Of a stretch of DNA of 64,000 nucleotides, positions 1 through 64,000 are shown piece by piece. This DNA is from Streptomyces hyderabadensis (lineage in GTDB: Bacteria > Actinomycetota > Actinomycetes > Streptomycetales > Streptomycetaceae). The DNA lies in the NCBI RefSeq assembly GCF_020404845.1, contig NZ_JAIOJZ010000001.1:372001-436000 (forward strand). Reading direction: 5' to 3'. The notes below the pieces were generated by a model. That model was not told where the DNA came from. It ran no database searches and was given only the letters and a program-made list of their open reading frames with translations. The translations under genes were made by a program, and so were the position numbers. Position 1 is the first letter of the stretch; every line of letters begins with the position of its first letter.

Positions 1-1378
1 AGCCGTAGGAGACGTGCACGTCGCCGGTGAGGACCATGAGGTTCTCGATCCCGGCGGCCTGCGCGCCGGCCAGGACCCGCTCGCGGGAGGCCGGGTAGCC
101 GTCCCAGGAGTCCATGGACACCTTGGACGGCGTACTCGTGGAGTTGTACCGCTGGGAGAAGGTGACCTGCTGGGGCACCACGTTCCACAGGGCGTTCGAC
201 CGGTGCCAGCCGTTGATCAGCCAGCGCTCCTGGGCGTCGCCGGTGAGCGTGCGGCTCGGGTCCTCGGACTCGGGCCCGGGGAACTGCCAGCCGTCGCCGT
301 ACGCCTGGTTGGAGCGGTACTGCCGGGTGTCGAGGACGTCGAACTGGGCGAGCCGCCCCCAGTGCAGCCGGCGGTAGAGCTTGAGGTCCGGGCCGTCGGG
401 CAACTGCGGGCGCCGCAGCGGCATGTTCTCCCAGTAGGCGCGGTAGGCGGCGGCCCGGCGGATGAGGAACTCCTCCGGCGGGACGCTGTTCTCCGGCGTC
501 TCGTCGGCGTAGTTGTTCTCGGTCTCGTGGTCGTCCCAGGTGACGACGAAGGGGTGCGCGGCGTGCGCGGCCCGCAGGTCGGGGTCCGACTTGTAGAGGG
601 CGTACCGCAGGCGGTAGTCCTCCAGCGTCACCGTCTCGTGGTTGAAGTGGGCGGGCAGGGTGCCCGCGGGGTAGGCGCGGGAGCCGCCGGTGGCGTTGAC
701 GGCGTACTCGTAGAGGTAGTCGCCGAGGTGGAAGACGACGTCCACGTCCTCCTGGGCCAGGTGCTTGTAGGCGGTGTAGTACCCCTGGTCGTACTTCTGG
801 CAGGAGACGAGGCCGAAGGTGAGGCCGGAGACCCGGCTGTGCTGCGCGGGGGCGGTGCGGGTGCGGCCGGCCGGGCTGACGTAACGGCCGGCGCGGAAGC
901 GGTAGTAGTAGACGTGGCCGGGTGCCAGGTGGTCGACCTCGACGTGCACGGTGTGGTGGAACTCGGGGTGGGCGGTGGCCCGGCCTCTTCTGACGACGCG
1001 TCGGAACCGTTCGTCCAGGGCCAGTTCCCAGCTCACCTCGACGCGTTTGGCGGGCAGCCCGCTGTCGGCCTGGTACGGGACCGGGGCCAGGCGCGTCCAC
1101 AGCAGCACGGAGCCGGGCTGCGGGTCGCCCGAGGCGACGCCGAGCGTGAACGGGTCGGCGGAGAGCTGGGCCGGGTCCAGCTCGGCGGCGCTCGCGGTGC
1201 CGGCGGCCGGCAGGTTCACGGAGAAGGCGAGCGCGGCGGCGGCGCCGGTGACGGTCAGGAAGCGGCGGCGCCCCAGGCTGCGGGCGGCGGCGCGGAGTTC
1301 GGGCGCGTGCGAGGACTGCGACTGGGCCGGGACCGGGCTCGGGACCGGGGCCGGGGCCTGGTGGTTCGCGGGTGTCAT
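1..1378 (-). CDS. phoD: Alkaline phosphatase D (PhoD family), Tat-exported, 3' end cut by window
   Basis: Secreted phosphomonoesterase/phosphodiesterase of the PhoD metallophosphatase family, which frees phosphate outside the cell. About 459 residues are present; the C-terminus lies beyond the left edge. A twin-arginine signal is visible at residues 36-42 (GRRRFLT) followed by a hydrophobic stretch and an AxA-like site near residue 62. The N-terminal Fe/Ca-type PhoD beta domain (GVASGDPQPGSVLLWTR) and catalytic motifs LVSCQ, HLGDYLYEY and WDDHETENNYADE follow. A second PhoD-like gene at 57064 lacks a signal peptide. Genes of this family are usually under PhoR-PhoP control; the short gap to the divergent SDR gene holds no convincing PHO box. 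Confidence 0.93.
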   Translation of the reverse strand, partial: MTPANHQAPAPVPSPVPAQSQSSHAPELRAAARSLGRRRFLTVTGAAAALAFSVNLPAAGTASAAELDPAQLSADPFTLGVASGDPQPGSVLLWTRLAPVPYQADSGLPAKRVEVSWELALDERFRRVVRRGRATAHPEFHHTVHVEVDHLAPGHVYYYRFRAGRYVSPAGRTRTAPAQHSRVSGLTFGLVSCQKYDQGYYTAYKHLAQEDVDVVFHLGDYLYEYAVNATGGSRAYPAGTLPAHFNHETVTLEDYRLRYALYKSDPDLRAAHAAHPFVVTWDDHETENNYADETPENSVPPEEFLIRRAAAYRAYWENMPLRRPQLPDGPDLKLYRRLHWGRLAQFDVLDTRQYRSNQAYGDGWQFPGPESEDPSRTLTGDAQERWLINGWHRSNALWNVVPQQVTFSQRYNSTSTPSKVSMDSWDGYPASRERVLAGAQAAGIENLMVLTGDVHVSYG

Positions 1379-1510
1379 CCGTTCCTCCCCTTGCGGTGGT
1401 TGCAAGGGGGATTCGAAGGGCCGGGAACGACCCGGGCTTGGCGCGGACATGGCGATCGCATGTCGGACGGATGAGTTCCGCATGTTCCGCGACCCGTACG
1501 CTGCGGACTC

Positions 1511-2302
1511 ATGAACACCGCGAGAACCACCGACGAGGAACCCGCCGGCGCACGGAAGGTCGCCGTCGTCACGGGCGCCGGATCCGGCATCGGCCGGGCG
1601 GTAGCCGTCGAACTGCTCACCGCCGGCTGGTCGGTGGCCCTGGCCGGCCGCCGGCCGGAGCCCCTGGCACAGACGGCCGCGGCGGCACCGTCCGGAGGCG
1701 GCACGGCGCTCACCGTCCGCGCCGACGTGTCGCGCCCCGAGGACGTGGCGGCCCTGTTCGGCGCCGTGCGCGACCGGTTCGGACGACTGGACCTGCTGTT
1801 CAACAACGCGGGGACGTTCGGCCCCGGCGGCGTGCCGGTCGAGGAACTGCCCTACGAGGCCTGGCGGCACGTGGTGGACACCAACCTCAACGGGGCGTTC
1901 CTGTGCGCGCAGGCGGCGTACCGGCAGATGAAGGAGCAGGACCCGCAGGGCGGGCGGATCATCAACAACGGATCGATCTCGGCGCACACGCCGCGCCCGC
2001 ACTCGGTGGCGTACACGGCGACCAAGCACGCGCTGACGGGCCTGACCAAGTCGCTCTCGCTGGACGGCCGTCCCTACGGCATCGCGGTCGGCCAGATCGA
2101 CATCGGCAACGCGGCGACCGAGATGACGGCCGGCATGCAGACCGGCGCGCTCCAGGCCAACGGGGAGACGGCACCCGAGCCGGTGATGGACGTCGCCGAC
2201 GTGGCGCGCACGGTGCGGCACATGGCGGAACTGCCCCTGGAGGCCAACGTGCAGTTCGCGACCGTCATGGCGACGGCGATGCCGTACGTGGGGCGCGGCT
2301 GA
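1511..2302 (+). CDS. SDR family oxidoreductase
   Basis: Classical short-chain dehydrogenase/reductase of 263 residues, cytoplasmic, predicted to use NAD(P) to oxidise or reduce an alcohol/ketone. The cofactor motif TGAGSGIG lies at residues 21-28, NNAG at 98-101, the catalytic serine in NGSIS near 155-157, and YTATK at 168-172 gives Tyr168 and Lys172. The ATG at 1511 follows the divergent phoD start by about 130 bases. The gene is monocistronic and ends before a strong hairpin at 2501-2553. The substrate cannot be told from sequence. Confidence 0.9.
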
Positions 2303-2500
2303 GCTGATTCACACAATCGGAATTTCAAGGTCCGCAGTATTGCGGCTGGTGAAGGACGTATGCTCAAATCTCCTTCACCAGAACTTCACACTCGAAGCGT
2401 TGGCCTTCCACAAGGCACCCCACGAGGCGCCCCGCAGGCACCCACGAGGCGCCTCTGCAAGGCACTCCACGACGCTCCAAGGGCCATCCCGAGGGGGGAG

Positions 2501-2553
2501 GCGGCAGCCGTTCCGCCGCACCGGCGCACGCCGGTGGACGGAACGGCTGCCGC
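2501..2553. terminator. Bidirectional hairpin terminator
   Basis: A 15-base perfect inverted repeat (arms 2501-2515 and 2539-2553) encloses a second 6-base stem (2521-2526 with 2529-2534). It sits between the 3' ends of the converging SDR gene and the NTF2-like gene, so it can end both transcripts. There is no clear T-tract, as is common in high-GC actinobacteria. Confidence 0.75.
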
Positions 2554-2565
2554 ACCGTTTCCCGG

Positions 2566-2892
2566 TTACGCCTGCCCGGTCTCGAAGCGGGCGATCCGGC
2601 CCTCCTCGTCCACGGTGAAGTCCCAGCGGGTGCGCATCTCGCCCCAGGTGTCGTTGCGGTAGCGGGCGATGAGGGCGCGCCCGCCGTTCGACTCGTTCTC
2701 GACCTCCATGTGGCCGTTGGAGGAGAAGATCTCCCGGTCGATCCACTGGTCGAGGTCCCGGTCGTCCCCGTCGTCGGCCATGGTGGCGTCCGGTGCGAGC
2801 AGCTCCTGGAAGGCCTCGCGGTCGTGGGCGTTGACGGCGGCGACGAAGGCGCGGACGGCCGGGTCGCTGAGTCGCGTGGTCTGAATCGTCAT
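2566..2892 (-). CDS. Nuclear transport factor 2-like (SnoaL-type) protein
   Basis: Small 108-residue protein with the cone-shaped NTF2/SnoaL fold pattern: an N-terminal helix with AFVAAVNAHDREAFQELLAPDA, an acidic DDGDDRDLDQW segment, and a C-terminal beta sheet with WDFTVDEEGRIARFETGQA. Members are small ligand-binding proteins, polyketide cyclases or isomerases; this one has no visible catalytic signature. The ATG at 2892 is chosen because the family normally starts just before this helix; the reading frame upstream is low-complexity. No operon partner. Confidence 0.78.
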   Translation of the reverse strand: MTIQTTRLSDPAVRAFVAAVNAHDREAFQELLAPDATMADDGDDRDLDQWIDREIFSSNGHMEVENESNGGRALIARYRNDTWGEMRTRWDFTVDEEGRIARFETGQA

Positions 2893-3119
2893 GGCCGCAG
2901 CGTCACACCGGCTCCGCACCCCCGCCACCGGAACCCCCCCCGCCCTGCCCCCACCCGCCACCACCACACCCGCTCCCCTGTACCCACCGGCCTGCACCCA
3001 CCGCACCCACTCCCCTGCACCCCACCGGCCACCACCCGAACGGCGCCCCGTGACGGGCCCGGAGGCCGTCGAGGGGCGACGGTGGACAGATGAGCCGCCC
3101 CTGTCCGCGAGGAGTCGAA

Positions 3120-3662
3120 GTGAAGTGCTGTGACCGGCGTGATGTGGGGCTGCTGCTGCTCCGCCTGGGTACCGGCGGCGTCCTGGCCGCGCACGGCGCG
3201 CAGAAACTGCTCGGCTGGTTCGGCGGCGGCGGCCTCGGGGAGACCGGCCGGGCGATGGAGGCCATGGGCTACGCACCCGGCCGGGCCAGCGCCACCGCGG
3301 CGGGCCTCGCCGAGGCGGGCGGCGGGACGCTGCTGGCGCTGGGCCTGGCCACCCCGGCCGCGGGCGCGGCGGCGGCCGGCGCGATGGCGGGCGCCGCGGC
3401 GGTGCACGCCCCGAACGGCTTCTTCGCCCAGGCCGGCGGCTACGAGTACGCGGCCTCCCTCGGCCTGACCGCCGCGGGCCTCGCCGTCTCGGGCCCCGGC
3501 CGCCTCTCCCTGGACCACGCCCTCGGCCACGCGGTCAACCGGAACTGGATGGTCCCCGCCGCCTTCGCGGTGACGGCGGCGGCCACGACGGTGGTCGTGG
3601 GTGCGCGGAACAGGCGGCTGCGCAGGGCGGCGGAGGGGCAGCAGGAGCCGCTGTTCGAGTGA
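3120..3662 (+). CDS. DoxX family membrane protein
   Basis: Integral membrane protein of 180 residues with about four hydrophobic segments. The family signature lies near the N-terminus (LLLLRLGTGGVLAAHG, then a GWFGGGG loop). DoxX proteins are small four-helix membrane proteins linked to thiol/redox homeostasis in mycobacteria, but their reaction is unsettled. GTG at 3120 is preferred over an in-frame ATG 30 bases upstream because GAGGAG (3109-3114) sits 5 bases before it. It is followed after 37 bases by a MazG-like gene. A second DoxX gene occurs at 59079. Confidence 0.85.
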   Translation: MKCCDRRDVGLLLLRLGTGGVLAAHGAQKLLGWFGGGGLGETGRAMEAMGYAPGRASATAAGLAEAGGGTLLALGLATPAAGAAAAGAMAGAAAVHAPNGFFAQAGGYEYAASLGLTAAGLAVSGPGRLSLDHALGHAVNRNWMVPAAFAVTAAATTVVVGARNRRLRRAAEGQQEPLFE

Positions 3663-3699
3663 CGGCCGCGGGGACCGGGACCATGGCACGCTGCTCCCC

Positions 3700-4038
3700 A
3701 TGAGCGACCACCCTGACGGCGCCCGAGCCGACCTCTGGAACACGATCGACGACCTGTGGAAGTGGCTGCAGGCGGACCAGCCCGTCGGCGGCCGGGAGGG
3801 CCTGCTGCTGCGCATGCTGAAGCTGTCCGAGGAGGTCGGCGAGGTCGCCGAGGCGGTGATCGGCGCGACCGGCCAGAACCCGCGCAAGGGCGTCACCCAC
3901 ACCTGGGACGACGTGGAGGCGGAGCTGTGCGACGTCGTGATCACGGCGATGGTGGCGCTGCGGACCCTGACACCCGAGGCCCGGGAGGTGTTCGCCCGGC
4001 ACCTGACGCGGGTGGCGGGACGGTCGCTGGGCACATGA
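3700..4038 (+). CDS. MazG-like nucleotide pyrophosphohydrolase family protein
   Basis: Protein of 112 residues from the MazG-like/all-alpha NTP pyrophosphatase superfamily, which hydrolyses (d)NTPs to monophosphates, often as house-cleaning. The signature is LKLSEEVGEVAEAVIG followed by a second acidic helix (WDDVEAELCDVVITAMVAL), giving the EExxE and ExxD magnesium ligands typical of the fold. It is single-domain, half the size of E. coli MazG. It lies directly after a DoxX gene on the same strand, with no shared function evident. Confidence 0.85.
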   Translation: MSDHPDGARADLWNTIDDLWKWLQADQPVGGREGLLLRMLKLSEEVGEVAEAVIGATGQNPRKGVTHTWDDVEAELCDVVITAMVALRTLTPEAREVFARHLTRVAGRSLGT

Positions 4039-4099
4039 GCGCGCGCGGAGGCCCGCACCCGTGGGAGTCGGTCACGAGTGCGGGCCGGTCGGGGCCGGG

Positions 4100-5158
<1,059 letters not shown>

Positions 5159-5171
5159 TCAAGCGTCAACA

Positions 5172-5198
5172 GTTTCGGTAATTATTTCGAAACCTTCG
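5172..5198. promoter_or_regulatory. Xylanase-type palindromic operator, proximal to xlnB
   Basis: An inverted repeat GTTTCG (5172-5177) ... CGAAAC (5188-5193) overlaps the element CGAAACCTTCG (5188-5198), 71-97 bases upstream of the xlnB start. It matches the CGAAA-N-TTTCG type motif known upstream of Streptomyces xylanase genes, thought to bind a repressor released by xylo-oligosaccharides. The motif is seen; the regulator is not in this window. Confidence 0.65.
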
Positions 5199-5316
5199 TG
5201 ACACGAGATCGAGCCATGAGAGGCACGAAACCGCAGACCACTCCCCTTGACTCCAAATCCGGCGCACATCCCCCACAGCCACCCCACCAGGCCGAACAGA
5301 AAGCCGGACGGGTAGA

Positions 5317-5331
5317 TTCGAAACTTTCGAA
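5317..5331. promoter_or_regulatory. Perfect xylanase-type operator TTCGAAACTTTCGAA
   Basis: Near-perfect 15-base palindrome containing CGAAACTTTCG (5319-5329), the form described for streptomycete xylanase promoters. It lies 216 bases upstream of xlnB and 86 bases upstream of the divergent LLM oxidoreductase gene, so it could act on either. Confidence 0.65.
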
Positions 5332-5417
5332 GCGCCCTGCGCCCTGGACAGTCGCTCCCCGACCTCACATCCTCGGTGGAGGCAGAGCACCGTTCCCCAC
5401 AACGGAGGTTGGCGCTC

Positions 5418-6467
5418 GTGAAGTTCAGCTACGCGATGCTCCCGGACTACCCGCTGGCCGAGTCCCTGGAGTCGATCCGGCTCGCCGACGAACTCGGGTT
5501 CCACGCCTGTTACGCCGCCGACGAGACCTGGCACAAGGACCTGTGGCTCCTCTTCGCCGCGGCGGCCGGCCGCACCGACCGCATCCGCCTGGGCCCCAGC
5601 GTCTCCCCGGTGACGCTGCGCGAGCCGACCCTGATCGCCCAGGCCCTCGCCACGCTCGACGAACTCTCCGGCGGCCGCGCCGAAGGCGTCCTGTCCAGCG
5701 GCAACTTCGGCCTGCTGGCCCAGTACCGCATCGACTGGGCCCGCACCAGGCCGCTGTCCCGGGTCAAGGAGGCCCTGCACGTGATGCGCACGTTCCTGGA
5801 CGAGGGCGCGATCACGCACGAGGGCGAGTTCTTCTCCTACGACGGCCTGTTCACCTTCGCCCGCCCGGTCCAGGACCGCCTGCCGCTGAAGCTCGGCGCG
5901 ATGCGCGGGCCCAAGTCCTTCGAGGCGGCCGGGGAGTTGTCGGACGGCTGCCACCACGCCCTGAGCTACACCCGCGAGGCCTACGACTACGCGGTGCGGC
6001 ACATCAGGGCGGGCGCGGAGCGGGCCGGCAAGGACTGGCGCTCGCTGGACATCGGCGCCTGGGTGGTCTTCGCCACCGGCCCCGACTCGGCGGTCGCCAA
6101 GGAGGCGGCACGCAGCATGGTCGGCATCTACGCCTCCTCCATGCCCGAGGAACAACTGCGCCGCAACGGCGTCGACCCGGCGGAACTGAAGCCGGTCGTC
6201 GACGCGATCGCCGCCGGCGACCTGGCCCGCGGCATCGAACTCACCACCCCGGAGATCGCCGACCGCCTCTCGGTCGCGGGCACGCCCGAGGAGTGCCGGG
6301 AGAAGATCGCCCGGGACATCGCCCCCAGCGGCGTCAACCACATGATCTGCGCCATCACCGACCGCGCTCTGGTACGGGCGTTCACTGGACGGGACCTCAC
6401 GGAGGCGGCGGACGTGAACACCCAGCTGCGGCTGATCGCGGAGCGGGTGATGCCGAGGGTCGGGTGA
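5418..6467 (+). CDS. LLM class flavin/F420-dependent oxidoreductase
   Basis: Luciferase-like monooxygenase superfamily protein of 349 residues with a TIM-barrel pattern, expected to use F420 or FMN. Visible family features: N-terminal FSYAMLPDYPLAESLESIRLADELGF, the RIRLGPSVSPVTLREPTLIAQALATLDELSGGR block typical of F420-dependent members, and C-terminal SVAGTPEECREKI. GTG at 5418 is selected because GGAGG (5404-5408) lies 9 bases upstream; an in-frame GTG at 5376 lacks a ribosome site. It is divergent from xlnB and shares the intergenic region with CGAAACTTTCG motifs. Substrate unknown. Confidence 0.88.
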   Translation: MKFSYAMLPDYPLAESLESIRLADELGFHACYAADETWHKDLWLLFAAAAGRTDRIRLGPSVSPVTLREPTLIAQALATLDELSGGRAEGVLSSGNFGLLAQYRIDWARTRPLSRVKEALHVMRTFLDEGAITHEGEFFSYDGLFTFARPVQDRLPLKLGAMRGPKSFEAAGELSDGCHHALSYTREAYDYAVRHIRAGAERAGKDWRSLDIGAWVVFATGPDSAVAKEAARSMVGIYASSMPEEQLRRNGVDPAELKPVVDAIAAGDLARGIELTTPEIADRLSVAGTPEECREKIARDIAPSGVNHMICAITDRALVRAFTGRDLTEAADVNTQLRLIAERVMPRVG

Positions 6468-6553
6468 GGGCGTGGCCGGGTGGCGCGAGGCAGGCCACGA
6501 GCCTCGGGAAAAGGGGCTGAGGCCCGGCGCCCGGCCATGCTTCGATGGGCGCC

Positions 6554-7195
6554 ATGCTGTCCTCCGACCGCTTGCTCGCCTTCGCGGCGATGTCGTTCCT
6601 GCTGATCGTGGTCCCCGGGCCCAGCGTGCTGTTCGTGATCGGGCGGGCGCTGGCCCAGGGACGCCGGGCGGCTCTGACCACGGTCGTGGGGAACACGGTG
6701 GGCGCCTATGTGCTGGTCGTGGCCGTGGCGCTCGGTGTCGGGTCGGTCGTGGAACGCTCGGTGCTCGTCTTCACGGCGCTGAAGCTCGTCGGCGCGGCCT
6801 ACTTGGTGTACCTGGGCGTACGGGCCTGGCGGAAGCGGGGTTCGTTGCAGGCAGCGGTCGGCGCGGACGGGAGCGCGCACCGCGGCGGGCTGCGCACCCT
6901 GTGGGAGGGGTTCGCGGTCGGGGTGGCGAACCCCAAGACGATGGTGTTCTTCGCCGCCGTGCTCCCCCAGTTCGTGGACCGCGCCCAGGGACACGTGGTG
7001 GTCCAGATGCTGGTGCTGGGCCTGGTCTTCAATCTCATCGCGGTGGCCTGCGACAGCGTGTGGGGGCTGGCCGCGGCGACCGGCCGCGACTGGTTCGCCC
7101 GCTCACCCCGGCGGCTCTCCCTGGTCGGCGGAATCGGCGGCCTCACGATGATCGGCCTCGGTGTCACCGTCGCGGCGACGGGGCGCAAGGACTGA
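6554..7195 (+). CDS. LysE family translocator
   Basis: Inner-membrane exporter of the LysE/RhtB family, 213 residues with about six hydrophobic segments; relatives export amino acids. The N-terminal signature MSFLLIVVPGPSVLFVIGRAL and the GFAVGVANPKTMVFFAAVLPQFVD block near the middle are diagnostic. ATG at 6554 is preferred since the family starts just before the first helix; an in-frame ATG lies at 6545. No strong ribosome site is seen for either. It converges on rnpB, whose 3' end is about 85 bases downstream. Confidence 0.88.
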   Translation: MLSSDRLLAFAAMSFLLIVVPGPSVLFVIGRALAQGRRAALTTVVGNTVGAYVLVVAVALGVGSVVERSVLVFTALKLVGAAYLVYLGVRAWRKRGSLQAAVGADGSAHRGGLRTLWEGFAVGVANPKTMVFFAAVLPQFVDRAQGHVVVQMLVLGLVFNLIAVACDSVWGLAAATGRDWFARSPRRLSLVGGIGGLTMIGLGVTVAATGRKD

Positions 7196-7278
7196 CGCGG
7201 ACCCACGAGGACTCACGACGACTGACCCGGCCCGGCTCACACGAAACCAGGTCGCCCCCTCGGGGGCAGAGGCGGCAG

Positions 7279-7690
7279 ACGAGTCGGGCTGTACGCCGGG
7301 TTCTGTTCCGACGGGGCCTCGCGGTCCCGTCGGCGACGGCCATCCATCTAGGGCCGGCGTTGCCACCGGCCTCCAGCGGTCTACCCGCGGACTCGGGCGG
7401 GCAGCCCTCGGTCGTCCGCGCAGGGCCGCCCCTTCTTGCGAGGAGGCGTCCCCTCTTGACCTTGCTCCGGGTGGGGTTTACCTAGCTGCCCAGGTCGCCC
7501 TGGGCACTGGTGGTCTCTTACACCACCGTTTCACCCTTACCGGGGGCCGAAGCCTCCGGCGGTCTGCTTTCTGTGGCACTGTCCCGCGGGTCACCCCGGG
7601 TGGCCGTTAGCCATCACCCTGCCCTGTGGAGCCCGGACGTTCCTCGGGAAGTCCCGTGAGGGACTCCACGCGGCCGCCCGCCCGGCTCGT
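7279..7690 (-). ncRNA. rnpB: RNase P RNA (type A)
   Basis: Catalytic RNA of ribonuclease P, which matures tRNA 5' ends. About 410 nt on the minus strand. The conserved 5' core GAGGAACGTCCGGGCTCC, the ACAGGGCAGGGTGATGGCTAACGG region and the 3' core ACAGAAAGCAGACCGCC are all readable. A P1 helix forms between about 7681-7690 and 7279-7288 with one mismatch. A -10-like TACCAT is at 7705-7710. The exact ends are estimates. The 5' part lies inside the 3' end of the EamA gene. Confidence 0.96.
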
Positions 7691-8587
7691 CTGCCGTGTC
7701 GACCATGGTACCCGGCGGACCTCCCGCCCCGGACCGGCGGCGGACGTCGCGAGGACCGAGCCGGCCAGGATCAGGGTGAAGGCGGCGCCGATGCCGAGGG
7801 TGAGGTCCTCGCCCAGGAGGAGGGCACCCGCGGCGACGGCGACCGCCGGGTTGACGTAGGTGATGACGCCGGCGCGGACCGGACCGACCTCCTTGATCAG
7901 CTCCAGGAAGGCCACGAAGGCGATCGCCGTGCAGACGACGCCGAGACCGGCCAGGGCGGCCAGGGCCTCGCCGGAGGGGAGGGTGGCGGGCCGGGTCAGG
8001 AAGGCGGCGGGGGCGTAGACGACGGCGGCCAGGGTGAGGCACGGGGTGATGAGCTGGAGGGTGGGGACGTCCTTGAGGTGGCGGGCGGCGATCAGCGGGG
8101 CCGTGGCGTAGCCGACGGCCGTCACCAGCACCTCGGCCAGCGAACGGGCGTCGCCGCCGGTGAGGTGCGGCACGGTGAGGACGGCGACGCCCCCGAGGCC
8201 GAGGCCGAGGCCGGTGACGCGGCGGGCGCCGACTCGTTCCCCGGCGCCGAAGAAGCGGGCCAGGAGCACGCCGACGATCGGCACGCCCGCGATCAGCAGC
8301 CCGGCGGTGGAGCTGGACAGGTGCCGCTCGGCGTCCGTCAGGGTCCACCAGGGGCCGATGATCTCGATGACGGCGAAGGCCAGCATCGGCTTCCAGTGGC
8401 GCCGTACGGTGCCGAAGAGGTTTCCCTTGCGCAGGGCGAAGGGGAGCAGGAGTGCCGCGCCGAGCGCGCAGCGCGCGAACACCACTGCGGACGGGGACAC
8501 CTCGTCCACCGCCACCTTGATCATCAAGTAGGGGACGCCCCAGACCACTCCCATCAGGGAGAACAGGAACCAGCCGCGTGCAGTCAT
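7607..8587 (-). CDS. EamA/DMT family transporter overlapping rnpB
   Basis: Drug/metabolite transporter superfamily protein of 326 residues with two EamA repeats and about ten transmembrane helices; family members export amino acids or metabolites. The N-terminus carries FSLMGVVWGVPYLMIKVAVDEVSP typical of the family, and the second repeat ends near LATSAAGPG. The last 40 or so residues are hydrophilic and are encoded across the rnpB promoter and the first 84 bases of rnpB; the stop TAA is the TAA of the conserved GGCTAACGG of RNase P RNA. It follows an AraC gene by 19 bases, probably co-transcribed. Confidence 0.88.
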   Translation of the reverse strand: MTARGWFLFSLMGVVWGVPYLMIKVAVDEVSPSAVVFARCALGAALLLPFALRKGNLFGTVRRHWKPMLAFAVIEIIGPWWTLTDAERHLSSSTAGLLIAGVPIVGVLLARFFGAGERVGARRVTGLGLGLGGVAVLTVPHLTGGDARSLAEVLVTAVGYATAPLIAARHLKDVPTLQLITPCLTLAAVVYAPAAFLTRPATLPSGEALAALAGLGVVCTAIAFVAFLELIKEVGPVRAGVITYVNPAVAVAAGALLLGEDLTLGIGAAFTLILAGSVLATSAAGPGREVRRVPWSTRQTSRAGGRVESLTGLPEERPGSTGQGDG

Positions 8588-8606
8588 GCGGGGAGTCTCG
8601 GCCGCC

Positions 8607-9440
8607 TCACCCCGCGCGGTCTTGAACGCTGTTGCGGTACGCCGCCGGGGTCACGCCGAGGACCCGGCGGAACCAGCGGGTCAGGTGCGCCTGGTCGGCG
8701 AAGCCCACCAGCGCCGCCGCCTCAGCCGGGCGCAGGCCCGCGTCCAGGAGCCCGCGCGCCCTGGCCACCCGGTGCTGGGCGAGCCAGGCGTACGGCGGCA
8801 TCCCCGTCGCCGTACGGAAGGCGCGCAGGAGTTGGTAGCGGGACAGGCCGAAGTCGGTGGCGAGGGCCGCCAGGGACGGCGGGGCGAGGAGTTCGTCGGC
8901 GAGGCGGTCGCGTACGAGGCGGGCGACGCGGTCGGCGCCGGGGACCGTGTCGTCGCCCGCGCGGGCGGTGGAGTGGCGGCGGGCGAGCGCCGTGAGCAGC
9001 CAGGGCAGGCGGGATTCCGCCTCCAGCGGGTCGGGGCAGCGGGCCAGGTCGGTGTGCGCGGCGCGCAGGGCGGCGGCGAGTTCCGGGTCGTCGAGGACGG
9101 GTTCGCGGAAGTGCGGGAGGGCGGCGGTGCGGGTGCCGTCGGTGAGGAGGCCCGGGGCCGCGTACAGGGCGCGGTACGAGTAGCCCTCGGGGGCGGCGGG
9201 GCCGCCGGTGTGCACCTCGCCCGGTTCCAGGACGACGATGGAGCCCGGCCCGGAGTGGATGTGCCCGCCCCGGTAGGCGATGACCTCCAGGCCGCCGACA
9301 GTGACGCCGACCGTGTATTCGTCGTGGGCGTGCGGGGCGTAGACGTGCCGGTCGAAGCGGGCCGTGAGGAGGTCGAGGGGCGGGCCGGCCGTCCCCAGCC
9401 GTGCCCTGGTCCAGCGTGCTTGCTCGCCTCGTGCGTCCAT
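8607..9440 (-). CDS. AraC family transcriptional regulator
   Basis: DNA-binding regulator of 277 residues. The N-terminal half is a cupin ligand-binding domain (FDRHVYAPHAHDEYTVGVTVGG, then PGEVHTG), and the C-terminal about 95 residues contain two helix-turn-helix motifs (LAALATDFGLSRYQLLRAFR and AAALVGFADQAHLTRWFRR) ending in the usual GVTPAAYR. Its stop is 19 bases before the EamA transporter start on the same strand, so it probably controls that exporter. AraC/EamA pairs of this type are common in actinobacteria. Confidence 0.9.
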   Translation of the reverse strand: MDARGEQARWTRARLGTAGPPLDLLTARFDRHVYAPHAHDEYTVGVTVGGLEVIAYRGGHIHSGPGSIVVLEPGEVHTGGPAAPEGYSYRALYAAPGLLTDGTRTAALPHFREPVLDDPELAAALRAAHTDLARCPDPLEAESRLPWLLTALARRHSTARAGDDTVPGADRVARLVRDRLADELLAPPSLAALATDFGLSRYQLLRAFRTATGMPPYAWLAQHRVARARGLLDAGLRPAEAAALVGFADQAHLTRWFRRVLGVTPAAYRNSVQDRAG

Positions 9441-9468
9441 CGCCGACCACCCCCCTGCCCCTACGGGA

Positions 9469-10044
9469 TCAGAGGAAGTCGGTGGTGTCCAGGTCGAAGG
9501 CGAAGGGGGTGGGGAGGGTCAGCGGCTTTCCGAAGGCGACGGTGCAGTGCTGCTGGTAGTCGTCCTGGCCCGGGTCGCTGAACAGCGTGATCGACGACTC
9601 CTGACGGTCGACGAGCAGGTAGAACGGAACGCCGCCACGCGCGTATGCACGGCGCTTGGTCTCGCGGTCGACCCTGGGCTTGCTGGAAGTCACCTCCAGC
9701 ACCAGTGAGACACCGTCGCAAGACATCCAGGGCTCGGCCCCCCGATAGAGCCTGGACCTCCTGGGCGCAAAGGTGCCGTCGGGGATCATATGGTCCGCCA
9801 TGAGGCCGTCGGCGTTCTCCAGCTTGAGGCCCTTGTTACCGGAGAACTGCATGCGGGTCGCGGAACCTCGGTACATCTGGTCCACGATCAGCTCAATGTA
9901 ATCCTCGTGGTCCCCATCCGGCGGCGGTGTCACGACGATCTCCCCTTCGATCAGCTCCGCCCGGAACCCCTCCGGGGTGTCCAGGGCGAGAAACCACTCC
10001 AGCAAGAGGTCCTGCGTGATCGGTTCGTGTGCCATGGCAGTCAT
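9469..10044 (-). CDS. Uma2 family (DUF820) endonuclease-like protein
   Basis: Protein of 191 residues of the Uma2/DUF820 family, PD-(D/E)XK nuclease-like fold. Visible features are RAELIEGEIVVTPPPDGDHE at the start, PDGTFAPRR with the conserved aspartate near residue 100, and LVLEVTSSKPRVDRETKRRAYARGGVPFYLLVD containing the ExT...D...K arrangement of the active site. Biological role is unsettled; the family is expanded in streptomycetes and cyanobacteria. ATG at 10044 follows AAGGAGGGG by 7 bases. It is transcribed away from the MerR gene. Confidence 0.85.
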   Translation of the reverse strand: MTAMAHEPITQDLLLEWFLALDTPEGFRAELIEGEIVVTPPPDGDHEDYIELIVDQMYRGSATRMQFSGNKGLKLENADGLMADHMIPDGTFAPRRSRLYRGAEPWMSCDGVSLVLEVTSSKPRVDRETKRRAYARGGVPFYLLVDRQESSITLFSDPGQDDYQQHCTVAFGKPLTLPTPFAFDLDTTDFL

Positions 10045-10173
10045 GTCACGCCCCTCCTTCGGTCGCTCGCCAGACTGGGACATCGGCTGATCACCTGTCC
10101 GAGAGATCGGAAACCGTTCCCTCGATCGTGGCACAGGAACGAGGCCCCTGTCCGGAAGGCGGGCTCGTCGTGC

Positions 10174-10206
10174 TTGACCCTGTCGCAACGTCAACGTTTC
10201 TACTGG
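10174..10206 (+). promoter_or_regulatory. MerR-type promoter/operator
   Basis: An inverted repeat TTGAC (10174-10178) ... GTCAA (10190-10194) fills the space between a -35 TTGACC and a -10-like TCTACT (about 10199-10204), the stretched-spacer layout of MerR-controlled promoters. The MerR gene starts at 10211, so it is probably autoregulated with a very short or no leader. Confidence 0.6.
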
Positions 10207-10210
10207 GGCC

Positions 10211-10972
10211 ATGCGGATCGGAGAACTCGCCGACGCCGTCGGCGTCACCACGCGGACCGTGCGGCACTACCACCACCAGGGCCTGCTGCCCGAGCCGGAA
10301 CGGCTGGCCAACGGGTACCGGACGTACACCCTGCGGCACGTCGTCGTGCTGGCCCGGATCCGGCGGCTGACCGAGCTGGGGCTCGGTCTCGCGGAGGTGC
10401 GGGATGTGCTCGCGGACGAGGCCGGGAAGGACCTGGCCGAGGTGCTTCAGGAGCTGGACGCGGATCTCGCGCGGCAGGAGGCGGCGATCCGGGAGCGCCG
10501 GGCGCGGTTGCGGGCACTGCTGGAGACGGAGGGCGGGCTGCCGACCGAGGGGCCGGTGTCGCCGGAGCTGGCCGGGCTGTTCGCCGGGATGGGGGACGTG
10601 TCCGGCTCGCCGATGGCGCTGCGGGACCGGGAGATGCTGGCGTTCATGGAGAGCGTGGCGGGCCCGGAGGAGCGGGAGGGGCTGCTGACCGCGCTGCGCG
10701 ACGCGTTCGAGTCACCGGAGTCGGTGGCGCGCGCCCACCAGGCGTACGCACTGCTGGACGAGCTGGCGGACGCCGGGGCCGACGATCCCCGGGTGCCCGG
10801 GGCGGCGCGGGCGCTGGCCGAGTGCATCCCCGCGCAGCTGCTGCCCGCGGAGGACGTCGACCTCGACTCCGGGCACGGCATCCTGCGCGCCATGTACGCC
10901 GACTTCGCGCCGGGGCAGGCGGAGGCGGTGCGGCAGGCGCTGGCCCTCGCCTCACGGGGGCGGCGGTCGTGA
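10211..10972 (+). CDS. MerR family transcriptional regulator
   Basis: Activator/repressor of 253 residues. The N-terminal winged helix (MRIGELADAVGVTTRTVRHYH to about residue 70) is followed by a coiled coil (about 80-115, LAEVLQELDADLARQEAAI) and a C-terminal helical effector domain of about 130 residues with no recognisable small-molecule motif. An operator-like inverted repeat sits just upstream. Its GTGA overlaps the start of a membrane protein gene, which is therefore the best candidate partner. Confidence 0.9.
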   Translation: MRIGELADAVGVTTRTVRHYHHQGLLPEPERLANGYRTYTLRHVVVLARIRRLTELGLGLAEVRDVLADEAGKDLAEVLQELDADLARQEAAIRERRARLRALLETEGGLPTEGPVSPELAGLFAGMGDVSGSPMALRDREMLAFMESVAGPEEREGLLTALRDAFESPESVARAHQAYALLDELADAGADDPRVPGAARALAECIPAQLLPAEDVDLDSGHGILRAMYADFAPGQAEAVRQALALASRGRRS

Positions 10973-11601
10973 GGGGTGCCCGGTTCGCCACGGCCCCGTC
11001 CTTCGTCACCGTCCCCTTCCTCCTGGTCCGGCACGAGCTGCGGCTGCTGGTGAGCCTGTGGCTGTGGGCGGCCCGGCGGACCGAAGGCGCGGTGGCCGGC
11101 GGATCGGTCTTCGGGTACGCGCGGGGGCAGGGCGCGATGATGGCCGGGTTCGCCTTCGTGTGCGTCGTCGAGTCGCTGACGATGTCCGTGCTGCTGCGGG
11201 ACTGGCCCGCCGTCCATCACGTGGTGCTGGTGCTGGACGTGTACACCGTGGTGATCGTGGTGGGGCTGCACGCGGCGTCCGTGGTCCGGCCGCACGTCCT
11301 GGACCCGGCCGCGGGGACGCTGCGGATCCGGCGGGCGGTGCACGTGGACGTACGGATACCGCTGGAGCGGATCGCCTCCGTCCGGCGCGAGCTGCGCGCG
11401 ACGCACGAGCGGACGGACGGCGAGCTGGATCTCGCCGTGGGGTCCCAGACCTCGGTCACCGTCGAGCTGGCCGGGCCCGTCGCCCACGTCTCCTTCTTCG
11501 GACGGCGGCGCGAGGTCCGGGTGGTGCGCTGCCACGCCGACGATCCCGGGGCGCTCGTCCGGGCCGTCGAGCAGGCGCGGCAGGGGTACGCCGTACCCTG
11601 A
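10969..11601 (+). CDS. Membrane protein of unknown function
   Basis: Not recognised. A 210-residue protein with two or three hydrophobic segments in the first 110 residues ([61 protein letters not shown]) and a soluble beta-rich C-terminal half ([25 protein letters not shown] ...) that could be a PH-like fold. The start GTG overlaps the MerR stop by 4 nt, implying translational coupling. Confidence 0.75.
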
Positions 11602-11636
11602 TCGGGAGCCTGTGGCTCGTGAGTGAAGGAGTACGT

Positions 11637-12419
11637 GTGCTTGTCCTGCTGCCGCCGTCCGAGGGGAAGGCCGCGTCCGGCCGGGGCGCCCCGCTGAAGA
11701 CCGGGTCGCTGTCCCTGCCGGGGCTCACCGCGGCCCGGGAGGCCGTCCTCGGGGAGCTGGTGGAGCTGTGCGCGGGCGACGAGGAGAAGGCGCGCGAGGT
11801 GCTCGGGCTGAGCGAGGGCCTGCGCGGCGAGGTCGCCAAGAACGCGGAGCTGCTGACGGCGGGGGCGCGTCCGGCCGGGGAGATCTACACCGGTGTGCTG
11901 TACGACGCCCTGGACCTGGCCTCGCTGGACGCCGCCGCCAAGCGGCGGGCGGCCAGGTCGCTGCTGGTGTTCTCGGGGTTGTGGGGTGCCGTGCGGGTGA
12001 CCGACCGGATCCCCTCCTACCGGTGCTCGATGGGCGTGAAGCTCCCGGGGCTCGGGGCGCTGGGCGGGTACTGGCGGGCGCCGATGGCCGAGGTGCTGCC
12101 GGAGGCGGCCGGGAGCGGGCTGGTGCTCGACCTGCGGTCGGCGGCGTACGCGGCGGCGTGGAAGCCGAAGGGCGAGGTCGCCGCGCGGACGGCGACCGTG
12201 CGGGTGCTGCACGCGCCGACCCGGAAGGTGGTCAGCCACTTCAACAAGGCGACCAAGGGGCGGATCGTACGGAGCCTGCTGGCGTCCGGCACCGCGCCCG
12301 AGGGGCCGGCGGAGCTGGTGGCGGCGCTGCGGGAGCTGGGGTACGAGGTGGAGGCGGAGGCGCCCGCGAGGGCCGGGCGGCCGTGGACGCTGGACGTGCT
12401 CGTGGACGAGGTTCACTGA
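11637..12419 (+). CDS. yaaA: Peroxide stress protein YaaA
   Basis: YaaA/UPF0246 (DUF328) protein of 260 residues. In E. coli YaaA limits intracellular iron during peroxide stress and binds DNA. The signature N-terminus [10 protein letters not shown] and internal [27 protein letters not shown] and [16 protein letters not shown] blocks are clear. GTG at 11637 has GAAGGAG (11625-11631) 5 bases upstream. It stands alone 35 bases after the membrane protein gene. Confidence 0.92.
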
Positions 12420-12434
12420 CCCGCCGACGGCGGT

Positions 12435-12453
12435 CGTTGCATCCAGCGCAACG
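12435..12453. promoter_or_regulatory. Inverted repeat CGTTGC-N7-GCAACG upstream of aldolase
   Basis: Perfect 6-base arms (12435-12440 and 12448-12453) lie 40-58 bases before the KDPG aldolase start, with a nearby ATTGCA repeat of the half-site. The position suits a transcription factor site; I do not recognise the regulator. Confidence 0.4.
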
Positions 12454-12492
12454 GTGATTGCAGGGAGTGCGTTTGGGCGGCACGATGAGGGC

Positions 12493-13167
12493 ATGAGTTC
12501 TCCGCTGCCCTCCTCCCCCGCCGCCTCGGTGCTGGATCTCGCGCCCGTCGTGCCCGTCGTGGTCGTCGACGACCTCGCCGACGCCGTGCCGCTCGCCAGG
12601 GCGCTCGTCGCCGGCGGGCTGCCCGCGATCGAGGTGACGCTGCGGACGCCGGTCGCCCTCGACGCGATCCGGGCCATCGCCGGTGAGGTGCCGGGCGCGG
12701 TGGTCGGCGCGGGCACGGTCGTCACGGCGGAGCAGGTCGCCGAGGTCGTGGCGGCCGGGGCACGGTTCCTGGTCAGCCCGGGGTGGACGGAGGCGCTGCT
12801 GGAGGCGATGCGGGCGTCCGGGGTGCCGTTCCTGCCGGGGGTGTCGACCACCTCGGAGGTGGTGGCGCTGCTGGAGCGCGGGGTGCGGGAGATGAAGTTC
12901 TTCCCGGCCGAGGCCGCGGGCGGCACCGCCTATCTCAAGGCGCTCGCCGCACCGCTGCCCCAGGCGCGCTTCTGCCCGACCGGCGGCATCTCCCCGGCCT
13001 CCGCGCCGGAGTATCTGGCGCTGCCCAACGTCGGCTGCGTCGGCGGCAGTTGGATGCTGCCCAAGGACGCGGTGGCCGGGCGGGACTGGGGGCGCGTCGA
13101 GGCGCTGGCCCGCGAGGCGGCGGCGCTCGGCGCGGGCGGGCTCAGCGCAGGTGGGACGTCTCGTTGA
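12493..13167 (+). CDS. eda: 2-dehydro-3-deoxy-phosphogluconate (KDPG) aldolase
   Basis: Class I aldolase of 224 residues that splits KDPG to pyruvate and glyceraldehyde 3-phosphate, last step of the Entner-Doudoroff/hexuronate route (EC 4.1.2.14; also 4-hydroxy-2-oxoglutarate aldolase). TIM-barrel motifs: catalytic Glu47 in IEVTLRT, GAGTV at 73-77, Schiff-base Lys135 in MKFFPAE, PTGGI in the phosphate loop. No dehydratase or kinase gene of the pathway is next to it. Its 3' end overlaps the converging RNase H/phosphatase gene by 26 bases. Confidence 0.94.
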
Positions 13168-14362
13168 ACAGCCGGACGCTCGCGCCGCCGTCCGCGTAGT
13201 ACGCCACCGCCGACAGCGACGCCGCCGACAGCTCCATCCGGAACAGCGACTCGGGCGGGGCGCCCAGGGCGAGTCGCAGGAACGTCTTGATCGGCGTGAC
13301 GTGGGAGACCAGCAGCACCGTGCGGCCCGCGTACGCCGCGACGAGCTTGTCGCGGGTGGCGGCGATCCGGGCGCCGGTGGCCGCGAAGCTCTCGCCGCCG
13401 CCGGTCGGTTCCGCGTCCGGGGAGGCCAGCCAGGCCTCCAGGTCGGCGGGGTACCGTTCGCGCACCTCGCCGAAGGTGAGCCCCTCCCACGCGCCGAAGT
13501 CGGTCTCGCGCAGCCCCTCCTCGACCGTCACCTCCAGACCCAGGCGGGCGGCGACGATGCCGGCGGTCTCGCGGGTGCGGGCCAGGGGCGAGGCGACGAC
13601 CGCCTCGATCGTGCCGCGCCGGGCCAGGCTCTCGGCGACCCTCTCGGCCTGCTCCCGGCCCACGGGCGACAGGGACGGATCGGTGCCGCCGCTCCCGGAG
13701 AACCGCTTCTGCGGGGTGAGCGGCGTCTCCCCGTGCCGCAGCAGGACGAAGGTGGCGGGCACCCCCATGTCGGCGGGCCCCCAACCGGACGAGGCCACGG
13801 CCTTCGCGGCCCGCACGTCGGCCTCGGCGGCCCGCGTACCGGCGTCGGCGGCCCGCCTACCGGCCTCGGCGGTGGCGGTGGCGGCAGTGGCAGTGGCGGC
13901 GTCCAGTTCCGCCGTCGACGCGGCCGGCGACCACTGCTCGCCGCGAGCACCCGCGTCCATCGCCTCGTTGGCCAGGCGGTCGGCGTGTTTGTTGTCCGCG
14001 CGGGGGATCCACTCGTACGTCACCCGGCCCGGCGGGAAGACGCGGGCGGCCTCGGTCGCCAGGGGCTTCATGTCGGGGTGCTTGATCTTCCAGCGGCCCG
14101 ACATCTGCTCGACGACGAGCTTGGAGTCCATGCGGACGCGCACGGTGGCGTCCGGGTCCAGTTCCCTGGCCGCGCGCAGGCCGGCCAGCAGGCCCCGGTA
14201 CTCGGCCACGTTGTTCGTGACGACGCCGAGGTACTCCGCGGCCTCCCGCAGGGTCTCCCCCGTCGCCGCGTCCAGCACCACCGCGCCGTAGCCCGCAGGC
14301 CCCGGGTTGCCCCGCGACCCCCCGTCGGCCTCGACGACGAACTCCCGCGCGGAACCGGTCAC
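13142..14362 (-). CDS. Bifunctional RNase H / acid phosphatase
   Basis: Two-domain enzyme of 406 residues, the actinobacterial type known from Rv2228c. The N-terminal type I RNase H has the D-E-D-D residues Asp13, Glu54, Asp79 and Asp128 and cleaves RNA in RNA/DNA hybrids. An alanine-rich linker (about 145-195) leads to a histidine phosphatase domain with RHGE at 209-212; in mycobacteria this half has alpha-ribazole phosphatase (CobC-like) activity. GTG at 14362 is chosen because GGGAG is 5 bases before it; an in-frame GTG is at 14374. Last gene of the nif3 operon. Confidence 0.94.
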   Translation of the reverse strand: MTGSAREFVVEADGGSRGNPGPAGYGAVVLDAATGETLREAAEYLGVVTNNVAEYRGLLAGLRAARELDPDATVRVRMDSKLVVEQMSGRWKIKHPDMKPLATEAARVFPPGRVTYEWIPRADNKHADRLANEAMDAGARGEQWSPAASTAELDAATATAATATAEAGRRAADAGTRAAEADVRAAKAVASSGWGPADMGVPATFVLLRHGETPLTPQKRFSGSGGTDPSLSPVGREQAERVAESLARRGTIEAVVASPLARTRETAGIVAARLGLEVTVEEGLRETDFGAWEGLTFGEVRERYPADLEAWLASPDAEPTGGGESFAATGARIAATRDKLVAAYAGRTVLLVSHVTPIKTFLRLALGAPPESLFRMELSAASLSAVAYYADGGASVRLFNETSHLR

Positions 14363-14396
14363 CGTATCTCCCACCGATCAGTCACCGACCGGGCCC

Positions 14397-15140
14397 CTAA
14401 AGCCCGGAGTCGGCCGTGCGCACCAGGATGCGGCGGCAGTTCTCGCAGCGTACGACCGTGTCGGGGGCCGTGGAGCGGATCTCGCTCAGCTCGGTGATGG
14501 CCAGCTCCTGCCGGCATCCCTGGCAGCTGCGCTGGTACAGCTTGGCCGCGCCGACCCCGCCCTGCTGCTCGCGCAGCTTGTCGTAGAGCTTCAGCAGGTC
14601 GTCGGGGACGGAGCCCGCGACGACCTCGCGCTCCTTGGTCACCGAGGCCACCTCGCCGTCCAGCTCCTCGACGGCCGCGTCCCGCCGGGCGGTGGCGTCG
14701 TCGATCTTGCCCTGGACCGCGCCGACCCGCTCGGTCAGTTCGGCGACCCGCTCCTGCGCGGACTCGCGGCGCTCCATCACCTCCAGGACGACGTCCTCGA
14801 GGTCCCCCTGGCGCTTGGCGAGGGAGGCGATCTCGCGCTGGAGGTTCTCCAGGTCCTTCGGGGAGGTGACGGCGCCGGAGTCCAGGCGCTGCTGGTCGCG
14901 GCCGGCGCGCTGGCGCACCTGGTCCACGTCCTGCTCGGCCTTGGTCTGCTCGCGGGCGCAGTCGCTCTCCTCGGTCTGCGCGGCCACGAGCAGGTCGCGC
15001 AGCTGGGTGTGGTCCTTGGTCAGCGACTCGATCTCGGCGTGCTCGGGCAGGGACCGGCGCTTGTGCGCGAGCTGCTGGAGCCGCGTGTCGAGGCCCTGGA
15101 CGTCGAGGAGTCGGATCTGGTCGGCGGGCGCGGCTTTCAG
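14397..15140 (-). CDS. C4-type zinc ribbon coiled-coil protein, probable CTG start
   Basis: Protein of 247 residues: a long antiparallel coiled coil (about 10-185) and a C-terminal zinc ribbon with Cys206, Cys209, Cys232 and Cys235 (CQGC and CENC). The family resembles structures with nucleic-acid-binding coiled coils; function unknown. Conserved sequence (ADQIRLLDVQGLDTRLQQLAHK) begins before the first ATG/GTG, and the frame is closed by TAG a few codons upstream, leaving CTG at 15140 as the best start: GGGAG lies 7 bases before it and CTGA overlaps the nif3 stop. Middle gene of the operon. Confidence 0.88.
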   Translation of the reverse strand: MKAAPADQIRLLDVQGLDTRLQQLAHKRRSLPEHAEIESLTKDHTQLRDLLVAAQTEESDCAREQTKAEQDVDQVRQRAGRDQQRLDSGAVTSPKDLENLQREIASLAKRQGDLEDVVLEVMERRESAQERVAELTERVGAVQGKIDDATARRDAAVEELDGEVASVTKEREVVAGSVPDDLLKLYDKLREQQGGVGAAKLYQRSCQGCRQELAITELSEIRSTAPDTVVRCENCRRILVRTADSGL

Positions 15141-15994
15141 TTGGGGGCTCCCATTGCGCTAGAGGTCGGGGCGGACGCCACCTGGGCGGTCCAGGGGTCG
15201 GTGACCGTCTTCGAGACGTGGACCCTGAGGTCCCAGCCGTTGCGGTCGGAGATCTCGTCGAGCTGGGCCGCGCCCAGCTCGCACCAGGGCCACTCGGTGG
15301 CCCAGTGCGCCGCGTCGAGCAGCGCGAGGGGGCTGTGGGCACGGGCCTCCGAGACCGGGTGGTGGCGGAGGTCCGCGGTCAGGAAGGCGTCGACGCCGGC
15401 CGCCCGTACGTGGTCGAAGAGGCTGTCGCCGGAGCCGCCGCTGACGGCGACGGTGCGTACGGTCGCCTCCGGGTCGCCCGCGACGCGGATGCCCTGCGCC
15501 GTGGCGGGCAGCCGCTCGGCGGCGCGGGCGGCCAGCTCCCGGACGGTCAGCGGATGCGGCAGCTCGCACACCCGGCCCAGGCCGCGGCGCCCGGCGGGGT
15601 CGCCCGGGTCCGGCACCAGGGGCCGTACGACGTTCAGGTCGAGGGCGCCGGCCAGCGCGTCGGAGACGCCCGGGTCGGCGGTGTCGGCGTTGGTGTGGGC
15701 CACGTGCAGGGCGATGTCGTTCTTGATGAGCGTGTGCACGACGCGGCCCTTGAAGGTGGCCGCCGAGACCGTCGTCGTCCCGCGCAGGTACAGCGGGTGA
15801 TGGGTGACGAGCAGGTCGGCGCCCAGCTTCACCGCCTCGTCGACGATCTCCTGGACGGGGTCCACGGCGAACAGGACCCGGGAGACCTCCCGGTCGGGCT
15901 CGCCCACGACGGTGCCGACCGCGTCCCAGGACTCGGCCCGCTCGGCGGGCCACAGGTCGTCCAGCGCGGCGATGACTTCTGACAGACGGGGCAC
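15137..15994 (-). CDS. Nif3-like dinuclear metal center protein
   Basis: NIF3/DUF34 family protein of 285 residues, a hexameric or trimeric metalloprotein; recent assignments include GTP cyclohydrolase-like activities, but the role in actinobacteria is open. Metal ligands are visible in VTHHPLYLRG and, near the C-terminus, HWATEWPWCELGA. GTG at 15994 matches the usual family start (PRLSEVIAALDDLWP). First gene of a three-gene minus-strand operon with the zinc ribbon protein and RNase H/phosphatase, an arrangement conserved in actinobacteria. Confidence 0.9.
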   Translation of the reverse strand: MPRLSEVIAALDDLWPAERAESWDAVGTVVGEPDREVSRVLFAVDPVQEIVDEAVKLGADLLVTHHPLYLRGTTTVSAATFKGRVVHTLIKNDIALHVAHTNADTADPGVSDALAGALDLNVVRPLVPDPGDPAGRRGLGRVCELPHPLTVRELAARAAERLPATAQGIRVAGDPEATVRTVAVSGGSGDSLFDHVRAAGVDAFLTADLRHHPVSEARAHSPLALLDAAHWATEWPWCELGAAQLDEISDRNGWDLRVHVSKTVTDPWTAQVASAPTSSAMGAPN

Positions 15995-16120
15995 GCGTGC
16001 AAGGCTACCTGGAGGTTCTGCGCCGGTGTACCCGCGGACGTACCCGCCGCCCGCCGCCGCGACCGGACGGTCCGGCACAGCACATGGCGTGCCCTTCCCT
16101 CAGGCGAATCGTTCCTGTGA

Positions 16121-16134
16121 CACACGTATGTGTG
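16121..16134. promoter_or_regulatory. Inverted repeat CACAC-GTAT-GTGTG
   Basis: Five-base perfect arms with a 4-base centre lie 70 bases upstream of the gene at 16204, in the divergent region next to nif3. Short, so possibly chance; recorded as a candidate operator. Confidence 0.3.
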
Positions 16135-16203
16135 ATGGGGACGGTCGCCGGTCCCCCGCCCGTGCGTACGAAAACTAGCTTCGTCGCCGGAGGTGACCGA
16201 ACG

Positions 16204-17457
16204 ATGACGGCCTGTGCTATCGAGCCTTCGGCGGACCCCGGGAACGGCGGGGGTCCACGGGCGGGCTGCAGCATCACCGCGGAGGGTGCCTACGCCGCAC
16301 GCCTGGCCCGCGGCGGACCGGGCGGCGACGCCTGGTACCCGGAGCGCTGGACCCTGGACGGCCCCGAGCCGTACGCGGTGCCGCTGCCGGGCAACCAGCC
16401 CGAGGAGCCCGGCACCGAGGTGCAGCCGATGGGCGACGGGCGGGTCCTGGTCCACCGGGTCGCGGCCGGCCGGCACGTCTTCGCGCTGCTGTACCCGACC
16501 GGACCCGGCACCGGCGAGCTGCCGCTCGGCGCGGTCGAGTGCCCGGAGGAGGCCACCGGACTGCGGCTGCTGCCGCCGGCCCCGGGCGGCGAGCGTGCGT
16601 ACGCCCTCGCGGCCGGTCCGCGGTCGACGGTGCTGTGGCAGGTGGCGGGCGGCGCCTTCGGGCCCGAGCGGGTGGCGGAGATCCCCGGCCGCTGCTCGGG
16701 CGGGGTCTGGCTGGACCGCACCGGCCGGATACTGGCGGTGGACCGGGAGACCGGCGGGCGCACCAAGGCGGTCGTGGTGGACCTGGGGCGGGACGGCGAG
16801 GTGTCGCCGCTGCTGCAGATCGCCGCGGACAGCGACGACCGGCTGCTGCTGGCCGACCCGGACAGCGGGCTGGTGCTGATCCGCTCGGACGCCCCCTCCC
16901 CGGGGCGGGAGCGGCTCGGCTGGGGCGTGCTGGGCAGCACGCTGCCGGTGCGCTTCCCGGAGTGCCTGCGGCTGCCGGACTGCGTCGTGACGCCGTTCGC
17001 CGTCCAGCCGGGGCAGGTGCTGACCCCGGAGCGCTGTGCGGTGGCGCTGCGGGTGGACGGCGCGTTCGGCAGCTGGGTCGGGGTGTGGCGGCCCGCCGAA
17101 CGGCAGGTGCGGCACCTTCCGGCGCCCGAGGGCTGGTTGACCGGCGCCGGACTGTGGACCCCGGACGGGGAGCTGCGGCTGCCGTGCTCCACGCCGCGGT
17201 CGCCGTGCGGCCTGGCCCGGCTGGCCGCACCCGACGCCCCCGCCGCGGAGTCGGGAGAGGCGACTCCAGAGGGATCGGCTCCGCAGGGACCGGCTCCGCA
17301 GGGATCGGTTCCGGACGAACCCGCTTCGGAGGAATCCGCTCCGGGCGCACCCGCCGGACCCGTCGCGCCGGACGGCCCGGCGACCGCTCCCGCCTCCGCT
17401 CAACCCCGCCCCGTACCGCTGCAACAGGCCCCGCTGGCGCGGCTTGTAACGAAGTAG
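16204..17457 (+). CDS. Uncharacterised protein with beta-propeller-like repeats
   Basis: A 417-residue cytoplasmic protein I cannot name. Residues about 30-345 show repeated short beta-strand blocks with Trp/Gly/Asp turns (GGVWLDRTGRILAVDRETGGRTK, DDRLLLADPDSGLVLIRSD), suggestive of a beta-propeller. The last 70 residues are Pro/Ala/Glu-rich and disordered. No signal peptide or membrane segment. ATG at 16204 has GGAGGTG about 9 bases upstream. A conserved 55-residue gene follows after 97 bases. Confidence 0.75.
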   Translation: MTACAIEPSADPGNGGGPRAGCSITAEGAYAARLARGGPGGDAWYPERWTLDGPEPYAVPLPGNQPEEPGTEVQPMGDGRVLVHRVAAGRHVFALLYPTGPGTGELPLGAVECPEEATGLRLLPPAPGGERAYALAAGPRSTVLWQVAGGAFGPERVAEIPGRCSGGVWLDRTGRILAVDRETGGRTKAVVVDLGRDGEVSPLLQIAADSDDRLLLADPDSGLVLIRSDAPSPGRERLGWGVLGSTLPVRFPECLRLPDCVVTPFAVQPGQVLTPERCAVALRVDGAFGSWVGVWRPAERQVRHLPAPEGWLTGAGLWTPDGELRLPCSTPRSPCGLARLAAPDAPAAESGEATPEGSAPQGPAPQGSVPDEPASEESAPGAPAGPVAPDGPATAPASAQPRPVPLQQAPLARLVTK

Positions 17458-17554
17458 TGCCGGTTGGCGTGACCGCCTGGATTCCGCCCGAGGTGTGCCG
17501 GTTAGACTCGCCCGGCTGTAGGAAAGATCATGTTGACGGGGTGAATTCCTTCCG

Positions 17555-17722
17555 ATGAACGACGCCAGCACGACCCAGCCGATCCAGGCCGCCGGTGCCG
17601 ACGTTCCCGAGACCGACACCGGACACGGCAAGCACCGTGGACCGGTCTCCAGCCAGGAGGACGGGGCGACTCCCAAGGGCCGTCACCGCAAGCCGGCCGA
17701 GGAGTCCGAGACGGCCGCCTGA
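17555..17722 (+). CDS. Small hydrophilic protein, 55 residues
   Basis: Short reading frame starting ATG at 17555 and ending TGA at 17722, with strong G/C third-position bias. The product has a polar N-terminus, the block GHGKHRGPVSSQEDG in the middle and a basic PKGRHRKPAEE near the end. I recall similar small proteins with a repeated G-(K/R)-HR motif in streptomycetes, but no function. A -10-like TTAGACT lies about 55 bases upstream and a terminator follows directly, so it appears to be an independent transcription unit. Confidence 0.65.
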   Translation: MNDASTTQPIQAAGADVPETDTGHGKHRGPVSSQEDGATPKGRHRKPAEESETAA

Positions 17723-17752
17723 CGGCACAGGCACTCGCAGAGCAAGCGGCTC

Positions 17753-17786
17753 CGGCCCCGTTCGTCGCATCCGGCGGACGGGGCCG
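17753..17786 (+). terminator. Hairpin terminator
   Basis: Nine-base perfect stem, CGGCCCCGT (17753-17761) with ACGGGGCCG (17778-17786), followed by TTGTCG. It lies between the small gene ending at 17722 and the converging MaoC gene ending at 17794. Confidence 0.65.
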
Positions 17787-17793
17787 TTGTCGT

Positions 17794-18720
17794 TCACCCG
17801 TACCGGACGACCGTGTCGGCGAGGACGGCCGCGTCGTCGCGCTCGACGGCGCTCACGGTCACCCGCACCTCCCCCGTCCCACCGCTCTCCGTCCCATCCC
17901 TCTCCGTCCCGCCTCTCTCCGCCCCGTACCGCCCCGCCCCGGCGGGCCGCCACATCCGCACCCGCAGCGTCTCCCCCGGGTACACCACCCCGGCGAACCG
18001 CGTGCGGTAGGCCCGCACCCGGGTCACGTCCCCGTCCAGCAGCGTGTCCACGACCGTCTTGAGCGTGGCGCCGTAGGTGCACAGACCGTGCAGGACGGGC
18101 CGGTCGAAGCCGGCGCGCGCGGCGAACTCCGGGTCGGCGTGCAGGGGGTTCCAGTCGCCGGAGAGCCGGTAGAGCAGCGCCTGGTCCTCCCGCACGGCCC
18201 GCTCGACGACGTGGTCCGGCGGATCGGCGGGCGGGGGCGCGGGACGTCCGGACGGGCCCCGCTCTCCGCCCCAGCCGCCTTCCCCGCGTACGAAGACCTC
18301 GGCCTCGTCGGTCCACAGCGGCCCGTCGGCGTCGCCGACCTCGGTGCGCAGCACGAGGACGGCCGCCGTGCCCTTGTCGTACGCGGCGACGACGCGGGCG
18401 GTCGCGGTGGCCCGGCCCCGCACCGGGACGGGCCGGTGCAGGAGCAGCCGCTGCCCGGCGTGCAGGACGTGGGCGAGGTCGACGTCGACGCCGGGCGCGG
18501 ACAGCGTGGCGATCACCCCCGGGGCGCCGCCCCCGGCCACCGTCGCGAAGCTCGGCAGGACGTGCAGCCGGGACTCCAGGGTGTAGCGCAGCTCGCGCGG
18601 GTCGGTGGCGGGCCGGCCCGCGCCGATGCCGAGGTGGTAGAGCTGGACGTCCTTGTGGTCCCAGGCGATCTCCCGGACCCGGGGTGCGGCGCCGAGCGCG
18701 CCCGCTGCGTCGATGGGCAT
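17794..18720 (-). CDS. MaoC-like / FAS1-type hot-dog dehydratase
   Basis: Protein of 308 residues with two hot-dog folds, as in double hot-dog acyl-CoA hydratases. The second half carries the hydratase 2 signature SGDWNPLHADPEFAARAGFDRPVLHGLC, with Asp and His of the active site. Likely acts on an acyl thioester (enoyl-CoA hydration). An acid/Thr/Gly-rich loop near residues 260-285 is low complexity. ATG at 18720 has GGGAGGAG 9 bases upstream. Divergent from the ABC transporter gene, no partner seen. Confidence 0.85.
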   Translation of the reverse strand: MPIDAAGALGAAPRVREIAWDHKDVQLYHLGIGAGRPATDPRELRYTLESRLHVLPSFATVAGGGAPGVIATLSAPGVDVDLAHVLHAGQRLLLHRPVPVRGRATATARVVAAYDKGTAAVLVLRTEVGDADGPLWTDEAEVFVRGEGGWGGERGPSGRPAPPPADPPDHVVERAVREDQALLYRLSGDWNPLHADPEFAARAGFDRPVLHGLCTYGATLKTVVDTLLDGDVTRVRAYRTRFAGVVYPGETLRVRMWRPAGAGRYGAERGGTERDGTESGGTGEVRVTVSAVERDDAAVLADTVVRYG

Positions 18721-18860
18721 GGCCCTGCTCCTCCCGGTCACGGCGACGATCACGACAGCCCCGACCGTACGGGACGCGGGCCGCCCGTGACATTTGTCCT
18801 CCCGATCTCCGGACAACCGCATCTGCCGCCCCTGCCCGCCGGCTCCGTAGCGTCACCGGT

Positions 18861-19787
18861 ATGACACCGACACAGGGCGCCACCCCCGCCGTGGCCTTCG
18901 CCGGAGCGGCCAAGGCGTACGGCGACGTCCGCGCCGTCGACGGCGTGGACCTGCGCATCGAGCGCGGCGAGACGGTCGCGCTGCTCGGCCGCAACGGCGC
19001 GGGCAAGTCGACGACGATCGCGCTGCTGCTCGGCCTGTGCCCGCCCGACGCGGGCACCGTGGAGCTGTTCGGCGGGCCTCCGGAGCGTGCCGTGCACGCG
19101 GGCCGGGTGGGCGCCATGCTCCAGGAGGCGCGGGCGGTGCCCCGGGTCACCGTGGCCGAGCTGGTCGGCTTCGTGGGCGGCCGCTATCCGGCGCCGATGC
19201 CCGTCGGGCAGGCCCTGGAGCTGGCCGGGATCGCGCAGTTGGCCGGGCGACGGGTGGACCGGCTGTCCGGCGGGCAGCTCCAGCGCGTGCGGTTCGCCCT
19301 CGCCCTGGCGGGCCGGCCCGACCTGCTGGTCCTGGACGAACCGACGGCCGCCCTGGACGTGGAGGCGCGGCACGCCTTCTGGCGGTCGATGCGGGCGTAC
19401 GCCGGGCGTGGCAGCACGGTCCTCTTCTCCACCCACTACCTGGAGGAGGCCGAGGCGCACGCCGACCGGATCCTGGTCGTCGACCGGGGGCGGATCGTCG
19501 CCGACGGCACCGGCGACGAACTGCGCCGGGCGGCGGGCGGCAGCCGCGTCTCCTTCGACCTGGCCGGACGGCCCACCGAGGACCTCACGCTGCTGCCCGG
19601 GGTGCGCTCGCTGGAGGTGCGCGGGGACCGCGCGCTGCTGCGCACCGAGGACTCCGACGCCACCGTGATCGCCCTCGCGCGGCTCGGCGCGATACGCGGC
19701 CTGGAGGTCGCCCCGGCGTCCCTGGACGACGCGTTCCTGGCCCTGACGACGACGGCACCGGTGCCGGAGAAGGAGAGCGTGCGATGA
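18861..19787 (+). CDS. ABC transporter ATP-binding protein
   Basis: ATPase subunit of 308 residues of the DrrA/CcmA-type export family. Walker A GRNGAGKST at 43-51, signature LSGGQ at 135-139, Walker B LLVLDE at 155-160, and an H-loop in FSTHYLEEAEAHADR. A C-terminal domain of about 75 residues is typical of this subfamily. Its ATGA stop overlaps the permease start, so the two subunits are coupled. A histidine kinase and response regulator follow in the same direction, suggesting a signal-controlled export system. Confidence 0.92.
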   Translation: MTPTQGATPAVAFAGAAKAYGDVRAVDGVDLRIERGETVALLGRNGAGKSTTIALLLGLCPPDAGTVELFGGPPERAVHAGRVGAMLQEARAVPRVTVAELVGFVGGRYPAPMPVGQALELAGIAQLAGRRVDRLSGGQLQRVRFALALAGRPDLLVLDEPTAALDVEARHAFWRSMRAYAGRGSTVLFSTHYLEEAEAHADRILVVDRGRIVADGTGDELRRAAGGSRVSFDLAGRPTEDLTLLPGVRSLEVRGDRALLRTEDSDATVIALARLGAIRGLEVAPASLDDAFLALTTTAPVPEKESVR

Positions 19788-20500
19788 GGGACTACCTGCT
19801 CCTCGAAACGCGCCGCACACTGCGCGACCCCGGTTTCGTCGTCGGCGGTGTCGCCGTACCGGTGCTGATGTACCTGCTGTTCACCAACCTCGGGGGCGAC
19901 GCGGGCGACTGGAAGACCGGCGCGATGGTCGGCATGGCCGCGTACGGCGCGGTCGGCTCCGCCCTCAACACCGGCGGCGGGGTCGCCGAGGACCGTGCCG
20001 TCGGCTGGCTGCGGCAGTTGCGGGTGACCCCGATGCGACCGCACCAGGTGGTCGTGGGCCGGGCCCTGACCGCCTCGGTCACCGTGCTGCCCGCGATCAC
20101 GGCCGTGCTCGCCGCGGGCGGCCTGGTCAACGGCGTACGGCTGGACGCCTGGCAGTGGGCGGCGCTGGCGGTGCTGCTGTGGCTGGGGTCGGTGCCCTTC
20201 ACGCTGCTGGGGCTCGGCAACGGCTACCGGCTGACCGGGCAGACCACGGGCGTGGCGAACATGGTGGCCAACCTGGGTCTCGCGGTGCTCGGCGGGCTGT
20301 GGTTCCCGCTGGCGCTGTTCCCCGAGTGGCTGCGCGCGGTGTCGGCGTACACCCCGACCAACCGCTTCGCGCAGCTGGGCACATCCGTCGCCACGGGGCA
20401 CGCGCCGCCCGGGGGTGCCATTCTCGTCCTGACGGGCTGGTTGCTGGCCTTCGGCGCGTACGCCGTCCTGTCCTACCGCCGCGGCGCGGCGACCGACTGA
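19784..20500 (+). CDS. ABC-2 type transporter permease
   Basis: Membrane subunit of 238 residues with about six hydrophobic segments, ABC-2 family; it pairs with the ATPase at 18861, which overlaps it by 4 nt. Visible family features are LETRRTLRDPGFVVGGVAVPVLMYLLF at the start, EDRAVGWLRQLRVTPMRPHQVVVG in the first cytoplasmic loop and the late GGLWFPLALFPEWLRAVSAYTPTNRFAQL motif. The exported substrate is unknown; related systems export lipids or drugs. Confidence 0.9.
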   Translation: MRDYLLLETRRTLRDPGFVVGGVAVPVLMYLLFTNLGGDAGDWKTGAMVGMAAYGAVGSALNTGGGVAEDRAVGWLRQLRVTPMRPHQVVVGRALTASVTVLPAITAVLAAGGLVNGVRLDAWQWAALAVLLWLGSVPFTLLGLGNGYRLTGQTTGVANMVANLGLAVLGGLWFPLALFPEWLRAVSAYTPTNRFAQLGTSVATGHAPPGGAILVLTGWLLAFGAYAVLSYRRGAATD

Positions 20501-20537
20501 GCGCCGCGGGCGCCGAAGTGGAAGGGAGCCGACACCC

Positions 20538-21764
20538 ATGACCGGGACCATGACCGGGACCCGAGGGCGGTTGCGCAGGATGTCGTGCCGTCTGGACGCG
20601 TGGCAGCTGGCACGGCAGTCGGATCCGGCCGGGGCGGGCGAGCGGTCGGAGCGGATGGGGCCGCCGCCCACCGGTTTCACGCTGCTGCCGTGGCTGCTGA
20701 TGGGTCTGGGCAGCCTCGCGAACATCTTCCAGGGCGACAGCTCCAACCCCTGGATCGGCGGCGCGGGCCTGCTCGTCTTCAACTCGCTCTACATCTACGT
20801 CGCCTTCCGCTCCTTCGACAAGGAGTTGCGCGAGTCGCCGTCCACCCGGCTGGCGCTGGCCGCCATGGCGCTGGTGACCTGCGGTCTGGCGCTGGCGTAC
20901 GGGGGCAGTTGGCTGCTCTTCTTCCCGCTGCTCGGCCTGGCCGCGGGGGCGGCGCTGCGCGGCCGGTGGCTGGGGCGGTGGGGCTGGTCGCTGGCCGTGG
21001 TGGCGGGTGTCGTGGCCGGCGTCAAGGACGGCTGGAACGGTCTGAACATCGCCTACGGCACCTTCCTCTCGACGATGGTGACGGCCGCGATCCTGAGCCT
21101 GTCCGACGCGGTACGGCAGTTGCGCGCCGCCCGGGAGGAACTGGCCACCCGGGCGGTGGCGGAGGAGCGGCTGCGGTTCTCGCGGGACCTGCACGACCTG
21201 CTGGGGCACACGCTGTCGGTGATCGTGGTCAAGTCGGAGGCCGCCCGCCGGCTTGCGCCGCGTGACCTGGACGCGGCGCTGACCCAGATCACGGACATCG
21301 AGTCGGTCGGCCGCCAGGCGTTGACCGAGGTCCGCGAGGCGGTCACCGGCTACCGGGAGGGCAGTCTGGGCACCGAGCTGGACCGGGCGCGCTCCGCGCT
21401 GAGCGCGGCGGACGTGGACCCGGTGGTGCGCCGCTCCGGCCCGCCGCTGCCGCCGCAGGCGGAGGCGCTGCTGGGCTGGGTGGTGCGGGAGGCGGTCACC
21501 AACGTCGTACGGCACAGCGGGGCGAGCCGGTGCGAGATCGCGGTCGCGGGCAGCGCGGACCGGGTGCGGCTGACGGTCACGGACAACGGCACGGGTGCCG
21601 GGTCCTCCGCCCAGGGGCCGGGCACCGGTCTGACCGGGCTCAGGGAACGCCTCGCGACGGCGGGCGGTTCGCTGACGGCGGGGGCGGAGCCGCGGGGCGG
21701 GTTCTCGGTGACGGCGGAGCTGCCGGTGCGGGCGGAGGGGGAACCGGTGGGCGCCCCCGCGTAG
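20538..21764 (+). CDS. Sensor histidine kinase (DesK/NarL-partner type)
   Basis: Membrane histidine kinase of 408 residues. Residues about 45-190 hold five or six hydrophobic helices, then a HisKA_3 dimerisation domain with the phosphorylated His219 in SRDLHDLLGHTLS and an HATPase domain (EAVTNVVRHS, DNGTGAG, GTGLTGLRERL). ATG at 20538 has GGAAGGGAG upstream. It follows the ABC genes by 37 bases and precedes its response regulator, giving a four-gene sensing and export unit. Confidence 0.92.
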   Translation: MTGTMTGTRGRLRRMSCRLDAWQLARQSDPAGAGERSERMGPPPTGFTLLPWLLMGLGSLANIFQGDSSNPWIGGAGLLVFNSLYIYVAFRSFDKELRESPSTRLALAAMALVTCGLALAYGGSWLLFFPLLGLAAGAALRGRWLGRWGWSLAVVAGVVAGVKDGWNGLNIAYGTFLSTMVTAAILSLSDAVRQLRAAREELATRAVAEERLRFSRDLHDLLGHTLSVIVVKSEAARRLAPRDLDAALTQITDIESVGRQALTEVREAVTGYREGSLGTELDRARSALSAADVDPVVRRSGPPLPPQAEALLGWVVREAVTNVVRHSGASRCEIAVAGSADRVRLTVTDNGTGAGSSAQGPGTGLTGLRERLATAGGSLTAGAEPRGGFSVTAELPVRAEGEPVGAPA

Positions 21765-21766
21765 TT

Positions 21767-21832
21767 CCGGCGTGGGCCCGGCGTGGGCCCGGCGTGGGCC
21801 CGGCGTAGTCCCGGCGTGGGCCCGGCGTAGTC
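21767..21832. repeat. Six tandem 11-bp units between kinase and regulator genes
   Basis: Six head-to-tail copies of an 11-base unit, four CCGGCGTGGGC and two CCGGCGTAGTC, start 3 bases after the kinase stop. The arrangement suggests slippage; it separates kinase from regulator by an unusual 146 bases. Confidence 0.85.
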
Positions 21833-21850
21833 CCGCGCCGGGTGCGGGCC

Positions 21851-21893
21851 CCGGTCCGCGGTACGCCTGAGGACCCGGTCCGCGGTACGCCTG
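21851..21893. repeat. 19-bp direct repeat before response regulator
   Basis: CCGGTCCGCGGTACGCCTG occurs twice (21851-21869 and 21875-21893) with a 24-base period, ending 17 bases before the regulator start. It could be duplicated regulator half-sites or mere duplication. Confidence 0.75.
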
Positions 21894-21910
21894 CCCTCTA
21901 CCCTTGCTCC

Positions 21911-22543
21911 GTGACCGACGAGACGCCCCGCGCCCACCCCGTCCGTGTCCTCCTCGCCGAGGACCAGGGCATGATGCGGGGCGCGCTCGCGCTGCTGCTC
22001 GGCCTGGAGGCGGACATCGAGGTCGTCGCGCAGGTGGCGGCCGGTGACGAGATCGTCCCCGCCGCGCTGGCGCACCGCCCCGACATCGCCCTCCTCGACA
22101 TCGAACTGCCGGGCCAGAGCGGGCTGGACGCCGCCGCCGAGCTGCGGGAGCGGGCGCCCGGCTGCCGGGTACTGATCCTGACCACGTTCGGCCGCCCCGG
22201 GTACCTGCGGCGGGCCATGGAGGCGGGCGCCGCCGGTTTCCTGGTCAAGGACGGTCCGGTGGAGGAGCTGGCCGACGCGATCCGCCGGGTGCTGGCCGGG
22301 GAGACGGTCGTCGACCCGGCGCTGGCCGCCGCCGCGCTCAGTGCGGGGCCCAGCCCGCTCACCGCGCGGGAGTGCGACGTCCTGCGGGCCTCGGCGGACG
22401 GGGCGACGGTCGCCGACATCGCCGCGGTCCTGCACCTTTCGGAGTCCACGGTCCGCAACTACCTCTCCGCGGCCATCGGCAAGACCGGCACCCGCAACCG
22501 AACGGAGGCGCTCCGCGCGGCGCGGGGGCAGGGGTGGCTCTGA
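21911..22543 (+). CDS. LuxR/NarL-type response regulator
   Basis: Cytoplasmic DNA-binding regulator of 210 residues paired with the kinase at 20538. Receiver domain residues 11-125 with acidic pocket Glu17/Asp18, phospho-acceptor Asp63 (LLDIELPG), Thr91 and Lys113; LuxR-type helix-turn-helix at about 148-205 (LTARECDVLRASADGATVADI). GTG at 21911 is used because the receiver fold starts ten residues later. Likely controls the upstream ABC operon. Confidence 0.92.
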   Translation: MTDETPRAHPVRVLLAEDQGMMRGALALLLGLEADIEVVAQVAAGDEIVPAALAHRPDIALLDIELPGQSGLDAAAELRERAPGCRVLILTTFGRPGYLRRAMEAGAAGFLVKDGPVEELADAIRRVLAGETVVDPALAAAALSAGPSPLTARECDVLRASADGATVADIAAVLHLSESTVRNYLSAAIGKTGTRNRTEALRAARGQGWL

Positions 22544-22547
22544 CTGG

Positions 22548-22746
22548 GCCCGGGGGCGGGTTGTCGGCCGACGGCCGGGGGCGGGTCGTCGGCCGCGGGC
22601 CCGTGGGGGTTGCTCGCGCAGTTCCCCGCGCCCCTGAGGGGCACCCACCCGCCCGGCGATATGAGGCGTCCGGAACCGCTCCGGGCCGGGGGCGGGTCGT
22701 CGGCCGCGGGCCGGTGGGGGTTGCTCGCGCAGTTCCCCGCGCCCCT
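22548..22746. repeat. Extragenic repeat, two 63-bp copies plus a fragment
   Basis: A 63-base element (22573-22635 and 22684-22746) is almost identical in both copies and contains GGGTCGTCGGCCGCGGG and TTGCTCGCGCAGTTCCCCGC. A partial copy sits at 22548-22570. I recognise the latter segment as a sequence seen repeatedly between Streptomyces genes. No coding potential is visible. Confidence 0.85.
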
Positions 22747-23045
22747 TTGGGGCGCTCCGGTGAACCCGGGGAACGGGGATGACGCAAGCTGCTCGCGCCC
22801 CCGCGGCGGAGCCGCGCATAGATACCGCCCCGCGCCCCTTTGGGGCGCTCCGGTGAACCCGGGGAAAGGGGATGACGCAAGCTGCTCGCGCCCCCGCGGC
22901 GGAGCCGCGCATAGATACCGCCCCGCGCCCCTTTGGGGCGCTCCGGCGGACCCGAGGGAAAGGGGATGACGCAAGCTGCTCGCGCCCCCGCGGCGGAGCC
23001 GCGCATGGACACCGCCCCGCGCCCCTTTGGGGCGCTCCACGTACC
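22747..23045. repeat. Tandem array of three 93-94-bp palindromic units
   Basis: Units begin at 22778, 22871 and 22965 with GATGACGCAAGCTGCTCGCG and contain CCGCGGCGGAGCCGCGC and the hairpin GCGCCCC-TTT-GGGGCGC; a further hairpin copy lies just before the first unit (about 22738-22754). Copies differ at only a few positions. It occupies the whole gap between the converging response regulator and MFS genes and may act as a compound terminator. Confidence 0.88.
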
Positions 23046-23075
23046 CGGTGACACAGGGCACCCCGCGGTTCGCGT

Positions 23076-24539
23076 TCAGTTCGTGCTGCTGGCCGTCGGC
23101 TCGGGGTTCGGGCGTCCCGACGGGAGCCAGAGCCACATCAGCAGGGCCGCGAGGACCAGGACGGCCGCTGCCGTGCGGAAGACCAGGGCGTAGCCGTCCG
23201 TCAGGGCCACCGGGCCCGCGTCCTCGCCGCCGGCCCGGCTCGCCGCGATCGTCGACATCGCCGCGAGTCCCAGCGAACCGCCCATCGTCCGGGAGGTGTT
23301 GATCAGCCCGGAGACCAGTCCGGCGTCCCCGGGCGCCGCGCCGGAGATGGCCAGCGAGGCCAGCGGGGTCGCCGCGATGCCCGCGCCCAGCATCATCAGC
23401 ACGCCGGGGATCATGATCGCGGTCAGATAGCCGCCGTCCGCGGTCATCGTCGACTGCCAGCCGAAGCCGACCGCCGCGACGAGGGTGCCGACCACGGCCA
23501 CGTTGCGGGCCCCGAGCACCGGCAGGAAGCGCGGGGCCGCCTTCGAGCCGAGGATCACCGCGAGGGAGCTGGGCACCAGGGCCAGGCCCGCCTCCAGCGG
23601 GGAGTAGCCCAGCACGTTCTGCGCGTACAGGGTCATGAAGAACCACATCGAGAACATCGACGAGCCGGACACCAGCATCGCCACGTTCGCCGACGCCACC
23701 GACCGCAGCCGCAGCAGCCCGAGCGGCATCAGCGGCGCCGCCGTCCGCGCCTCGACCAGGAGGAAGAGCCCGAGCAGCGCGACCCCGGCCAGCAGCGGCA
23801 CCAGCGTCGCCGTCGCCGCCCACCCCTCGGACTCGGTCTGCGAGATGCCGTAGGCGAGCACGGCGAGACCGCCGGTCACCAGCAGCGCGCCCGGCAGGTC
23901 GAGGCGGCGCCGCGGGCCGCCCCTGCTCTCGGCCAGCCACAGCACCGCGCCGACCAGTACGACCGCGCCCACCGGCACGTTGATCAGCAGCACCCAGCGC
24001 CAGGACAGCCCGTCCACCAGGACGCCGCCCACCAGACCGCCCGCGGCACCGCCGCCCGCGCCCACGGCGGTCCAGGTCGCGATCGCGCGGGCCCGCGCCG
24101 CGCCCTCCGGCACCGCCGCGGTCAGGATGGTCAGCGTCGAGGGGGCGAGCACGGCGGCGCCGAGGCCCTGGAGGGCGCGGGCGACCAGCAGTTGCCAGCC
24201 CTCCTGGGCGAGACCGCCGCCCAGCGAGGCCAGCGTGAAGAGCCCGAGCCCGACCAGGAACATCCGTTTGCGCCCGTACAGGTCGCCGGCCCGTCCGCCG
24301 AGCAGCATGAACCCGGCGAAGGCGATGGCGTAGGCGTTGACCACCCACTGGAGCCCCTGGGCGCTCAGTCCGAGGTCGGTGCGCATCGACGGCAGGGCGA
24401 CGTTGACGACGGACACGTCGAGGACGACCAGGAACTGGCCGGCACAGGCGAGCGCCACCACCAGCCAGGTCGGCGGGGTGCGGCGCGGGGATATCCGGGG
24501 GGCGGTGGAGGTACCGCTGGCTTCCAGCATGGGTGTCAT
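23076..24539 (-). CDS. MFS transporter, DHA2 family drug exporter
   Basis: Proton-driven exporter of 487 residues with about 14 transmembrane helices (EmrB/QacA-like). Family motifs: FLVVLDVSVVNVALPSM in helix 1, WVVNAYAIAFAGFMLLGGRAGDLYGRKRMF (motif A), ARALQGLGAAVLAPSTLTIL and the GxxxGGxxGG segment of helix 5. ATG at 24539; another in-frame ATG lies 9 bases later. It is divergent from the second MFS gene at 24836. No local regulator of the TetR/MarR type is present beside it. Confidence 0.92.
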   Translation of the reverse strand: MTPMLEASGTSTAPRISPRRTPPTWLVVALACAGQFLVVLDVSVVNVALPSMRTDLGLSAQGLQWVVNAYAIAFAGFMLLGGRAGDLYGRKRMFLVGLGLFTLASLGGGLAQEGWQLLVARALQGLGAAVLAPSTLTILTAAVPEGAARARAIATWTAVGAGGGAAGGLVGGVLVDGLSWRWVLLINVPVGAVVLVGAVLWLAESRGGPRRRLDLPGALLVTGGLAVLAYGISQTESEGWAATATLVPLLAGVALLGLFLLVEARTAAPLMPLGLLRLRSVASANVAMLVSGSSMFSMWFFMTLYAQNVLGYSPLEAGLALVPSSLAVILGSKAAPRFLPVLGARNVAVVGTLVAAVGFGWQSTMTADGGYLTAIMIPGVLMMLGAGIAATPLASLAISGAAPGDAGLVSGLINTSRTMGGSLGLAAMSTIAASRAGGEDAGPVALTDGYALVFRTAAAVLVLAALLMWLWLPSGRPNPEPTASSTN

Positions 24540-24835
24540 GGTCTCAACCCGGGTGCACCCCTTGCATCGGTATTTCGGCCCCGGACCGGCCTAGGTCCCG
24601 CGACCTACCGCGCCCCGCCCGCGCCCTGTCTGTCCGCCTGCGCCCCGTCTGTCCGCCCGCACCCCGCCCGTGCACCGCCTGCGCCCCGCCCGCACCCGGT
24701 CGTCACCCCAAGAGTCGGTCAAGAATTCGTTAGGGACTCGAAGCAACGGAATAGTTGCCCGGGCGCACGAGGTTCAGCCTGCACACATCCCGATCACGCA
24801 CCGCATCCCCAACTCCGGCCTGGAGGCCCCACCCC

Positions 24836-26593
24836 ATGTCCCACACGACGACCGACGAGCCCGCGCGGCGAGCGAGCGGGGCCACCGTCCCGGTGCTCGC
24901 GTTCGCGGGCATCGTCGTCGCGGTGATGCAGACCCTGCTGGTCCCGGTCATCAAGGACCTGCCCCGACTTCTGGACACCTCACCCAGCAACGCCAGCTGG
25001 GTCCTGACCTCCACGCTCCTGTCCGGCGCCGTGGCCACGCCGATCATGGGCCGGCTCGGCGACCTGTTCGGCAAGCGCCGCATGCTGATCGCCAGCCTGT
25101 CGGTGATGGTCGTCGGCGCGCTGCTCAGCGCGCTCACCGACGCCCTGGTCCCGATGATCGTCGGCCGTACGCTGCAGGGCTTCGCGATGGGCGCGATACC
25201 CCTCGGCATCGGCCTGATGCGCGACATGCTGCCCCGCGAGCGGCTCGGCTCGGCGATGGCGCTGATGAGTTCCTCGATCGGCGTCGGCGGCGGCCTGGCG
25301 CTGCCCGCCGCGGCCCTGGTCGCCCAGCACACCGACTGGCACGCCCTCTACTACGGCGCCGCCGGCCTCGGTGTCGTCTCCATCGCCCTGACCCTGCTGG
25401 TGGTGCCGGAGTCCCCGCTGCGCGCCAAGGGCTCCTTCGACCTGCCGGGCGCGCTCGGCCTGTCGGCCGGTCTGATCCTCTTCCTGCTGCCGATCAGCAA
25501 GGGCAGCGACTGGGGCTGGTCGTCGCCCACCACGCTCGGCCTGTTCGGCGCCGCCGTCGTGGTCCTGCTCCTGTGGGGCCTGATGGAGCTGCGGGTCGCG
25601 GCCCCGCTGGTCGACCTGCGCACCACGGCCCGCCGCGAGGTCCTGCTCACCAACCTCGCCTCGATCATGGTCGGCGTCTCCTTCTTCGTCATCTCCCTCG
25701 TCCTGCCGCAGCTCCTCCAGCTGCCCTCCGAGACCGGCTACGGCCTCGGCCAGTCGATGGTCGTCGCGGGCCTGTGCGTGGCGCCGCTGGGCCTGACGAT
25801 GATGTTCACCGCGCCGGTCTACGCCCGCCTGTCCGCCCGCTACGGCCCCCGCACCACCCTCATCATCGGCCTGGTGATCATCGCGGTCGGCTACGCCGGC
25901 GGCCTCGGCCTGATGAGCGCCGCCTGGCAGACCGTGGTCACCTCGGTGCTGATCGGCGCGGGCATCGGCCTCGCCTACTCCTCCCTGCCCGCGCTGATCA
26001 TCAGCGCGGTCCCGGCCTCGGAGACGGGCGCCGCCAACGGCCTCAACACGCTGATGCGGTCCATCGGTACGTCGGTGTCGAGCGCCGTCATCGGCATGGT
26101 GCTCGCCAACACGTCGAACGACGTCGGCGGCGTCGCCGTCCCCACCCTGCACGGCTTCCGGGTCTCCTTCCTGATCGCGGCCGCCGCCGTCGTCGTCGGC
26201 CTGGTACTGGCCCTCTTCCTGCCGCGGGGCCGCCCCTCCGCGGTCTCGCAGCTGCGGGCGAGCAGCGAGGAGGACGCGAACCTGGCCCGCGCCGAGCAGG
26301 CGCTCGCCGGGACCGGGCAGCCGCCGCACGGCTTCCGGGGCCGGGTGCTGGCCGCCGACGGCGCCCCGGTCGCCCGGGCCAAGGTCACCCTGATCGACCG
26401 GCACGGACGGCAGGCGGGCGCGACCCTCTCCGCCGCCGACGGCAGCTACGCCCTCGCCGTGCCCGCCCGAGGCCCGTACGTGCTGGCCGCCCGCGCCGCG
26501 GGCCACGCCCCGCTCGCCCACGCGGCCACCCACGACGGCGACCGCCCGGTCGACCTGGACCTGCCCCTGCCGGGCGAGACGGTCCCGGCCTGA
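24836..26593 (+). CDS. MFS transporter with C-terminal carboxypeptidase-regulatory-like domain
   Basis: A 585-residue exporter. Residues about 15-470 form a 14-helix MFS core with motif A (GRLGDLFGKRRMLIA) and VGRTLQGFAMGAIPLGIGLM. After a charged linker (about 470-498), residues 500-580 form an extra beta-sandwich domain of the CarboxypepD_reg/transthyretin type: GFRGRVLAADGAPVARAKVTL, DGSYALAVPARGPYVLAARA. With 14 helices both ends should be cytoplasmic, so the extra domain is probably internal. ATG at 24836 has GGAGG 9 bases upstream. Divergent from another exporter. Confidence 0.9.
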   Translation: MSHTTTDEPARRASGATVPVLAFAGIVVAVMQTLLVPVIKDLPRLLDTSPSNASWVLTSTLLSGAVATPIMGRLGDLFGKRRMLIASLSVMVVGALLSALTDALVPMIVGRTLQGFAMGAIPLGIGLMRDMLPRERLGSAMALMSSSIGVGGGLALPAAALVAQHTDWHALYYGAAGLGVVSIALTLLVVPESPLRAKGSFDLPGALGLSAGLILFLLPISKGSDWGWSSPTTLGLFGAAVVVLLLWGLMELRVAAPLVDLRTTARREVLLTNLASIMVGVSFFVISLVLPQLLQLPSETGYGLGQSMVVAGLCVAPLGLTMMFTAPVYARLSARYGPRTTLIIGLVIIAVGYAGGLGLMSAAWQTVVTSVLIGAGIGLAYSSLPALIISAVPASETGAANGLNTLMRSIGTSVSSAVIGMVLANTSNDVGGVAVPTLHGFRVSFLIAAAAVVVGLVLALFLPRGRPSAVSQLRASSEEDANLARAEQALAGTGQPPHGFRGRVLAADGAPVARAKVTLIDRHGRQAGATLSAADGSYALAVPARGPYVLAARAAGHAPLAHAATHDGDRPVDLDLPLPGETVPA

Positions 26594-26688
26594 CCTTCCC
26601 CGCCCCCGTACCCCCTGTCGCACCGCGCGGCGGGGGGTGCGGCAGCATGGGGCGCCGGCACACCCCGCACCACCACCGAAAGGCCCCC

Positions 26689-27357
26689 ATGACCGCGGCC
26701 CCCGCCCCCGCCTCCTCCCCCTCCCCCGACGTCCTGGCCGCCTTCGAGGCCGCGAAGGGGTTCATGCCCGGGCACGAGGGCCGCGCGCTGTACGCCGCCG
26801 CCGCGGAGGCGGGCGCGCTGGGGCTGCCGCTGCTGGAGGTCGGCACGTACTGCGGGCGTTCCACCGTCCTGCTCGCCGACGCGGCCCGCCGGGCCGGGGT
26901 CACCGCGCTCACCGTGGACCACCACCGGGGCAGCGAGGAGCAGCAGCCGGGCTGGGAGTACCACGACCCTCAGACGGTCGACCCGGAGCTGGGCGTGATG
27001 GACACCCTGCCCGCCTTCCGCCGCACCCTGCACCGGGCCGGTCTGGAGGAGCACGTGGTCGCCCTGGTCGGCCGCTCCCCCCAGGTCGCTGCGGTCTGGA
27101 ACTCCCCGCTCGGCCTGGTCTTCGTCGACGGCGGCCACACCGACGAGCACGCGAACGCCGACTACGAGGGCTGGGCCCCGCACGTGGCCGAGGGCGGGCT
27201 GCTGGTCATCCACGACGTCTTCCCGGACCCGGCCGACGAGTTCACCGGCCAGGCCCCGTACCGCGTCTACCTCAGGGCTCTCGCCTCCGGCGCCTTCACC
27301 GAGGTCTCCGCGACCGACTCGCTGCGCGTCCTGCGGCGAACGGGCACGGGGATCTGA
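26689..27357 (+). CDS. Class I SAM-dependent methyltransferase
   Basis: Methyltransferase-like protein of 222 residues, close to the Methyltransf_24/CmcI type. The SAM-binding motif is LLEVGTYCGRSTVLLADA (about 52-68), with acidic strand LTVDHHRGSE and motif LVFVDGGHTDEHANADYEGW, a possible metal/substrate site. A proline-rich N-terminal stretch of about 12 residues precedes it. ATG at 26689 has GAAAGG upstream. It lies 95 bases after the MFS gene, but co-transcription is uncertain. Confidence 0.85.
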   Translation: MTAAPAPASSPSPDVLAAFEAAKGFMPGHEGRALYAAAAEAGALGLPLLEVGTYCGRSTVLLADAARRAGVTALTVDHHRGSEEQQPGWEYHDPQTVDPELGVMDTLPAFRRTLHRAGLEEHVVALVGRSPQVAAVWNSPLGLVFVDGGHTDEHANADYEGWAPHVAEGGLLVIHDVFPDPADEFTGQAPYRVYLRALASGAFTEVSATDSLRVLRRTGTGI

Positions 27358-27379
27358 GGGCCCGGTTAGAGTCGCTGAC

Positions 27380-28363
27380 GTGTCGTACACAGGCCCGGAC
27401 TTCGAACCTCCCCAGCCCCGCCGCTCCCCGCTGCGCCGCCCGCTGACCGTGGCGCTGGCCGCGCTCGTGCCCGGGGCGCTGCTCGGGTGGGGGGTGTACG
27501 CGGCGGTCGGCGGCCCCGACGACGGCGACGGAGGCGGCGCCGACCGCGCGGGCGCCGTACGGACGCCGGCGGCGCCGTCCTCCGACGGTCCGGGCCCGGC
27601 GTCCGGGGCCGGTGACGCCAAGCGGCCCGCGGGTTCCCCGACCGCCCCCACGTCCGAGGCACCGTCCGCCTCCCGACCCCCCGCCTCCGGTGCCCTCAAG
27701 GGCAAGGTCGTCGTCATCGACCCGGGCCACAACCCCGCCAACTTCCAGCACGCCACCGAGATCAACCGCAAGGTGAACGTCGGCAATCACTGGAAGGAGT
27801 GCGACACGACCGGCACGGCCACCAACGCGGGCTGGCCCGAGGCGAAGTTCACCCTGGACGTGGCCCACCGGCTGCGCGACCTGCTGGAGGAGCAGGGCGC
27901 GACCGTGAAACTGACGCAGGACGGCGACCGTTCGTACGGACCCTGCGTGGACGAGCGGGCCCGGATCGGCAACGAGGCGAAGGCCGACGCGGCGATCTCG
28001 ATCCACGCCGACGGGTCGGGGGCGGGCAACCGCGGCTTCCACGTGATCATGCCGGGCCCGGTGCACGAGGGCGCCGCCGACACCCGCGCGATCGTGGCGC
28101 CCTCCGCCGAACTGGGCAAGCGCGTCGCGGGCAGCTTCGTGCGCGTCACGGGCACCGCACCCTCGAACTACCTCGGCGACGGCACCGGTCTGGTCACGCG
28201 TACGGACCTGGGCGGTCTCAATCTGTCAACGGTTCCCAAGGTGTTCATCGAGTGCGGCAACATGCGCGACAGCACGGACGCGGCCCTGCTGACCAGCGGC
28301 AGTTGGCGGCAGAAGGCGGCGGAGGGGATGTCTGAGGGAATCGTGAGTTTCCTGCGCGGGTAG
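27380..28363 (+). CDS. N-acetylmuramoyl-L-alanine amidase, membrane-anchored
   Basis: Zinc amidase (Amidase_3) of 327 residues that cuts the bond between MurNAc and L-alanine in peptidoglycan. A single N-terminal transmembrane segment (about 20-43) anchors it, then a Pro/Ser/Ala linker, then the catalytic domain from residue 107: His117 (IDPGHN), Glu154, His209 (SIHADG) and catalytic Glu291 (IECGN). A -10-like TTAGAGT at 27364-27370 sits 9 bases before GTG 27380, so the mRNA may be leaderless. Confidence 0.93.
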   Translation: MSYTGPDFEPPQPRRSPLRRPLTVALAALVPGALLGWGVYAAVGGPDDGDGGGADRAGAVRTPAAPSSDGPGPASGAGDAKRPAGSPTAPTSEAPSASRPPASGALKGKVVVIDPGHNPANFQHATEINRKVNVGNHWKECDTTGTATNAGWPEAKFTLDVAHRLRDLLEEQGATVKLTQDGDRSYGPCVDERARIGNEAKADAAISIHADGSGAGNRGFHVIMPGPVHEGAADTRAIVAPSAELGKRVAGSFVRVTGTAPSNYLGDGTGLVTRTDLGGLNLSTVPKVFIECGNMRDSTDAALLTSGSWRQKAAEGMSEGIVSFLRG

Positions 28364-28521
28364 TGATCGGCGTCCCGATCCCTGCGGACAGCCGCAAGGT
28401 CCAAACGATAGTGTCGTCCGTACGATGAGGGGCCACCCCCGCGCTTCACACCGGAACCTTTCGGCGCCATCGTGACAGCGACGCCTCTACCGACGACGAG
28501 ACGACCTACGAAGGACCTGAA

Positions 28522-29385
28522 GTGAATATCCGCTCGCTCACTCGAGGCGACGGCGTGGTGATCGGAGCAGCGGTGTTGCTGTTGATCGCGTCGTTCCTCG
28601 ACATCTACTCGATCGAAGGTGCGCCGGACAGCGCCGAAATCCCCAGCCTGTGGGGCAGCGGCTCGGTCGTGCTCGGTGTCGTCCTGGCCGGCGTCATCGG
28701 CGCCGCGCTCATCGTCGTGAACCGCGCCATGCCGCAGCCCAAGAAGGTGGCCGGTCTCGACCTCGGCCAGTTCGGCATCGCGTTCACGGTCTTCGCCGCG
28801 TGGTGCGCGCTCGGCAACATTTTCGACCCGGCGGGCGCCTTCGACAACGACGGGGGCCTGGACAACATCGGGGCCGGGATCGGCCTGATCCTCGCGCTCA
28901 TCGCCACGCTGGTCATGGCCGCCGCGGCCGTGGCCACGCCGCTGCTCCCGGCCCTCAAGGGCACGCTGATCCCGGCCTCCCGTCCGGCCGCGCCGCAGCC
29001 CTACGGCGGCCAGCCCCAGGGTGGTTACGGCTACCCGGGCGCCCAGCAGCAGCCGTACGGCGGACAGCCGGGACAGCCCGGGCAGCCGGGGCAGCCCGGT
29101 CCGTCCTTCGGTGGCCAGCCGCAGCCGGGGCAGCCGCAGCCCGGTCAGCCGCAGGCCCCGCAGCAGGCGCAGGCGCAGCCGGCCGGGGACTTCTCCCCGT
29201 TCTGGTTCGCCGTGCCGGTGCCGCGGCCGCTGTTCGCGGAGGACGGCTCCCCGACGCCGATCGCCGAGCTGGCGCCGGGCACCTGGTACCTGGCCGTGGA
29301 GCAGCGCGGCGCCAACCTGGTCGCGCAGACCCAGGACGGCCGCCGCGGCGTGCTGCAGGACACCTCGGGCATCCAGCGCGGCTGA
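28522..29385 (+). CDS. DUF5336-like membrane protein with QPG-rich linker
   Basis: A 287-residue membrane protein. Residues 10-155 contain four hydrophobic helices as in the actinobacterial DUF5336 family; then a Gln/Pro/Gly-rich repeat region (about 155-215, GQPGQP repeats); then a C-terminal soluble segment of about 70 residues (FWFAVPVPRPLFAEDGSP) that resembles a short barrel-like module. Function unknown. GTG at 28522 has AAGGA 7 bases upstream. Confidence 0.8.
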   Translation: MNIRSLTRGDGVVIGAAVLLLIASFLDIYSIEGAPDSAEIPSLWGSGSVVLGVVLAGVIGAALIVVNRAMPQPKKVAGLDLGQFGIAFTVFAAWCALGNIFDPAGAFDNDGGLDNIGAGIGLILALIATLVMAAAAVATPLLPALKGTLIPASRPAAPQPYGGQPQGGYGYPGAQQQPYGGQPGQPGQPGQPGPSFGGQPQPGQPQPGQPQAPQQAQAQPAGDFSPFWFAVPVPRPLFAEDGSPTPIAELAPGTWYLAVEQRGANLVAQTQDGRRGVLQDTSGIQRG

Positions 29386-29507
29386 TCCGCCCCGCCCGCC
29401 CGTTCACCTCAACGGCCCCTCGCCCACCGGTAGTTCCGGGCGGGGGGCCGTAGGGTTTCCGTGGGTTCCGTAGGTTTCAAACACACGTCCGGGGCCAGAC
29501 GGAAGGC

Positions 29508-29801
29508 ATGTCCCCTCGAACGCGCAGTGGGTCCAACTCCGCCGGAACGGCCGTCGCGGTGATCGCGGACATCATGGCCTTCATCCTCGGACTGTGGATC
29601 CTGATGTACCTGTTGGACGCCAACCGGGCCAACGACCTGGTGGGGTTCGTCCATGACGCGGCCCGCTGGCTGGCCGGCTGGTCGCACGACCTCTTCACGT
29701 TCGACGAGGCGTGGGCCCGGGTCGTGGCCGGCTACGGACTGGCCGCGGTCGTCTACCTGTTCGTCGGCCACGCGATCGCCAACCGCCTGCACCGGCACTG
29801 A
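29508..29801 (+). CDS. Small two-helix membrane protein
   Basis: A 97-residue protein with two hydrophobic segments (VAVIADIMAFILGLWILMYLL and YGLAAVVYLFVGHAIA) joined by an amphipathic loop rich in Trp and Asp. Unnamed, common in streptomycetes to my knowledge. GGAAGG immediately precedes ATG 29508. It converges on the minus-strand operon ending at 29832. Confidence 0.75.
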   Translation: MSPRTRSGSNSAGTAVAVIADIMAFILGLWILMYLLDANRANDLVGFVHDAARWLAGWSHDLFTFDEAWARVVAGYGLAAVVYLFVGHAIANRLHRH

Positions 29802-29831
29802 CCGGGCGGCCGGGCGCGCGGGCCCCGGCGT

Positions 29832-30929
29832 TCAGACGCAGCAGTCCGGGTCCAGTCCCCTCGGCAGCCGGTCGCCCGCGAAGACCTGGCAGGTGGCCTC
29901 GTGGCCGCCGAGCGCGGCGACGGCGAGCAGCAGCGAACCGGCCGTCCAGGTGGTCAGTTCGCGGGGCCAGACCGCGTCGTCCTCGAAGACGTACCCCGTC
30001 CAGTACAGGCCGCTGTCGGCGTCCCGCAGGTGCTGGATGGACTGGAGGACGGCCAGGGCGTGGTCGGACTCGCCCACCGCCCACAGGGCGAGCGCGAGTT
30101 CGGCCGACTCGCCGCCGGTCACCCACGGGTTGGGGTGGACGCAGCGCACGCCGAGGCCCGGGACCACGAAGCGGTCCCAGCTCTCCTGGAGGCGGCTCCT
30201 GGCCTCCGTGCCGGTCAGCGCGCCGCCGAGGACCGGGTAGTACCAGTCCATCGAGTAGCGGCCCTTGTCCAGGAACCGCTCCGGGTGGCGGCGGATGGCG
30301 TGCCGCAGCGCGCCCGCCGCCAACTCCCAGTCGGGCTGCGGCTCTTCGCGCTGCTCGGCGACGGCGAGGGCGCAGCGCAGGGCGTGGTGGATCGAGGAGC
30401 TGCCGGTCAGCAGTGCGTCGGTGGTGCCGGTGCCGTCGTCGTCCTGGCGCCAGCCGATCTGTCCGCCGGGCTGCTGCAGGCGCAGCACGAACTCGACCGC
30501 GGCGTGGACGACGGGCCACATCCGCTCCAGGAAGGTGTCGTCGCCGGTGGCGAGGTAGTGGTGCCAGACGCCGACGGCGACGTAGGCGACGAAGTTGGTC
30601 TCCCGGCCGCGGTCGGTGACGTCGGCGAAGTCCCCGTCGGCGTAGGCGGCGTACCAGGAGCCGTCCGGGTTCTGGTGCCGGGCCAGCCAGGCGTACGCCC
30701 GCTCGGCCGCCTCGTGCTCGTCGGCCGTGTCCAGCGCCATCGCGGCCTCGACGTGGTCCCACGGGTCGAGGTGGTGGCCGCGGAACCACGGGATCGCGCC
30801 GTCCTCGCGCTGGACGGCGAGGATGCCCCGGACGGTCGCGGCGGCCTCGTCGGCGGTGAGGACGCCGGGCAGGACGAGGTGTTCGGTGCGCGGGGGGCGG
30901 GGTGTGCCCGGGGTGCGGGGCGAGGTCAC
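29832..30929 (-). CDS. Alpha/alpha-barrel protein, prenyltransferase/squalene-cyclase-like
   Basis: A 365-residue soluble protein with the repeat pattern of (alpha/alpha)6 barrels: WLARHQNPDGSWYAAY, LRLQQPGGQIGWRQDDDG and ILAVQREDGAIPWFRGH resemble the QW-like repeats of squalene cyclases and prenyltransferases, but glycoside hydrolases of six-hairpin type share the fold. A catalytic DXDD motif is not seen. GTG at 30929 overlaps the methyltransferase stop (GTGA). Third gene of the operon with GT4 and methyltransferase, so a role in modifying the same glyco-lipid is likely but unproven. Confidence 0.78.
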   Translation of the reverse strand: MTSPRTPGTPRPPRTEHLVLPGVLTADEAAATVRGILAVQREDGAIPWFRGHHLDPWDHVEAAMALDTADEHEAAERAYAWLARHQNPDGSWYAAYADGDFADVTDRGRETNFVAYVAVGVWHHYLATGDDTFLERMWPVVHAAVEFVLRLQQPGGQIGWRQDDDGTGTTDALLTGSSSIHHALRCALAVAEQREEPQPDWELAAGALRHAIRRHPERFLDKGRYSMDWYYPVLGGALTGTEARSRLQESWDRFVVPGLGVRCVHPNPWVTGGESAELALALWAVGESDHALAVLQSIQHLRDADSGLYWTGYVFEDDAVWPRELTTWTAGSLLLAVAALGGHEATCQVFAGDRLPRGLDPDCCV

Positions 30930-31660
30930 GCGGCGTCCACCGGCGGCAGGTGCGGCTTGGTCGCGTAGGCCACGAAGCTCTTGCCGATCAGCGGGTTCAG
31001 CGCCTGCTCGGCGACCCGGGTCGCCAGCGGCTTCTTCATGATGTCCCACACCAGCAGCTTGTGGTACGCCCGCACCGGCAGCGCCTTGTCGTTGTCGACG
31101 CCGAAGGCGCACTTCAGCCACCAGTACGGCGAGTGCAGCGCGTGCGCGTGGTGGGTGCCGTACGGCTTGAGGCCGGCCTCGCGGATGCGGGTGAGGAGCT
31201 GGTCGGCCTTGTAGATGCGGATGTGGCCGCCCTCGACCTCGTGGTAGGCGTCGGAGAGGGTCCAGCAGACCTTCTCGGGGCCGTAGCGCGGCACGGTGAC
31301 CGCGATGCGGCCGCCGGGCCTGAGGACGCGGACCATCTCGGCGAGGACGCCCTTGTCGTCGTGGATGTGCTCCATCACCTCGGAGATGATGACGACGTCG
31401 AAGGACTCGTCCGGGAAGGGCAGGGCCAGCGCGTCGCCCTCCATGGCGGTGGCGGTGGCACCGGCCGGGGCCTCGCCGGCCTCCTCCATCGCCGCGAACC
31501 ACTTGGCGACCTCGCGGATCTCCTCGGCGTTCCGGTCCAGGGCGACCACCCGCGCTCCGCGCCGGTAGCACTCGAACGCGTGCCGGCCGGCGCCGCAGCC
31601 GAGGTCCAGGACGCGGTCGCCCGGGGCGAGCGGGAACCGGGAGAAGTCGACGGTCAGCAC
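30926..31660 (-). CDS. Class I SAM-dependent methyltransferase (Methyltransf_11)
   Basis: Methyltransferase of 244 residues. SAM motif VLDLGCGAGRHAFECYRRGARVVALDRN (about 19-45), DALALPFPDESFDVVIISEVMEHI and VRVLRPGGRIAVTVPRYGPE are textbook. The C-terminal third (HHAHALHSPYWWLKCAFG) is specific to this subfamily. GTG at 31660 overlaps the glycosyltransferase stop by 7 nt and the downstream gene overlaps its own stop by 4 nt, so all three are co-translated. Confidence 0.88.
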   Translation of the reverse strand: MLTVDFSRFPLAPGDRVLDLGCGAGRHAFECYRRGARVVALDRNAEEIREVAKWFAAMEEAGEAPAGATATAMEGDALALPFPDESFDVVIISEVMEHIHDDKGVLAEMVRVLRPGGRIAVTVPRYGPEKVCWTLSDAYHEVEGGHIRIYKADQLLTRIREAGLKPYGTHHAHALHSPYWWLKCAFGVDNDKALPVRAYHKLLVWDIMKKPLATRVAEQALNPLIGKSFVAYATKPHLPPVDAA

Positions 31661-33075
31661 GAGGCCCTGCTTTCGGGGTAGACGCCGGTGTCACTGGGGG
31701 TGGGGGTCGCGGGCACGATCCTCGGGGTGGTCGTGGTGCCGGTCGCGGTGGCGGTCGTGGCCGGGGTGCGCCGGTCGATGGCCTCGCGGTAGCGGGCGAC
31801 GGTGCCCTCGGCGGCGCGCGCCCAGGTGAAGTGCTTCAGCACCCGTTCGCGTCCGGCCGCGCCGAGCCGCGCGCGCAGTTCGCGGTCGCCGAGCAGCCGG
31901 TTCAGTCCCGCGGCCAGCGCGTCCGCGTCGCCCGGCGGCACCGCGAGGCAGGTCTCCCCGTCGGGTCCGGCGACCTCGGGGACCGCTCCGCCGGTGGTGG
32001 CGAGCAGCGCGGTGCCGGCCGCCATGGCCTCGGCGGCGGGCAGTGAGAAGCCCTCGTACAGCGACGGTACGCAGGCGACCTCCGCCGACCGCACCAGGTT
32101 CACCAGTTCGGCGTCGGAGATGCCCTTGACGAACTCGACGGCGCCTTCGAGGCCGTACCGCTCGATCGCCTGGGCGACGGGCCCCTCAGCGGGCCGCTTG
32201 CCGACGACGACGAGGTGGGCCCGGGGGTGCTCGGTGCGCGCCTTGGCCAGCGCCTCGACGAGGAAGACCAGGCCCTTGAGCGGCACGTCCGCGCTGGACG
32301 TGGTCACGATCCGGCCCGGCACCCGGGGCACCGACGGGTCGGGCGAGAACAGCTCGGTGTCGGCGCCGATGTGGACGACGTGGATGCGGCTCTCCCGTAC
32401 GCCGAGGTGGTCGACGATCTCCTGGCGGGAGGTGCCGGAGACGGTGAGCACGGAGGGCAGGCGGCGCGCGACGCGCTTCTGCATCCGGGTGAAGGCGTAC
32501 CAACGGCGCACCGAGTAGCGGCGCTTGCGACTGTCGGCCGCGTCCAGCTCCAGCTGCCGGTCGACGGTGATGGGGTGGTGGATGGTGGTGACCAGGGGCG
32601 CGCCCACGTCGCCCAGCAGCCCGTAGCCGAGGGTCTGGTTGTCGTGGACGACGTCGAAGTCCCCGCGGCGGGCGCGCAGATGGCGCCGGGCGCGCAGCGA
32701 GAACGTCAGGGGTTCCGGGAAGCCGCCGGTCCACATGGTGCCGACCTCCAGCGCGTCGACCCAGTCGCGGTACTCGCCGCGTTTCGGGGTGCGGAAGGGG
32801 TCGGGCTGGCGGTAGAGGTCGAGGCTGGGCAACTCGGTGAGCAGGAGCCGGTCGCCGACGAGGGGGCCGTCGTCCAGGACGGGGTAGGGCTGGGCGCCGA
32901 TGACCTCGACGCGGTGGCCGAGGCGGGCCAGTTCGCGGGAGAGGTGGCGGACGTAGACGCCCTGGCCGCCGCAGAACGGGTTCCCCTTGTAGGTGAGGAG
33001 TGCGATGCGCAGCGGCGGCAGACCGTCGGCTGCGGGCTCCGGACGCGGACCCGTCTGACTGGCCTCGGCGGTCAC
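31654..33075 (-). CDS. Glycosyltransferase family 4
   Basis: GT-B retaining glycosyltransferase of 473 residues, cytoplasmic. The N-terminal domain starts LRIALLTYKGNPFCGGQGVYVRHLSREL; the C-terminal donor-binding domain has CVPSLYEGFSLPAAEAMAAGTALLAT with the EX7E motif. The last 40 residues are Thr/Pro-rich. GTG at 33075 is taken because GAGGAGG lies about 10 bases upstream. First gene of the operon with methyltransferase and alpha/alpha-barrel protein; acceptor unknown. A KstR-type box lies 54 bases upstream. Confidence 0.9.
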   Translation of the reverse strand: MTAEASQTGPRPEPAADGLPPLRIALLTYKGNPFCGGQGVYVRHLSRELARLGHRVEVIGAQPYPVLDDGPLVGDRLLLTELPSLDLYRQPDPFRTPKRGEYRDWVDALEVGTMWTGGFPEPLTFSLRARRHLRARRGDFDVVHDNQTLGYGLLGDVGAPLVTTIHHPITVDRQLELDAADSRKRRYSVRRWYAFTRMQKRVARRLPSVLTVSGTSRQEIVDHLGVRESRIHVVHIGADTELFSPDPSVPRVPGRIVTTSSADVPLKGLVFLVEALAKARTEHPRAHLVVVGKRPAEGPVAQAIERYGLEGAVEFVKGISDAELVNLVRSAEVACVPSLYEGFSLPAAEAMAAGTALLATTGGAVPEVAGPDGETCLAVPPGDADALAAGLNRLLGDRELRARLGAAGRERVLKHFTWARAAEGTVARYREAIDRRTPATTATATGTTTTPRIVPATPTPSDTGVYPESRASC

Positions 33076-33128
33076 TCTGGGCCCCCTCCTCACTGCGCTG
33101 TCCCGCGACACTACGTCGGGAGGTTAAT

Positions 33129-33144
33129 CTAGAACAAGTTTCAG
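33129..33144. promoter_or_regulatory. KstR-type operator in divergent promoter
   Basis: CTAGAACAAGTTTCAG at 33129-33144 contains an exact match (33130-33143) to TNNAACNNGTTNNA, the motif published for mycobacterial KstR. It lies between the GT4 operon and the TetR gene at 33197 whose product resembles KstR, an ideal place for joint repression. Confidence 0.7.
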
Positions 33145-33196
33145 ACTTGATCGTCAGCGGCTTCGAATCTACCGGCAGGTAGCCGGGCTGTGACGA

Positions 33197-33892
33197 GTGG
33201 ATCAGGTGATTCGCGCCACGGGGGAGAAGGTGACCAAGGTGGACCGTCCGGCAGCGGAGGCGTCCGGTCCGGCGCACCGCTCCGCCGCCCCGCCCCTCAC
33301 CGAGCGGCAGCGGGAGCGCCGCCGCCGCATCCTGCACGCCACGGCCCAGCTGGCCTGCCGGGGCGGCTTCGAGGCGGTGCAGATGCGGGAGGTCGCCGAG
33401 TCCTCGCAGGTCGCCCTGGGCACCCTGTACCGCTACTTCCCCTCCAAGGTCCACTTGCTGGTCGCCACGATGCACGACCAGCTGGAGCGGCTGCACGGCA
33501 CCCTGCGCAAGAGTCCGCCCACGGGCGAGACGGCCGCGGACCGGGTGGCGCAGACCCTGATGCGGGCCTTCGGCGCCCTGCAGCGCGAGCCACGGCTGGC
33601 CGAGGCGATGGCCCGGGCCCTGACCTTCGCCGACCGCAGTGTCTCCCCGGAGGTCGACCAGGTCTCGCGGCAGACCACGGCGATCATCCTGGACGCGATG
33701 GGCGGCCTGGAGAACCCGACGCCCGAGCAGCTGTCGGCGGTCCGGGTCGTCGAGCACACCTGGCTCTCGACCCTGATCACCTGGCTCGCGGGGCGCACCT
33801 CCCTCGGCCAGGTGCGGGTGGACATCGAGACGGTGTGCCGGCTGATCGACCTGACGGAGGCCGGTACCGCAGAGGCCGCGAAGCGCCCCTGA
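33197..33892 (+). CDS. TetR family regulator, KstR-like
   Basis: TetR repressor of 231 residues. The helix-turn-helix (RRILHATAQLACRGGFEAVQMREVAESSQVALGTLYRYFPSKVHLLVA) and the ligand-domain stretch EAMARALTFADRSVSPEVDQVSRQT ... VVEHTWLSTLITWL closely follow what I recall of mycobacterial KstR, the acyl-CoA/steroid-CoA-responsive repressor. No steroid catabolic genes are nearby. GTG 33197 is the longest start; GTG 33230, next to GGGGGAGAAG, is a real alternative. A matching operator sits just upstream. Confidence 0.85.
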   Translation: MDQVIRATGEKVTKVDRPAAEASGPAHRSAAPPLTERQRERRRRILHATAQLACRGGFEAVQMREVAESSQVALGTLYRYFPSKVHLLVATMHDQLERLHGTLRKSPPTGETAADRVAQTLMRAFGALQREPRLAEAMARALTFADRSVSPEVDQVSRQTTAIILDAMGGLENPTPEQLSAVRVVEHTWLSTLITWLAGRTSLGQVRVDIETVCRLIDLTEAGTAEAAKRP

Positions 33893-33904
33893 GCGCCCCG
33901 CCGT

Positions 33905-34576
33905 TCACCCCAGGTGGGAGCGGACCAGCGCCGCCGCGGCGGGCAGCAGCTCCACCTCGTCCCGGCTCATGGTCGGGTTGGCCGCCCGTCGCCGCAGCGC
34001 CTCGGCGAGGCCGTCCGGCGTGAGTGCGCAGGGGTCGGCGAGCAGCGCGGCCAGGGCGCCCGCGACGGGCCCGGCCAGCGGTCCGCCGGCGGCCGCCACC
34101 TGGGCGAGGATCACCGCGGTCATGCCCCAGTCCAGCCCCGGGTCGCCCTCCTCGGCGTTGGACCAGTCGATCACCCGGGGCCCGTCCGCCGTGAGGATCA
34201 CGTTGTCCGGGTGCAGGTCGAGGTGGAGGACGCGCGCGCCCGGATCCGTGGAGCGGTGCGCGGGCACCCGGTGCAACCCCCGCAGCAGCCCGGCGAGCAT
34301 GGCGCCCGCCTCCCCGGGCGTCAACGCCCCGTCCAGCCAGGCCCGCAGCATCGTCGGCCCGGTCAGCCGCTCCATCACCAGGTCGGTACGCGGCGACGGC
34401 GTCGTGCCGGGCCACACCCGTGGCACCGGGTAGCCGTGCGCCCGCACGTGTTCCATCACCGCGCCCTCGGCCGCCGCGTCCCCGACGCCCTCCCGGTCGC
34501 GCCGCAGCACCCACCCCGCGTCCGCCTCGTACACGTCGGCCGAGCGCCCCGCCCCGATCAGTCTCCCCGTCCGCAT
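33905..34576 (-). CDS. Aminoglycoside phosphotransferase (APH) family kinase
   Basis: Small-molecule kinase-like protein of 223 residues. It has GAGRSADVYEADAGWVLRR for the nucleotide loop, VMERLTGPTML as the hinge, catalytic HLDLHPDNV and metal-binding VIDWSNAEEGDPGLDW. Shorter than resistance enzymes (about 260-300), so the physiological substrate is unclear. ATG at 34576. It converges closely on the TetR gene (12-base gap) and is divergent from the riboswitch operon. Confidence 0.88.
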   Translation of the reverse strand: MRTGRLIGAGRSADVYEADAGWVLRRDREGVGDAAAEGAVMEHVRAHGYPVPRVWPGTTPSPRTDLVMERLTGPTMLRAWLDGALTPGEAGAMLAGLLRGLHRVPAHRSTDPGARVLHLDLHPDNVILTADGPRVIDWSNAEEGDPGLDWGMTAVILAQVAAAGGPLAGPVAGALAALLADPCALTPDGLAEALRRRAANPTMSRDEVELLPAAAALVRSHLG

Positions 34577-34654
34577 GCCCGGGAACGTATCCCCCGGCGG
34601 GTGCTCCCGTCCCGGCCGCCCCCGCTGCCCGGACCACCGGGCGGGTAAAGTGGC

Positions 34655-34770
34655 GGCGTCGTCATCACCCGTACGGGGGGAAGCCGGTGCAATTCCGGCG
34701 CTGACCCGCAACCGTGAGCCGCCCGCCGGGTCCCTTGGGGCTCCGGGACGGTGAGCCGGACTGCCCCGCA
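34655..34770 (+). ncRNA. Cobalamin (adenosylcobalamin) riboswitch
   Basis: The B12 box and surrounding core are readable: GGGGAAGCCGGTGCAATTCC at 34677-34696, GCTGACCCGCAACCGTGAGC about 34700-34719, and the closing GTGAGCCGGACTGCC near 34751-34764. It lies 125 bases before the first gene of the surface-protein/ECF operon, so B12 binding should switch that operon off, probably by masking translation start or early termination. Ends are approximate. Confidence 0.95.
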
Positions 34771-34894
34771 CGGATGTGACCGGCTCACGTGCCCGGCGCC
34801 CGCCGGTGCACGGGCACCGTCGAGGCATACGGGGCCGAGCCGCCGGGGGTGCCCCGTGCTGCCGGGCCCGCACAGGGAAAGGCACCCGCCGCTC

Positions 34895-36148
34895 ATGAAC
34901 GTCCGCCGTCGCAGCAGCGCCGCGGCTCTGGCCGCCATAGCCGTGATCGGCGCCGCCACCGCGCCCGCAGTCGCCGCCGATCCGTCGCCGTCCGCCTCCG
35001 CGTCCCCGTCCGCACCCGCCGGGCTCTACGGGACCACCGACCCCCAGTACGACGGCGTGTGGCGCCAGTCCCTCGCGCTGCTCGCGCAGGACACGGCGGG
35101 CGTGGTCCCGTCCTCGACGGCCGTGAAGTGGCTCACGGACCAGCAGTGCGCGAACGGCGCCTTCGCCCCCTTCCGCGCCGACCCGGCGGCGGCCTGCGAC
35201 GCCAAGACCCCGGTCGACACCAACAACACGGCCGCCGCCGTCCAGGCCCTGTGGGCCGTCGGCGGACACGGCGACGTCGTCGAGGACGCCCTCGGCTGGC
35301 TGAAGTCCGTGCAGAACGAGGACGGCGGCTGGGGCTACAGCCCCGGCACCCCCAGCGACGTCAACTCCACCTCCGTCGTCATCGGCGCCCTGACCGCCAC
35401 GGAGACGGACCCCGGGAAGGTGGTCAAGGACGGCAAGTCCCCGTACGACGCGCTGCTGACCTTCGCCCTGCCCTGCGCGAAGGACAAGGGCGCGGGCGCC
35501 TTCGCCTTCCAGCCCGACAAGGACGGCAAGCTGCTCCCCAACGCGGACGCGACCGCCGCCGGTGTCCTCGGCGCGCTCGGCAAGGGCCTGGTCACCGAGG
35601 CCGGCGACAAGGCCGACGCCGCCTCGTGCACCGACTCGGACAAGCCCACCCGGGAGGGCGCCGCCGCCAACGCCGCCGCGTATCTCACCGCCACGCTCGC
35701 CAAGGACGGCCACCTCGTCTCCGCCCTCGGCGGCTCCGCCGACCAGCCCGACTACGGCAACACGGCCGACGCGGTGGTCGCCCTCGCCGCGCAGGGCGGG
35801 GCGGACCGGGCGGCCGAGCCGCTGGCCTGGCTGGAGAAGAACGCCGCGAAGTGGGCCGCGGAGAGCGGCCCGGCCGCCTACGCCCAGCTGATCTTCGCCG
35901 CCCACGCCACGGGCACCGACCCGCGCGACTTCGGTGGCACGGACCTGGTGGCGAAGCTGAACGCGACCGGACCGGCCCCGCAGGGTGCGGCGGCGAAGGA
36001 CACGGCCACCGCGAGCGACGCGGACCCGGCGGAGGAGAAGGACGACGAATCCGGCTTCGGCGTCTGGTGGTTCGTCGGCGTCTGCCTGGTCTTCGGCATC
36101 GGCATCGGCTTCCTGCTCAGCGGCCGCAACAAGAAGCAGCAGCCGTGA
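34895..36148 (+). CDS. Surface-anchored alpha/alpha-barrel protein under B12 control
   Basis: A 417-residue exported protein: signal peptide (about 1-29, AVAA), Ser/Pro/Ala linker, a helical repeat domain of about 330 residues with prenyltransferase/squalene-cyclase-like repeats (VDTNNTAAAVQALWAVGG, WLKSVQNEDGGWGYSPGTP, DYGNTADAVVALAAQGG), then a C-terminal transmembrane segment (about 388-409) and a basic tail. The alpha domain of human intrinsic factor and transcobalamin has this same alpha6-alpha6 barrel. First gene after the B12 riboswitch; overlaps the next gene by 4 nt. I infer extracellular cobalamin binding. Confidence 0.82.
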   Translation: MNVRRRSSAAALAAIAVIGAATAPAVAADPSPSASASPSAPAGLYGTTDPQYDGVWRQSLALLAQDTAGVVPSSTAVKWLTDQQCANGAFAPFRADPAAACDAKTPVDTNNTAAAVQALWAVGGHGDVVEDALGWLKSVQNEDGGWGYSPGTPSDVNSTSVVIGALTATETDPGKVVKDGKSPYDALLTFALPCAKDKGAGAFAFQPDKDGKLLPNADATAAGVLGALGKGLVTEAGDKADAASCTDSDKPTREGAAANAAAYLTATLAKDGHLVSALGGSADQPDYGNTADAVVALAAQGGADRAAEPLAWLEKNAAKWAAESGPAAYAQLIFAAHATGTDPRDFGGTDLVAKLNATGPAPQGAAAKDTATASDADPAEEKDDESGFGVWWFVGVCLVFGIGIGFLLSGRNKKQQP

Positions 36149-36813
36149 CGCCCCGCCGCCTCGCTCTTCTCCTCCTGGCCGCGTTCCTGCTGGTCGCGAA
36201 CGCGGGTCAGGCGCAGGCCGCCGGGTACCGCTACTGGTCCTTCTGGGACCGCGACGGCGGGACATGGGTCTACGCCACCCAGGGCCCATCCCTGGTCCGC
36301 CCCTCCGACGGCGATGTGCAGGGCTTCCGCTTCGCGGTGAGCGAGGACTCGGGCGACGCGGCCCAGCCGCGCGGCACCGCGGACTTCGCGACGATCTGCG
36401 CAAAGACCCCGGCCGAGGACGGCAGCAAGCGGGTGGCGCTGGTCCTGGACTTCGGCACGGCGTCCGACGCCCCGTCCGGCGAGACCCCGCCCGCCCCGCG
36501 CACGGCCTGCGCCCGGGTCTCCCCCGAGGCGACGACGGCCGACGCCCTGGCCGCCGTCGCCGGACCCCTGCGCTACGACACCAACGCCCTGCTGTGCGCG
36601 ATCGCGGGCTACCCGAAGTCGGGCTGCGGGGAGCAGGTGTCGCAGAAGGAGAACCGGACGACCACGGCAGCCCCGGAGACCGCGGCGGCCAAGGGGGACG
36701 GGGAGGACGGGGACGGCCCGTCGGTCGGCCTCTACGCGGGCATAGCGGTGGTGGCAGCCCTGGCCGCCGCGGCAACCTGGCAAGCAAGGCGGCGCAGAAA
36801 TGCACCCCGCTGA
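36145..36813 (+). CDS. SCO2322-type exported membrane-anchored protein
   Basis: A 222-residue protein with a signal peptide (1-26, AQAA), a beta-rich domain beginning GYRYWSFWDRDGGTWVYATQGP, a conserved cysteine pair region (ICAKTP, TACARV, LLCAIAGYPKSGCG) and a C-terminal transmembrane helix followed by Arg/Lys. It belongs to the actinobacterial family named after SCO2322, of unknown function. GTG overlaps the preceding stop by 4 nt. Position in a B12-riboswitch operon suggests help in cobalamin capture, perhaps as the counterpart of the DUF4430-type beta domain of transcobalamin. Confidence 0.8.
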   Translation: MTPRRLALLLLAAFLLVANAGQAQAAGYRYWSFWDRDGGTWVYATQGPSLVRPSDGDVQGFRFAVSEDSGDAAQPRGTADFATICAKTPAEDGSKRVALVLDFGTASDAPSGETPPAPRTACARVSPEATTADALAAVAGPLRYDTNALLCAIAGYPKSGCGEQVSQKENRTTTAAPETAAAKGDGEDGDGPSVGLYAGIAVVAALAAAATWQARRRRNAPR

Positions 36814-38053
36814 AGCCGCCCAACCTGCGGGCAGTCAGGCCGCCCAACCTGCGGGCAGTCAGGCCGCCCAGCCTGCGGGCAGTCGTGCCGCTGGGGCGGC
36901 ACGGGTGGGCGCAGGCGGCACCCTGTCAGCGCGGGCAAGCGCCCCCACCCCCGCCGCCACCCACCGGCACCGGGCAACCGCCCTGCACCCCGGCGCCTGG
37001 TGGCTCTGGGCGCTAGCCCTGGGCACCGCCGCCACCCGCACCACCAACCCCCTCCTCCTCGCCCTCCTCGTCACGGTCTCCGCCTACGTCGTCATCACCC
37101 GCCGCCCGCACACCCCCTGGTCCCGCTCCTACGGCGCCTTCGTCAAACTCGCCCTCGCCGTCCTCCTCATCCGCCTGCTGTTCACCACCGTCCTGGGCTC
37201 CCCCATCCCCGGCACCCACACCCTCCTCACCCTCCCCGAAGTCCCCCTCCCCGACTGGGCGCAGGGCATCCGCCTCGGCGGCCGGGTCACCGCGGAGGGC
37301 CTCACCTTCGCGCTGTACGACGCGATGAAGCTGGCCACCCTCCTCATCTGCGTCGGCGCCGCCAACGCCCTCGCCAACCCCTCCCGCCTCCTCAAGTCCC
37401 TCCCCGGCGCCCTCTACGAGATGGGCGTCGCCGTCGTCGTCGCCCTCACCTTCGCGCCGAACCTCATCGCCGACGTCCAGCGCCTGCGCGCCGCCCGCCG
37501 CCTGCGCGGCCGCCCCGACCGCGGCGTCCGGGGCCTGCTCCAGGTGGGGCTCCCCGTCCTGGAGGGCGCCCTGGAACGCTCCGTCGCCCTCGCCGCCGCG
37601 ATGGACGCCCGCGGCTACGGCCGTACCGCCCGGGTCCCGGCCCCCGTCCGCCGTACCACCGCCGCCCTCACCCTCGGCGGCCTGCTCGGCATCTGCGCCG
37701 GGACGTACGGCCTGCTGACCGCGGCGGGCGGCACGTACGGCATCCCCGTGCTGCTGGCCGGCGTCGCCGCCGCCGTCGGCGGCCTGTGGCTCGGCGGCCG
37801 GCGCACGGTCCGCACCCGCTACCGCCCCGACCGCTGGGACGCCCGCGCCTGGCTGGTCACCGCGTCAGGCGCGGCGGTGGCGGCGCTCCTGTTCCTGGCC
37901 GCCGCCCGCGACCCGGCCGCACTGCACCCGGGGGTGGTCCCGCTGGTCGCCCCGGCCCTCCCGCTGTGGCCGGCGGCGGCCGTACTCGTCGGGCTGCTCC
38001 CGGCGTTCATCACCCCCGCACCCGAGCCCGTATCCGCCAAGGAGCCGTCGTGA
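36800..38053 (+). CDS. ECF transporter T component (EcfT)
   Basis: Energy-coupling factor transmembrane subunit of 417 residues, CbiQ/EcfT family, which links the substrate-binding S component to the ATPases. Five or more membrane helices are followed by the coupling helices with MDARGYGRTAR (A-R-G type motif) near residue 270. The first 45 residues are an Ala/Gln/Ser-rich extension from a 24-bp triplicated sequence. ATG at 36800 lies 14 nt inside the previous gene; the stop overlaps the ATPase gene by 4 nt. A later start within the repeat region cannot be excluded. Confidence 0.88.
   Translation: MHPAEAAQPAGSQAAQPAGSQAAQPAGSRAAGAARVGAGGTLSARASAPTPAATHRHRATALHPGAWWLWALALGTAATRTTNPLLLALLVTVSAYVVITRRPHTPWSRSYGAFVKLALAVLLIRLLFTTVLGSPIPGTHTLLTLPEVPLPDWAQGIRLGGRVTAEGLTFALYDAMKLATLLICVGAANALANPSRLLKSLPGALYEMGVAVVVALTFAPNLIADVQRLRAARRLRGRPDRGVRGLLQVGLPVLEGALERSVALAAAMDARGYGRTARVPAPVRRTTAALTLGGLLGICAGTYGLLTAAGGTYGIPVLLAGVAAAVGGLWLGGRRTVRTRYRPDRWDARAWLVTASGAAVAALLFLAAARDPAALHPGVVPLVAPALPLWPAAAVLVGLLPAFITPAPEPVSAKEPS
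36815..36886. repeat. Three tandem 24-bp units inside the EcfT N-terminus
   Basis: Copies at 36815-36838, 36839-36862 and 36863-36886 are nearly identical and encode AAQPAGSQ repeats. They straddle nothing else and look like a replication-slippage expansion in a disordered, possibly dispensable extension. Confidence 0.85.
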
Positions 38054-39741
38054 TCCGCTTCGAGGACGTGTCGGTCACCTACGACGGCGCGACCGAACCC
38101 ACCGTCCGGGGCATCGACTTCGAGGTCCCCGAGGGCGAACTCGTGCTGCTCGCCGGTCCCTCCGGCGTCGGCAAGTCCACCGTCCTCGGCGCGGTCGGCG
38201 GCCTCGTCCCGCACTTCACCGGCGGCACGCTGAGCGGCCGGGTCACCGTGGCCGGCCGCGACACCCGCACCCACAAGCCGCGCGAACTCGCCGACGTGGT
38301 GGGCACGGTCGGCCAGGACCCGCTGTCGCACTTCGTGACCGACACCGTCGAGGACGAACTGGCCTACGGCATGGAGTCGTTGGGCCTCGCCCCGGACGTG
38401 ATGCGCCGCCGCGTCGAGGAGACCCTGGACCTGCTGGGCCTGTCCGACCTGCGCTCCCGCCCGATCGCCACGCTCTCCGGCGGCCAGCAGCAGCGGGTCG
38501 CCATCGGCTCGGTCCTCACCCCGCACCCCGACGTCCTGGTCCTGGACGAGCCCACCTCCGCCCTGGACCCCGCCGCCGCCGAGGAGGTGCTGGCCGTCCT
38601 CCAGCGCCTGGTCCACGACCTCGGTACGACGGTCCTGCTGGCCGAGCACCGCCTGGAGCGGGTCATCCAGTACGCCGACCAGGTCGTCCTGCTCCCGGCC
38701 CCCGGCGAGGCACCGCTCATCGGCGCCCCGGCGGACGTGATGGCCGTCTCCCCGGTGTACCCGCCGGTGGTGGAGCTGGGCAGGCTGGCGGGCTGGTCGC
38801 CGCTGCCGCTGACGATCCGGGACGCCCGCCGCCGGGCGTCCGGGCTGCGGGACGGCCTGGCCGACCGGCAGATCCCGGACCGCACCCCGCCGCCGTCCGC
38901 ACCGCTCCCGGCACCCCCCGCCCCCCGGCCCGCCCCCGCCCGGTGGCGCCGCCGCGGGAAGGCCCAGCAGGCCACCTCCTCCCCTGCCCCGTACGCCGCC
39001 GAGGTCTCGTCCCTCGCCGTGCGCCGCGACCGCGTGCAGGCCCTGCGCCACGTCGACCTGACGGTCGTCCCCGGCGAGACGGTCGCCCTGATGGGCCGCA
39101 ACGGCGCCGGGAAGTCGACGCTGCTCTCGGCACTCGTGGGCCTCGTCGCACCGTCGGCGGGTTCGGTGCGGGCCGGGGACGCCGTACCGCACCGCACGGC
39201 CCCCCGGGACCTCGTACGGCGGGTCGGCCTGGTTCCGCAGGAGCCCCGGGACCTGCTGTACGCCGACACGGTCGCCGCCGAGTGCGCGGCCGCCGACCGG
39301 GACGCGGATGCGGCGCCCGGCACCTGCCGTTCCCTGCTCTCCGAACTGCTCCCCGGCGTGGCGGACGACACGCACCCCCGTGACCTGTCGGAGGGTCAGC
39401 GCCTCACCCTCGCGCTGTCCGTCGTCCTGACCGCCCGTCCGCCCCTCCTCCTCCTGGACGAGCCGACGCGCGGCCTGGACTACGCGGCGAAGGCCCGGCT
39501 GGCCGGCATCCTGCGCGCCCTGGCGGCCGAGGGTCACGCGATCGTGCTGGCCACGCACGACGTGGAACTGGCCGCCGAGCTGGCCCACCGGGTGGTCCTG
39601 CTCGCCGAGGGCGAGGTGATCGCCGACGGCCCGGCCGCGGACGTGGTGGTGGCCTCCCCGTCCTACGCCCCGCAGGTGGCGAAGGTGCTGGCGCCGCGCA
39701 AGTGGCTGACCGTGGCCCAGGTGCGGGAGGCGCTGGCATGA
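38050..39741 (+). CDS. ECF transporter ATPase, two fused ABC domains
   Basis: A 563-residue protein that joins EcfA and EcfA' in one chain. Domain 1: Walker A GPSGVGKST (about 37-45), signature LSGGQQQRV, Walker B VLVLDEPTSALD. Domain 2 (from about 315): GRNGAGKST, LSEGQRLTLAL, LLLLDEPTRGLD. A Pro/Ala-rich linker of about 40 residues lies between. GTG start overlaps EcfT stop, and its stop overlaps the S-component start. It powers uptake through EcfT and the S component; the substrate is inferred to be cobalamin or a corrinoid precursor. Confidence 0.92.
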   Translation: MIRFEDVSVTYDGATEPTVRGIDFEVPEGELVLLAGPSGVGKSTVLGAVGGLVPHFTGGTLSGRVTVAGRDTRTHKPRELADVVGTVGQDPLSHFVTDTVEDELAYGMESLGLAPDVMRRRVEETLDLLGLSDLRSRPIATLSGGQQQRVAIGSVLTPHPDVLVLDEPTSALDPAAAEEVLAVLQRLVHDLGTTVLLAEHRLERVIQYADQVVLLPAPGEAPLIGAPADVMAVSPVYPPVVELGRLAGWSPLPLTIRDARRRASGLRDGLADRQIPDRTPPPSAPLPAPPAPRPAPARWRRRGKAQQATSSPAPYAAEVSSLAVRRDRVQALRHVDLTVVPGETVALMGRNGAGKSTLLSALVGLVAPSAGSVRAGDAVPHRTAPRDLVRRVGLVPQEPRDLLYADTVAAECAAADRDADAAPGTCRSLLSELLPGVADDTHPRDLSEGQRLTLALSVVLTARPPLLLLDEPTRGLDYAAKARLAGILRALAAEGHAIVLATHDVELAAELAHRVVLLAEGEVIADGPAADVVVASPSYAPQVAKVLAPRKWLTVAQVREALA

Positions 39742-40589
39742 CCGGCGGCTCCGCTCCGCAGCGCCAGGCGCGCGCCGTACGCCTCGGCCCCCGTTCGGTC
39801 GCCGCCCTGGTGCTGGTCAGCGCGGTGGGCGTGGCGGGCTTCGGGTGGCCGTTCCTGGCCCCGCCGGACGCCTCGCTGAACGCGCACGCGCAGGACGCGC
39901 CGTGGCTGTTCGCGGGCGTGCTGGTGCTGCTGGTGGCGGTGGTGGCGGCGACGATCTCGGAGTCGGGTCTCGGCCCGAAGGCCGTGGCGATGCTCGGCGT
40001 CCTGGCGGCGGCGGGCGCGGCCCTGCGTCCCATCGGCGCGGGGACGGCCGGCCTGGAGCCGATGTTCTTCCTCATGGTGCTCAGCGGCCGGGTCCTCGGC
40101 CCCGGCTTCGGCTTCGTGCTGGGCTCGATCACCATGTTCGCGTCCGCGCTGCTGACGGGCGGGGTGGGGCCGTGGATGCCGTTCCAGATGCTGGCGATGG
40201 GCTGGTTCACGATGGGCGCGGGCCTGCTGCCGGGCCCCGACCGGCTGCGCGGCCGCGCGGAGCTGCTGATGCTGGCGGCGTACGGCTTCCTGGCGGCCTT
40301 CGCCTACGGCACGGTGATGAACCTCGCGGGCTGGACCTTCATGAACACGCTCGCCTCGAACATCGCCTTCGACCCGGACGCCTCGGTCCCCGACAACCTG
40401 GCCCGCTTCCTGGCCTACTGCCTGGCCACGTCACTGGGCTGGGACGGCGGCCGCGCCGCCATGACGGTCGTGCTGACCCTCTCCCTCGGCACCCCGCTCC
40501 TGCGGGCCCTGCGCCGCGCGACCCGCAGGGCGGCCTTCGAGGCGCCGGTCACGTTCGAGCAGGCCGACGAGGTGAGCCGCCCCACGTGA
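39738..40589 (+). CDS. ECF transporter S component, predicted cobalamin-specific
   Basis: Substrate-binding membrane subunit of 283 residues with six hydrophobic helices. The family block GPKAVAMLGVLAAAGAALRPIGAGTAGLEPMFFLMVLSGRVLGPGFGF and the WMPFQMLAMGWFTMGAGLLP loop are typical of actinobacterial ECF S proteins encoded beside these surface proteins. Overlaps the ATPase gene by 4 nt; last gene of the riboswitch operon. Specificity is inferred only from the B12 riboswitch; the CbrT family is the known comparison. Confidence 0.88.
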   Translation: MTGGSAPQRQARAVRLGPRSVAALVLVSAVGVAGFGWPFLAPPDASLNAHAQDAPWLFAGVLVLLVAVVAATISESGLGPKAVAMLGVLAAAGAALRPIGAGTAGLEPMFFLMVLSGRVLGPGFGFVLGSITMFASALLTGGVGPWMPFQMLAMGWFTMGAGLLPGPDRLRGRAELLMLAAYGFLAAFAYGTVMNLAGWTFMNTLASNIAFDPDASVPDNLARFLAYCLATSLGWDGGRAAMTVVLTLSLGTPLLRALRRATRRAAFEAPVTFEQADEVSRPT

Positions 40590-40833
40590 GCCGCCTCACC
40601 TACGAAGCGGCCTCGTAGCCGGGGACCGCTCGCCGGCCGGGCCGCACGGCGCCCCGGCGCGGCACCGGCCACCGGCGCTACGACCCTCCTTAGCAAAAGG
40701 GACGATTGCGGACGACCGGCCCGCCTGTTTCCCTGAACCGGTCGCCAGGCGCCGACGCCCTCCCGGGCAGCGGCGCCGACGCATGCCGGGCCGGTGTGCG
40801 CCGACGCCCCTGTCCCCGAAGAAAGGCCCTCCG

Positions 40834-41247
40834 TTGACCGCCGCGTCCCTCCTCCGTTCCGTCGCCACCCCGAAGAAGGCCCTCGCGGGTGCCGCCCTGG
40901 CCGCGGCCACCTGCGGCTCCCTGATCGCCGCCGCGCCCGCGCAGGCCGCGACGCCGGCCTCCTCGGCGCAGGCGACCGCGAAGAAGATGATCGGCGACTC
41001 GGCCGAGTTCCAGTGCTTCTCGAAGATCGTCGACCACGAGAGCGACTGGGACATCCACGCCACCAACGCCTCCAGCGGCGCCTACGGCCTGGTCCAGGCC
41101 CTGCCGGGCTCGAAGATGGCCTCGGCGGGCTCCGACTGGAAGACCAACGCGGCCACCCAGATCGAGTGGGGCCTGGACTACATGAAGGACCGCTACGGCA
41201 GCGCCTGCGACGCCTGGAGCTTCTGGCAGTCCAACGGCTGGTACTGA
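40834..41247 (+). CDS. Secreted lysozyme/transglycosylase-like protein
   Basis: Exported 137-residue protein. Signal peptide of about 39 residues ending AQAA, then a compact domain with CFSKIVDHESDWDIHATNASSGAYGLVQALPGSKM, the SLT/aggregation-promoting-factor type with catalytic Glu in DHESDW; ends DRYGSACDAWSFWQSNGWY. It should cut peptidoglycan glycan strands. Two cysteines may form a disulfide. TTG at 40834 is taken because AAAGG lies 8 bases upstream and the signal peptide starts there. Separate from the ECF operon (244-base gap in which I see no further element). Confidence 0.88.
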   Translation: MTAASLLRSVATPKKALAGAALAAATCGSLIAAAPAQAATPASSAQATAKKMIGDSAEFQCFSKIVDHESDWDIHATNASSGAYGLVQALPGSKMASAGSDWKTNAATQIEWGLDYMKDRYGSACDAWSFWQSNGWY

Positions 41248-41280
41248 CCCGCCTCCTCGCCCCGCTCCCCCGTTCACGAA

Positions 41281-41311
41281 GGCGGCGGCCCCTGATCCCG
41301 GGGCCGCCGCC
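41281..41311. terminator. Strong hairpin terminator
   Basis: Twelve-base perfect stem (GGCGGCGGCCCC 41281-41292 with GGGGCCGCCGCC 41300-41311), 7-base loop. It separates the converging lysozyme-like gene and DJ-1/AraC regulator gene and probably serves both. Confidence 0.8.
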
Positions 41312-41342
41312 TCCGTGTGGTGGCACGCCGCGCCAAGCCGGA

Positions 41343-42344
41343 CTAGCTGTGGGTGCTCACCGCGGTCCGGAAGCGGCGGCGGTATTCCGTCGGGGTCGTG
41401 TCGAGTCTGCGGCGGAAGGCTCTGACCAGGGTGTCGACGGTGCCGAAGCCGCAGGCGGTGGCGATGTGCTGGAGGGTCGCGTCGGTGGATTCGAGCTGCT
41501 GGCGCGCCGCTTCCACGCGCGCCGACTCGACGTACGCGTACGGGGTGGTGCCCAGCTCGGTCTTGAAGATGCGGGTGAGCTGCCGGTCGCTGACGTGGGC
41601 GTGGGCCGCGAGGTCGGCGACAGTGAGGGGCTCGGCGATGTGGCGCAGGATGTGGTGGCGGAGGTCCTCGACGCGCCGGGTCGTGGAGACCTGCTCCAGC
41701 GGGACGCTGAACTGGCTCTGTCCGCTGGGCCTCTTCAGGTACATCACGAGCTGCCGGGCCACCCGCAGCGCCACCGCCTCGCCCAGGTCGTCGGCGACGA
41801 GGGCGAGGGCGAGGTCCAGGCAGGAGCTGATGCCCGCGCCGGTCCACACGTCGCCCTCGCGGATGAAGATCGGGTCGGCGTCGACCCGGACCTCGGGATG
41901 CTCGTCGGCGAGCTGCCGCGCGGTCGACCAGTGCGTGGTGGCGCGCTTGCCGTCGAGCAGCCCGGCGGCGGCCAGGACGTGCGCTCCGACGCAGACGGAC
42001 GTGACCCGCCGGGTCCGTTCCGCGAGACGCCGCACCCACTCGACCACGGTGGGGTCGGTGAGCGCCCGGACCCGGCGCCGGTCGTCGAGTTCGACCGCGC
42101 CGGGCACGATCAGGGTGTCGATGCGCCGCCCGGACAGGTCGTCGAAGGTGGCGTCGGGCAGGACGCGGACGCCGGCGGCGGTGGTGACCGGGCCGGTGGC
42201 CGCGGCGGCGAGCAACACCTCGTAACCCGCCGCGTGCTCCGTCTCGCGCCGCGCGAGGGAGAACACCTCCGGCGGTCCGGTGACGTCGAGCAGGTCGACG
42301 CCCTCGAAGAGCACGACGACGATCAGTCGTCCCACGCAGTTCAC
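41343..42344 (-). CDS. GlxA-type regulator: DJ-1/PfpI domain plus AraC HTH
   Basis: Transcriptional regulator of about 333 residues. The N-terminal DJ-1/PfpI domain starts RLIVVVLFEGVDLLDVTGPPEVFSLA and has the nucleophile-elbow cysteine in VTSVCVGAHVLAAAGLLDG; the C-terminal AraC domain has VADLAAHAHVSDRQLTRIFK and IATACGFGTVDTLVRAFRR. Several in-frame GTG starts exist (42362, 42356, 42344, 42335); the family begins near residue 5 of my choice. Divergent from an isochorismatase gene with an inverted repeat between, so it probably controls that gene. Confidence 0.9.
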   Translation of the reverse strand: MNCVGRLIVVVLFEGVDLLDVTGPPEVFSLARRETEHAAGYEVLLAAAATGPVTTAAGVRVLPDATFDDLSGRRIDTLIVPGAVELDDRRRVRALTDPTVVEWVRRLAERTRRVTSVCVGAHVLAAAGLLDGKRATTHWSTARQLADEHPEVRVDADPIFIREGDVWTGAGISSCLDLALALVADDLGEAVALRVARQLVMYLKRPSGQSQFSVPLEQVSTTRRVEDLRHHILRHIAEPLTVADLAAHAHVSDRQLTRIFKTELGTTPYAYVESARVEAARQQLESTDATLQHIATACGFGTVDTLVRAFRRRLDTTPTEYRRRFRTAVSTHS

Positions 42345-42384
42345 GGTCCCTCCCACGGTCACCCGGCCACATCCCTACACGGTC

Positions 42385-42421
42385 ATGTCGGTATCTGCAG
42401 GTTAGACGACATTGCCGACAT
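42385..42421. promoter_or_regulatory. Inverted repeat ATGTCGG ... CCGACAT
   Basis: Seven-base perfect arms (42385-42391 and 42415-42421) with a 23-base spacer lie in the divergent promoter between the DJ-1/AraC regulator and the isochorismatase gene. A -10-like TTAGAC lies within the spacer. Position and spacing suit an AraC-type dimer site. Confidence 0.5.
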
Positions 42422-42491
42422 CACCGGGCGGCCCTAGCGTCGTAGGAGCAGGCCAACGACCGTCATTCCCAACCGAATTCAGGGAGCCACC

Positions 42492-43082
42492 GTGCCCAGA
42501 ACCACCTTGCGCCGCCTCAGCGGACTCGACGACACCCCCGCCGAGCTCGCCGACTCCACCCTCGTCCTCGTCGACTACCAGAACACCTACACGACCGGCG
42601 TGATGGAACTCGACGGCTGGCAGGACGCGCTCGACGCGGGGGCCCGGCTGCTGGCCCGCGCCCGGCGGGAGGGCGCCAAGGTCGTCCACGTCGTGCACGA
42701 CGGCGGCGAGGGCTCCCCGTACGACCTCGGGGCCGAGATCGGGCAGATCCACCCGAGCGTCGCGCCGGTGGACGGCGAGGCCCTCGTCACCAAGAAGGCG
42801 CCGGACTCCTTCTTCGGCACCGACCTCGGCGAGCACGTCGACGCGGCGGGCAACAACGACCTCGTCGTCATCGGCTTCATGACGCACATGTGCGTGGCCT
42901 TCACCGCCCAGGGCGCCTTCCTGCGCGGCAACCGCCCCACGGTCGTCGCCGACGCCTGCGCCACCCGCGCCCTGCCGGTCGCGGACACCGAACTCGACGC
43001 CCGCCAGGTCCACTACGGCGCCCTCGCCACCATCGCCGACATGTACGGGGTCGTCGTCCCGTCGCACGACTCCCTGACCTAG
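42492..43082 (+). CDS. Isochorismatase-family cysteine hydrolase
   Basis: Alpha/beta hydrolase-like amidohydrolase of 196 residues. Catalytic triad Asp28 (LVLVDYQN), Lys101/102 and Cys134 (GFMTHMCV), with the usual non-proline cis bond before it. Such enzymes hydrolyse amides like nicotinamide or N-carbamoyl compounds, or isochorismate; substrate unknown. GTG at 42492 has AGGGAG 5 bases upstream. The gene sits opposite a GlxA-like regulator. A TetR remnant continues in the same frame after its amber stop. Confidence 0.9.
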   Translation: MPRTTLRRLSGLDDTPAELADSTLVLVDYQNTYTTGVMELDGWQDALDAGARLLARARREGAKVVHVVHDGGEGSPYDLGAEIGQIHPSVAPVDGEALVTKKAPDSFFGTDLGEHVDAAGNNDLVVIGFMTHMCVAFTAQGAFLRGNRPTVVADACATRALPVADTELDARQVHYGALATIADMYGVVVPSHDSLT

Positions 43083-43271
43083 GCCGAGCTTCTCCCGCTC
43101 GTCGAAGGGCGCATGGGCACCACGGCCGGCCGGGCCGACCCGAGGGCCCGGGCGGTGATCGCGACGGCGTGCGCGTGCCTGGACGCCGCCTCGATGGCGT
43201 GGGTCGTCAACGACGGCCAGGGCGACATCATGGACCTGTACGACGAGTGCGTGGCCGCGGTACGCGGCTGA
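43083..43271 (+). pseudogene. Remnant of a TetR regulator C-terminus
   Basis: Sixty-two codons in the same frame as the preceding stop read AELLPLVEGRMGTT ... ATACACLDAASMAWV ... GDIMDLYDECVAAVRG, which looks like the last part of a TetR family ligand-binding domain. No DNA-binding half and no start codon with ribosome site is present (the only ATG is internal at 43113), so it is best seen as a decayed fragment left by a deletion or rearrangement. Confidence 0.6.
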
Positions 43272-43368
43272 TCCGCCGCCCGGTCCAGGTCAACGTTTCT
43301 GTTCGATTTATCGTCTTCGCACGTGTCCCCGCCGTGCACCCCGACGACGCCGAACGGAAAACCCGACC

Positions 43369-45024
43369 GTGGCCCCTGCCGAACTGACCGTCCCCCGGAC
43401 CGAACGGCGTCGGGACAGACGCGCGAGCGACACCCTGCGCGCCTTCGGGCGCCGGCATCGCGTGCCGCTGCTCGCGACCCTGCCCACCATCCCGCTGTAC
43501 GCGGTGTGGTGGGCGTTTCTCGCCACCGGCGGCGGTGACCTCGCCGCGCAGGAGGCGTGGGCGGACTTCGCGTCGCGGCACGGCGGTTCGGCCTACGGGC
43601 TGTTCTGGTACGGCGGGGTGCACACCGCCAACTACAGCGTCATCTCGCCGTACTTGATGGCGCTGGTCGGCGTGCGCGCCGTCACGGTCGGGTCCGGGCT
43701 CGCCGCCTCCTGGCTCGCGGCCGTGCTGATCGTGCGGTGCGGGGTGCGCAGGCCGGTGTGGCCCGCGCTGCTCGCCTCCCTCGCGCTCTGGTGCGACGTG
43801 GCCTCGGGCCGGACCACCTTCGCGCTCGGCGTCGCCCTCGCGCTGGCCGCCTGTGTGCCGCTGGTGCGGGAGCGGCGGCTGTGGCTCGCCGCCGGGTACG
43901 CGGCGCTGGCGACGTCGGCCTCGCCGGTGGCCGGGCTGTTCCTGGCCGTCGTGGGGGCGGCGTTCCTGCTGGTGCGGGACTGGCGGCGGGCCCTGGTGCT
44001 GCTCATACCCCCGGCGGCCGTCGTCGGGCTGACGACGCTGTTCTTCCCCTCCACGGGGGAGCAGCCGATGCCGTTCGCCCGGATATGGCCGCCGGTCGTG
44101 CTCGGCCTCGCCGTCACCGTGCTGGCCCCGCGTACCTGGCGGGTCGCCCGGTGGAGCGGGGCCGTCTACGCGTTCGGGACCGTGCTGACGTATCTGATCG
44201 CCTCGCCGGTCGGCACCAACGTCGAGCGGTTCGCGGAGCTGTTCGCGCCCGCCGTGCTGCTGGCCGCGCTGCTCACCGCCCCTCCCGCGCTCACCGCGGC
44301 CCGGTCGCGGCGGCTGGTGTCGGGGCTGCTGGCCGTCTCGGTCGTCTACTCCGCGGGGTGGGTGGGCAAGAAGACCGCCGACGACCTGAAGGTGTCCACC
44401 GTCGTACCGGACTGGGCCGCCGAGACGGACGGTGTCGTGGGCGCCCTGAAGGGGCTCGGCGCCGATCGCGCGCGGGTGGAGGTGGTGCCCGCCCGCAACC
44501 ACCGCGAGGCCACCCTGCTCGCCCCGCACGTCAACCTGGCCCGCGGCTGGAACCGGCAGCTCGACGTGGAACGCGGGCGCCTCTTCTACGACGGCACCTT
44601 CTCCGCGGCCACCTACCGGGAGTGGCTGGACCGGTGGGCGGTGGGCTTCGTGGTCGCCCCGCTCGGCAAGCCGGACGGTCCGGCGAGGGCCGAGGCCGAG
44701 CTGGTGCGGGACCCGGAGCTGCGGCCCGCGTGGCTGGAGCCCGTCTGGCGGGACGCGCACTGGCAGGTCTTCCGGGTACGGGACGCCGTACCGCTGGTCT
44801 CCGCGCCCGGCACCGTCGTGACCGCCGCCCCCGCCGATCTGGTGCTGCGCGTGGCGCGGCCCGGCCCGGTGACCGTGCGGATCGCCTGGTCGCCGTGGCT
44901 GCGCAGCGACGGCGGGTGCCTGGCGCGGGACGGCGAGTTCGCCCGGCTGACCGTCGACGCGCCGGGCGAGTACCGGATCAGCTCCCGGTACGGTCCTTCG
45001 CCGGGGGCGGGGGGTCGCTGCTGA
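43369..45024 (+). CDS. Integral membrane protein, GT-C glycosyltransferase-like
   Basis: A 551-residue membrane protein with about ten hydrophobic segments in residues 30-340 and a soluble C-terminal part (about 345-551). An Asp/Glu-bearing loop after the first helix (FLATGGGDLAAQEAW) and the layout resemble GT-C glycosyltransferases/mannosyltransferase-like proteins; no family motif is certain. GTG at 43369. Its last 47 bases overlap the end of the converging GT87/PAP2 gene. The two may act in the same glycolipid or phosphatidylinositol mannoside type pathway, which is speculation. Confidence 0.78.
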   Translation: MAPAELTVPRTERRRDRRASDTLRAFGRRHRVPLLATLPTIPLYAVWWAFLATGGGDLAAQEAWADFASRHGGSAYGLFWYGGVHTANYSVISPYLMALVGVRAVTVGSGLAASWLAAVLIVRCGVRRPVWPALLASLALWCDVASGRTTFALGVALALAACVPLVRERRLWLAAGYAALATSASPVAGLFLAVVGAAFLLVRDWRRALVLLIPPAAVVGLTTLFFPSTGEQPMPFARIWPPVVLGLAVTVLAPRTWRVARWSGAVYAFGTVLTYLIASPVGTNVERFAELFAPAVLLAALLTAPPALTAARSRRLVSGLLAVSVVYSAGWVGKKTADDLKVSTVVPDWAAETDGVVGALKGLGADRARVEVVPARNHREATLLAPHVNLARGWNRQLDVERGRLFYDGTFSAATYREWLDRWAVGFVVAPLGKPDGPARAEAELVRDPELRPAWLEPVWRDAHWQVFRVRDAVPLVSAPGTVVTAAPADLVLRVARPGPVTVRIAWSPWLRSDGGCLARDGEFARLTVDAPGEYRISSRYGPSPGAGGRC

Positions 45025-47167
45025 CGCCGGCCCCCGCGGCGGGCTCCCCGGCGGTCTTCGCGCCCGCCGCGGGCTCCTCTGCCGTCTTCGCGCCCGCCGC
45101 CGGTTCCCCGGCCGTCCGGGCCGCCACCGCCGCCACCGCCGCCACCGCCGCCACCGCCGCCACCGCCGTGGCCGTCCTGGCCCTCGGGCCCTGGAACCAG
45201 TACGTCAGTCCGAAGCCCGCCGCGACCACGGCCGCGCCGCCCACCGCGTCCAGGACCCAGTGGTTGCCGGTCGCCACGATCGCCGAGACGGTGAAGAGCG
45301 GGTGCAGCAGGCCCAGCGCCTTCATCCACACCCTGGGCGCGATGATCGCGATCACCATCCCGCACCACAGCGACCAGCCGAAGTGCAGCGACGGCATCGC
45401 CGCGTACTGGTTGGTGAGGTGCGTCAGCGTGCCGTAGTCCGGCTTGGTGAAATCCTGCACGCCGTGCACGGTGTCGATGATGCCGAGCCCCGGCATCAGC
45501 CGCGGCGGGGCGAGCGGGTAGAGCCAGAAGCCGACCAGGGCCAGCAGGGTGGCGAAGCCCAGGGAGGCGCGGGCCCAGCGGTAGTCGACCGGGCGGCGCC
45601 AGTACAGGACGCCGAGGACGGTCAGCGGCACGACGAAGTGGAACGACGTGTAGTAGAAGTCGAAGAAGTCCCGCAGCCAGCCGACCTTCACCACCGCGTG
45701 GTTGATCGCGTGCTCGATGTCGATGTGCAGGAAGCGCTCGATGTCGAGGATCTGCGTCCCGTGCTCCTCGGCACGCTCCCGGCCCGCCGAGTTGCTGCCG
45801 CCGGTCGCCGCGAGGCGGACCTGGGAGTAGGCGGCGTAGGTGACCCGGATGAGGAGCAGTTCCAGCAGGAGGTTGGGACGGGTCAGGACCCGGCGCAGGA
45901 ACGGCAGCAGCGGGACGTGCTTGAAGCGGGTCGGCACCGGCGGCGCGTAGGCCGTCGGAACCGGGTTGTCGAAGTACGGCGACGTGCGGGCCAGGAAGGG
46001 CACGGCGACGGCGGCGGCCAGCGCGGCCAGCAGCACGACGTTGTCCCGCAGCGGGTACAGGGCCGACATGTTCGGCAGCATCATCTTCGCGGGCAGCGTC
46101 ATCACCAGGACGACCGCGACCGGCCACACGTACCGGTCGGAGGCCCGCTTGCCGACCCGGCCGACCACCGCGGGCAGCACCCACAGCAGCTGGTGCTGCC
46201 AGGTGGCCGGGGAGACGGCGACGGCCGCGCAGCCGGTGACGGCGACGGCGAGCAGCAGCTGGCCGTCGCGGGCGTAGCGCACGGCGCGGCGCAGGGCGAG
46301 GATGGCGACGGCCGCGCCGAGCAGGAGGAAGAGGGCGATCTCCAGCGGGCCGTTGAGGCCCAGCCGGAGCAGGGCGCCGTGCAGCGACTGGTTGGCGAGG
46401 TCGTCGGCCTCGCCGCCCAGGCCGACGCCGGCCATGTGGTGCACCCAGTACGTGTACGAGTCCTGCGCCATGGCGGCCCAGGCGACGGCGGTGCAGGCGA
46501 CGAAGGTGACCGCGGTGGACAGGGCGGCGCGTCGGCGGTCGGTGAACCAGAGCAGCGGGACGAAGAGCAGGACGGTCGGCTGGAAGGCGGCGGCGACGCC
46601 GATCAGCACGCCGCCCACGCGGTCGCCCCGGGCCCCGCGCACGGCGAAGCAGCCGAGCAGGACGAGGAGGACCGGGATGATGCTGGTCTGCCCGAGCCAG
46701 AACGCGTTGCGCACCGGGAGCGAGAGCATCAGCAGGCTGATGGCGACCGGCGCGGCCAGCAGCGCCGTACGGCGTCCGACCGGCTGGGGCAGGGCGCGGG
46801 CGGCGACCAGGCCGAGGGCGACGACGAGCAGCAGCGAGCCGAAGGTCCAGCCCCAGCCCAGGGCCTGCTCGGCGGCGCGGGTGAAGGGTTTGAGGACCAG
46901 GCCGACGAACGGCGTGCCGGTGAACTGCGTGGAGTCGTAGAGCGACCCCTCCACGTGCAGGACGCCGTGCTCGCCCACCCAGGTCTCCAGGTCCGTCAGG
47001 CGCTCCCCCTGGGGGGTGCTGAGGACCGCGGCCACCTGCCGTACGGCCAGGACGGCGGCGATCAGCCACAGACCGAGGCGTGCGACCCGCCAACGTGCTC
47101 TGCTCACGTCGGCGGCCGAGGCTCCGAAGGACTCCGCCGGTCGCCCACTGTGCTCCGCATTCGCCAC
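44978..47167 (-). CDS. Bifunctional glycosyltransferase 87 / PAP2 phosphatase protein
   Basis: Large membrane protein of about 729 residues. The first 430 residues carry a GT87 (GT-C) polyprenol-dependent mannosyltransferase-like domain with about ten helices (GQTSIIPVLLVLLGCFAVRGARGD). The second domain is a PAP2-type phosphatase with MPSLHFGWSLW and NHWVLDAVGG. The C-terminal tail has VAA repeats (from CCGCCA units) and three PAAGAKTA-like repeats. GTG at 47167 is chosen from the conserved start region; the upstream frame stays open. Divergent from the MHS transporter. Confidence 0.85.
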   Translation of the reverse strand: MANAEHSGRPAESFGASAADVSRARWRVARLGLWLIAAVLAVRQVAAVLSTPQGERLTDLETWVGEHGVLHVEGSLYDSTQFTGTPFVGLVLKPFTRAAEQALGWGWTFGSLLLVVALGLVAARALPQPVGRRTALLAAPVAISLLMLSLPVRNAFWLGQTSIIPVLLVLLGCFAVRGARGDRVGGVLIGVAAAFQPTVLLFVPLLWFTDRRRAALSTAVTFVACTAVAWAAMAQDSYTYWVHHMAGVGLGGEADDLANQSLHGALLRLGLNGPLEIALFLLLGAAVAILALRRAVRYARDGQLLLAVAVTGCAAVAVSPATWQHQLLWVLPAVVGRVGKRASDRYVWPVAVVLVMTLPAKMMLPNMSALYPLRDNVVLLAALAAAVAVPFLARTSPYFDNPVPTAYAPPVPTRFKHVPLLPFLRRVLTRPNLLLELLLIRVTYAAYSQVRLAATGGSNSAGRERAEEHGTQILDIERFLHIDIEHAINHAVVKVGWLRDFFDFYYTSFHFVVPLTVLGVLYWRRPVDYRWARASLGFATLLALVGFWLYPLAPPRLMPGLGIIDTVHGVQDFTKPDYGTLTHLTNQYAAMPSLHFGWSLWCGMVIAIIAPRVWMKALGLLHPLFTVSAIVATGNHWVLDAVGGAAVVAAGFGLTYWFQGPRARTATAVAAVAAVAAVAAVAARTAGEPAAGAKTAEEPAAGAKTAGEPAAGAGVSSDPPPPAKDRTGS

Positions 47168-47577
47168 GCCTCGTCGGCCTCCCGCCCCGCTCGTACCCTG
47201 CGTACCGCGCTCGTGTACGCAGTGTGTCGTCCCTGCGAACCCTACGAGGCTCGCACCACCCCCGGAGGAAGACGCGAGCACCCCCCACTCAACCTGACAG
47301 CCGTCCGCAGTTCGATTCGGGGAGCGAGAAGGATCACAGCTCGCGACCGGGCGGACGGCGCGCGGCGCGCGCATGTCCCCTGCGTGTACGCCATTTTGGT
47401 GCACAGTGCAACGAAAAGCATACCGGGCGTAAGCGGCGCATCAGCGCCTATGGTCGCTTTTCTGCCCGTGGCCGCGTGCCGCGGGCTCTTTCCGGCCCGG
47501 CGACAGCGCCCGCCGTGCGGGTCGTGGCGTTCCTCCGCCTCCGTCCCTGTCCCCGTCGAAAGTAGGCGAGCGTAGTT
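47168..47577. other. 410-bp divergent intergenic region with palindrome and hairpin
   Basis: Between the GT87/PAP2 and MHS transporter genes. It holds an 11-base perfect palindrome TGCACAGTGCA (47400-47410) and a hairpin whose stem GGCGC/GCGCC (47435-47439, 47444-47448) is extended by AAGCG/CGCTT (47431-47435, 47455-47459) and followed by TTTTC, which resembles an attenuator or terminator reading toward the MHS gene. No coding frame is convincing. Confidence 0.5.
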
Positions 47578-48963
47578 TTGTCGGCCGCCCCCGTCGCCGC
47601 TGCTCCTCCGTCCCGTACGACCCCCGCACCCGTCCCGCGTGCCGCCGGCGCGCCCACCGCCACCGATCCCGCGCTCGTGCGGCGCGCCGTCAAGGCGGCG
47701 GCCCTGGGCAACGCCATGGAGTGGTTCGACTTCGGCGTCTACAGCTACATCGCCGTGACGCTGGGCAAGGTCTTCTTCCCCTCCGGCAACCCGACCGCGC
47801 AGCTGCTGTCCACCTTCGGCGCCTTCGCTGCGGCGTTCCTGGTCCGGCCGCTGGGCGGCATGGTCTTCGGCCCGCTCGGGGACCGCGTCGGGCGGCAGAA
47901 GGTGCTCGCCCTGACGATGATCATGATGGCGGCGGGCACGTTCGCCATCGGACTCATCCCGTCCTACGCGACGATCGGCGTCTGGGCGCCGGTGCTGCTG
48001 CTGGCCGCGCGGCTCGTGCAGGGCTTCTCCACCGGCGGTGAGTACGCGGGCGCCTCCACCTTCATCGCCGAGTACGCGCCGGACAAGCGGCGCGGCTTCC
48101 TGGGGAGCTGGCTGGAGTTCGGCACGCTCGCCGGGTACATCGGCGGCGCCGGTCTGGTGACGCTGATGACGGCGCTGCTCTCGGACGGCGACCTGATGTC
48201 GTGGGGCTGGCGCATCCCGTTCCTGATCGCCGGGCCGATGGGCATCGTGGGGCTGTACCTGCGGATGCGTCTGGAGGAGACCCCGGCGTTCGCGGCCGAG
48301 GTGGCGAAGGCGGAGACGGAGCGGCCGAAGGTGCCGCTGCGGGAGATGGTCACCGGCCAGTGGCGGGCACTGCTGCTCTGCGTCGGCCTGGTGCTGGTCT
48401 TCAACGTCACCGACTACATGCTGCTGTCGTACATGCCGAGCTATCTGACCAGCGAGCTGGAGTACGACGAGACGCACGGGCTGCTCGTGGTGCTGGGCGT
48501 GATGGCGCTGATGATGGTCGTCCAGCCGTTCGCGGGCGCGCTGACCGACCGGGTCGGGCGGCGGCCGGTGATCGCGGCGGGCTGCGCGGGCTTCCTTCTG
48601 CTGTCCGTCCCGGCGCTGCTGCTGATCCGCGAGGGCAGCCTGCTCGCGGTGGCGCTGGGCATGGGCGCGCTGGGCATGCTGCTGGTCTGCTTCACGGCGT
48701 CGATGCCGTCGGCGCTGCCGGCGCTGTTCCCGACGCGGGTGCGGTACGGCTCGCTGTCGATCGGCTTCAACGTCTCGGTGTCGCTGTTCGGCGGGACGAC
48801 GCCGCTGGTGGTGACCGCACTGATCGGGGCGACGGGCGACATGATGATGCCCGCGTACTACATGATGGCCGCGGCCGTGGTCGGCGGCGTGGCGGTCTGG
48901 TTCATGACCGAGTCAGCGGGACGCCCGCTGCCGGGCTCGGCACCGGCGGTGGAGGGGCGTTAG
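47578..48963 (+). CDS. MFS transporter, metabolite:H+ symporter (ProP/KgtP-like)
   Basis: Uptake transporter of 461 residues with 12 helices, of the MHS subfamily (dicarboxylates, proline/betaine). Diagnostic features are AMEWFDFGVYSYIAVTLGKVFFP in helix 1, GPLGDRVGRQKVL (motif A) and GFSTGGEYAGASTFIAEYAPDKRRGFLGS. The TTG at 47578 is the most upstream start; a 40-residue Ala/Pro-rich N-terminus precedes helix 1, so the exact start is uncertain. The ion-coupled substrate is unknown. Confidence 0.9.
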   Translation: MSAAPVAAAPPSRTTPAPVPRAAGAPTATDPALVRRAVKAAALGNAMEWFDFGVYSYIAVTLGKVFFPSGNPTAQLLSTFGAFAAAFLVRPLGGMVFGPLGDRVGRQKVLALTMIMMAAGTFAIGLIPSYATIGVWAPVLLLAARLVQGFSTGGEYAGASTFIAEYAPDKRRGFLGSWLEFGTLAGYIGGAGLVTLMTALLSDGDLMSWGWRIPFLIAGPMGIVGLYLRMRLEETPAFAAEVAKAETERPKVPLREMVTGQWRALLLCVGLVLVFNVTDYMLLSYMPSYLTSELEYDETHGLLVVLGVMALMMVVQPFAGALTDRVGRRPVIAAGCAGFLLLSVPALLLIREGSLLAVALGMGALGMLLVCFTASMPSALPALFPTRVRYGSLSIGFNVSVSLFGGTTPLVVTALIGATGDMMMPAYYMMAAAVVGGVAVWFMTESAGRPLPGSAPAVEGR

Positions 48964-49037
48964 GCACCCCGGGCGGGAGCCGGCCCCCCGGCGCTGCCGC
49001 TGCGGCCTCCGGGCCGCTCTGCCAGACTGCCGGGGTG

Positions 49038-49550
49038 ATGGTCAGACTTGCGGAAGAGCGAGACTTCCCCGGCTTCCTCGGCCTGGCGGCCCAGGTGGAG
49101 CACTGGTTCGGCCCGATGGTCGAGGACGCGGGGTTCCATGAGGCGGTGCGCGAGCACATCCGCCGGAACGAGGCACTCGTCGCCGTGCCCTCGGACCCGG
49201 GCACGGAACCGGACCCGGGCACGGACACGGACCTGCTCGGCGGGCTCCTGTTCGGGGCGGGCGCGGACACGCCGGTCCACCACGTCCACTGGCTGGTCGT
49301 GTCGCAGCGGGCGCGGGCGGGCGGAGTGGGCCGTGAGCTGATGCGGGACGCGCTGCGCAGGTGGGTGCGGGGACCGGCCGACGTCGAGGTGGTCACGTTC
49401 GGGGCCGACCATCCCGGCGCTGCCGCGAGCGGCGCCCGCGCCTTCTACGAGCGCCTCGGCTTCACCCCCGCCGAAACGGTCGCGCCCGGCCCGGAGGGCG
49501 GCTCCCGCCAGCTCTTCCGCCGCACCGTGGCCGCGGGAGGCCCGGTATGA
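49038..49550 (+). CDS. GNAT family N-acetyltransferase
   Basis: Acetyltransferase of 170 residues. The acetyl-CoA binding segment is HHVHWLVVSQRARAGGVGRELMRDALRRWVRG (about 92-122), followed by ARAFYERLGFTPAE. A DPGT repeat near residue 55 is a small low-complexity insertion. ATG at 49038 with an in-frame GTG one codon earlier; no ribosome site is clear. Its stop overlaps the O-methyltransferase start (ATGA). Confidence 0.86.
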   Translation: MVRLAEERDFPGFLGLAAQVEHWFGPMVEDAGFHEAVREHIRRNEALVAVPSDPGTEPDPGTDTDLLGGLLFGAGADTPVHHVHWLVVSQRARAGGVGRELMRDALRRWVRGPADVEVVTFGADHPGAAASGARAFYERLGFTPAETVAPGPEGGSRQLFRRTVAAGGPV

Positions 49551-50218
49551 GCGAGTCACGGCTCTGGGACGAGGTCGACGCCTACTTCACCGGCCACCTC
49601 GCGCCCGAGGACGAGGCCCTGGCAGCCGCCCGCCGGGAGAGCGACGCCGCCGGACTGCCACAGGTGAACGTCACCGCCGGCCAGGGCAAACTCCTGCAGC
49701 TCCTCGCCCGGATCCAGGGCGCCCGCACCATCCTGGAGATCGGCACCCTCGGCGGCTACAGCACCATCTGGCTGGCCCGCGCCCTGCCCGCCGACGGCCG
49801 GCTGGTCACCCTGGAGTACAGCGCCCGGCACGCGGAGGTCGCCGTCCGCAACATCGCCCGCGCCGGCCTCGACCCCCTCGTCGACGTACGCGTGGGCCCC
49901 GCCCTGGAGTCCCTGCCGAAGCTCGCCGACGAGAACCCGGCGCCCTTCGACCTGGTCTTCATCGACGCCGACCGGCGCAACGACCCGCACTACCTCGAGT
50001 GGGCCCTGAGGCTCACCAGCACCGGCAGTCTGATCGTCCTCGACAACGTGGTCCGCGGCGGCCGCGTGGCCGACGCCGACGACACCGCCGCGGAGCTGCT
50101 CGGCATCCGCGCCGCCGTCGAGCTGATCGGCAGCCACCCCCGGCTCAGCGGCACCGCGGTCCAGACGGTCGGCCCCAAGGGGTACGACGGGTTCGCCCTG
50201 GCGCGCGTGCTGCCCTGA
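49547..50218 (+). CDS. O-methyltransferase (family 3, COMT-like)
   Basis: SAM-dependent O-methyltransferase of 223 residues. Motifs: LEIGTLGGYSTIWLARALP (about 63-81), LVTLEYSARHAEVAVRNI, FDLVFIDADRRNDPHYLEWAL with metal ligands Asp, and LIVLDNVVRGG. These bind a divalent metal and methylate catechol-like hydroxyls. ATG at 49547 overlaps the GNAT stop by 4 nt, so the two are coupled. Confidence 0.92.
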   Translation: MSESRLWDEVDAYFTGHLAPEDEALAAARRESDAAGLPQVNVTAGQGKLLQLLARIQGARTILEIGTLGGYSTIWLARALPADGRLVTLEYSARHAEVAVRNIARAGLDPLVDVRVGPALESLPKLADENPAPFDLVFIDADRRNDPHYLEWALRLTSTGSLIVLDNVVRGGRVADADDTAAELLGIRAAVELIGSHPRLSGTAVQTVGPKGYDGFALARVLP

Positions 50219-50231
50219 CCGGCGGCCGGGC

Positions 50232-50630
50232 CTACACCTCGTGGTAGAAGCCGACGTTGACGCTGCGCGGCTCGGCGCGGTCCTGGACCACCACCTCGCC
50301 GCTGCCGCCCCTGGGCAGCGGCACGGTGCCGCCGTACGTCATGGGCTGCGCCGCCGTGTGCCCGCCGACGGTCAGCCGGACCTCGCAGGAGGGGTCCGGC
50401 TGGGAGCCGCGCAGCCAGGTCAGCCGCCAGGTGCCGTCCGGGCCGCACCGGAACTCCAGGTGCACCCGGGACACGAACAGCCAGTCGTCCGGCGTCGACA
50501 GCCGGCACACGGACCTGTCCCTGCCCACCCGCAGCACGGCGTCCGGCTCGCTGGGCGCGTCGGCCATCTGCATGCCGGCCGTGGCGCCCGCGTCCGCCGC
50601 GGTGACGGCGGCCATGGTGAGTTCGAGCAC
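50232..50630 (-). CDS. FHA-domain-like small protein
   Basis: Soluble protein of 132 residues whose centre reads VLRVGRDRSVCRLSTPDDWLFVSRVHLEFRCGPDGTWRLTWL, the FHA-fold pattern (GR...SR.H) that binds phosphothreonine peptides. The C-terminal half has WLRGSQPDPSCEVRLTVGG. No enzymatic domain is attached. GTG at 50630 is favoured by GAAGGAG 6 bases upstream. It converges on the O-methyltransferase gene (13-base gap) and is divergent from the DnaJC28-like gene. Confidence 0.8.
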   Translation of the reverse strand: MLELTMAAVTAADAGATAGMQMADAPSEPDAVLRVGRDRSVCRLSTPDDWLFVSRVHLEFRCGPDGTWRLTWLRGSQPDPSCEVRLTVGGHTAAQPMTYGGTVPLPRGGSGEVVVQDRAEPRSVNVGFYHEV

Positions 50631-50711
50631 GTGCGCTCCTTCGAGGTCCGTCGGCTTGTCGCCGCCGCATGATAGATCGACCGGTGGAGTGGTGTCCGGC
50701 ACAATGGGGAC

Positions 50712-51119
50712 ATGACCGAGCGGAAGCCACCCGGCGTCGACTTCGAGTCCTGGGTCGACAAACAGATTCGAGACGCGGACGCCCGAGGCGAGTTCGCCGA
50801 GCTGCCCGGCGCCGGCAAGCCGCTGCCCACCGAGATGGACAGCACCTACGACGAACTGTGGTGGGTCAAGCGGAAGATGGCCCGCGAGGGTTTCTCCGTG
50901 CTGCCGCCCACGCTGGCTCTGCGCAAGGAGGCGGAGGACGCCCTGGAGGCGGCGGCGAAGGCACCGTCGGAGCGGGTGGTGCGCCGCATCGTCGAGGAGA
51001 TCAACGTCAAGATCCGCGACGTCATGTTCAAGCCGCCGCCCGGCCCCCCGCTGGGGCTGAAGCCCTACGACGTCGACGAGGTCGTACGGCAGTGGCGGGA
51101 GGGCCGGGCGGAGCGGTGA
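50712..51119 (+). CDS. DnaJC28-type (DUF1992) domain protein
   Basis: A 135-residue protein of the DUF1992 family, named after the human DNAJC28 conserved domain; it has no J domain. The block DFESWVDKQIRDADARGEFAELPGAGKPLP is the family hallmark, followed by a helical DELWWVKRKMAREGFSVLPP segment. Function unknown. A -10-like CACAAT about 8 bases before ATG 50712 suggests a leaderless mRNA. Confidence 0.88.
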   Translation: MTERKPPGVDFESWVDKQIRDADARGEFAELPGAGKPLPTEMDSTYDELWWVKRKMAREGFSVLPPTLALRKEAEDALEAAAKAPSERVVRRIVEEINVKIRDVMFKPPPGPPLGLKPYDVDEVVRQWREGRAER

Positions 51120-51129
51120 CGCCCGTGGT

Positions 51130-51621
51130 TCACAGGCGCATCAGACGGTCCGCCAGCTCTCGGTAGTCCCGCAGGGCCAGGCGGAGTTGCTCGGTGTCGG
51201 TGCTGGGCGCGCCGCTGTCCGGCCCGACCTCCTGCCAGGAGGTGCGCAGGGTGCGGCGGCGGTCGGCCACGGCATCCGTGAAGCGGGCGGCGATCTCCTC
51301 CAGGACCCGGTCGGCCTCCTCGACGGAAGCACGCGGCGCGTCGACGAACCCGGCCACGGCGTGGTGCAGCCGCCGACCGAGCCGGTCGGAGTCACCGGGC
51401 GCTAGGAGCGGCCCGGCGGGCGTGGCCGCCGAGGGTGCTTCGGCAGCGACCGCGGACTCGGCGGTTGCCCCGGGCTCGGTGGTGGTCCCCGGTCGGGCGG
51501 GGGCGCCCGCACCGGCGGTGGTGCCGGGCTCGCGCGCGACGTCGGGTCCGGCAGTGGTGCCGCGCTCGCGCGCGATGTCGGGTCCGGCGGTGGGACCGCG
51601 GTCGCCTGTCGTGTCGGGCAT
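51130..51621 (-). CDS. Uncharacterised protein with repeat-rich N-terminus
   Basis: A 163-residue soluble protein, unnamed. Residues 1-70 are Thr/Ala/Gly/Pro-rich with repeats such as TTAGPD and GTTAGAG (disordered); residues 75-163 form a helical domain (LHHAVAGFVDAPRASVEEADRVLEEIAARF). The helical part resembles the C-terminal part of its operon neighbour (AERFVDSPREAVGEADRLLAELAAARG), suggesting duplication. It starts 3 bases after the upstream stop at 51625, so they are co-expressed. Confidence 0.75.
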   Translation of the reverse strand: MPDTTGDRGPTAGPDIARERGTTAGPDVAREPGTTAGAGAPARPGTTTEPGATAESAVAAEAPSAATPAGPLLAPGDSDRLGRRLHHAVAGFVDAPRASVEEADRVLEEIAARFTDAVADRRRTLRTSWQEVGPDSGAPSTDTEQLRLALRDYRELADRLMRL

Positions 51622-51624
51622 GCC

Positions 51625-52302
51625 TCAGCTCTCCTTCGGCCGGCGCTTGCCGAGCGACCACGCGTGGGTCGTGCGGGGCGCGTGGGCGGCGGGGGCCGGT
51701 TCGCCGGCCTCCGTGCCGGTCCGCCGCCGCCCGGCGTCGTGACGGTCCGGGCGTACCAGCGCCTCGAACAGCGCTCGGGCCTCGACCAGGGACGCGCGCA
51801 TCTCCTCCGTGCCCGCACCGCCGTCCCGCGCGTCGTCCACGCGGGCGTGCGTCACGCGGTGCACACGGCGGTAGCCCTCCACATGGTGGACATGGTGCAC
51901 GGACAGCGCCGTGAGCTGCTCCTCGTACTGTCCGCCGTCCGGGAAACCCCGCGCGGCGGCGAGTTCCGCGAGCAGCCGGTCCGCTTCGCCGACCGCCTCG
52001 CGCGGGGAGTCGACGAAGCGCTCCTGGGCCGCCGCCCAGCGCGCCTCGAAGCGCTCGCGCTCGGCGGGTTCCAGCGGGCGGGTGCGCAGCGACCCGTGCC
52101 GCCGCACCCGTTCGGCCAGTTCCCGCTCGGCGGCCTTGGTGTCACCGTCGTGCCGGGCCACGGCCAGGTCGTACTCGGGCCCGAAGCGCCGCTTCAGGCT
52201 TCCGCCGTGCTGGGGGCCCCGTGCGCGCAGGGCGAGGACGGCCGCGACGACGAGCACGACCGCCACGATCACGATCAGAGCGATGATCACGCCTGTGGAC
52301 AT
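51625..52302 (-). CDS. Single-pass membrane protein with helical domain
   Basis: A 225-residue protein: N-terminal transmembrane helix (residues 4-26, VIIALIVIVAVVLVVAAVLAL), then a long helical region with the motif FVDSPREAVGEADRLLAELAAARGFP (about 92-118) and an Ala/Pro-rich tail. Function unknown; streptomycete homologues probably exist. ATG at 52302 has GGAAGG 6 bases upstream. First gene of a two-gene operon with the repeat-rich protein. Confidence 0.75.
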   Translation of the reverse strand: MSTGVIIALIVIVAVVLVVAAVLALRARGPQHGGSLKRRFGPEYDLAVARHDGDTKAAERELAERVRRHGSLRTRPLEPAERERFEARWAAAQERFVDSPREAVGEADRLLAELAAARGFPDGGQYEEQLTALSVHHVHHVEGYRRVHRVTHARVDDARDGGAGTEEMRASLVEARALFEALVRPDRHDAGRRRTGTEAGEPAPAAHAPRTTHAWSLGKRRPKES

Positions 52303-52466
52303 GAGTGCCTTCCGGGTTTTCGGCCTGCCGGCTCTCCGAGCGGGCCGGTTCGCCGTTCGTGTTGCCCCGCAGTCCGCGCTCAAACGGCGCACGGCGTGCG
52401 CCGAGCCCGCACGGGTGGGAAAATACGCTTGCCCGGCACGCCGGTACCCCGCCGACAATGCCCGTC

Positions 52467-52967
52467 ATGACCTGGACCGTCGCCCCGGAACCGTACGACT
52501 CCCCCGTCGCCGCCGCCCTCTGGCGCGCGTACTACACGGAGGTGAGCGACCGCTGGTACCAGCTGCACGAGGGGCGCGCCACGGACCCCGACGAGCTGGA
52601 GCGGGAGATCGCCGCGTACCCCGGGGCCGACCTCGTACCGCCCCGGGGCCGGCTGCTGGTCGCCCGCCACGGCGGCGAACCGGCCGGCAGCGCGGGCTTC
52701 CGGCTGCTGGACGACACCACCGCCGAGCTGACCCGGGTGTTCCTGTACGGCCCGATGCGCGGCCGGGGCGGCGCCGCGCTGCTCGTGCGGGCCGCCGAGG
52801 ACGCGGCACGGGCGGTCGGGGCCCGGCGCATGGTCCTCGACACACGGGGCGACCTCGTCGAGGCCCGCGCCCTGTACGCGCGCCTCGGCTACACGGAGAC
52901 CGAGGCGTACAACGAGAGCCCGTACGCCGAGCACTGGTTCCACAAGCCGCTGTGCCGGGAGTCCTGA
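52467..52967 (+). CDS. GNAT family N-acetyltransferase
   Basis: Acetyltransferase of 166 residues. Acetyl-CoA segment LTRVFLYGPMRGRGGAALLVRAAEDAARAVGARRMVLDT and ARALYARLGYTETEAY are typical. ATG at 52467 is preferred because a -10-like GACAAT (52454-52459) is 8 bases upstream and a -35-like TTGCCC at 52429-52434, giving a leaderless transcript; an in-frame ATG at 52458 overlaps that -10 element. Substrate unknown. Confidence 0.85.
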   Translation: MTWTVAPEPYDSPVAAALWRAYYTEVSDRWYQLHEGRATDPDELEREIAAYPGADLVPPRGRLLVARHGGEPAGSAGFRLLDDTTAELTRVFLYGPMRGRGGAALLVRAAEDAARAVGARRMVLDTRGDLVEARALYARLGYTETEAYNESPYAEHWFHKPLCRES

Positions 52968-53129
52968 GCGGGCTCAGCCGCCCACGCGCGCGGTGTGACC
53001 GGTTATGACCGTTTCAGTCCGCCAGGAAGCCGGTATTCCGGGGGCGTGTGCGCCCAAGTATGGAGAAGATCTGCATAATCTCTGGAGTTCGCGAGGGGAG
53101 TCGCGAGTCGCGAGGGGAGGGACGAACGC

Positions 53130-54287
53130 GTGGATCAGCAGAGGGAGCCGTCGCAGGAGCGGCCTGCGGGGGCCTCGTGCCCGGAGTGCGGCACGCCCAG
53201 GGCGGCGGACAACACGCCGTCCTGCGCCTGCGGAACCAGGGCGTCCGACGCCCTGCGCGACGCCCGCACCGCCCAGGCGGCAGCGGCGGAGGACTTCGAC
53301 CCGCTGCGCATACGGCCGTACGTCGAGCTGGACGGGACCGACAAGCCGTCGGACACACCCGCCGCACCCGGCGCACCCGATGCATCCGGCGCATCCGACG
53401 CATCCGCTGAACGCCGCGCCGCACCCGCACCCGCGACCGCTTCCGCTTCCGCTTCCGCTTCCGACCCGGACGCCACCATGACGCTGCGCGCGGTGGACGC
53501 GGAGGCGACCTCCGCGCTGCCGACACCCCTCGCGCCCTCGACCGGGTCACCCAGCGCGCACGACCTGCGCCTGTTCGACGCGTCCACCACCGCGCCCCTC
53601 CCACAGGTGGATCCGGGAACGGCGGACGCCCATGGTTCGGCGGACGGCGGTGGACGACCGCCGCGGAGGCGACGCAAGGGCGTGCTGCTGAGCGCGGCCG
53701 GAGCGGTCGTGGTCGTGGTCGGCGCTGCGGGCTTCGCCGGCGGACTGTTCTCCTACGACACCCCGTCGCGCGACGGGGCGCTGCCGGACGAGGTCCGGGC
53801 GAGCGTGCCGGATCCGTCGACCAGCGAGGCCTCGCCGAGCGCGGAGCCGAGCGCGTCGTCCGCCGCACCGTCACCAACCGCGTCCCGCTCCGCGTCCGCG
53901 TCCGCTTCCCCGTCGGCCAGTGCGAGCGCCTCCGCCTCGCCGTCCGCGTCGAGCGCCTCGCCCACACCGTCCCGGTCGGCCGAGCCGACGCGGAGCACGA
54001 CCGCACCGGCCGACGACGCCCCGCAGGAGTCCGAGGAGGAAGGACTCGCTCCGGGGGACGTCGGCCCCACGCTGCGGCGCGGCGACCAGGGCCCGGAGGT
54101 CGTCGAACTCCAGCAGCGTCTGACGCAGAAGTGGATGTACTGGGGCGATCTCAACGGCAACTACAACCGCCAGGTCGAGGACGCCGTCCGCCAGTACCAG
54201 TGGGAGCGCGGCATCCGCACCGACGGTGTCGGCGTCTACGGCCCGGACACCCGCCGCAAGCTGGAGTCGGAGACCCGGGAGCCGTAG
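53130..54287 (+). CDS. Zinc-ribbon membrane protein with peptidoglycan-binding domain
   Basis: A 385-residue protein with an unusual layout. A cytoplasmic zinc ribbon-like motif (CPECGTPRAADNTPSCACG, residues 17-35), an Ala/Pro-rich linker, a transmembrane helix (about 186-207), a Ser/Ala/Pro-rich extracellular stalk (about 220-305), then a PG_binding_1 domain (about 310-385, RRGDQGPEVVELQQRL). It should tether the membrane to peptidoglycan. GTG at 53130 has GGGGAGG 9 bases upstream. Confidence 0.85.
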   Translation: MDQQREPSQERPAGASCPECGTPRAADNTPSCACGTRASDALRDARTAQAAAAEDFDPLRIRPYVELDGTDKPSDTPAAPGAPDASGASDASAERRAAPAPATASASASASDPDATMTLRAVDAEATSALPTPLAPSTGSPSAHDLRLFDASTTAPLPQVDPGTADAHGSADGGGRPPRRRRKGVLLSAAGAVVVVVGAAGFAGGLFSYDTPSRDGALPDEVRASVPDPSTSEASPSAEPSASSAAPSPTASRSASASASPSASASASASPSASSASPTPSRSAEPTRSTTAPADDAPQESEEEGLAPGDVGPTLRRGDQGPEVVELQQRLTQKWMYWGDLNGNYNRQVEDAVRQYQWERGIRTDGVGVYGPDTRRKLESETREP

Positions 54288-54314
54288 CGGCGGCGGGGCC
54301 CTTGGCGGTCGGCG

Positions 54315-54980
54315 TCAGCCGATGTGCAGGCGCAGGCTGCCGTCCGCGTCGGCCTCGACCCGTACCCGCGTCAGGTCCTCGACGACCACGTCGGGCCCGT
54401 GGAACCCGGCCCGGGGTCCGACCCCCACGACCCGCATCCCGGCGGCCCGCGCGGCCGCGATACCGGCGCCGGAGTCCTCGAAGGCGATGCAGTCGGCGGG
54501 GGCGATGCCCAGTTCGGCGGCGCCCTTGAGGAAGCCCTCCGGGTCCGGCTTGCTCGCGCCGACCGACTCGGCAGTGACCCGGACGTCCGGCTGGGCGAGT
54601 CCGGCGGCGGCCATCCGCGCGGTGGACAGGGCCACGTCGGCCGAGGTCACCAGGGCGTGCGGCAGGCCGCGCAGCGAGGCGAGGAAGTCCGGCGCGCCGG
54701 GGATCGCGACGACGCCCTCGGTGTCGGCGGTCTCCTCGGCGAGCATGCGCGCGTTGTCGGCGTAGTTCTGCTCCATGGGCCGGTCCGGCAGCAGCAGCGC
54801 CATCGAGGCGTAGCCCTGCCGTCCGTGGACGACCTTCATGACCTCGTCGCCGTCCAGCCCGTGCCGGTCGGCCCAGCGTCGCCAGACGCGCTCGACGGCG
54901 GCGTCCGAGTTGACGAGGGTGCCGTCCATGTCCAGCAGCAGGGCACGGGCGGGCAGAACGGTGGTGGCGGTGGCCGTCAT
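54315..54980 (-). CDS. HAD family sugar-phosphatase
   Basis: HAD superfamily hydrolase of 221 residues, subfamily IA. Motif I LLLDMDGTLVNSD (about 15-27), motif II VTSADV, motif III with Lys in SKPDPEGFL and motif IV FEDSGAGIAAARAAGM are all intact. Resembles 2-deoxyglucose-6-phosphate/glycerol phosphatase-like enzymes. It is followed by 255 bases rich in CGCCCGGCA-type repeats before the next minus-strand gene. Confidence 0.9.
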   Translation of the reverse strand: MTATATTVLPARALLLDMDGTLVNSDAAVERVWRRWADRHGLDGDEVMKVVHGRQGYASMALLLPDRPMEQNYADNARMLAEETADTEGVVAIPGAPDFLASLRGLPHALVTSADVALSTARMAAAGLAQPDVRVTAESVGASKPDPEGFLKGAAELGIAPADCIAFEDSGAGIAAARAAGMRVVGVGPRAGFHGPDVVVEDLTRVRVEADADGSLRLHIG

Positions 54981-55235
54981 CGGCAGACTCCAAGGCGCGA
55001 GGAGGAAACAAGGCGGCCCCGCCCGCCGGTCAGGGAGAACGGGCGGGAGCCACTTTGTTCACCCACGGTACAAAACAGACCGGGGTTCGCGCCACCGCGC
55101 CCGGCACCCAGCCGACCCCGGCAGGCGCCCGGCAGGCGCCCGGCAGGCCCCGACACGCGCCCGGCCTGCCCCCGCACACGCTCAGCCGGCCGGCCGGCGC
55201 CCAGCCCGCGCCCAGCCCCCGCGCCCAGCCCGCGC

Positions 55236-55817
55236 TCAGCCCGCGATCGCCTCCCACAGGCTCCACACGCCGAGGCCCAGCATGAGCACCGCCGCGACCT
55301 TCGTGATCAGCCCCAGCGGCACCCGCTTCATCAGGGCCTTCCCGCCGACGATGCCCAGTCCGGCCACCGCCCACAGCGCGAGCACCGCGCCGAGGCCTAC
55401 CGAGATCGGGTCGTCGTAGCGCGCCGCCAGGTTGGCCGTCATGATCTGCGTCAGGTCGCCGAACTCGGCGACCAGGATGAGCATGAATCCCGCCCCGGCG
55501 ACCTTCCAGAAGGACTGGTCCTCCGGCTTGCGGATCTCCTCGTCCTCGTCGTCCTTCTTCATCAGCAGCACGGCGGCGCCGCCCAGGAACAGCACGCCGG
55601 TAACCGCGTGCACGATCTGCTGGGGCAGCAGCGTCAGCACACTGCCGGCCGCGACCGCGAGCACGACGTGCACGAGGAAGGCGGCGGCCACGCCCGCGAA
55701 GACGTACGAGGCGCGGTAGCGGGTGCCGAGGACGAGACCGGCGAGCGCGGTCTTGTCCGGCAGTTCGGCGAGGAAGACGACACCGAAGACGAGCGCCGTC
55801 ACGGTCAGGCTGATCAA
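55236..55817 (-). CDS. GDT1/TMEM165 family Mn2+/Ca2+ transporter
   Basis: Membrane protein of 193 residues of the UPF0016/GDT1 family, cation:proton exchangers that export Mn2+ or take up Ca2+. Two inverted repeats each carry the acidic signature: ELPDKT (18-23) and EFGDLTQ (118-124, with the usual Lys replaced by Leu). About six helices; a charged cytoplasmic loop KKDDEDEE at 87-94. TTG at 55817 has GAGGAATC upstream. A manganese-type riboswitch precedes it, fitting a role in Mn2+ export. Confidence 0.92.
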   Translation of the reverse strand: MISLTVTALVFGVVFLAELPDKTALAGLVLGTRYRASYVFAGVAAAFLVHVVLAVAAGSVLTLLPQQIVHAVTGVLFLGGAAVLLMKKDDEDEEIRKPEDQSFWKVAGAGFMLILVAEFGDLTQIMTANLAARYDDPISVGLGAVLALWAVAGLGIVGGKALMKRVPLGLITKVAAVLMLGLGVWSLWEAIAG

Positions 55818-55944
55818 GATTCCTCAATCGGTCGGGGCCACCCCACCGAGAGTGCTGATTGCGCGGACTTCACGATCTCCGCGACGCGCGACACCTCGGC
55901 ACGGCAGCACACGGATCCACCCCTGCCGTACGGCACGGGCGTGC

Positions 55945-56062
55945 ACTGCTTGCCGAAGGTCTCGCTGGCCTGCCCCGCGTACGAGGCCTGCCTCCGGGCG
56001 CCGGCTCAGGCGGGCTGAGCAGTATGTCGACGGTCCGGCGAAGAGCTACTCCCCTTCTGCGC
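55945..56062 (-). ncRNA. yybP-ykoY (manganese) riboswitch
   Basis: On the minus strand the leader reads AAGGGGAGTAGCTCTTCG at its 5' end (near 56040-56056), CGTCGACATACTGC in the first stem and CAGCGAGACCTTCGGC at the 3' end (about 55952-55967), matching the conserved elements of the yybP-ykoY riboswitch that senses Mn2+. A -10-like TACTAT is at 56068-56073. It lies in the long leader of the GDT1 transporter gene. Confidence 0.88.
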
Positions 56063-56295
56063 CGTCCATAGTACGCGACACCCCGGGCGGTGCCGAGGGC
56101 CGAAGGTCCCGTCCGGGGACCCTCGGCGCCCCGCCCGGGCTCTCACCCCCACTCCCGTCACGAGTCTCGTCACGCTTCTAGACGTGCCATGCACACGTCA
56201 CTAACTTCTTACCGACCGCACACCCGTGCGCCATGCGGCGCCGCGAGCATTCCCCTGCCCGCGTCCCAACACCCCCACATCCCAAGGGAGTTCGC

Positions 56296-56940
56296 ATGCC
56301 GAAGTTCTACGCGCGTCGACGGCTCGGTTTCCTCGCCGCGTTCACCGGGCTCATAGCCTCCGCCGGGCTCCTCAACGGCCCGGCCGCCTCCGCCGCCCTC
56401 CCCACCCCGGTCAGCGCGGCCACCGCCCGCACCTACCTCGCCAACCTCACGGTGGCCACCGAGGACCGCACCGGCTACGACCGCGACCTCTTCCCGCACT
56501 GGATCACGCAGTCGGGCACCTGCAACACCCGCGAGACGATCCTCAAGCGCGACGGCACGAACGTCGTCACCGACTCCTCCTGCGCCGCCACCAGCGGCAG
56601 CTGGTACTCCCCCTACGACGGCGCCACCTGGTCCGCCTCCTCCGACGTCGACATCGACCACCTCGTGCCGCTCGCCGAGGCCTGGGACTCCGGCGCCGAC
56701 TCCTGGACCACCTCGCGGCGGCAGTCCTTCGCCAACGACCTGACCCGGCCCCAGCTCCTCGCCGTCACCGACAACGTCAACCAGTCCAAGGGCGACCAGG
56801 ACCCGGCCACCTGGATGCCCTCGCGCAGCGCCTACCGCTGCACCTACGTGCGCGCCTGGGTGCAGGTGAAGTACTACTACGGCCTCTCGGTCGACTCGGC
56901 GGAGAAGTCCGCCCTGCAGGGCTACCTCGCGAACTGCTGA
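56296..56940 (+). CDS. Secreted HNH-type endonuclease (DUF1524-like)
   Basis: Exported nuclease of 214 residues. Signal peptide of about 33 residues (ASA). The HNH/DUF1524 motif is DVDIDHLVPLAEAWDSGA (118-134) with His122, plus NDLTRPQLLAVTDNVNQSKGDQDP (147-170) with the conserved Asn and Lys. Two pairs of cysteines may stabilise it outside the cell. Likely degrades environmental DNA for nutrient recovery. ATG at 56296 has AAGGGAG 5 bases upstream. Confidence 0.92.
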   Translation: MPKFYARRRLGFLAAFTGLIASAGLLNGPAASAALPTPVSAATARTYLANLTVATEDRTGYDRDLFPHWITQSGTCNTRETILKRDGTNVVTDSSCAATSGSWYSPYDGATWSASSDVDIDHLVPLAEAWDSGADSWTTSRRQSFANDLTRPQLLAVTDNVNQSKGDQDPATWMPSRSAYRCTYVRAWVQVKYYYGLSVDSAEKSALQGYLANC

Positions 56941-57063
56941 CACCCCGCCCGGCATCCGTTCCGCCGCCCGTCCGTCGTCCGTTGCGCCGTCCGTTCGGCG
57001 CGGAACCTCCCCGCCGGCCTCCGTCGTTCCGTACCGTACGGGGCGACGGAGGAGAGGATCATC

Positions 57064-58797
57064 ATGGCGGAACTGCGCCTGGGACCACTGCTGAGGTACA
57101 CCGACGGTTCCCGCGCGACCGTCTGGGTCGAGACGGACGGCCCCTGCACCGCCGAGGTGCGCTGCGCCGACGGCGCCCGGGGCACGGCCCGCAGCTTCCT
57201 GATCGCGGGCCACCACTACGCCCTGGTCCAGGTCGACGGGCTGACGCCCGGCACGGCGACGGAGTACGAGGTGCTCCTCGACGGGGCGGGAGTGTGGCCG
57301 CCGCCCGACTCCCGCTTCCCGCCCTCCGTGATCGCCACGCCCACGGACGACGACGGCATGCGCGTCGCCTTCGGCTCCTGCCGCTGGGCGGCGCCGCCCG
57401 CGGGCGGCAAGGACCGGGTGGGGCCCGACGCGCTGGACACCCTCTCCGCCCGCGTCGCGGCCGACCCCGACGGCGCCCGTCCCGACGTGCTGCTGCTCCT
57501 GGGCGACCAGGTGTACGCCGACGAGATCTCCGACGCCACCCGCCACTGGATCGCCGGCCGGCGCGACGTGGCCGCGGGCCCCGGCGACCAGGTCGCGGAC
57601 TACGAGGAGTACACCCGGCTCTACTACGAGTCCTGGCTCGACCCCGAGGTGCGCTGGCTGCTGTCCACCGTGCCCAGCTGCATGATCTTCGACGACCACG
57701 ACGTCATCGACGACTGGAACACCTCCGCCGCCTGGCTCGCCGACATGCGGGCCACCGACTGGTGGCAGGAGCGGCTGCTGAGCGGGCTGATGTCGTACTG
57801 GGTCTACCAGCAGCTGGGCAACCTCTCCCCGGACGAACTGGCCGCCGACCCGCTCTACACGGCCGTCCGCGAGGCGCCCGACGGCACCGCGGTCCTGCGG
57901 GAGTTCGCCACCCGGGCGGACGCCGATCCGACCTCCGTCCGCTGGAGCTACCGGCGCGACTTCGGGCGCATACGACTGCTGATGGTCGACTCCCGCGCGG
58001 CCCGCGTCCTGGAGGAGGGCCGCCGCACGATGCTCGACCCGGGCGAGGCCGCCTGGCTGCGCGAACAGGTCCTGGACGGGCGGGGCGAGAGCGGGAGCGG
58101 GAGCGGAAAGGCGAGTGGAAACGCGGGCGGGGACGCGAGTGGGAGTGGGACTCGGAGCGGGGGCGAGGGCGGCTACGGCCGCGGCGCGTACGACCACCTG
58201 CTGATCGGCACCTCCCTGCCCTGGCTGCTGCCCCACCTGGTGCACGACGTGGAGGCGTGGAACGCGGCGATGTGCGGCGGCGAACGGGGCGCGCGCTGGG
58301 CGCGGCTCGGGGAACGGATCCGGCGCGGGGCCGACCTGGAGCACTGGTCCGCCTTCCCCTCCTCCTTCGACGCCCTCGGCGACCTGATCGCCGAGGCCGG
58401 TACCGGGCCGGGGGCTCCCGCGACCGTGAGCGTGCTGTCGGGCGACGTCCACCACGCCTACGTGGCCGAACCGTCGTGGCCCGGGCGGACACCCGACGCG
58501 CGGGTGGCCCAGCTGACCTGCTCCCCCGTCCACAACTCCGTGCCGCTCTCGATCCGGCTGGGCTTCCGCTTCGGCTGGAGCGTCCCGGCGCGTGCGCTCG
58601 GGCGGCGCATCGCGCGGCACGGACGCTGCGCCCCGCCGGCGGTGGGCTGGCGCCGGACGGGCGGACCCTGGTTCGGCAACCAGATCATGACACTGACCCT
58701 GCGGGGGCGGTCGGCGCGGCTGCGCCTGGAACAGGCCCGGGCGAAACGCGACGGGACCACCGTGCTGCGCAAGGTGACGGACCGGGAGCTGGCGTAG
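57064..58797 (+). CDS. PhoD-like metallophosphatase, cytoplasmic
   Basis: A 577-residue protein with PhoD-like core: an N-terminal beta domain (LRYTDGSRATVWVETDGPCTAEV), metal-binding VAFGSCRW, LLGDQVYADE (about 144-153), FDDHDVIDDWN and VLSGDVHHAYVAE. It lacks a signal peptide, unlike the gene at 1. A Ser/Gly-rich insertion at about 340-375 (GSGSGKASG repeats) looks like a disordered loop. ATG at 57064 has GGAGGAGAGG upstream. Substrate is not known; such proteins are often phosphodiesterases. Confidence 0.88.
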   Translation: MAELRLGPLLRYTDGSRATVWVETDGPCTAEVRCADGARGTARSFLIAGHHYALVQVDGLTPGTATEYEVLLDGAGVWPPPDSRFPPSVIATPTDDDGMRVAFGSCRWAAPPAGGKDRVGPDALDTLSARVAADPDGARPDVLLLLGDQVYADEISDATRHWIAGRRDVAAGPGDQVADYEEYTRLYYESWLDPEVRWLLSTVPSCMIFDDHDVIDDWNTSAAWLADMRATDWWQERLLSGLMSYWVYQQLGNLSPDELAADPLYTAVREAPDGTAVLREFATRADADPTSVRWSYRRDFGRIRLLMVDSRAARVLEEGRRTMLDPGEAAWLREQVLDGRGESGSGSGKASGNAGGDASGSGTRSGGEGGYGRGAYDHLLIGTSLPWLLPHLVHDVEAWNAAMCGGERGARWARLGERIRRGADLEHWSAFPSSFDALGDLIAEAGTGPGAPATVSVLSGDVHHAYVAEPSWPGRTPDARVAQLTCSPVHNSVPLSIRLGFRFGWSVPARALGRRIARHGRCAPPAVGWRRTGGPWFGNQIMTLTLRGRSARLRLEQARAKRDGTTVLRKVTDRELA

Positions 58798-58907
58798 GCG
58801 GGCCCGGCGGCGCGGTGGCCCTCATGGGCCGGAGGGGTGCGCCCCGCATGGGGCAGGGGGGGTCCGGGGAATGATTTGAGACACGCAGGAGGGCCGCGGC
58901 GCGGGAG

Positions 58908-58921
58908 TGGGAGCGCTCCCA
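58908..58921. promoter_or_regulatory. Perfect CebR box TGGGAGCGCTCCCA
   Basis: Exact 14-base palindrome identical to the operator of CebR, the cellobiose/cellotriose-responsive LacI repressor of Streptomyces cellulose genes. It is 158 bases upstream of a DoxX gene and 111 bases after a phosphatase gene; no cellulase or sugar transporter gene is close. Confidence 0.8.
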
Positions 58922-58995
58922 CCTGCCTCGGCGACAACGGCGAGCAAGTGACCACACGTCAGGCTATGGCTAGATGTTGAACTTGCAAGTACTCA

Positions 58996-59009
58996 TTAGG
59001 CTCACCTAA
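58996..59009. promoter_or_regulatory. Iron box (DmdR1/IdeR type) TTAGGCTCACCTAA
   Basis: The palindrome TTAGG-CTCA-CCTAA matches the right 14 of 19 bases of the Streptomyces iron box (TTAGGTTAGGCTCACCTAA). It lies 70 bases upstream of the DoxX start and close to a -35-like TTGAAC (58977-58982), so it could block transcription when iron is plentiful. Confidence 0.75.
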
Positions 59010-59078
59010 CGTGGGCGCCCACTCGGTTCCGTCCCCCACCGGCCCGTCCCGGCCGGCCGACCGAAGGAGCACTCCCCC

Positions 59079-59537
59079 ATGCCCACACGCCTCAACAGCG
59101 CCACCGCCCAGCCGTACGTACTCGGTCTGTTCCGCATGGTCGTCGGCCTGCTCTTCGCCTGCCACGGCGCCGCCTCACTCTTCGGCGTCCTCGGCGGTGC
59201 CGCCGGGGGCGGCACCATCGACGCGGGCACCTGGCCGGGCTGGTACGCGGCCGTGATCCAGCTCGTCGGGGGCGGCCTCGTCCTGCTGGGCCTCGGCACC
59301 CGGCCGGCGGCCGTCATCTGCTCCGGCTCCATGGCCTACGCGTACTTCAAGGTGCACCAGCCGAACGCCCTGTGGCCGATGGAGAACGGCGGCGAGGCCT
59401 CCGTCATGTTCTGCTGGGCCTTCCTGCTGCTCGCCTTCGCCGGTTCCGGCGCCTTCGGCCTGGACCGGCTCCTCGCCCGGCGCACCTCCGAGCGGGAGCA
59501 GTCCGCCCCGGAGCGACAGGCGCCGGTCGCGGCCTGA
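59079..59537 (+). CDS. DoxX family membrane protein, iron/CebR-box promoter
   Basis: Membrane protein of 152 residues with four hydrophobic helices; signature LGLFRMVVGLLFACHGAASLFGVLGGA, and central WPGWYAAVIQLVGGGLVLLGLGTRPAAVICSGSMAYAYFKVH, which matches the DoxX core. Role in redox balance is inferred from mycobacterial DoxX. ATG at 59079 has AAGGAG 9 bases upstream. The promoter region holds a CebR box and an iron box, an unusual combination. Confidence 0.88.
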   Translation: MPTRLNSATAQPYVLGLFRMVVGLLFACHGAASLFGVLGGAAGGGTIDAGTWPGWYAAVIQLVGGGLVLLGLGTRPAAVICSGSMAYAYFKVHQPNALWPMENGGEASVMFCWAFLLLAFAGSGAFGLDRLLARRTSEREQSAPERQAPVAA

Positions 59538-59700
59538 CCGGCGCCGCCGCCGCGCGTGTGAACGCCGCGCGTCGATCACACAAGCCCCCTGTGAAGCCTC
59601 TGTCACACCCCGGGCGTACGCTGTATGGCTGTCATCGGCCGCTCCTGCCGTCCCCGCGTCTCGCGGCAAGGCCCGGCCCACGGGGGAGGATCGGGGAGTT

Positions 59701-60342
59701 GTGGTGGTCGAAGGTCTGGGAAGTATCGGGTCGCTGGTCAGCAGCCCATGGATCTATGCGCTGGTGGCCGTTTCGGTACTCCTCGACATCTTCCTGCCGG
59801 TGCTGCCCAGCGGGGTCCTGGTGATCACGGCGGCGACCGCGGCGGCCGCGGGCTCCGGAGCGGCGGCCGCCGGGCGGGTGCCGCAGGACGTTCCCGACAT
59901 CCTCGTCCTCACGCTCTGCGCGGCGACCGCATCCGTCGTCGGCGACCTGGCCGTGTACCGCCTCGCCTGGCGCGGCGGGGCACGGCTGGACCGCGCGATC
60001 GCCCGGTCCCGGCGGCTGACCACCGCGCAGGAACGTCTCGGCGGTGCCCTGGCCCGCGGCGGCGGCGCCCTCGTCGTACTGGCCCGGTTCGCCCCGGCCG
60101 GCCGCTCGGTCGTCTCGCTCGTCGCCGGCGCGGCACACCGCCGTGTCCGCGAGTTCCTCCCCTGGTCGGCGCTGGCCGGGCTGGCCTGGGCCGCGTACAG
60201 CGTGGCCCTCGGCTACTTCGGCGGCCAGTGGCTGGGCGCGACCTGGCTGGCGACGGGCGTGTCACTGGTGGCGCTGTTCGGCGCGGGCGCGGGCGCGGCG
60301 TACCTGATGCGCAGGCAGCCCCGGACGACGGAGGCCTCGTAG
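59701..60342 (+). CDS. DedA family (SNARE-associated/VTT) membrane protein
   Basis: DedA-type protein of 213 residues with about five hydrophobic segments; the family includes flippases for undecaprenyl phosphate and phospholipids. It has the LARFAPAGRSVVSLVAGAAHRRVREFLPWSALAGLAWAAYSVALGYFGG block, with the R-x-x-P-x-x-R pattern of the family. GTG at 59701 has GGGGAGTT immediately before and GGAGGATC further upstream. It stands alone. Confidence 0.88.
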   Translation: MVVEGLGSIGSLVSSPWIYALVAVSVLLDIFLPVLPSGVLVITAATAAAAGSGAAAAGRVPQDVPDILVLTLCAATASVVGDLAVYRLAWRGGARLDRAIARSRRLTTAQERLGGALARGGGALVVLARFAPAGRSVVSLVAGAAHRRVREFLPWSALAGLAWAAYSVALGYFGGQWLGATWLATGVSLVALFGAGAGAAYLMRRQPRTTEAS

Positions 60343-60425
60343 CACCGCCGGCCTCCTGACAGCGCGGACCGCGCCCCCACCGCCGGCCTCCTGTCGCCGC
60401 GGATCGCCCCCACCGCCGATCTCCT
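60343..60425. repeat. Imperfect tandem repeat, about 34 bp x 2.5
   Basis: CACCGCCGGCCTCCTG recurs at 60343, 60378 and (as CACCGCCGATCTCCTG) 60411, with units of 35 and 33 bases. It lies downstream of the dedA-like gene where a sigma-factor remnant begins, so the repeats may derive from decayed coding sequence. Confidence 0.65.
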
Positions 60426-60500
60426 GAAGCGTCTGGCGCAGCCGGTCGACGGCGAGGCGGGTGGTGACGCGCACCAGGTAGCCCCTCGGCTCGCGCACGG
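60420..60500 (-). pseudogene. Remnant of an ECF sigma factor (SigJ-like)
   Basis: On the minus strand a stretch reads REPRGYLVRVTTRLAVDRLRQ, closely resembling the region 2 segment of SigJ/ECF41-type sigma factors. It lacks the rest of the sigma domains on both sides: upstream the similarity fades and downstream the sequence turns repetitive. A relic is the best reading. Confidence 0.5.
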
Positions 60501-60586
60501 CGGACCGGTCGGTGCCAGACGCCGCGCCCCCGTGGCGACGGAAGTCTCGCGCGGGTGCCGGGTGGAGTCACCGCCCGGCGTCAGCA

Positions 60587-60826
60587 TCAGGAGGCGCGTC
60601 GCGCTCCGGCGCCGCCTGCTCCCCGTATCTCCAGGCCCGCGAGCAGTTCGGCGGTGGCCTTGGCGACGGCTTCGACGGCGTCGTCGAAGACCTCGCGGTT
60701 GTGCGCGGCGGGCGCACGGAAACCGGAGACCTTGCGTACGTACTGAAGGGCGGCGGCCCTGATCTCGTCCTCGGTGGCCTCCTCGGCCAGCACGGGCGGA
60801 CGCAGGGTCTTGATGCTGCGGCACAT
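60587..60826 (-). CDS. DUF2277 family protein
   Basis: Small protein of 79 residues. The start MCRSIKTLRPPVLAEEATEDEIRAAALQYVRKVSGFR is the hallmark of DUF2277, a family of unknown function. The last dozen residues are Gly/Ala/Arg-rich. It begins 4 bases after the stop of a GNAT gene on the same strand, so the two probably form an operon. Confidence 0.9.
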   Translation of the reverse strand: MCRSIKTLRPPVLAEEATEDEIRAAALQYVRKVSGFRAPAAHNREVFDDAVEAVAKATAELLAGLEIRGAGGAGARRAS

Positions 60827-60830
60827 GACG

Positions 60831-61262
60831 TCAGTCTCCCGTCTCCAGGTCCACTCGCCAGTCGTTCGACCTGATCCAGTGGCCCTTCGGATACTCGAAG
60901 TCGACCTGCCCGAGGAGCGTGAACCCGGCCCCGCGGCAGACCGCGTTGGAGGCGACGTGGTCGACGCTCGGGAACGCGTGCAGATACCGGTGGGACCCGG
61001 CCGCGCGGGCCGCCTCGCTCACCGCGCGGGCCGCCCGCAGGGCCAGCCCCCGCCCCTGGAACTCCGGCAGCACGCCCCACCCCGTCTCCCAGACCTCGGT
61101 GTCCCGCCAGGTCCGCCGCCAGTAACCGACGCTGCCGACGGTCTCGCCGCCGTCCGCCCGCGTGATCCGGTACATCTGGCCGGGGACCGACTCCACGTAC
61201 CGCCGGTGCCGGGTCAGAAGCTGCTCCTCGCTCTCCGCGATCCGCTCGTCCACGCCGTCCAT
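60831..61262 (-). CDS. GNAT family N-acetyltransferase
   Basis: Acetyltransferase of 143 residues with WETGWGVLPEFQGRGLALRAARAVSEAARAAGSHRYLHAF as the acetyl-CoA segment and AVCRGAGFTLLGQVDFEYPKGHW near the end. ATG at 61262; GTG at 61271 is in frame and equally plausible. It is somewhat short at the N-terminus for the family. Co-transcribed with the DUF2277 gene; divergent from the gene at 61378. Confidence 0.83.
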   Translation of the reverse strand: MDGVDERIAESEEQLLTRHRRYVESVPGQMYRITRADGGETVGSVGYWRRTWRDTEVWETGWGVLPEFQGRGLALRAARAVSEAARAAGSHRYLHAFPSVDHVASNAVCRGAGFTLLGQVDFEYPKGHWIRSNDWRVDLETGD

Positions 61263-61377
61263 GTCTTTCACGGTAGGGCAGGGGTCTGACAGTCGGGCCG
61301 GGCCGTGCGGCCACCCTTTCGCGTGAACCACCGAAGGGAACGCGCGCCTCAAATTCGAACAGGCGTATCATTGGCGC

Positions 61378-61734
61378 GTGGCTACGACCTATGATTTCCC
61401 CAGTGACCTCCTCGCCGGTCAGGAGGAACTGCATCAGGTCCGGGCCGAGCTGTCGGCCCTGCTGAAGAGACTTCCCTGGTCCGTCGAGCCACTCGACGGA
61501 TTCAGCGACGACAACGGCTGGCGGAAGGTCGAACGCCCGGCCTCGCCCGGCTGGTCGGCGGACGAGCAGGCCGAGGTCGAGAAGCTCCGTCGGCGCGAGC
61601 GCGAGCTCGCCGTATTCGTCAGCACCCATCGCTACTGGTCGGAGACGACCGGCCCCGACCAGGTGAGCGCCCGGTCGGCGCTGAAGCACGCCCATGAGGC
61701 CCCGCTCCCGGAGTCACCGCCCGGGGACGCCTGA
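61378..61734 (+). CDS. Uncharacterised helical protein
   Basis: A 118-residue soluble protein with predicted helices (AGQEELHQVRAELSALLKRL; ADEQAEVEKLRRRERELAVFV) and Trp-rich linkers (NGWRKVERP, STHRYWSET). I do not recognise a family by name, though it looks conserved. A -10-like TATCAT about 8 bases before GTG 61378 suggests a leaderless mRNA. It ends 58 bases before the converging DUF305 gene. Confidence 0.75.
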   Translation: MATTYDFPSDLLAGQEELHQVRAELSALLKRLPWSVEPLDGFSDDNGWRKVERPASPGWSADEQAEVEKLRRRERELAVFVSTHRYWSETTGPDQVSARSALKHAHEAPLPESPPGDA

Positions 61735-61791
61735 GGAGCGCCGCCCGGGCGGGACTCGTGAGCGCGGCCGAGGGCCCGGCCGCCTACCGGG

Positions 61792-62490
61792 TCACTTCTT
61801 GCCGAGGAGCTTGTTCATCTCCGTGATCTCGGCGTTCTGTGCGGTGACGATGTCGTCGGCCAGCGCCTTGGCCGGGGCGTAGCGGCCCTCGGCCTTCTCG
61901 GTCCCGGCCATCTCGACGGCCCCCTCGTGGTGTTCGACCATCATGGTCAGGAACATCGTGTCGAACACCCGGCCCGAGGCCTGCTCCAACTCCGCCATGT
62001 CCTGGTCGTCCATCATCCCGGGCATGCCCGAGTGTCCCGAGTGGTCCATGCCGGGCATCGGCTCCGCCGACCCCGTCGAGGTGTTCGAGGCCGCGGGCTC
62101 CGGCACGTCCTCGCCCCAGGCCGTCAGCCAGCCGGTCATGGTGGTGATCTCCGGGTCCTGTGCCTTCTCGATGCGGGCGGCGAGGTCCTCGACCTCGGCC
62201 GACGCCGACCGGTCCGCGGCCAGCCGCGCCATCTCGAGCGCCTGCCGGTGGTGCGGGATCATGCCCTGCGCGAAGGCGACGTCCTGGGCGTTGTGCGCCT
62301 TCTCTCCGGTCTCGTTCCCGGGGGTGCTTCCGGCGTCGGCGCTCGCGGACGCGGAGCCGTGCGGGCCCTCGTGGGCGCTGCCGCCGCTGTCGTTGCCGCT
62401 GTCGCCTCCGCAGGCGGCGAGGACGAAGGCGGCGGTGGCCGTGGCCGCCACCAGGGCGGTACGGCGCGTGAGGGTACGGATGCTGTTCAT
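61792..62490 (-). CDS. DUF305 lipoprotein
   Basis: Exported lipoprotein of 232 residues. The lipobox LAAC gives Cys27; a Ser/Gly/Asp linker follows. The DUF305 helical domain (about 65-232) has paired histidines in GMIPHHRQALEMA and MMVEHHEGAVEMA, and a His/Met-rich loop (MPGMDHSGHSGMPGMMDD). Such His/Met patterns are typical of copper-binding proteins. ATG at 62490. Downstream of a His-rich membrane protein gene on the same strand (89-base gap). Confidence 0.9.
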   Translation of the reverse strand: MNSIRTLTRRTALVAATATAAFVLAACGGDSGNDSGGSAHEGPHGSASASADAGSTPGNETGEKAHNAQDVAFAQGMIPHHRQALEMARLAADRSASAEVEDLAARIEKAQDPEITTMTGWLTAWGEDVPEPAASNTSTGSAEPMPGMDHSGHSGMPGMMDDQDMAELEQASGRVFDTMFLTMMVEHHEGAVEMAGTEKAEGRYAPAKALADDIVTAQNAEITEMNKLLGKK

Positions 62491-62579
62491 GCGTGAACTC
62501 CTGCTGTGATCTGCGGTGAAGGGGATGGACAGGCCGGCGCACCGCGCGGCGTTGGGGCAGCGCGGGTGCGGGGCGGTGT

Positions 62580-63113
62580 CTAGATCCGCAGGAGCTGGAG
62601 TTCGGCGAGGGAGGGCGGCGCCCGCGCCCCGTCCGGGGCGTCGACCGCGTGCACGCGTACGGTCCCGTCGCACCCGACGACGGGGACCGGGTCGGGAACG
62701 GGCGCCGGCAGCGCCGGTCCGTCGCCCACCGCGCCGGACGCGCACATCGCGTCGGCGTGCTGGAGATGTCCGCCGCCGCAGGAGCCGTCGCCCTGCGGAC
62801 ACCCGGCGTGCGCCGCACCGGTGTGCGCCGCGTCGGTATGTGCCGCATCGGTGTGCGCCCCGCCTGCGGCCGTCGGCGCGGACGGTGTCGAATGCCCGGT
62901 CGGCGCCGTCGCGGCCGTCGGCAGGTGGGCGTCCCCGGCCCTCGGCGCCGCCGACGCGAGCGGATGCCCGGCGGAGTGCTCCGGAAGGCCGCCGCCGGGG
63001 CCCAGGCCGTGCATGCCGAGGAGCCCGGCGAGCAGTCCGAGCACGCAGACGGCCCGCCACCAGCGCACGGGCGGTCGCTGGACGTGCTGCTCGGGACTCC
63101 TCACGGACCTCAT
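62580..63113 (-). CDS. DUF6153-like His-rich membrane protein
   Basis: A 177-residue protein with an N-terminal hydrophobic helix (about 18-36) that could be a signal anchor, then a His-rich exported part containing repeats (AAHTDAAHTGAAHAG), a CPQGDGSCGGGHLQH motif and cysteines spaced for a disulfide. The arrangement fits the actinobacterial DUF6153 family, unknown function. Next to the DUF305 lipoprotein, suggesting periplasm-side metal (perhaps copper) binding. ATG at 63113. Confidence 0.75.
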   Translation of the reverse strand: MRSVRSPEQHVQRPPVRWWRAVCVLGLLAGLLGMHGLGPGGGLPEHSAGHPLASAAPRAGDAHLPTAATAPTGHSTPSAPTAAGGAHTDAAHTDAAHTGAAHAGCPQGDGSCGGGHLQHADAMCASGAVGDGPALPAPVPDPVPVVGCDGTVRVHAVDAPDGARAPPSLAELQLLRI

Positions 63114-63140
63114 CCTAGGGAGGCCGGGAACGACCGCACG

Positions 63141-63175
63141 CGTAAGGCCCCCGGAAGATCTCTGGGGGCCTTACG
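63141..63175. terminator. Strong terminator behind tRNA-Val
   Basis: Twelve-base perfect stem CGTAAGGCCCCC (63141-63152) / GGGGGCCTTACG (63164-63175) with an 11-base loop, 21 bases downstream of the minus-strand tRNA. It also separates the tRNA from the DUF6153-like gene promoter. Confidence 0.85.
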
Positions 63176-63195
63176 CACCGGCACGACGCCGGTCC

Positions 63196-63270
<75 letters not shown>

Positions 63271-63602
63271 ATGACGAGTCGACAGCCTACATGGCCCGGG
63301 GCGCTGCCCGGCAAACCCATTCGTGCAGGGGCAGGGCGGGGGTTCGGGATGGTGCCGGGTTCGGGTCGAGGCCGGGGTCCGGGGTGCGGCCGGGGTCCGG
63401 GGTGCGGCCGGGGGCCAGGGTGCGGCCGGGTTCGGGTCGGGGCCCGGGCCGGGGGTTAACCCCACCGTCGATCCGGTAGCGGCCTGGATCCCGCCCGGGC
63501 CGCGTGCTCCGTACGGTCGAAGAGCCTCGCCGAACAGGTCTCCGCCCACCGCGGAGGACCCGGGTGCGGCACCTCGTCGTCCGTCCCAGGGGGAGACCGC
63601 CC
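63271..63602. other. 332-bp region with 18-bp tandem repeats
   Basis: Between the tRNA and the lipoprotein gene. Four head-to-tail copies of an 18-base unit like GGCCGGGGTCCGGGGTGC lie at 63370-63441, two identical and two diverged, and GGGGGTTAACCCC follows at about 63453-63465 as a small palindrome. No convincing gene; the promoter of the gene at 63603 must lie in the last 100 bases. Confidence 0.65.
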
Positions 63603-64000
63603 ATGCCCGCCCGTACCGTTCCCGTCCGCGTGTCCGCCGCCGTCGGTGCCGTCGCCGTTCTCGTCGCGGGCCTGAGCGCCTGTGCCTCCGCGTCGGACGA
63701 CAAGGACCCCGAGCACCGGTCGTTCGCGCTCCCGGGCAGCACGCTCACCGTCGACTCCGACGATTCCGCGCTGGAGATCGTCTCCTCGGACGACCACGCC
63801 TCCGGGAAGGTCGAGGTCACCCGGTGGTTCTCCGGCTCGGTCGCGGTCGGCTCGGACCCCGAGGTGACCTGGAAGATGGACGGCGACCGGCTGGTGCTGC
63901 GGATGCACTGCTCCGGCGTGGTCGCCGACTGTGCGGCCAAGCACCGCATCGAGGTGCCGCGCGGCGTCGCCGTCAACGTGAAGGACGGGGACGGCAGCGT
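63603..64000 (+). CDS. Lipoprotein, DUF4097-like, cut by right window edge
   Basis: Partial gene; 132 codons visible. A lipoprotein signal with lipobox LSAC (Cys near residue 27) leads into a beta-rich domain (LPGSTLTVDSDDSALEIVSSDDHASGKVEVTRW ...) that resembles the DUF4097 beta-helix adhesin-like family. It contains MHCSGVVADCAAKH, two cysteines that may pair. ATG at 63603 follows CAGGGGGAGACC by a few bases. Continues past the window. Confidence 0.82.
   Translation, partial: MPARTVPVRVSAAVGAVAVLVAGLSACASASDDKDPEHRSFALPGSTLTVDSDDSALEIVSSDDHASGKVEVTRWFSGSVAVGSDPEVTWKMDGDRLVLRMHCSGVVADCAAKHRIEVPRGVAVNVKDGDGS

Follow-up and report, generated by a model that had tools for sequence, protein, structure and literature searches.

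The window (the whole 64,000-nucleotide stretch of Streptomyces hyderabadensis DNA that was analysed) harbors a five-gene operon which probably encodes a corrinoid scavenging system, composed of a two-protein surface clamp and a CbrT-like ECF importer; no binding or transport data support this assignment. It is also likely, if slightly less so, that the SCO2321/SCO2322 protein pair represents a split transcobalamin with both halves permuted, serving as an extracellular corrinoid clamp for Streptomyces and B12-auxotrophic actinobacteria, its kinship to the animal carriers being hidden by the permutations. This kinship to transcobalamin may have been overlooked because both chains appear to be reordered. 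With this reading, two families that NCBIfam lists merely under a locus tag (SCO2321, SCO2322) gain a concrete, testable function, and the range of the predicted bacterial system of transcobalamin type now takes in Actinomycetia, small CbiC-less genomes among them. It is unusual for the two partners of a single proposed binding device both to be circularly permuted, and the permuted, non-permuted, and fused forms are all on hand for comparison. The reading is also relevant to the idea, put forward in 2007, that animal B12 carriers descended from such bacterial scavengers (PMC1796856; the papers cited here by PMC number were available in part, and the statements resting on them are limited to those parts).

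According to the proposed mechanism, the operon (Table 1) would import a corrinoid, i.e., vitamin B12 and probably its precursors as well, and would be turned off by the cobalamin riboswitch when B12 is plentiful; both the substrate and the direction of regulation are inferred. Tethered to the membrane on its outer side, the gene 1 and gene 2 products would close over the corrinoid from two sides, in a mode likened to that of the two domains within the single transcobalamin chain. The corrinoid would then be handed to the CbrT-like S component, with transport driven by the dedicated EcfT/EcfAA' module; joint binding and hand-over are likewise inferences. Both extracellular halves in the Streptomyces lineage would be circular permutants of the forms encoded in DUF4430-containing operons. 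The preliminary description had already suggested that a transcobalamin-type binder, split into two proteins, delivers to an ECF permease, and this idea is supported by evidence beyond that description: the CbrT match, the DUF4430 operons, the permuted gene 2, the fusions, and the CbiC-less carriers, with binding and transport still inferred.

Table 1. Features of the putative corrinoid uptake operon (positions in the window).
Feature	Position	Strand	Start, length, protein	Assignment
Cobalamin riboswitch, short form	34655..34790	+		RF00174 match 34678-34781
Gene 1	34895..36148	+	417 aa, P0001	alpha/alpha toroid of the SCO2321 family, judged by eye to be exported and membrane-anchored; proposed corrinoid-binding half
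Gene 2	36145..36813	+	GTG start, 222 aa, P0002	SCO2322-family beta protein, exported and membrane-anchored
Gene 3	36800..38053	+	417 aa	EcfT (CbiQ family)
Gene 4	38050..39741	+	GTG start, 563 aa	EcfA-EcfA' fused two-domain ATPase
Gene 5	39738..40589	+	283 aa, P0005	ECF S component, CbrT-like

The ORF coordinates confirm that the genes are joined by short overlaps, as previously claimed (4, 14, 4, and 4 nt from gene 1 to gene 5). The claimed order of EcfT, fused ATPase, and S component holds as well, since gene 3 matches PF02361 (CbiQ/EcfT; 33.7 bits, cut-off 25), gene 4 contains two stretches of PF00005 (ABC_tran; E 2.5e-53), and gene 5 matches PF12822 (31.0 bits, cut-off 30.7), all above cut-off. 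The true start of EcfT may lie downstream of its N-terminal repeat. Gene 4 passes the cbiO subfamily model; ECF_ATPase models were among its best hits, yet remained below their cut-offs. Operons of this kind are present in Streptomyces and in many of its relatives. A search with the gene-1 family located 80 loci, 68 of which have the five genes in the same order and on the same strand; therefore, the arrangement is far beyond chance. At the remaining 12 loci, the available sequence stops at most 484 bases from the last gene found. Genes 1 and 2 co-occur: among 61 genomes of the family, 48 possess both, nine neither, and four one alone. The SCO2321 and SCO2322 families are near-universal among the sampled Streptomyces genomes.

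The product of gene 1, 90% identical to a protein from Streptomyces sp. MH60, matches the SCO2321 family model NF053823 with 616.5 bits (cut-off 300). Its AlphaFold2 model, built with 59 sequences (mean pLDDT 83.7; at least 90 in 280 of 417 residues), displays the alpha/alpha toroid fold and, together with the fold search, bears out the helical barrel suggested initially. The suggested export and C-terminal membrane anchoring are backed by a signal-like N-terminus and a transmembrane segment, both recognized by eye only. Toroid enzymes among the matches listed reached VIA Z of 18.6–23.5 over 235–274 residues, the best of those listed being terpene cyclases and sugar enzymes. Transcobalamin was absent among the fold matches listed for gene 1; sequential aligners can miss permuted folds. 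In a rotation scan, eight toroids from DUF4430-containing operons scored higher against the gene-1 family in rotated order (232 vs 158), and in the control, toroids of the same type favored the native one (442.6 at residue 42, 341.9 at residue 252). As judged from these scores, gene 1 appears to be a circular permutant of the toroids in DUF4430-containing operons. The internal repeats of a toroid could mimic rotation; the preference of the same-type toroids for the native order and of the DUF4430-operon toroids for the rotated one argues against this.

Gene 2 matches the SCO2322 family model NF040672 (236.7 bits). Its AlphaFold2 model (53 sequences, pLDDT 85.4) is beta-rich, and the cysteines C85, C122, C151, and C161 are kept in 53/53 sequences, in agreement with the beta-rich, cysteine-containing protein initially described; the C-terminal anchor ascribed to it corresponds to a GPS-CTERM domain of NCBIfam (36.3 bits, cut-off 28). 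In the model, a helix (131–138) is followed by two strands (142–144 and 150–153), so the predicted secondary structure, which is all that was considered here, includes a beta-hairpin insert after the helix, as in the helix-then-hairpin topology of transcobalamin-type domains (PMC1796856, PMC1949818). Tyr144, invariant across the 53 gene-2 sequences, is located in the predicted hairpin, where a conserved ligand-binding aromatic residue is said to sit in transcobalamin-type domains (PMC1949818).

Gene 2 appears to encode a circularly permuted DUF4430-like domain (transcobalamin C-terminal, SLBB beta-grasp) with the putative order S3-S4-S5-S1-S2-helix-hairpin. Non-permuted versions of the slot-2 protein were found in the same operon slot, and the rotated gene-2 family merged with them aligned to DUF4430 in hhalign with 93.5%, E 2.2e-7, and a score of 43.1; the maximum in 200 column shuffles was 16.8, and the reversed profile scored 15.2. 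The hhalign E-values represent single comparisons, and the controls included no unrelated beta-grasp family. The distant homology of the gene-2 beta domain to DUF4430/SLBB is supported by profile–profile comparison only. Scanned against DUF4430 at various rotations, the merged profile scored best unrotated (43.1), and rotations by 8–104 columns still scored 20.7–41.1 because the halves match alone. Gene 2 on its own scored alike against the DUF4430 profile in native (83.3%) and rotated (82.8%) order, since only one half aligns; therefore, the support for the strand order comes from the non-permuted slot-2 proteins, which act as a link. The first hhalign comparison of gene 2 with the bare 72-position DUF4430 core gave E 0.0045–0.012 only, and that of the non-permuted slot-2 set gave E 0.028; both improved once the first strands were included. 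The Pfam model DUF4430 (PF14478) matched neither P0002 nor ten slot-2 or near-slot-2 proteins nor three rotated sequences, and the gene-2 family profile found no match in the PDB. The fold searches with gene 2 (Foldseek, VIA) listed no credible match (best Z 2.3) and no transcobalamin. The DUF4430 profile itself hit Transcobalamin-1 (4KKI) with E 0.2 only, and an unrelated homologue of SUI1 ranked higher (E 0.038).

In other actinobacteria, DUF4430 accompanies EcfA, EcfS, and a toroid at eight loci (L269–L273, L276, L280, L284), EcfT being recognized in six of them. A cobalamin riboswitch was detected at all eight vs none of three scanned DUF4430/ECF loci lacking a toroid. That scan comprised 11 hand-picked loci out of the 20 designated L265–L284, and a later one added L281 and L283; L265, L268, L274, L277–L279, and L282, as well as L115–L128, were left out. 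In the later scan of 11 loci, nine yielded a riboswitch match, located in eight cases on the same strand as a toroid or DUF4430 gene and either upstream of it or overlapping its listed start; at L281, the match is on the opposite strand, and among these 11 loci, L130 and L135 gave none. In some genomes, the slot-2 domain and the toroid repeats reside on one chain (ORFs of 1002–1281 aa). Such fusions, along with the adjacency and co-occurrence of genes 1 and 2 and their homology to the halves of predicted toroid+SLBB binders (PMC1796856), speak against a B12 ECF importer whose surface proteins do not form a joint clamp, e.g., because the toroid alone binds or because the proteins strip other carriers of their corrinoid or fasten the complex to the envelope. 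This alternative is unlikely, albeit the most viable of the rivals: all the substrate evidence (the riboswitch, the CbiC survey, and the CbrT match) is equally valid for it, slot-2-like and DUF4430 genes coexist in one operon at L281 and L283, which leaves room for more than one role of the beta proteins, and beta-propeller genes are present beside related operons.

The preferred reading, a two-protein corrinoid clamp, has a precedent in the B12 scavengers combining a toroid and SLBB with CbiO/CbiQ, which Burroughs et al. predicted in 2007, chiefly in low-GC Gram-positives; their transcobalamin-like SLBB clade includes low-GC Gram-positive, planctomycete, animal, and, less often, euryarchaeal members (PMC1796856). 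As in that clade, a secreted or anchored toroid and a beta-grasp domain are encoded with ECF-type operon genes, and carriers usually lack key enzymes of B12 synthesis, for which B12 scavenging was proposed (PMC1796856). In contrast to it, the Streptomyces halves are separate membrane-anchored proteins, both seemingly circularly permuted, and gene 2 escapes the DUF4430 model. Hence, the earlier statement that no described system of this design was known in Streptomyces needs qualification: the concept had been predicted for other bacteria (PMC1796856), and the novelty lies in an actinobacterial form that is split and doubly permuted, and in the function proposed for the SCO2321 and SCO2322 families. 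Animal transcobalamin, haptocorrin, and intrinsic factor likewise combine one alpha/alpha toroid with one DUF4430/SLBB domain in a proposed B12 sandwich, but as a single soluble chain instead of two proteins; neither the sequence searches nor the listed fold matches linked the operon proteins directly to these carriers with significance.

In Lactobacillus, the ECF module is common to several S components. The operon shares with ECF-CbrT of Lactobacillus delbrueckii a CbrT-homologous S component, ECF ATPases, and EcfT, and differs in its dedicated module, fused ATPase, and two surface proteins (PMC5997447). BtuG of Bacteroides is also a surface protein capturing B12 for a transporter but, unlike the products of genes 1 and 2, is a lipoprotein partnered with outer-membrane BtuB (PMC6143338). 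An ECF module of acI actinobacteria similarly lies behind a cobalamin riboswitch and was suggested to be a cobalamin transporter; the available part of that account mentions no toroid or beta proteins (PMC5301498).

The relationship of the S component to CbrT emerged from its family profile A7 (15 sequences), which matched 6FNP chain A with E 7.6e-19 over profile positions 75–269. This structure is ECF-CbrT with the B12 S component (PMC5997447) and is the only solved relative of the profile at E < 0.1; the next ECF chain, FolT, followed at E 5.4. As a single sequence, P0005 matched no ECF chain in the PDB; the homology to CbrT is a profile-level result.

The riboswitch had been described as a canonical cobalamin riboswitch. 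Its family is upheld by conservation at orthologous loci, where RF00174 or RF01689 matched at E<=0.1 in nine of 12 cases (L012, L013, and L014 gave no such match) and RF00174 passed its gathering score at six of nine named Streptomyces loci; a chance match was rejected in view of this conservation upstream of the orthologues. The word "canonical" does not stand: the leader is a short form matching model positions 46–168 only, with 28.1 bits vs the gathering score of 31.5 (E 2.5e-5 when 501 bases were searched), and it was not among the hits of the whole-window scan at the gathering threshold. Four more riboswitches in the genome lie ahead of CbiM, MetE, a ribonucleotide reductase, and a Peripla_BP_2 gene of BtuF type that has an ABC ATPase nearby. 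Together, the riboswitch targets make up a coherent B12 regulon, and within it cobalt uptake is already served by its own CbiM. The genome also has CbiC in addition to the BtuF-type system, and there is no explanation why a second importer is needed there.

In the sampled genomes elsewhere in the class, CbiC is present in 2/38 toroid genomes vs 53/99 others (Fisher p 4.7e-8), and MetH or methylmalonyl-CoA mutase (MCM) is encoded in 38/38 toroid genomes; therefore, the cargo is likely a corrinoid rather than cobalt. Toroid presence was scored at E<=1e-15, weaker homologues were counted as absent, incomplete genomes were kept, and the sampling of genomes is not independent; one further genome without MCM, deduced to be G245, is not a toroid genome. 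An importer of cobalt or another metal under cobalamin riboswitch control would be consistent with an EcfT of the CbiQ family, an ATPase passing the cbiO model, and the occurrence of cobalt transporters among the known riboswitch targets (PMC3766115). It is, however, very improbable and was rejected, given a CbrT-like PF12822 S component instead of CbiM, a CbiM at a separate riboswitch-linked locus, and the lack of CbiC in 36 of the 38 toroid carriers.

The motif DxDD is catalytic in class II terpene cyclases and squalene-hopene cyclase. It is scarcely credible that gene 1 encodes an exported enzyme, whether a terpene cyclase or another of the toroid type, and that the operon handles a lipid or sugar, and an active cyclase was rejected: by sequence and by fold, gene 1 comes closest to drimenyl diphosphate synthase and squalene-hopene cyclase, but D-x-N replaces DxDD, the catalytic middle Asp being lost to Asn110 in 59/59 (A3) and 22/23 (A1) homologues, the protein is exported, and the operon is located in the B12 regulon. 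A single homologue, L020, has Asp at the Asn110 position.

The operon is preceded by a leader with a cobalamin riboswitch (see the table), and this leader is conserved: RF00174 or RF01689 was matched at E ≤ 0.1 in 9 of 12 orthologous loci, and the gathering score was reached in six of the nine named Streptomyces loci. All five genes are present, in order, at 68 of the 80 loci identified by means of the gene-1 family; in the other 12, the gene run stops close to the end of the available sequence. Within the genus, gene 2 is present in 44 of 45 genomes (the window's own included) and gene 1 in all 10 examined. In a sample of 61 genomes of the family, gene 1 was found in 51 and gene 2 in 49 (both in 48, neither in nine, gene 1 only in three, gene 2 only in one). 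The true start of ecfT (gene 3) may lie downstream of the AAQPAGSQ repeat.

Features of the operon, its surroundings, and the loci compared with it
Feature	Location	Remarks
Five-gene operon	34895-40589	neighbours overlap by 4, 14, 4, and 4 nt
Cobalamin riboswitch	34678-34781	28.1 bits, below gathering (31.5); model positions 46-168 only
Gene 1	34895-36148	SCO2321_fam, NF053823
Gene 2	36145-36813	SCO2322_fam, NF040672, plus GPS-CTERM
Gene 3		CbiQ/EcfT family
Gene 4		ABC ATPase, fused double
Gene 5		S component, PF12822
24-bp tandem repeat	36815-36891	3.2 copies, close to start of ecfT reading frame; encodes AAQPAGSQ repeat
Small exported protein	40783-41247 (+)	directly 3' of operon; by eye transglycosylase-like domain; no Pfam match at 1e-5
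RNase P RNA, bacterial class A	7276-7689 (-)	274 bits
848-893-aa ORFs	L270:2574-5255, L272:3259-5862, L273:7379-9988 (also L269, L271, L276)	between cobalamin riboswitch and DUF4430 gene
Giant ORFs, 1537-1846 aa	L274:1336-5949, L277:134-5674, L278:6907-12411	two or three DUF4430 matches each; ECF genes adjoining
Slot-2 domain then toroid repeats, one ORF of 1002-1281 aa	L137:2996-6841, L138:2912-6607, L139:7941-10949, L140:5352-8456	ECF genes adjoining
1350-aa ORF	L141:8647-12699	adjoins toroid gene; fn3 and NHL repeats; N-terminal slot-2 domain, non-permuted order

The predicted model of gene 1 is an alpha/alpha toroid (pLDDT 83.7), and its best fold matches listed are drimenyl diphosphate synthase (Z 23.5) and squalene-hopene cyclase (Z 23.4). 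The catalytic motif of these enzymes is DxDD; at its position, D-x-N is aligned in 59/59 and 22/23 homologues (two sets), and four cysteines are invariant across the 59. From sequence and model alone, gene 1 reads as a toroid for binding, not for cyclising.

Gene 2 has no Pfam match, and neither sequence nor fold searches gave it a solved relative. Its identity was resolved by the operon context of DUF4430 (PF14478), the two domain orders found in its slot, and a merged-family match to DUF4430, a domain placed in the C-terminus of transcobalamin by PMC4350170. Elsewhere in the phylum, toroid and ECF genes are accompanied by DUF4430 (L269-L273, L276, L280, L284), with a cobalamin riboswitch at all eight loci; three DUF4430/ECF loci lacking a toroid were also scanned, and none of these has one.

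Proteins occupying the gene-2 slot are either window-type or non-permuted, and a profile of six non-permuted ones aligns to the window-type ones as two swapped pieces (in L116, positions 93-152 then 13-97). With 17 non-permuted sequences, hhalign covered 51 columns in native order (E 2e-10) vs. 116 in rotated order (E 6e-14); the rotation scan peaked near residues 86-92 (84.7 vs. 63.9 for native), and the native order was the peak in a control scan against window-type homologues. The match of the merged family (rotated window-type plus non-permuted sequences) to DUF4430 extends over the latter's first strand as well (93.5%, E 2.2e-7, 99 columns), scoring 43.1 against a maximum of 16.8 in 200 column shuffles and 15.2 when reversed. 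Gene 2 alone matches one DUF4430 half, at 83% in either order, so the order is settled by the non-permuted bridge and not by DUF4430. In our reading of the elements predicted in its product, these would be S3 (27-37), S4 (40-43), S5 (58-66), S1 (95-102), S2 (119-125), a helix (131-138), and a hairpin (142-144/150-153), a layout equal to the transcobalamin-type topology (PMC1796856, PMC1949818) rotated at the hairpin/S3 junction. According to these papers, the hairpin carries a conserved ligand-contacting residue; across 53 sequences, Tyr144 is invariant.

In the toroid, an F-[GA]-G-x-[DN]-[LY]-[IV] segment stands at the end of the window protein vs. the first third of toroids from DUF4430-containing operons. 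Against eight of the latter, the window family scored 158 (169 columns) in native order but 232 (268 columns) once rotated to residue 252, and native order was preferred against same-type toroids. Judging by these alignments, both halves are permuted in the window-type operon.

Concerning the substrate, an S-component profile of 15 sequences (window, other genera, DUF4430 operons) matched a single solved chain below 0.1, 6FNP chain A (E 7.6e-19; next FolT, E 5.4); the window's S component alone, as a single-sequence query, found no solved ECF relative. 6FNP is ECF-CbrT, with cobalamin and cobinamide transport demonstrated (PMC5997447). In a sample of 137 genomes drawn from the remainder of the class, 38 carry the toroid (E ≤ 1e-15). 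CbiC occurs in 2/38 of these vs. 53/99 others (Fisher p 4.7e-8, indicative only, given the non-independence of related genomes); 38/38 toroid genomes have MetH or methylmalonyl-CoA mutase. In carriers that are seemingly unable to make the corrin ring yet have B12 enzymes, the importers are best read as being for corrinoids. In the window's genome, RF00174 detected five sites; the other four precede CbiM, a Peripla_BP_2 (BtuF-type) gene with an ABC ATPase nearby, cobalamin-independent methionine synthase, and ribonucleotide reductase. Thus, cobalt and the BtuF-type importer are already served by their own loci.

The genes, families, permutation, and context of the operon are observed, and the anchors and signal peptides of the surface proteins are as read from sequence; the working of the system is inferred. 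Low B12 would release the riboswitch, the toroid and beta protein would close around the corrinoid outside the membrane, the S component would then receive it, and the ECF module would drive import.

Toroid–SLBB proteins with CbiO/CbiQ genes were described in bacteria, chiefly low-GC Gram-positives, usually lacking key B12 synthesis enzymes, and their transfer to animals was proposed (Burroughs et al. 2007, PMC1796856). For acI, PMC5301498 suggested an ECF cobalamin transporter linked to a riboswitch. The literature matches listed described neither the Streptomyces form nor the permutation, most subscription papers and all preprints being outside the search; in the literature searched, locus tags SCO2321 to SCO2325 occur in a single paper, which judging by its title concerns an unrelated transdermal peptide.

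Mixed and fused forms also occur. L281, a second system within a genome of the window's genus, groups a slot-2 protein, EcfT, EcfA, EcfS, a toroid, and a DUF4430 protein; its slot-2 protein and toroid are both non-permuted. The fused ORFs of L137-L140 belong to paralogous operons within the family, the cargo of which may differ; their toroid repeats match Pfam Prenyltrans in L137 and are recognised through gene 1 alone in L138-L140. L137 has a cobalamin riboswitch at the start of its fused ORF. No toroid match was found at the giant-ORF loci; the giant ORF of L274 has a beta-propeller match below cut-off. PQQ_2 beta-propeller and DUF5719 matches were found in the three scanned 848-893-aa ORFs (L270, L272, L273). 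The B12-binding BtuG is a beta-propeller, and by analogy these ORFs perhaps encode another surface corrinoid protein.
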